From Bacilli bacterium (GTDB taxonomy: Bacteria; Bacillota_I; Bacilli_A; RFN20; CAG-826), in assembly GCA_024413875.1 (NCBI GenBank), contig JAKSVY010000050.1, positions 1-10,575 of the forward strand: a stretch of DNA of 10,575 bases. Reading direction: 5' to 3'. Below are positions 1 to 10,575 of the stretch, piece by piece (within the stretch, counting starts at the first letter, position 1; every line of letters begins with the position of its first letter). The notes beneath the pieces are model-generated. The model was not told the origin of the DNA. It saw only the letters and a program-made list of their open reading frames with translations, and searched no databases. The position numbers and the translations under genes were made by a program.

Positions 1-646
1 GATAGTAGTTCATCATTGAGAACATACCCTTCTTCATTTCACCACCATACCAAGTATTGATAATGATTTGTTCGTGTGAAGTAATGTTGAACATAACTGC
101 TGTTTCTGAATTTAATCCGAGTTCAGCGTAGTTTTCAACTTTAGCCTTTGAAGCATTGTAAACAACAAAGTCTGGTTCAAAGTTTTCAAGTTCTTCTGCT
201 GTTGGCTTAATGAACATGTTGCGGATAAAGTGAGCTTGCCATGCAACTTCAACGATGAAACGGACAGCCATTCTTGTATCCTTGTTAGCACCACAATATG
301 CATCAACAACAAATAACTTCTTGTTAGATAATTCTTTACGAGCAATTTCCATACAAGCATTCCATGCTTCTTTTGTTGCACGGTGGTTATCGTTCTTGTA
401 ACCTTCGCTTGTCCACCAAACTGTGTCGTGTGAGTTTTCATCATCAACGATGAATTTGTCTTTTGGAGATCTACCTGTGTAGATACCTGTCATAACGTTA
501 ACAGCGCCGAGTTCAGTTTCTTGACCAACTTCGTAACCTGTTAAGTCTTTCTTTGTTTCTTCTTCGAATAATACTTCGTAAGATGGGTTGTAGACAATTT
601 CAGTTGTTCCTGTAATGCCATACTTTGTTAAATCGATAGTTTTCAT
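1..646 (-). CDS. pckA: Phosphoenolpyruvate carboxykinase (ATP), N-terminal 215 residues, cut by the window edge
   Basis: Cytosolic enzyme interconverting oxaloacetate plus ATP with phosphoenolpyruvate, CO2 and ADP. In anaerobes it often runs toward oxaloacetate, but the direction cannot be read here. The frame is open from the ATG at 646 to base 1. Residues 58-64 read GRSPKDK, where R59 matches the substrate-binding Arg65 of the E. coli enzyme. Residues 199-209 read [11 protein letters not shown], where Y200 and K206 match Tyr207 and the metal-binding Lys213. The P-loop kinase motif lies past the window edge; the family is about 530-540 aa, so roughly 60% is missing. The start has a good ribosome site, AGAGGT at 652-657. 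The gene has its own promoter and sits behind the terminator of the ABC operon, so it is a separate unit. Family assignment is very secure. Confidence 0.96.
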
Positions 647-708
647 TTTTTACCTCTATATGAATTATGATTTTTAGTGTTTTGAGCATAAATCCCAAAA
701 TCACGGAC

Positions 709-737
709 ATAATAGCACAGTTAATATATTAAAATAA
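709..737 (-). promoter_or_regulatory. Probable extended -10 promoter of pckA
   Basis: On the minus strand TGCTATTAT (709-717) is an extended -10 element (TGn plus TATTAT, 5 of 6 matches). Seventeen bases upstream is only a weak -35, TTATTT (732-737), which is tolerable with an extended -10. It would give a leader of about 55-60 nt before the ATG at 646. It lies between the ABC-operon terminator and pckA, the only place a promoter could be. The rest of 647-777 shows nothing else recognisable. Confidence 0.5.
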
Positions 738-771
738 ATAATTTTTTGTTTGAAAGTTACAAAAATTACAA

Positions 772-796
772 AATAAAAACACCTGAGTGAGGTGTT
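772..796 (-). terminator. Rho-independent terminator of the ABC exporter operon
   Basis: Read on the minus strand, AACACCT and AGGTGTT form a perfect 7-bp stem (778-796) around a 5-nt loop, followed by TTTTTATT. It begins one base after the TAA stop of the ABC gene at 798-800, so it ends that operon. Confidence 0.85.
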
Positions 797-797
797 C

Positions 798-2549
798 TTA
801 CTTTTGGAATTGTGATTCATATAAGTTTTTATAGAAACCACCTTTGGCTAATAACTCATTATGATTACCTTGTTCAATGATGTGTCTATCTTTTAAAACA
901 AGAATGGTTGTAGCCTTTTGAATTGTTGATAATCGGTGAGCAACAATAAATGTTGTTCTACCCTTCATTAATTCATTAAAGGCTTCTTGAACTTTAACTT
1001 CTGTACGGGTATCAATTGACGATGTAGCTTCATCAAGAATTAATACTGGTGGTTTAACAAGCATTACTCTAGCGATACATAGCAATTGTTTTTGACCTTG
1101 AGATAACGCTCCTCCATCTTCACCAATATAAGTATCATATCCGTTCTCTAATTGTTTAATAAATGAATGACAATGTGAGGCTTTACATGCTTCGATGATT
1201 TCTTCATCAGTTGCATCTTCTTTACCATACTTTAAGTTTTCTTTAATAGTGCCACTAAATAACCAAGTATCTTGCAAGACCATCCCAAATTCATGTCTAA
1301 GATCAAATCTTGTTATATCTCTGATATTTACCCCATTAATTGAGATTGATCCTTTATCAACATCATAGAATCTCATTAAAAGGTTTATAAATGTGGTTTT
1401 ACCACATCCTGTAGGTCCAACAATCGCGATTGTATCTCCACTATTAACATTAAGATTAAATCCTTCAATTAAGTGTTGCTCTGGAACATAAGAGAAATAA
1501 ACATCATCAATCTTTAACTCGCCTGAATTAGATGCAATTGTTTTTGGATTTTCACATTCAACTTCAAGAGGTGATTCAAGAAGTTCAAATACACGTTCTG
1601 CACATGCGTTAGCGTTTTCAAGTTCTGTAATTGTTGATGAAATGTCATTAAATGGTTTTGCGTAGCTTGATGCATATGAAAGGAAGGCACTTACAAGACC
1701 AATATCCATAACACCGACACCACTCCATTTAGTTGCAAGTAATCCACATAAAACACCTACTGAAGCATAAATAACATTGTTAATGAATCTTGTTGATGGG
1801 TTAACTAAGGTTGAGAAGAAGATAGCGTTTAATGATGTTTTACGTAATTCTTCATTCTTTTCTCTAAATGCTTCAATACATCTAGATTCATATCCATATG
1901 CTTGAATAACCTTTTGGTTAACAATAGCCTCTTCAATTAAAGATGTTTGTTCACCTTTAATTTTTGCTTGAGCCTTAAATAATTTATAAGTTGATTTAGA
2001 GATAAATCTTGCAATGAATAAACTCATTGGAGTTAAGACCACGACTAATGCTGCAACAATTGCATTAAGAGAGAACATAAATCAAATCGTACCGGCAATT
2101 GTTAATACACCAGTAAATAATTGTGATAGGCCAAGGAGAAGTCCATCTGAAATGGTTTCAACATCTTGAATTAATCTAGAAAGAATATCACCAGTGCTAT
2201 GAGTATCTAAGTAAGATAAAGGCATATGTTGAATATGCTTAAAGGCTACTTTACGTAAATCTCTTGTAACTAAGAATGAGATCTTATTGTTAATAATACC
2301 CATTAACCAAGATGAAAGCGCAATAACGACGTTAAGAGCGACAATTACAATAAGTAATGGATAAATGCTTTCCCAGTTAACTAAAGACGCTCCAACAGCG
2401 AGATTTATAACGTTTTTAATAACAATTGGAAGATAAATTGTTCCTCCAACTGATAAAAGCGCGAACATTAATGAAAGCACTACCAATCCAGTATATGGTT
2501 TTACAAACTTAAGGAGTTTAACAAATGATGACTTATTTTTCTTTTTCAT
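798..2549 (-). CDS. Heterodimeric ABC exporter, catalytically competent half (TM288/LmrD-like), interrupted by one in-frame TGA
   Basis: A membrane ABC exporter half-transporter, TMD followed by NBD, 583 codons, the normal length for the family. The NBD has Walker A GPTGCGKT (378-385), Q-loop Q426, signature LSQGQ (482-486), Walker B LILDE with catalytic Glu507 and switch His538. All residues needed for hydrolysis are present. The variant LSQGQ signature is what TM288-type halves contribute to the non-hydrolysing site. The ATG at 2549 overlaps the upstream stop by one base (TAATG), with AAGGAG at 2559-2564, so translation is probably coupled. Codon 156 (2082-2084) is TGA. It splits the reading into 155 codons (2082-2549) and 426 codons (798-2078) in the same frame, with alignment continuing across the stop inside the third membrane helix. 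Either the gene is a fresh pseudogene, the base is an assembly error, or the stop is read through. Exported substrate unknown. Confidence 0.85.
2082..2084 (-). other. In-frame TGA codon inside the ABC exporter gene
   Basis: Residues before it (TIAGTI) and after it (FMFSLN) match the family continuously, so exactly one codon is affected and there is no frameshift. Recalled homologues carry Gly, Ile or Leu at this point; a single G-to-T change of GGA, or TGG to TGA, would produce it. A restart at the ATG of 2076-2078 is unlikely: no ribosome site precedes it, and the product would lack the first helices. Confidence 0.8.
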
Positions 2550-4267
2550 TAGTCTTCGCTCCTTTCTTGTGATTTAACAATTTCCACATAGACTGGAGAT
2601 GTCTTAATTAAGTTATCGTGAGAATCAAAACCAACAACATTTCCGTGATCTAAAACAATAATCTTATCTGCGTTTCTAACAGTTGATGAACGTTGTGAAA
2701 CAAGGAAGATTGTTTTATCTTTCATATTAAAGATTTCTTTTCTAAGTTTTGCTTCAGTCGCGTAGTCTAACGCACTTGAAGAATCATCTAAAACAAGGAT
2801 ATCTCCACCAGCGAGAACACCACGAGCAATACCAAGTCTTTGCTTTTGACCACCAGAAAGATTTCTAGCACCTTGTTCAAGTTCAAAGTCTAATCCGTTT
2901 TTAGATTCCACAAATTCTTTTGATTGAGATATTTCAAGCGCTCTCCAGATTTCTTCATCAGTTGCGTCTTCTTTAGCAACTTTCATATTATCTCTAATAG
3001 AGCCTTTAAATAATTGAGCCTTTTGTAAAACAACGTTAGTTTTGTTTCTAATTTCTTTACGTGAGTAGTTTTCAATGTGTTTTCCATCAATGATAAGTTC
3101 ACCATTATCAGGGAGATAAAAACCCGCTAATAAAGATACAAGTGTTGATTTACCTGAACCAGTTCCTCCGATAACGCCAATAACTTCACCTTTATTAATT
3201 TCAAGATTGATATTGTTTAAAGCGTTATCACCATTTTTGGTATAACCAAAGTTAACATCTTTGAATGTAATAAATGATGAATCAATATGTTCATCAACAG
3301 TTTTGTTTAAAGATGGGTCTTCAAGTGTATCAAGCATTGCTTGGACACGGTCACCACTCGCAATTGCTCTTGTGACTTGGATAGTTAAATCAGCAAACTT
3401 AATGAGTTCTACAACAACTTGAGACATATAGTTAACAATAGCGATAACAGCGCCTTGAAGAAGGATGCCTTTATCAATAAAGTTAGCTCCAACATATAAA
3501 AGTCCCGCGATTGAGATATTAACAATGCCATAAGCAATTGGATTTAATAACTTTGATATTCTTGCTACCTTAATTTGGACTTTAGTGAGTTTATCATTTT
3601 TATCGTTATAGTTTTCAATTGATGAATCTTCTTTTGAGAATGCTCTTACAACACGAACACCTGTTAAGTTTTCTCTTGTAAGTTTAACTACTTCGTCAAC
3701 ATTACCTTGCACTACTTTATATTTTGGGATTGTCCAAAGCATAATAGCGAACACTAAGATAAAGGCAACAATGATGACTCCCGCAAAGATAACACCAATA
3801 ATCCAACTCTTAGATACAACAGTTGCCATAATAGCGGCACCTAAGATAATGAAAGGTGATCTAAGGAATAATCTTAAAGCAAGGTTAACACCATTTTGTA
3901 ATGCTTGAATGTCATTAGTGAGTCTAGTCATTAATGTTGATTGACCAAGTTCATCTAGAGATGAGAAAGATAGTTTTTCCATCTTTTCATATAATTCTTG
4001 TCTTACTGATGCAGAAAATCCTGTTGCGGCTTTCGCACAGAAGTACTGAGCGGTAATACAAGATATATATCCCACCACCGCTAAAGCTAATAAAACACCA
4101 CCCATCTTTAAAATGAATGGAACATTGTTTTTGTTAATACCTTCATCAATAAGATAAGTCATGATGACAGGAACAAGTAAATCAAAACAAGCTTCAAGAA
4201 GCTTAAAGAGAGGTCCTAAGACACATTCAAGTTTATATTTACCTAGATGCTTAAATAACTTTTTCAT
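2549..4267 (-). CDS. Heterodimeric ABC exporter, degenerate-site half (TM287/LmrC-like)
   Basis: Inner-membrane ABC half-transporter of 572 aa, about six helices in residues 14-295 and an NBD from about 330. The NBD has Walker A GGTGSGKS (367-374), Q-loop Q415 and a canonical signature LSGGQ (470-474). Its Walker B is LVLDD, with Asp495 replacing the catalytic Glu, and its switch residue is Gln525 instead of His. This Asp/Gln pair is the hallmark of TM287-type subunits. The hydrolysing site is therefore built from the Walker motifs of the downstream partner plus this LSGGQ. It is the first gene of a two-gene operon and its stop overlaps the partner's start. The ATG at 4267 has no good ribosome site (only AAAG nearby) and a leader of about 10 nt. 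Such pairs export drugs, lipids or peptides; nothing here indicates which. Confidence 0.93.
   Translation of the reverse strand: MKKLFKHLGKYKLECVLGPLFKLLEACFDLLVPVIMTYLIDEGINKNNVPFILKMGGVLLALAVVGYISCITAQYFCAKAATGFSASVRQELYEKMEKLSFSSLDELGQSTLMTRLTNDIQALQNGVNLALRLFLRSPFIILGAAIMATVVSKSWIIGVIFAGVIIVAFILVFAIMLWTIPKYKVVQGNVDEVVKLTRENLTGVRVVRAFSKEDSSIENYNDKNDKLTKVQIKVARISKLLNPIAYGIVNISIAGLLYVGANFIDKGILLQGAVIAIVNYMSQVVVELIKFADLTIQVTRAIASGDRVQAMLDTLEDPSLNKTVDEHIDSSFITFKDVNFGYTKNGDNALNNINLEINKGEVIGVIGGTGSGKSTLVSLLAGFYLPDNGELIIDGKHIENYSRKEIRNKTNVVLQKAQLFKGSIRDNMKVAKEDATDEEIWRALEISQSKEFVESKNGLDFELEQGARNLSGGQKQRLGIARGVLAGGDILVLDDSSSALDYATEAKLRKEIFNMKDKTIFLVSQRSSTVRNADKIIVLDHGNVVGFDSHDNLIKTSPVYVEIVKSQERSED
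2559..2564 (-). promoter_or_regulatory. Ribosome binding site AAGGAG for the second ABC gene
   Basis: AAGGAG lies inside the 3' end of the upstream gene, 9 nt before the ATG at 2549. It fixes that start and supports translation coupled to the first subunit, as expected for a 1:1 heterodimer. Confidence 0.8.
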
Positions 4268-4284
4268 AACTTTGAAACGACTTT

Positions 4285-4290
4285 ATTATA
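4285..4290 (-). promoter_or_regulatory. Putative -10 (TATAAT) of the ABC exporter operon
   Basis: A perfect TATAAT on the minus strand ends 17 nt before the ATG at 4267. No convincing -35 is seen: the hexamer at a 17-bp spacing is CTTTTA and lies within the upstream terminator. Transcripts would begin about 10 nt before the start codon, giving a nearly leaderless message. An upstream promoter with readthrough is an alternative. Confidence 0.45.
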
Positions 4291-4301
4291 TAAGATTGTC
4301 T

Positions 4302-4334
4302 AAAAAATAAAAGCATATAGCGTTAACTATATGC
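4302..4334 (-). terminator. Terminator hairpin after the 1033-aa surface protein gene
   Basis: On the minus strand GCATATAG and CTATATGC form a perfect 8-bp stem (4313-4334) with a 6-nt loop, followed by TTTTATTTTTT (4302-4312). It lies about 30 nt past the TAA stop of the surface gene. Because that gene may be a DGR target, the same hairpin could also serve as a retrohoming cruciform (speculative). Confidence 0.8.
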
Positions 4335-4363
4335 AATTACTGAGTATTATCTTGCCTTAATTG

Positions 4364-7300
4364 TTAATCAAGCGTTAGTTTTAAAGCTGGTCGGACCCCT
4401 ATGCAGGAGCGGTCGACGAAGTACCAATCGTAGTGGGTGGGGTAGCCGCCATCGCTGACAAAGCACGCGTACCTAGCATCGTCGGAGTAGGAATAGTAGT
4501 CATCAGGAGAACGTGTCCAGTAATCCCCAACATCATAACTTAAGTTGCATTGTACTCCTCTAGCTAAAGCAAAGTCAGTTGGTTTGCATTTTCTAGAATC
4601 ATTGCTATCGAATCCATAAGATGAATTGTATAAGTCTTTAGTGCTTAATAAGAAAACTTTATCGTTAGTGTTTTCACAAGCATATTTATTTGCATCAGAA
4701 AACGTTGTAGATGCCGAATTATCCACTTCAGTTGTTTTAATTAAAGTGTCATCACTTGAGAACGCCGCATTATAGAAATCAGTGTTTAACCATGAACGAA
4801 CTTCGCTATATTTATAGTTATTAGCGTAAGCTTCACCAGTATTACCTTGATAATCTGTTCTTAATTTTGTGCCGTCATAGGATTCGTTATGTCTATGAGC
4901 ATCAAGAATTTTTGCTGATGAAATAAAGTATTCATTATTATCATCAAGAACTTTCCATTCAATTGGTTCAACTTTAAACCAATATTTGTTGCCACGCGAA
5001 ATTAATGTTCCATCCTCAAATTTACATGAATAATATGGATGTTCAGTTGGGTTCGCAACATATGGATAATAAAGATTTTCATTGTAAGAATAATATCCAT
5101 TTTCATTAATTGAAGATGCTGTTAATGAATTAAGAGCTGATACTAATGATTCATCTGATACATGTGTTTGAGGGTAAAAGCCATAAACGACTGTGTCTAA
5201 TTTAAATTTTGCTTCTAAAGAATAATCATTAGCAGGCATATTAAATGTATAAGAAACATCATCCGAAACTTTGTTTGATTCATTGTACCAACCCGTAAAT
5301 GCATAATGTTCTACTGGTGTTGCAGTAACTGTAACTGATGAATCGTATGCATATGTTCCACTGCCAGATACTGTGCCTTTTGAGGTATCTTCACTAGTGA
5401 CTGTTAATGAATAGTTATTTGTCGAGAACTTCGCTACTAAAGAATAGTCATAAGCCGGCATTTTAAATGTGCATGTTGTGTTTGATGATACTTTTATTGA
5501 GTCTTCATACCAACCTGTGAATGAGCAGCCTGTTTTAGGAGTCGCAGTAACTGTTACTGATGAGTTATATGCGTAAGATCCACTTCCTGACACTGTACCT
5601 TTTGATGTGTCTCCACTTGTGACTGTTAATGAATATTTATTTGTCGAGAACTTCGCTACTAAAGAATAGTCATTAGCCGGCATATAAAATGTGTATGCTC
5701 CGTTTGATGATACTTTTGTTGAGCCTTCATACCAACCTGTGAATGAATATCCATCATAAGCCTGAGCATAGACTTCAACCCAAGAACCTTTTTTATAATA
5801 ACCACTATTATCTGTTACAATACCCATTGATGAATTATCAGAACTAATAGATAAATAATATTCTTTAGATGAAGTACTACCGCCTTGAGTTGAAGTGCTA
5901 CCGCTTTGATGGCTTCCACCACCAAAGTTAATTCTTCCATATGGAATAGCAGTTAATACCAATGAAAGAACGGACACTCCTAATAATGATGAAGCTACTA
6001 TAATGTTGACTTTATCTTTGATCACTTTCTTATTCATTGAAGAAGCATCAATAGATGATTTTTCTTCATCTGTTAATGGTGCGAGTTGATTTTCTTCTAA
6101 ACACTTAACACACGCTTCAGCTTTTTCGTTTTTAAACGCTAATGTTTGGTTATTAAGGATTTTCTTAGTAATTACTGATCTTATGACCACCATCGAAATT
6201 CCTGTACCTAATCCAATTGGTGATGCAATTAGAATTAAGAAATTTCCTAATGCAGATGATAGAACAATTGATACTCCAGTAACCACAAAACCAATAATTA
6301 ACGCTACAAGAGTTAATGCAAACATTGTTTTATGTTGTTTAAATTCTGCCTTAGCAGTTTTCTTTGTAGGTTGAGTTCTTCCACCCTCATTAACAACAGT
6401 GTCACCTTCAGGGAAATATGTAAAGATATGCCCGTGTTCAATAGCAGGCATAGCAAAAATTACTGAATGACCATTTGATGTTCCTTCTAGGTTAAAAGAT
6501 GGAACATAATAGAATGTATCAACTGGATCAAAGTTGCAACGTCCTGTATATCTCCATCCATCAACTTTGTGGCCTGGAAGTTCGCTTTTACATTTTCTAG
6601 CAAGTTCATCAATTTTTGATTTCTTTTCTGATTCTTGGACACTTCTATCAACACGTCTTTTTAATGGATATACTTGTTCCTCTTGGAAAGGTATATATTC
6701 ATCATTAGATGACTTATAGTAAATTGGTGTTACAAAATCAATCTTTGTTTCGGTACCATAAGTACACATAAAGGCGATACCACCATCAGAACCATTACCA
6801 GAGAACGATTCCCATTTGGTTTCAGTTTTTGTTTTTCCATCGCCATATGTAACTTTGTAATCTGTACCAATTTGACAAGAATATGAAACATCTACAGAAT
6901 ATGGAACTTCAGCAAATGTAATATAAGCTTTTTTAACTGCTTCACTAGAAGCGTGATATGACTCTAAGAAACGAGCAGAAACATTGCCTTTATTAGCAAG
7001 TTCAAGAACTGTTTTTCTAACAAATTCTTTTTCTGTCAAAGTTTGCTTAACTTGATAAACAGGAATATCATCAACACTTCCAACGAACGAGTTGATGTTT
7101 GTAATGTTTGTGTCAGGTCTAGGAAGAGATATGATTGTGCCACACATATTACATTTATATGTGTAGTCATCAATCTTTGTTGTATCTCCACTGCCGCATT
7201 GTTTACAAACAACTGAATTAACAGCCTTTTGAGTGTTAACAGGGTTTTGTTGTGTGTTGCTTTGTGCAACTGATGCTCCTACTGATGGATTAGCATTTTC

Positions 7301-7465
7301 AGTAAATTCATGTCCACATTCAGGGCACGTTGATGCATTCGCACCTACTTCAGCATCACATTCAGGACATTTTTTAGTATCTTTAAATTCGTGGCCACAG
7401 TGGATGCAAACATTTTTAGACATTGCAACCTTGCCACCACATTCAGGGCATATTTTAACTGCCAT
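4364..7465 (-). CDS. Zinc-ribbon, three-span membrane protein with InlB-type repeats and a C-terminal DUF6273/C-type-lectin-like domain (candidate DGR target)
   Basis: 1033 aa, probably anchored in the membrane with its C-terminus outside. Residues 6-50 hold two CxxC...CxxC zinc ribbons and 87-108 a third (CKQC, CNMC). Residues 135-350 are a soluble region I do not recognise. Membrane spans are at about 381-404, 408-430 and 485-507; the Lys-rich 431-484 loop is inside, which puts 510-1033 outside. A Gly/Ser/Thr linker (514-533) leads to three repeats of about 74 residues (536-755), each with FTGWY and a MPAxDYSLxAKF ending: divergent InlB B-repeats. From about 757 the sequence (YGFYPQT, KVEPIEWKVL, YWTRSP, GVRPAL) matches my memory of DUF6273, which resembles DGR-variable lectin folds. 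Start: AAGGAG at 7474-7479, 8 nt from the ATG. The last 120 bases are compositionally foreign. The gene stands alone between two terminators. Function unknown; ligand binding is inferred. Confidence 0.88.
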   Translation of the reverse strand: MAVKICPECGGKVAMSKNVCIHCGHEFKDTKKCPECDAEVGANASTCPECGHEFTENANPSVGASVAQSNTQQNPVNTQKAVNSVVCKQCGSGDTTKIDDYTYKCNMCGTIISLPRPDTNITNINSFVGSVDDIPVYQVKQTLTEKEFVRKTVLELANKGNVSARFLESYHASSEAVKKAYITFAEVPYSVDVSYSCQIGTDYKVTYGDGKTKTETKWESFSGNGSDGGIAFMCTYGTETKIDFVTPIYYKSSNDEYIPFQEEQVYPLKRRVDRSVQESEKKSKIDELARKCKSELPGHKVDGWRYTGRCNFDPVDTFYYVPSFNLEGTSNGHSVIFAMPAIEHGHIFTYFPEGDTVVNEGGRTQPTKKTAKAEFKQHKTMFALTLVALIIGFVVTGVSIVLSSALGNFLILIASPIGLGTGISMVVIRSVITKKILNNQTLAFKNEKAEACVKCLEENQLAPLTDEEKSSIDASSMNKKVIKDKVNIIVASSLLGVSVLSLVLTAIPYGRINFGGGSHQSGSTSTQGGSTSSKEYYLSISSDNSSMGIVTDNSGYYKKGSWVEVYAQAYDGYSFTGWYEGSTKVSSNGAYTFYMPANDYSLVAKFSTNKYSLTVTSGDTSKGTVSGSGSYAYNSSVTVTATPKTGCSFTGWYEDSIKVSSNTTCTFKMPAYDYSLVAKFSTNNYSLTVTSEDTSKGTVSGSGTYAYDSSVTVTATPVEHYAFTGWYNESNKVSDDVSYTFNMPANDYSLEAKFKLDTVVYGFYPQTHVSDESLVSALNSLTASSINENGYYSYNENLYYPYVANPTEHPYYSCKFEDGTLISRGNKYWFKVEPIEWKVLDDNNEYFISSAKILDAHRHNESYDGTKLRTDYQGNTGEAYANNYKYSEVRSWLNTDFYNAAFSSDDTLIKTTEVDNSASTTFSDANKYACENTNDKVFLLSTKDLYNSSYGFDSNDSRKCKPTDFALARGVQCNLSYDVGDYWTRSPDDYYSYSDDARYACFVSDGGYPTHYDWYFVDRSCIGVRPALKLTLD
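4385..4504 (-). other. Candidate DGR variable repeat at the 3' end of the surface protein gene
   Basis: GC counted by hand is 67 of 120 in 4381-4500, against 21 of 60 in 4561-4620. For codons 988-1021 (4403-4504), 24 of 34 end in C, none ends in A, and 12 different NNC codons occur, but not AAC. A DGR template uses AAC codons whose adenines are randomised, giving NNC without stop codons. The segment lies between the conserved WTRSP (983-987) and GVRPAL (1023-1028), at the very end of the gene, where known variable repeats lie. Codon use returns to AT-rich immediately after (TTA AAA CTA). The G-rich ATAGGGGTCCGACC at the downstream edge could act as the IMH-like priming end. No reverse transcriptase or template is in the window. 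Confidence 0.6.
5201..5860 (-). repeat. Three tandem InlB-type repeat units, about 222 bp each, within the surface gene
   Basis: Unit 1 covers codons 536-609, unit 2 codons 611-682 and unit 3 codons 684-755. Units 2 and 3 are closest: TSxDTSKGTVSGSG, YAYxSSVTVTATP and FTGWY recur in both. Similarity holds at the DNA level, for example between the blocks starting near 5420 and 5641. They probably form a rigid stalk raising the C-terminal domain from the cell, and could vary in number by recombination. Confidence 0.8.
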
Positions 7466-7494
7466 AAAAATTTCTCCTTATTATCAATAAACAA

Positions 7495-7522
7495 ATATTA
7501 AAATATATAACCCCCCCCGCAA
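7495..7522 (-). promoter_or_regulatory. Putative promoter of the surface gene with a poly-G spacer
   Basis: On the minus strand TTGCGG (7517-7522, 3 of 6 matches) is followed 16 bases later by TAATAT (7495-7500, 4 of 6). The spacer starts with GGGGGG, part of a run of eight G. Each G gained or lost would shift -35/-10 spacing by one base, the arrangement known from phase-variable promoters such as Neisseria porA and, with poly-A, Mycoplasma hyorhinis vlp. The hexamers are weak, so the promoter itself is uncertain. Confidence 0.4.
7511..7518. repeat. Homopolymer of eight C (eight G on the coding strand)
   Basis: An isolated run of eight C in surroundings that are otherwise almost all A/T, 46-53 bases upstream of the start of the surface gene. 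Mononucleotide G/C runs of this length are typical slippage sites. Confidence 0.9.
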
Positions 7523-7531
7523 GATTTTTAT

Positions 7532-7571
7532 TAAAAAAATAAAAAGCAAGCACCAATTACAATGCTTGCTT
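7532..7571 (-). terminator. Terminator after the lipoprotein gene
   Basis: On the minus strand AAGCAAGCA and TGCTTGCTT form a perfect 9-bp stem (7544-7571) with a 10-nt loop, followed by TTTATTTTTTTA. It lies 22 nt past the TAG stop of the lipoprotein gene and separates it from the surface gene's promoter. Confidence 0.88.
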
Positions 7572-7593
7572 GAGTAATATCATTGAGTTTTTA

Positions 7594-9027
7594 CTAAATC
7601 TCGTATGATTGCCCTGCTACCATTGTTTCACCATTAAGGGTGCATTCACTACCTTTTGAAACAATTCCATTAGAATTGAGACCAACATATGTATTGTTTG
7701 ACGCTGTTACATATGTTTTACCATTAATGTATGCAGCAGACTTAGATGTATCATTTTTGAATAAATTATTCTTCAATGTTAGGTTGATTGTTGAACCATT
7801 TTCACCAGCGGTTTTAAAGTCTCCATACGCTGTATTTTCAGCAAGGAAATTACAACCAGTAGCTTCTACAGTAGTTGTTGTAGCCTCACCTTTTTCGTGA
7901 TCAACGAATACGTTATACATATTTGTTTTATCAACTGTGAATGTACAATTAGTAAACTTAACGTTTCCGAACACTACAACACCATTATCAAATGTGCAGT
8001 TTTCAAAAGTGGTATTTTCTGCAAAGAAATACATATATGACACTACTCTTTCAGGATATTGAATAGCAGAATATTCTTTTTCATTATAAAAATGAACATT
8101 CTTAATAGTCATTTTCTTTCCTGGAGCCATTCTAGATGAGCCAGAAAGATTTGAGTATGTAAATCCAGCTGGAGAGCCATTGCCAGAATTTGGATTTATA
8201 TTAGCGGAATAAGTTCCACCGAATCTAATTGAGTTTCCATTACCTTCAATTGTTAATTCTGATGCAGTACTTGGGAATGTTACTGAATATCCTCTTGTCG
8301 CAAAATCAGTAAGAATATTTACATTTTCATTTAATGTAAGAGTGCTTCCGTTAGTGACAGATTGAACTGCGCTATCAAAGCTAGTAAATGTATCTTGATT
8401 TACTGAGTATTTTGAATATTCAGTTCCTGAAGATAATGTTTCATATGAGATTTCAATTTTACATGATCTATTTTTTACAGAATCTTCAAGTCCCTTAGGA
8501 AGAGTGATTGTTAAATCATAGTTTTCACCACTCCAAGATGCTGTTTTTCTAGCGTATGCAGTGTGTCCAAGAATTAACTTCTCATTATTTAATTCAAATT
8601 GAAGTAAATTAAATAAACCATTATCTTCGATAACCTTGATAGAACGTCTATAAAGGAATGATGTTGTAGAATCATTTGAAATATCGACTAAGAATGAGAT
8701 TGAATCTCCACCTGTTAAGTTTGATAAAGACAAAACATTGTTTTCAAATGTTCCTAGTCCACCACTAGGGAATGACTCAGAACCTGTAGTTGTGTTTGAT
8801 TTATACACTACATCATCAATAACTTCAGTAAGTTCAATGTTTTCATCTACTATATCAGTGTTAGTTGAGGATGTGTCTGTTCCTGGAGTAATATCAGTTC
8901 CAGTTGTTTGAGTGTTTGTTGAAGGTTGTTCTTTGTTTTCACTACTAGAACCAGTTTTACCACCACAAGCAGTTAAAAAGAGAGTTGTTAATAATAATGT
9001 TGTTAATAATTTTGTATATGTTTTCAT
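7594..9027 (-). CDS. Secreted lipoprotein with a beta-sandwich and a parallel beta-helix-like region
   Basis: 477 aa. A short lipoprotein signal peptide ends in the lipobox LTAC, with Cys21 to be lipidated, so the protein should be attached to the outer face of the membrane. Residues 22-66 are a Ser/Thr/Asn-rich linker. Residues 73-198 form a beta-rich domain that loosely recalls TasA/camelysin-type sandwiches (GGDSISFLVDISN, YDLTITLP); this is a weak match. Residues 213-445 show ladder-like repeats (IEGNGNSIRF, MTIKNVHFYN, TTFENCTFDN, VKFTNCTFTV, VEATGCNFLA), the pattern of pectin-lyase-like right-handed beta-helices. No catalytic motif is recognisable, so adhesion or glycan binding is as likely as an enzyme. 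Start: AAGGA at 9040-9044, 12 nt from the ATG. No promoter is visible in the 45 nt after the ATPase gene, so co-transcription is likely. Confidence 0.85.
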   Translation of the reverse strand: MKTYTKLLTTLLLTTLFLTACGGKTGSSSENKEQPSTNTQTTGTDITPGTDTSSTNTDIVDENIELTEVIDDVVYKSNTTTGSESFPSGGLGTFENNVLSLSNLTGGDSISFLVDISNDSTTSFLYRRSIKVIEDNGLFNLLQFELNNEKLILGHTAYARKTASWSGENYDLTITLPKGLEDSVKNRSCKIEISYETLSSGTEYSKYSVNQDTFTSFDSAVQSVTNGSTLTLNENVNILTDFATRGYSVTFPSTASELTIEGNGNSIRFGGTYSANINPNSGNGSPAGFTYSNLSGSSRMAPGKKMTIKNVHFYNEKEYSAIQYPERVVSYMYFFAENTTFENCTFDNGVVVFGNVKFTNCTFTVDKTNMYNVFVDHEKGEATTTTVEATGCNFLAENTAYGDFKTAGENGSTINLTLKNNLFKNDTSKSAAYINGKTYVTASNNTYVGLNSNGIVSKGSECTLNGETMVAGQSYEI

Positions 9028-9072
9028 ATTTTTATTGATTCCTTTCTTTAAATAATTGGTAGTTCTATCTCA

Positions 9073-10353
9073 TTAATCTTTTAGGCATCCGATTGGGATG
9101 ACAAATACCCCATCATCTCTTTTATATCCATATTGACCACCAGTGATAATGATTTTTAAGTCCGGGAGTCTTAAAGGGCATTGAGTTTCTTTTTTGTTGA
9201 ATTCAGCAATTAGTCTTTCTATCTCGCACAAATGTTTTGCACCTTCTTCGATTTCTTTTGTTCCTAATTTGAATTCCAATAAAGCGTATCTTCCATCCTT
9301 TAAATGGAGGACACCATCAGCTTCCAGTCCATATCTATCATGATAGTAGGAAATTTGCCCATTCATCTTCGATGAATATATTTTCAAATCCCTGATACAT
9401 AATGATTCAAATAGGAATCCTAATGTTTTAAAATCAGTATTAAAGTATTCAGGTGTAATGCCTAATGCCGCAACAGCAATAGATGGATCAACTAGGTTCC
9501 TTTTATTGCTTGCTCTAATCGATTCTTTAGATCTTATAGAGGGACACCAAGCAGGTATATCATCAATAATATATAATTTTTCTAAGGCTTGAATGTAGTC
9601 ATAGTATGTTTGCTTTGCAAGATCCATAGTAGCATTAACATCGCTAAAGATTGTTTTTGTTTCAGCTAATGTACATATGTTTCTCGCGTAAGACATTAAA
9701 ATCTTTTCTGCTAATTTTGGATTTCTTTTTACTCCATCAATTCTTGAAATATCTCTATTACACGTTTGATAGAATAAGTCATTTGCGATTTCTAATTGTG
9801 ATTGAACGGTTTTATTATATAAAGATCTAGGCCATCCACCACGGCATACAGCATAAATTAATGCGTCCATAGTTAATTTGGATTCTACAAATTCCAAGTT
9901 TTTAGTTTTGAACAATTCAAGCAAAGAAACGGTACCTGAAGATTCGCCACTCTCATATAAACTCATAGGATACATTTTTAATGTCGATATTCTGGTTGTC
10001 CCTGTATGAGGAGTTTCAACATTCGCTGTCGAAGAGCCTGTTAAAATATATAACCCAGACTCATTTCTATCATCAATTGATTTACGAACTGCACCCCAAA
10101 TTTTTGGAGCATCTTGCCATTCATCAAATAATCTTGGATTTTCACCAATTAACAATTTTGATGGTGCTGTTTCAGCCACACTTAATAATCCTTCGCGAAA
10201 ATCTTCATCTTGGAATTCAATGATACTTTTCGATTTTTGCTTAGCTGATGTTGTTTTGCCACAACCTTTAGGTCCAACAATTAAAACACCACCAAAGGCT
10301 TCCAATTTTAAATCTAAGATGTCATCAATAATTCTTTTTTTATATTCTTTCAT
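9073..10353 (-). CDS. AAA-type ATPase with C-terminal DUF4143 domain
   Basis: 426 aa. Numbering here runs from a TTG ten codons upstream; subtract 10 for the chosen start. P-loop GPKGCGKT (37-44), Walker B LFDEWQD (85-91), sensor TGSS (115-118): the AAA_14 pattern. The DUF4143 part (about 200-415) ends in a PD-(D/E)xK-like core, with EAD (Asp356) and then EFK (Glu370, Lys372). These proteins are common in bacteria and archaea and of unsettled function; DNA binding or cleavage is only inferred. I chose the ATG at 10353 because AAGGTG (10360-10365) lies 6 nt upstream and because the promoter's predicted start of transcription falls near 10365. The TTG at 10381-10383 has no ribosome site and would lie upstream of the transcript. 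Probably co-transcribed with the lipoprotein. Confidence 0.9.
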   Translation of the reverse strand: MKEYKKRIIDDILDLKLEAFGGVLIVGPKGCGKTTSAKQKSKSIIEFQDEDFREGLLSVAETAPSKLLIGENPRLFDEWQDAPKIWGAVRKSIDDRNESGLYILTGSSTANVETPHTGTTRISTLKMYPMSLYESGESSGTVSLLELFKTKNLEFVESKLTMDALIYAVCRGGWPRSLYNKTVQSQLEIANDLFYQTCNRDISRIDGVKRNPKLAEKILMSYARNICTLAETKTIFSDVNATMDLAKQTYYDYIQALEKLYIIDDIPAWCPSIRSKESIRASNKRNLVDPSIAVAALGITPEYFNTDFKTLGFLFESLCIRDLKIYSSKMNGQISYYHDRYGLEADGVLHLKDGRYALLEFKLGTKEIEEGAKHLCEIERLIAEFNKKETQCPLRLPDLKIIITGGQYGYKRDDGVFVIPIGCLKD

Positions 10354-10371
10354 CACAATCACCTTGTTTAA

Positions 10372-10399
10372 ATTGTATTCCAAATTTTTAATTTGTCAA
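10372..10399 (-). promoter_or_regulatory. Strong sigma-70/SigA-type promoter of the ATPase-lipoprotein unit
   Basis: A perfect -35 TTGACA (10394-10399), a 16-bp spacer and -10 TACAAT (10372-10377, 5 of 6). Transcription would begin near 10365, just before the ribosome site of the ATG at 10353, so the leader is only about 12 nt. Confidence 0.75.
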
Positions 10400-10402
10400 C
10401 AC

Positions 10403-10464
10403 TTACTAGACACATTTGTGGTATTTTACTAGACACATTTGTGGTATTTTACTAGACACATTTG
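10403..10464 (-). repeat. Three direct repeats, 23-bp period, next to the ATPase promoter
   Basis: The 16-mer CAAATGTGTCTAGTAA (minus strand) occurs at 10403-10418, 10426-10441 and 10449-10464, separated by identical 7-nt linkers. The first copy ends 4 bp from the -35. A spacing of about two helical turns puts the copies on the same DNA face, as for repeated binding sites of a regulator. The regulator is unknown. Confidence 0.85.
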
Positions 10465-10494
10465 AGATAAATAGCGGCATAAGTTGCAGGTTGT

Positions 10495-10524
10495 CAAAAA
10501 GAAAAGAACACAAATGTGCTCTTT
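10495..10524 (-). terminator. Terminator of the gene entering from the right edge
   Basis: On the minus strand AAGAGCAC and GTGTTCTT pair (one G-U) around an ATTT loop (10504-10523), extendable by one A-T pair, followed by TTCTTTTT. The stem overlaps the TAA stop of the partial gene at 10523-10525. The remaining stretch, 10465-10494, shows nothing recognisable. Confidence 0.72.
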
Positions 10525-10575
10525 ATCTTCTTGTTTTGACATCATTAACAATGTTGGTGATCTTTGTTAAATAGT
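10523..10575 (-). CDS. C-terminal end of an unidentified protein
   Basis: One minus-strand frame is open from the window edge to a TAA at 10523-10525 and would encode a C-terminus ending ITNIVNDVKTRR. The other two frames hit stops sooner. A terminator begins at once, which supports a real gene end. Too short to identify. Confidence 0.5.
   Translation of the reverse strand, partial: YLTKITNIVNDVKTRR

Follow-up and report, generated by a model that had tools for sequence, protein, structure and literature searches.

A codon-biased DUF6273 tail in a gut Bacilli bacterium, very probably of diversity-generating retroelement origin and with no adjoining cassette

Codon signature at the end of a DUF6273 gene

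Near one end of a large gene in a Bacilli genome, codon usage changes abruptly for a few dozen codons and then returns to a constant border. The locus lies in 10,575 nucleotides of contig sequence (hereafter the window, i.e., the whole 10.6-kb stretch analysed), and the original prediction, made from these letters, was a diversity-generating retroelement (DGR) variable repeat in an exported lectin-like domain. Two questions follow: what wrote this tail, and where is the cassette that wrote it? Random bases placed at the adenines of an AAC-rich DGR template give NNC codons. In codons 988-1021 of the gene, 24 of the 34 codons end in C, where 5.6 would be expected from the amino acids encoded (P = 1.5e-13), a shift of 8.8 SD, and none ends in A, against 6.5 expected (P = 8e-5). 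The C-rich run both starts and ends within the coding frame, at the constant borders. Hence, the underlying observation, a codon signature bounded by WTRSP and GVRPAL at the 3' end, was confirmed. The first reading had also dismissed a plain insertion of GC-rich DNA, and the third-position pattern (C rather than G, and no A) agrees with this and rules out such an insertion as the source of the tail. The features of the gene are collected in Table 1.

Table 1 Positions in the window of the DUF6273 gene, its parts and the hairpin that follows it
Feature	Position	Strand	Remarks
Membrane-anchored protein, 1033 aa	4364..7465	minus	Zinc ribbons, TM-like segments, InlB B-type repeats, DUF6273 with variable tail
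Variable region proper, codons 988-1021	4403..4504	minus	34 codons, 24 of them NNC and none ending in A
5' constant border YWTRSP	4505..4522	minus	Common to homologous tails
3' constant border GVRPAL	4382..4399	minus	Common to homologous tails
DUF6273 domain, aa 872-1031	4373..4852	minus	Pfam, E = 9.3e-19; lectin-like fold predicted
Three InlB B-type repeats	5200..5860 (limits approximate)	minus	Pfam
Stretch holding TM-like segments, aa 384-506	5948..6316	minus	TM-like segments in the protein
N-terminal zinc ribbons, presumably cytoplasmic	7301..7453	minus	Pfam
Hairpin after the stop codon, 8-9 bp stem, then T-rich sequence	4313..4334	minus	Terminator-like

The variable region forms the tail of a DUF6273 domain (PF19789; 68.4 bits against a family cut-off of 23.5) at the 3' end of the 1033-aa gene. 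The predicted lectin-like domain found its counterpart here, as the tail belongs to DUF6273, a published DGR target with a lectin-like model. The variable region thus sits where DGR targets carry theirs, near the gene's 3' end and in a fold predicted to be lectin-like. Because the TM-like stretches of the protein separate the zinc ribbons from the InlB B-type repeats, both the repeats and DUF6273 are probably extracellular. On the same strand, the gene is flanked on one side by a DUF4143/AAA_14 ATPase gene and a lipoprotein-like gene, and on the other by an ABC transporter gene, a second ABC gene in two pieces, and a PEP carboxykinase gene. The two pieces of the second ABC gene (798-2078 and 2082-2549) correspond to a single 584-codon frame (L297) in genome G134. 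The 477-aa lipoprotein-like protein adjoining the DUF6273 gene (7594-9027) resembles a pectate-lyase-like adhesive domain, with a match below threshold.

Homologous tails and the sequence past their stop codons

A protein search with the window domain gave 646 proteins (E ≤ 0.001) from 1156 candidates, 120 of which were listed. Among the matches listed, relatives of the window gene were at most 55% identical at the protein level, its own protein aside, and the best genome match was 62% identical. A frame resembling WTRSP...VRP could be parsed in 100 of the 120 listed homologues. A scan of genome contigs kept the best 80 loci of 420 relatives, and 49 of these 80 were titled Bacilli, Bacillales, Erysipelotrichaceae or -ales, or Mollicutes. 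Together with loci added later, these allowed us to compare 57 distinct WTRSP tails, of which 28 were C-rich (≥50% C at third positions, window included), 24 were ordinary (<35%), and 5 fell between; G005 contributes five of the C-rich tails, and in four of them C is also common upstream. Third positions of the 28 C-rich tails were 68% C and 3.1% A, compared with 30% C and 23% A in the upstream 120 codons, and the amino acids that NNC cannot encode (M, Q, K, and E) made up 2.8% of these tails versus 8.7% of the upstream codons. Furthermore, among the 14 C-rich tails that have the standard length, A-free codons fill most of the constant columns. The variable columns show three or four different bases at positions 1 and 2, and their commonest base at position 3 is C, except in column 10, where it is T. 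In the GAY and ACG columns of the standard-length tails, variation falls mostly where A would stand. Base changes limited to the positions of template adenines, i.e., NNC codons between A-free constants, are thus indicated by the window's signature and by its relatives. The 24 ordinary tails share the same WTRSP frame, so this protein frame does not need C-ending codons.

How fast the tails change depends on the comparison. In thirteen protein pairs whose flanks of about 200 aa share at least 90% identity, the tails were 24-64% identical (mean 0.48); the ten closest were all drawn from five proteins (P0072, P0086, P0094, P0100, and P0109) and so are not independent. Where flanks were 96-98.5% identical, tails were still 24-64% identical, some with length changes, and in some pairs with flanks below 80% the tails were up to 100% identical in aligned columns. 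At the DNA level, 14 pairs had flanks at least 75% identical. The flank/tail identities of the five closest were 99.6/96.4, 98.9/99.0, 91/85, 86/81, and 83/93%, the fourth belonging to the ordinary-codon class. None of these five (flanks 83-99.6%) showed clearly faster change in the tail, and the fifth tail changed more slowly than its flank. The nine more distant pairs had flanks 75-76% and tails 43-63% identical. Rewriting must have happened recently in at least one protein group, because flanks there are 96-98.5% identical but tails 24-64%; it is not visible between the closest of the DNA pairs compared. Loci L232 and L190 have tails 93% identical beside upstream flanks just 83% identical.

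Past the stop codon, the window hairpin (Table 1) is more simply read as an ordinary terminator than as a DGR target hairpin. The C-rich relatives have an inverted repeat across the stop codon at a fixed place, with a 5 bp stem and a loop of 11-13. This stem was counted on 24 of the 28 rows (the window, L229, L208, and L194 were unalignable and left out, and two rows were shifted by 6 bases). There, 88% of cells were paired and both sides had changed in 10 cells, compared with 2.2 in shuffles (none of 500 reached 10), while slid controls gave at most 69% pairing and 3 double-changed cells. Two of the five covariation measures, namely double-change pairs (39/500) and pair types (162/500), lay within the shuffles, and it is these two that relatedness affects least. 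In the window, the fixed-place stem is missing and the terminator-like hairpin is the only one, and a perfect stem of at least 5 bp across the stop codon was not commoner in C-rich (16/28) than in ordinary tails (14/24). On L285 and L286, the hairpin has a longer stem and a 4-nt loop, as in BPP-1. The fixed-place stem of the C-rich relatives is a lead, as a possible DGR target site. In L242, L243, L231, L234, and others, the stop codon is followed by an inverted repeat, a AATAATCAAAA-like stretch, and a terminator-like repeat, alike between genomes. Such shared noncoding sequence could represent a target site or a sign of tails moving together with 3' ends.

Templates and cassettes among relatives

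One complete DGR with a DUF6273 target was found within the window's own family, at locus L143 of a genome in the family of G003 (G129:C30). It comprises a DUF6273 target with InlB-type repeats, bAvd, a 130-bp template, and a reverse transcriptase (RT) of 339 aa, and 20 of the 22 differences between template and variable region fall at adenines. The L143 target resembles the window protein in its DUF6273 domain (41% domain identity), InlB-type repeats, and NNC-rich C-terminal variable region, and differs in its adjoining bAvd, template, and RT, its WLRSP frame, and the 54% GC of its 17 kb. L286 and L361 also have DUF6273 targets with templates. In IMG/VR, template and target pairs of similar skeleton lie on contigs L283, L285, L286, and L366, with the targets of L283 and L285 matching the DUF6273 profile below its cut-off and all 17 mismatches to the L366 template falling at A; contig L284 has a template-like stretch only. 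When 43 tails were set against the L283 phage template, its 16 Asn columns had a mean entropy of 3.20, versus 1.57 in the other 12 (p = 2e-5).

A typed template-like peptide query further returned seven short metagenomic ORFs (P0121-P0127), which, by their sequence, look like templates of the window's skeleton. P0121-P0124 are nearly full template-like ORFs of the WTRSP skeleton (P0124 lies on a contig of 42.8 kb) and P0125-P0127 are partial; three of the seven have a precomputed DUF6273 match, and two were above the cut-off in a direct profile scan. Their Asn content is not independent evidence, as the query was Asn-rich by design. An Asp after the (V/I)R(P/S) motif in P0121-P0124 does count as independent, because it was absent from the query; the templates of L143, L283, L285, and L286 likewise have Asp after their Pro, and that of L366 does not.

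The cassette serving the window gene was sought at increasing distances from it. Among the 13 scanned ORFs of the 10.6-kb window there was no RT family and no bAvd match, and the window held no template or near copy of the variable segment. Searches with template DNA patterns covered 23, 224, and 220 genomes. A DNA pattern matched 8 of 224 genomes: G129 at its own cassette, six that proved to be chance matches when read, and G219, which was left out of the reading. The YWTRSP pattern hit 60 sites in 38 of 220 genomes, and none of the 59 distinct stretches read was AAC-rich (at most 5 AAC codons). Across the 279 genomes of the order, the template peptide found no template of the WTRSP skeleton; it matched 26 genomes, where by open frame only G129 (61 aa) and G142 (64 aa) have templates, at their own cassettes, and the other listed matches were rejected because they sit in frames of at least 320 aa. 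In viral contigs, the first template pattern had no match, and the WTRSP pattern picked out 32 contigs, none with a template. Several of the 32 end in WTRSP tails of other phage proteins, including L254, L268, L276, L273, L280, and L281. On the IMG/VR contigs L254, L268, L273, L274, and L280 there are proteins with a different form of YWTRSP tail at their end, which is GVACGF-like on four of these contigs. DUF6273 had one weak match each in viral contigs, phages, and plasmids.

With respect to the enzyme, PF00078 matched 23 of 146 genomes of the family, and 26 of 220 genomes had a match to an RT query taken from L143. At least 10 genomes (G129, G208, G142, G144, G124, G137, G017, G160, G175, and G148) have an RT with GxxxSQ, which we take to be the motif marking DGR-type RTs among these matches. 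A template and variable pair was recovered at nine of these ten, not at G144, and therefore the method recovers cassettes when they are present. C-rich WTRSP tails occur in 18 related genomes, among which G017 alone has a DGR-type RT, with a template that serves a different protein; the RT matches in G004, G005, and G200 lack the DGR motif, and no template for these tails was found in any of the 18. Since these are genome bins of unstated completeness, absence from any one of them is weak evidence, and absence from 17 of 18 is less weak. As a control for cassette recovery, a further nine genomes whose tails are C-rich or nearly so (Clostridia, others, and one Treponema) gave the same picture (RT in 2 of 9, DGR motif in none), so the lack of a cassette is not peculiar to Bacilli.

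The closest of the 279 genomes, G134, has an ABC protein 75% identical to that of the window, and its PEP carboxykinase and both ABC genes are syntenic with the window's. Its DUF6273 gene (L298 362-2797, on G134:C143) adjoins the end of an ATPase gene similar to the window DUF4143 gene and has ordinary T-ending codons in its tail. G134 has no PF00078 match. In its genus, PF00078 matched 6 of 24 genomes and the DGR motif occurs in G017 and G175, whose templates serve other targets. The G017 element (L147 9487-9781, on G017:C6) has a lectin-type target (tail GAFYLHL...CGFRL) with its own template and RT, and this template does not fit the DUF6273 tail of the same genome. The G175 element (L365 6078-7256, on G175:C14) has a 206-bp template with 24 of 27 differences at A, and its target has a sub-threshold Lcl_C match. 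For the window tail, the prediction of a DGR variable repeat thus stands on the codon signature, DUF6273, and the template-matching columns; a cognate RT and template were absent from the window, as was a template of the WTRSP skeleton from the 279 genomes.

Origin of the tail and comparison with known systems

A DGR very probably wrote the tail of the window gene, given its signature, the homologous frame, the template-matching columns, DGR-served DUF6273 in the same family, and the template-like metagenomic ORFs. For the window gene we infer the writing event, together with the exposure, topology, and binding role of its product, as follows. An RT would have copied an AAC-rich template, with random bases going in at adenines, and the mutagenized copy would have replaced the 3' end of the DUF6273 gene. 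The outcome would be a lectin-like DUF6273 whose exposed positions are encoded by NNC, between constant codons mostly free of A. The domain would be presented on the repeats, probably outside the membrane, and its likely use would be to vary what the cell surface binds. The writing cassette, i.e., template and enzyme, does not adjoin the gene and would have been lost or else lie at a distance, whether at a remote site or on a mobile element.

Loss of the cassette is the version of DGR origin to which we give slightly less than an even chance. The DGR of an ancestor or donor would have written the tail, which would since have drifted or been kept by selection. No cognate cassette turned up among the relatives searched, the closest DNA pairs have near-identical tails, and the 24 same-frame tails with ordinary codons are what decay to host codon usage would give; excerpts of a published account likewise describe Treponema denticola isolates with target genes but no RT or template (PMC4891356). 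However, tails 24-64% identical beside flanks 96-98.5% identical speak of recent rewriting in at least one protein group, and third positions in the window tail are still 71% C.

That recent divergence would sit more easily with a cassette that is still at work. Some phage, plasmid, or other mobile element missed by the bins may carry a DGR that is rewriting chromosomal tails in trans, a version of DGR origin that we hold tentatively. It is consistent with the template-like ORFs of the WTRSP skeleton in metagenomic contigs, the related templates in IMG/VR, the 18 genomes with C-rich tails but no template, and the fixed-place stem across the stop codon in the 24 aligned C-rich relatives. Nevertheless, no element carrying a WTRSP template and an RT together was found, and between the closest DNA pairs the tails hardly differ. 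The stem is itself ambiguous, as two of its five covariation measures do not exceed shuffles, its 5-bp length and loop of 11-13 depart from the published rule (PMC3240598), and the window lacks it. The fuller proposition, that a mobile DGR absent from the assembled chromosomes rewrites surface-protein tails in trans across this family of gut Bacilli via the stop-codon hairpin, appears unlikely to us; if true, host surface proteins would form a shared, externally served repertoire.

Two readings dispense with a DGR. Swapping of C-rich tails among DUF6273 genes by recombination or horizontal transfer would account for the noncoding sequence past the stop codon, which is alike across several C-rich genomes, and for the one tail (the 83/93% pair) more conserved than its flank. 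Such exchange leaves unexplained why third positions hold C and not G, why A is missing and the excluded amino acids rare, and why columns match a real template, and the window's C-rich run begins and ends inside the coding frame; we consider it improbable. Codon choice at the locus, or selection acting on the mRNA or the protein, with no special mechanism, has a negligible chance; nothing turned up in its favour, and it would have to produce a shift of 8.8 SD that halts at constant borders and recurs at the same columns in many genomes, although tails in the same frame manage with ordinary codons. DGR origin thus remains the preferred reading, and the 17 of 18 related genomes with C-rich tails but no DGR-type enzyme raise a testable question: are these tails relics or served in trans?

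Among known systems, BPP-1 requires a hairpin past its variable region, with a stem of 7-10 bp and a loop of 4 as the rule, according to excerpts of PMC3240598. The C-rich relatives likewise have an inverted repeat close to the stop codon, immediately beyond the variable region, but with a 5 bp stem and a loop of 11-13, and the window hairpin is terminator-like. The T. denticola isolates (PMC4891356, in part) resemble the window relatives in combining a variable tail with the lack of a resident cassette; that study compares cassette-bearing and cassette-free isolates of a single species, whereas here the tails are spread over many genomes and the donor cassette is unseen. A large metagenome survey sought targets beside the RT and itself states, in the section concerned, that remote ones would be missed (PMC8144416), so targets far from their cassette may be undercounted. 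DUF6273 is already published as a DGR target, in phage tentaclins and their second targets (PMC10743442, in part) and in Faecalibacterium prophages, where the variable region lies at the C-terminus of the domain (PMC11792537, in part). As far as these excerpts go, both are like the window in having the variable region within DUF6273 and a lectin-like fold by model comparison, and the tentaclins also in adenine-directed variation. They differ in belonging to phage or prophage DGR cassettes, whereas the window has a membrane-anchored bacterial protein and no RT or template in 10.6 kb. Among the papers listed by our literature searches there was no account of cassette-less DUF6273 tails in gut Bacilli. 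The kind is thus known, and what is new is this particular DUF6273 tail, which belongs to a membrane-anchored protein of a bacterium and for which no cassette was found nearby. It shows DGR-type variation in bacterial, rather than phage, DUF6273 proteins of poorly known gut Bacilli.
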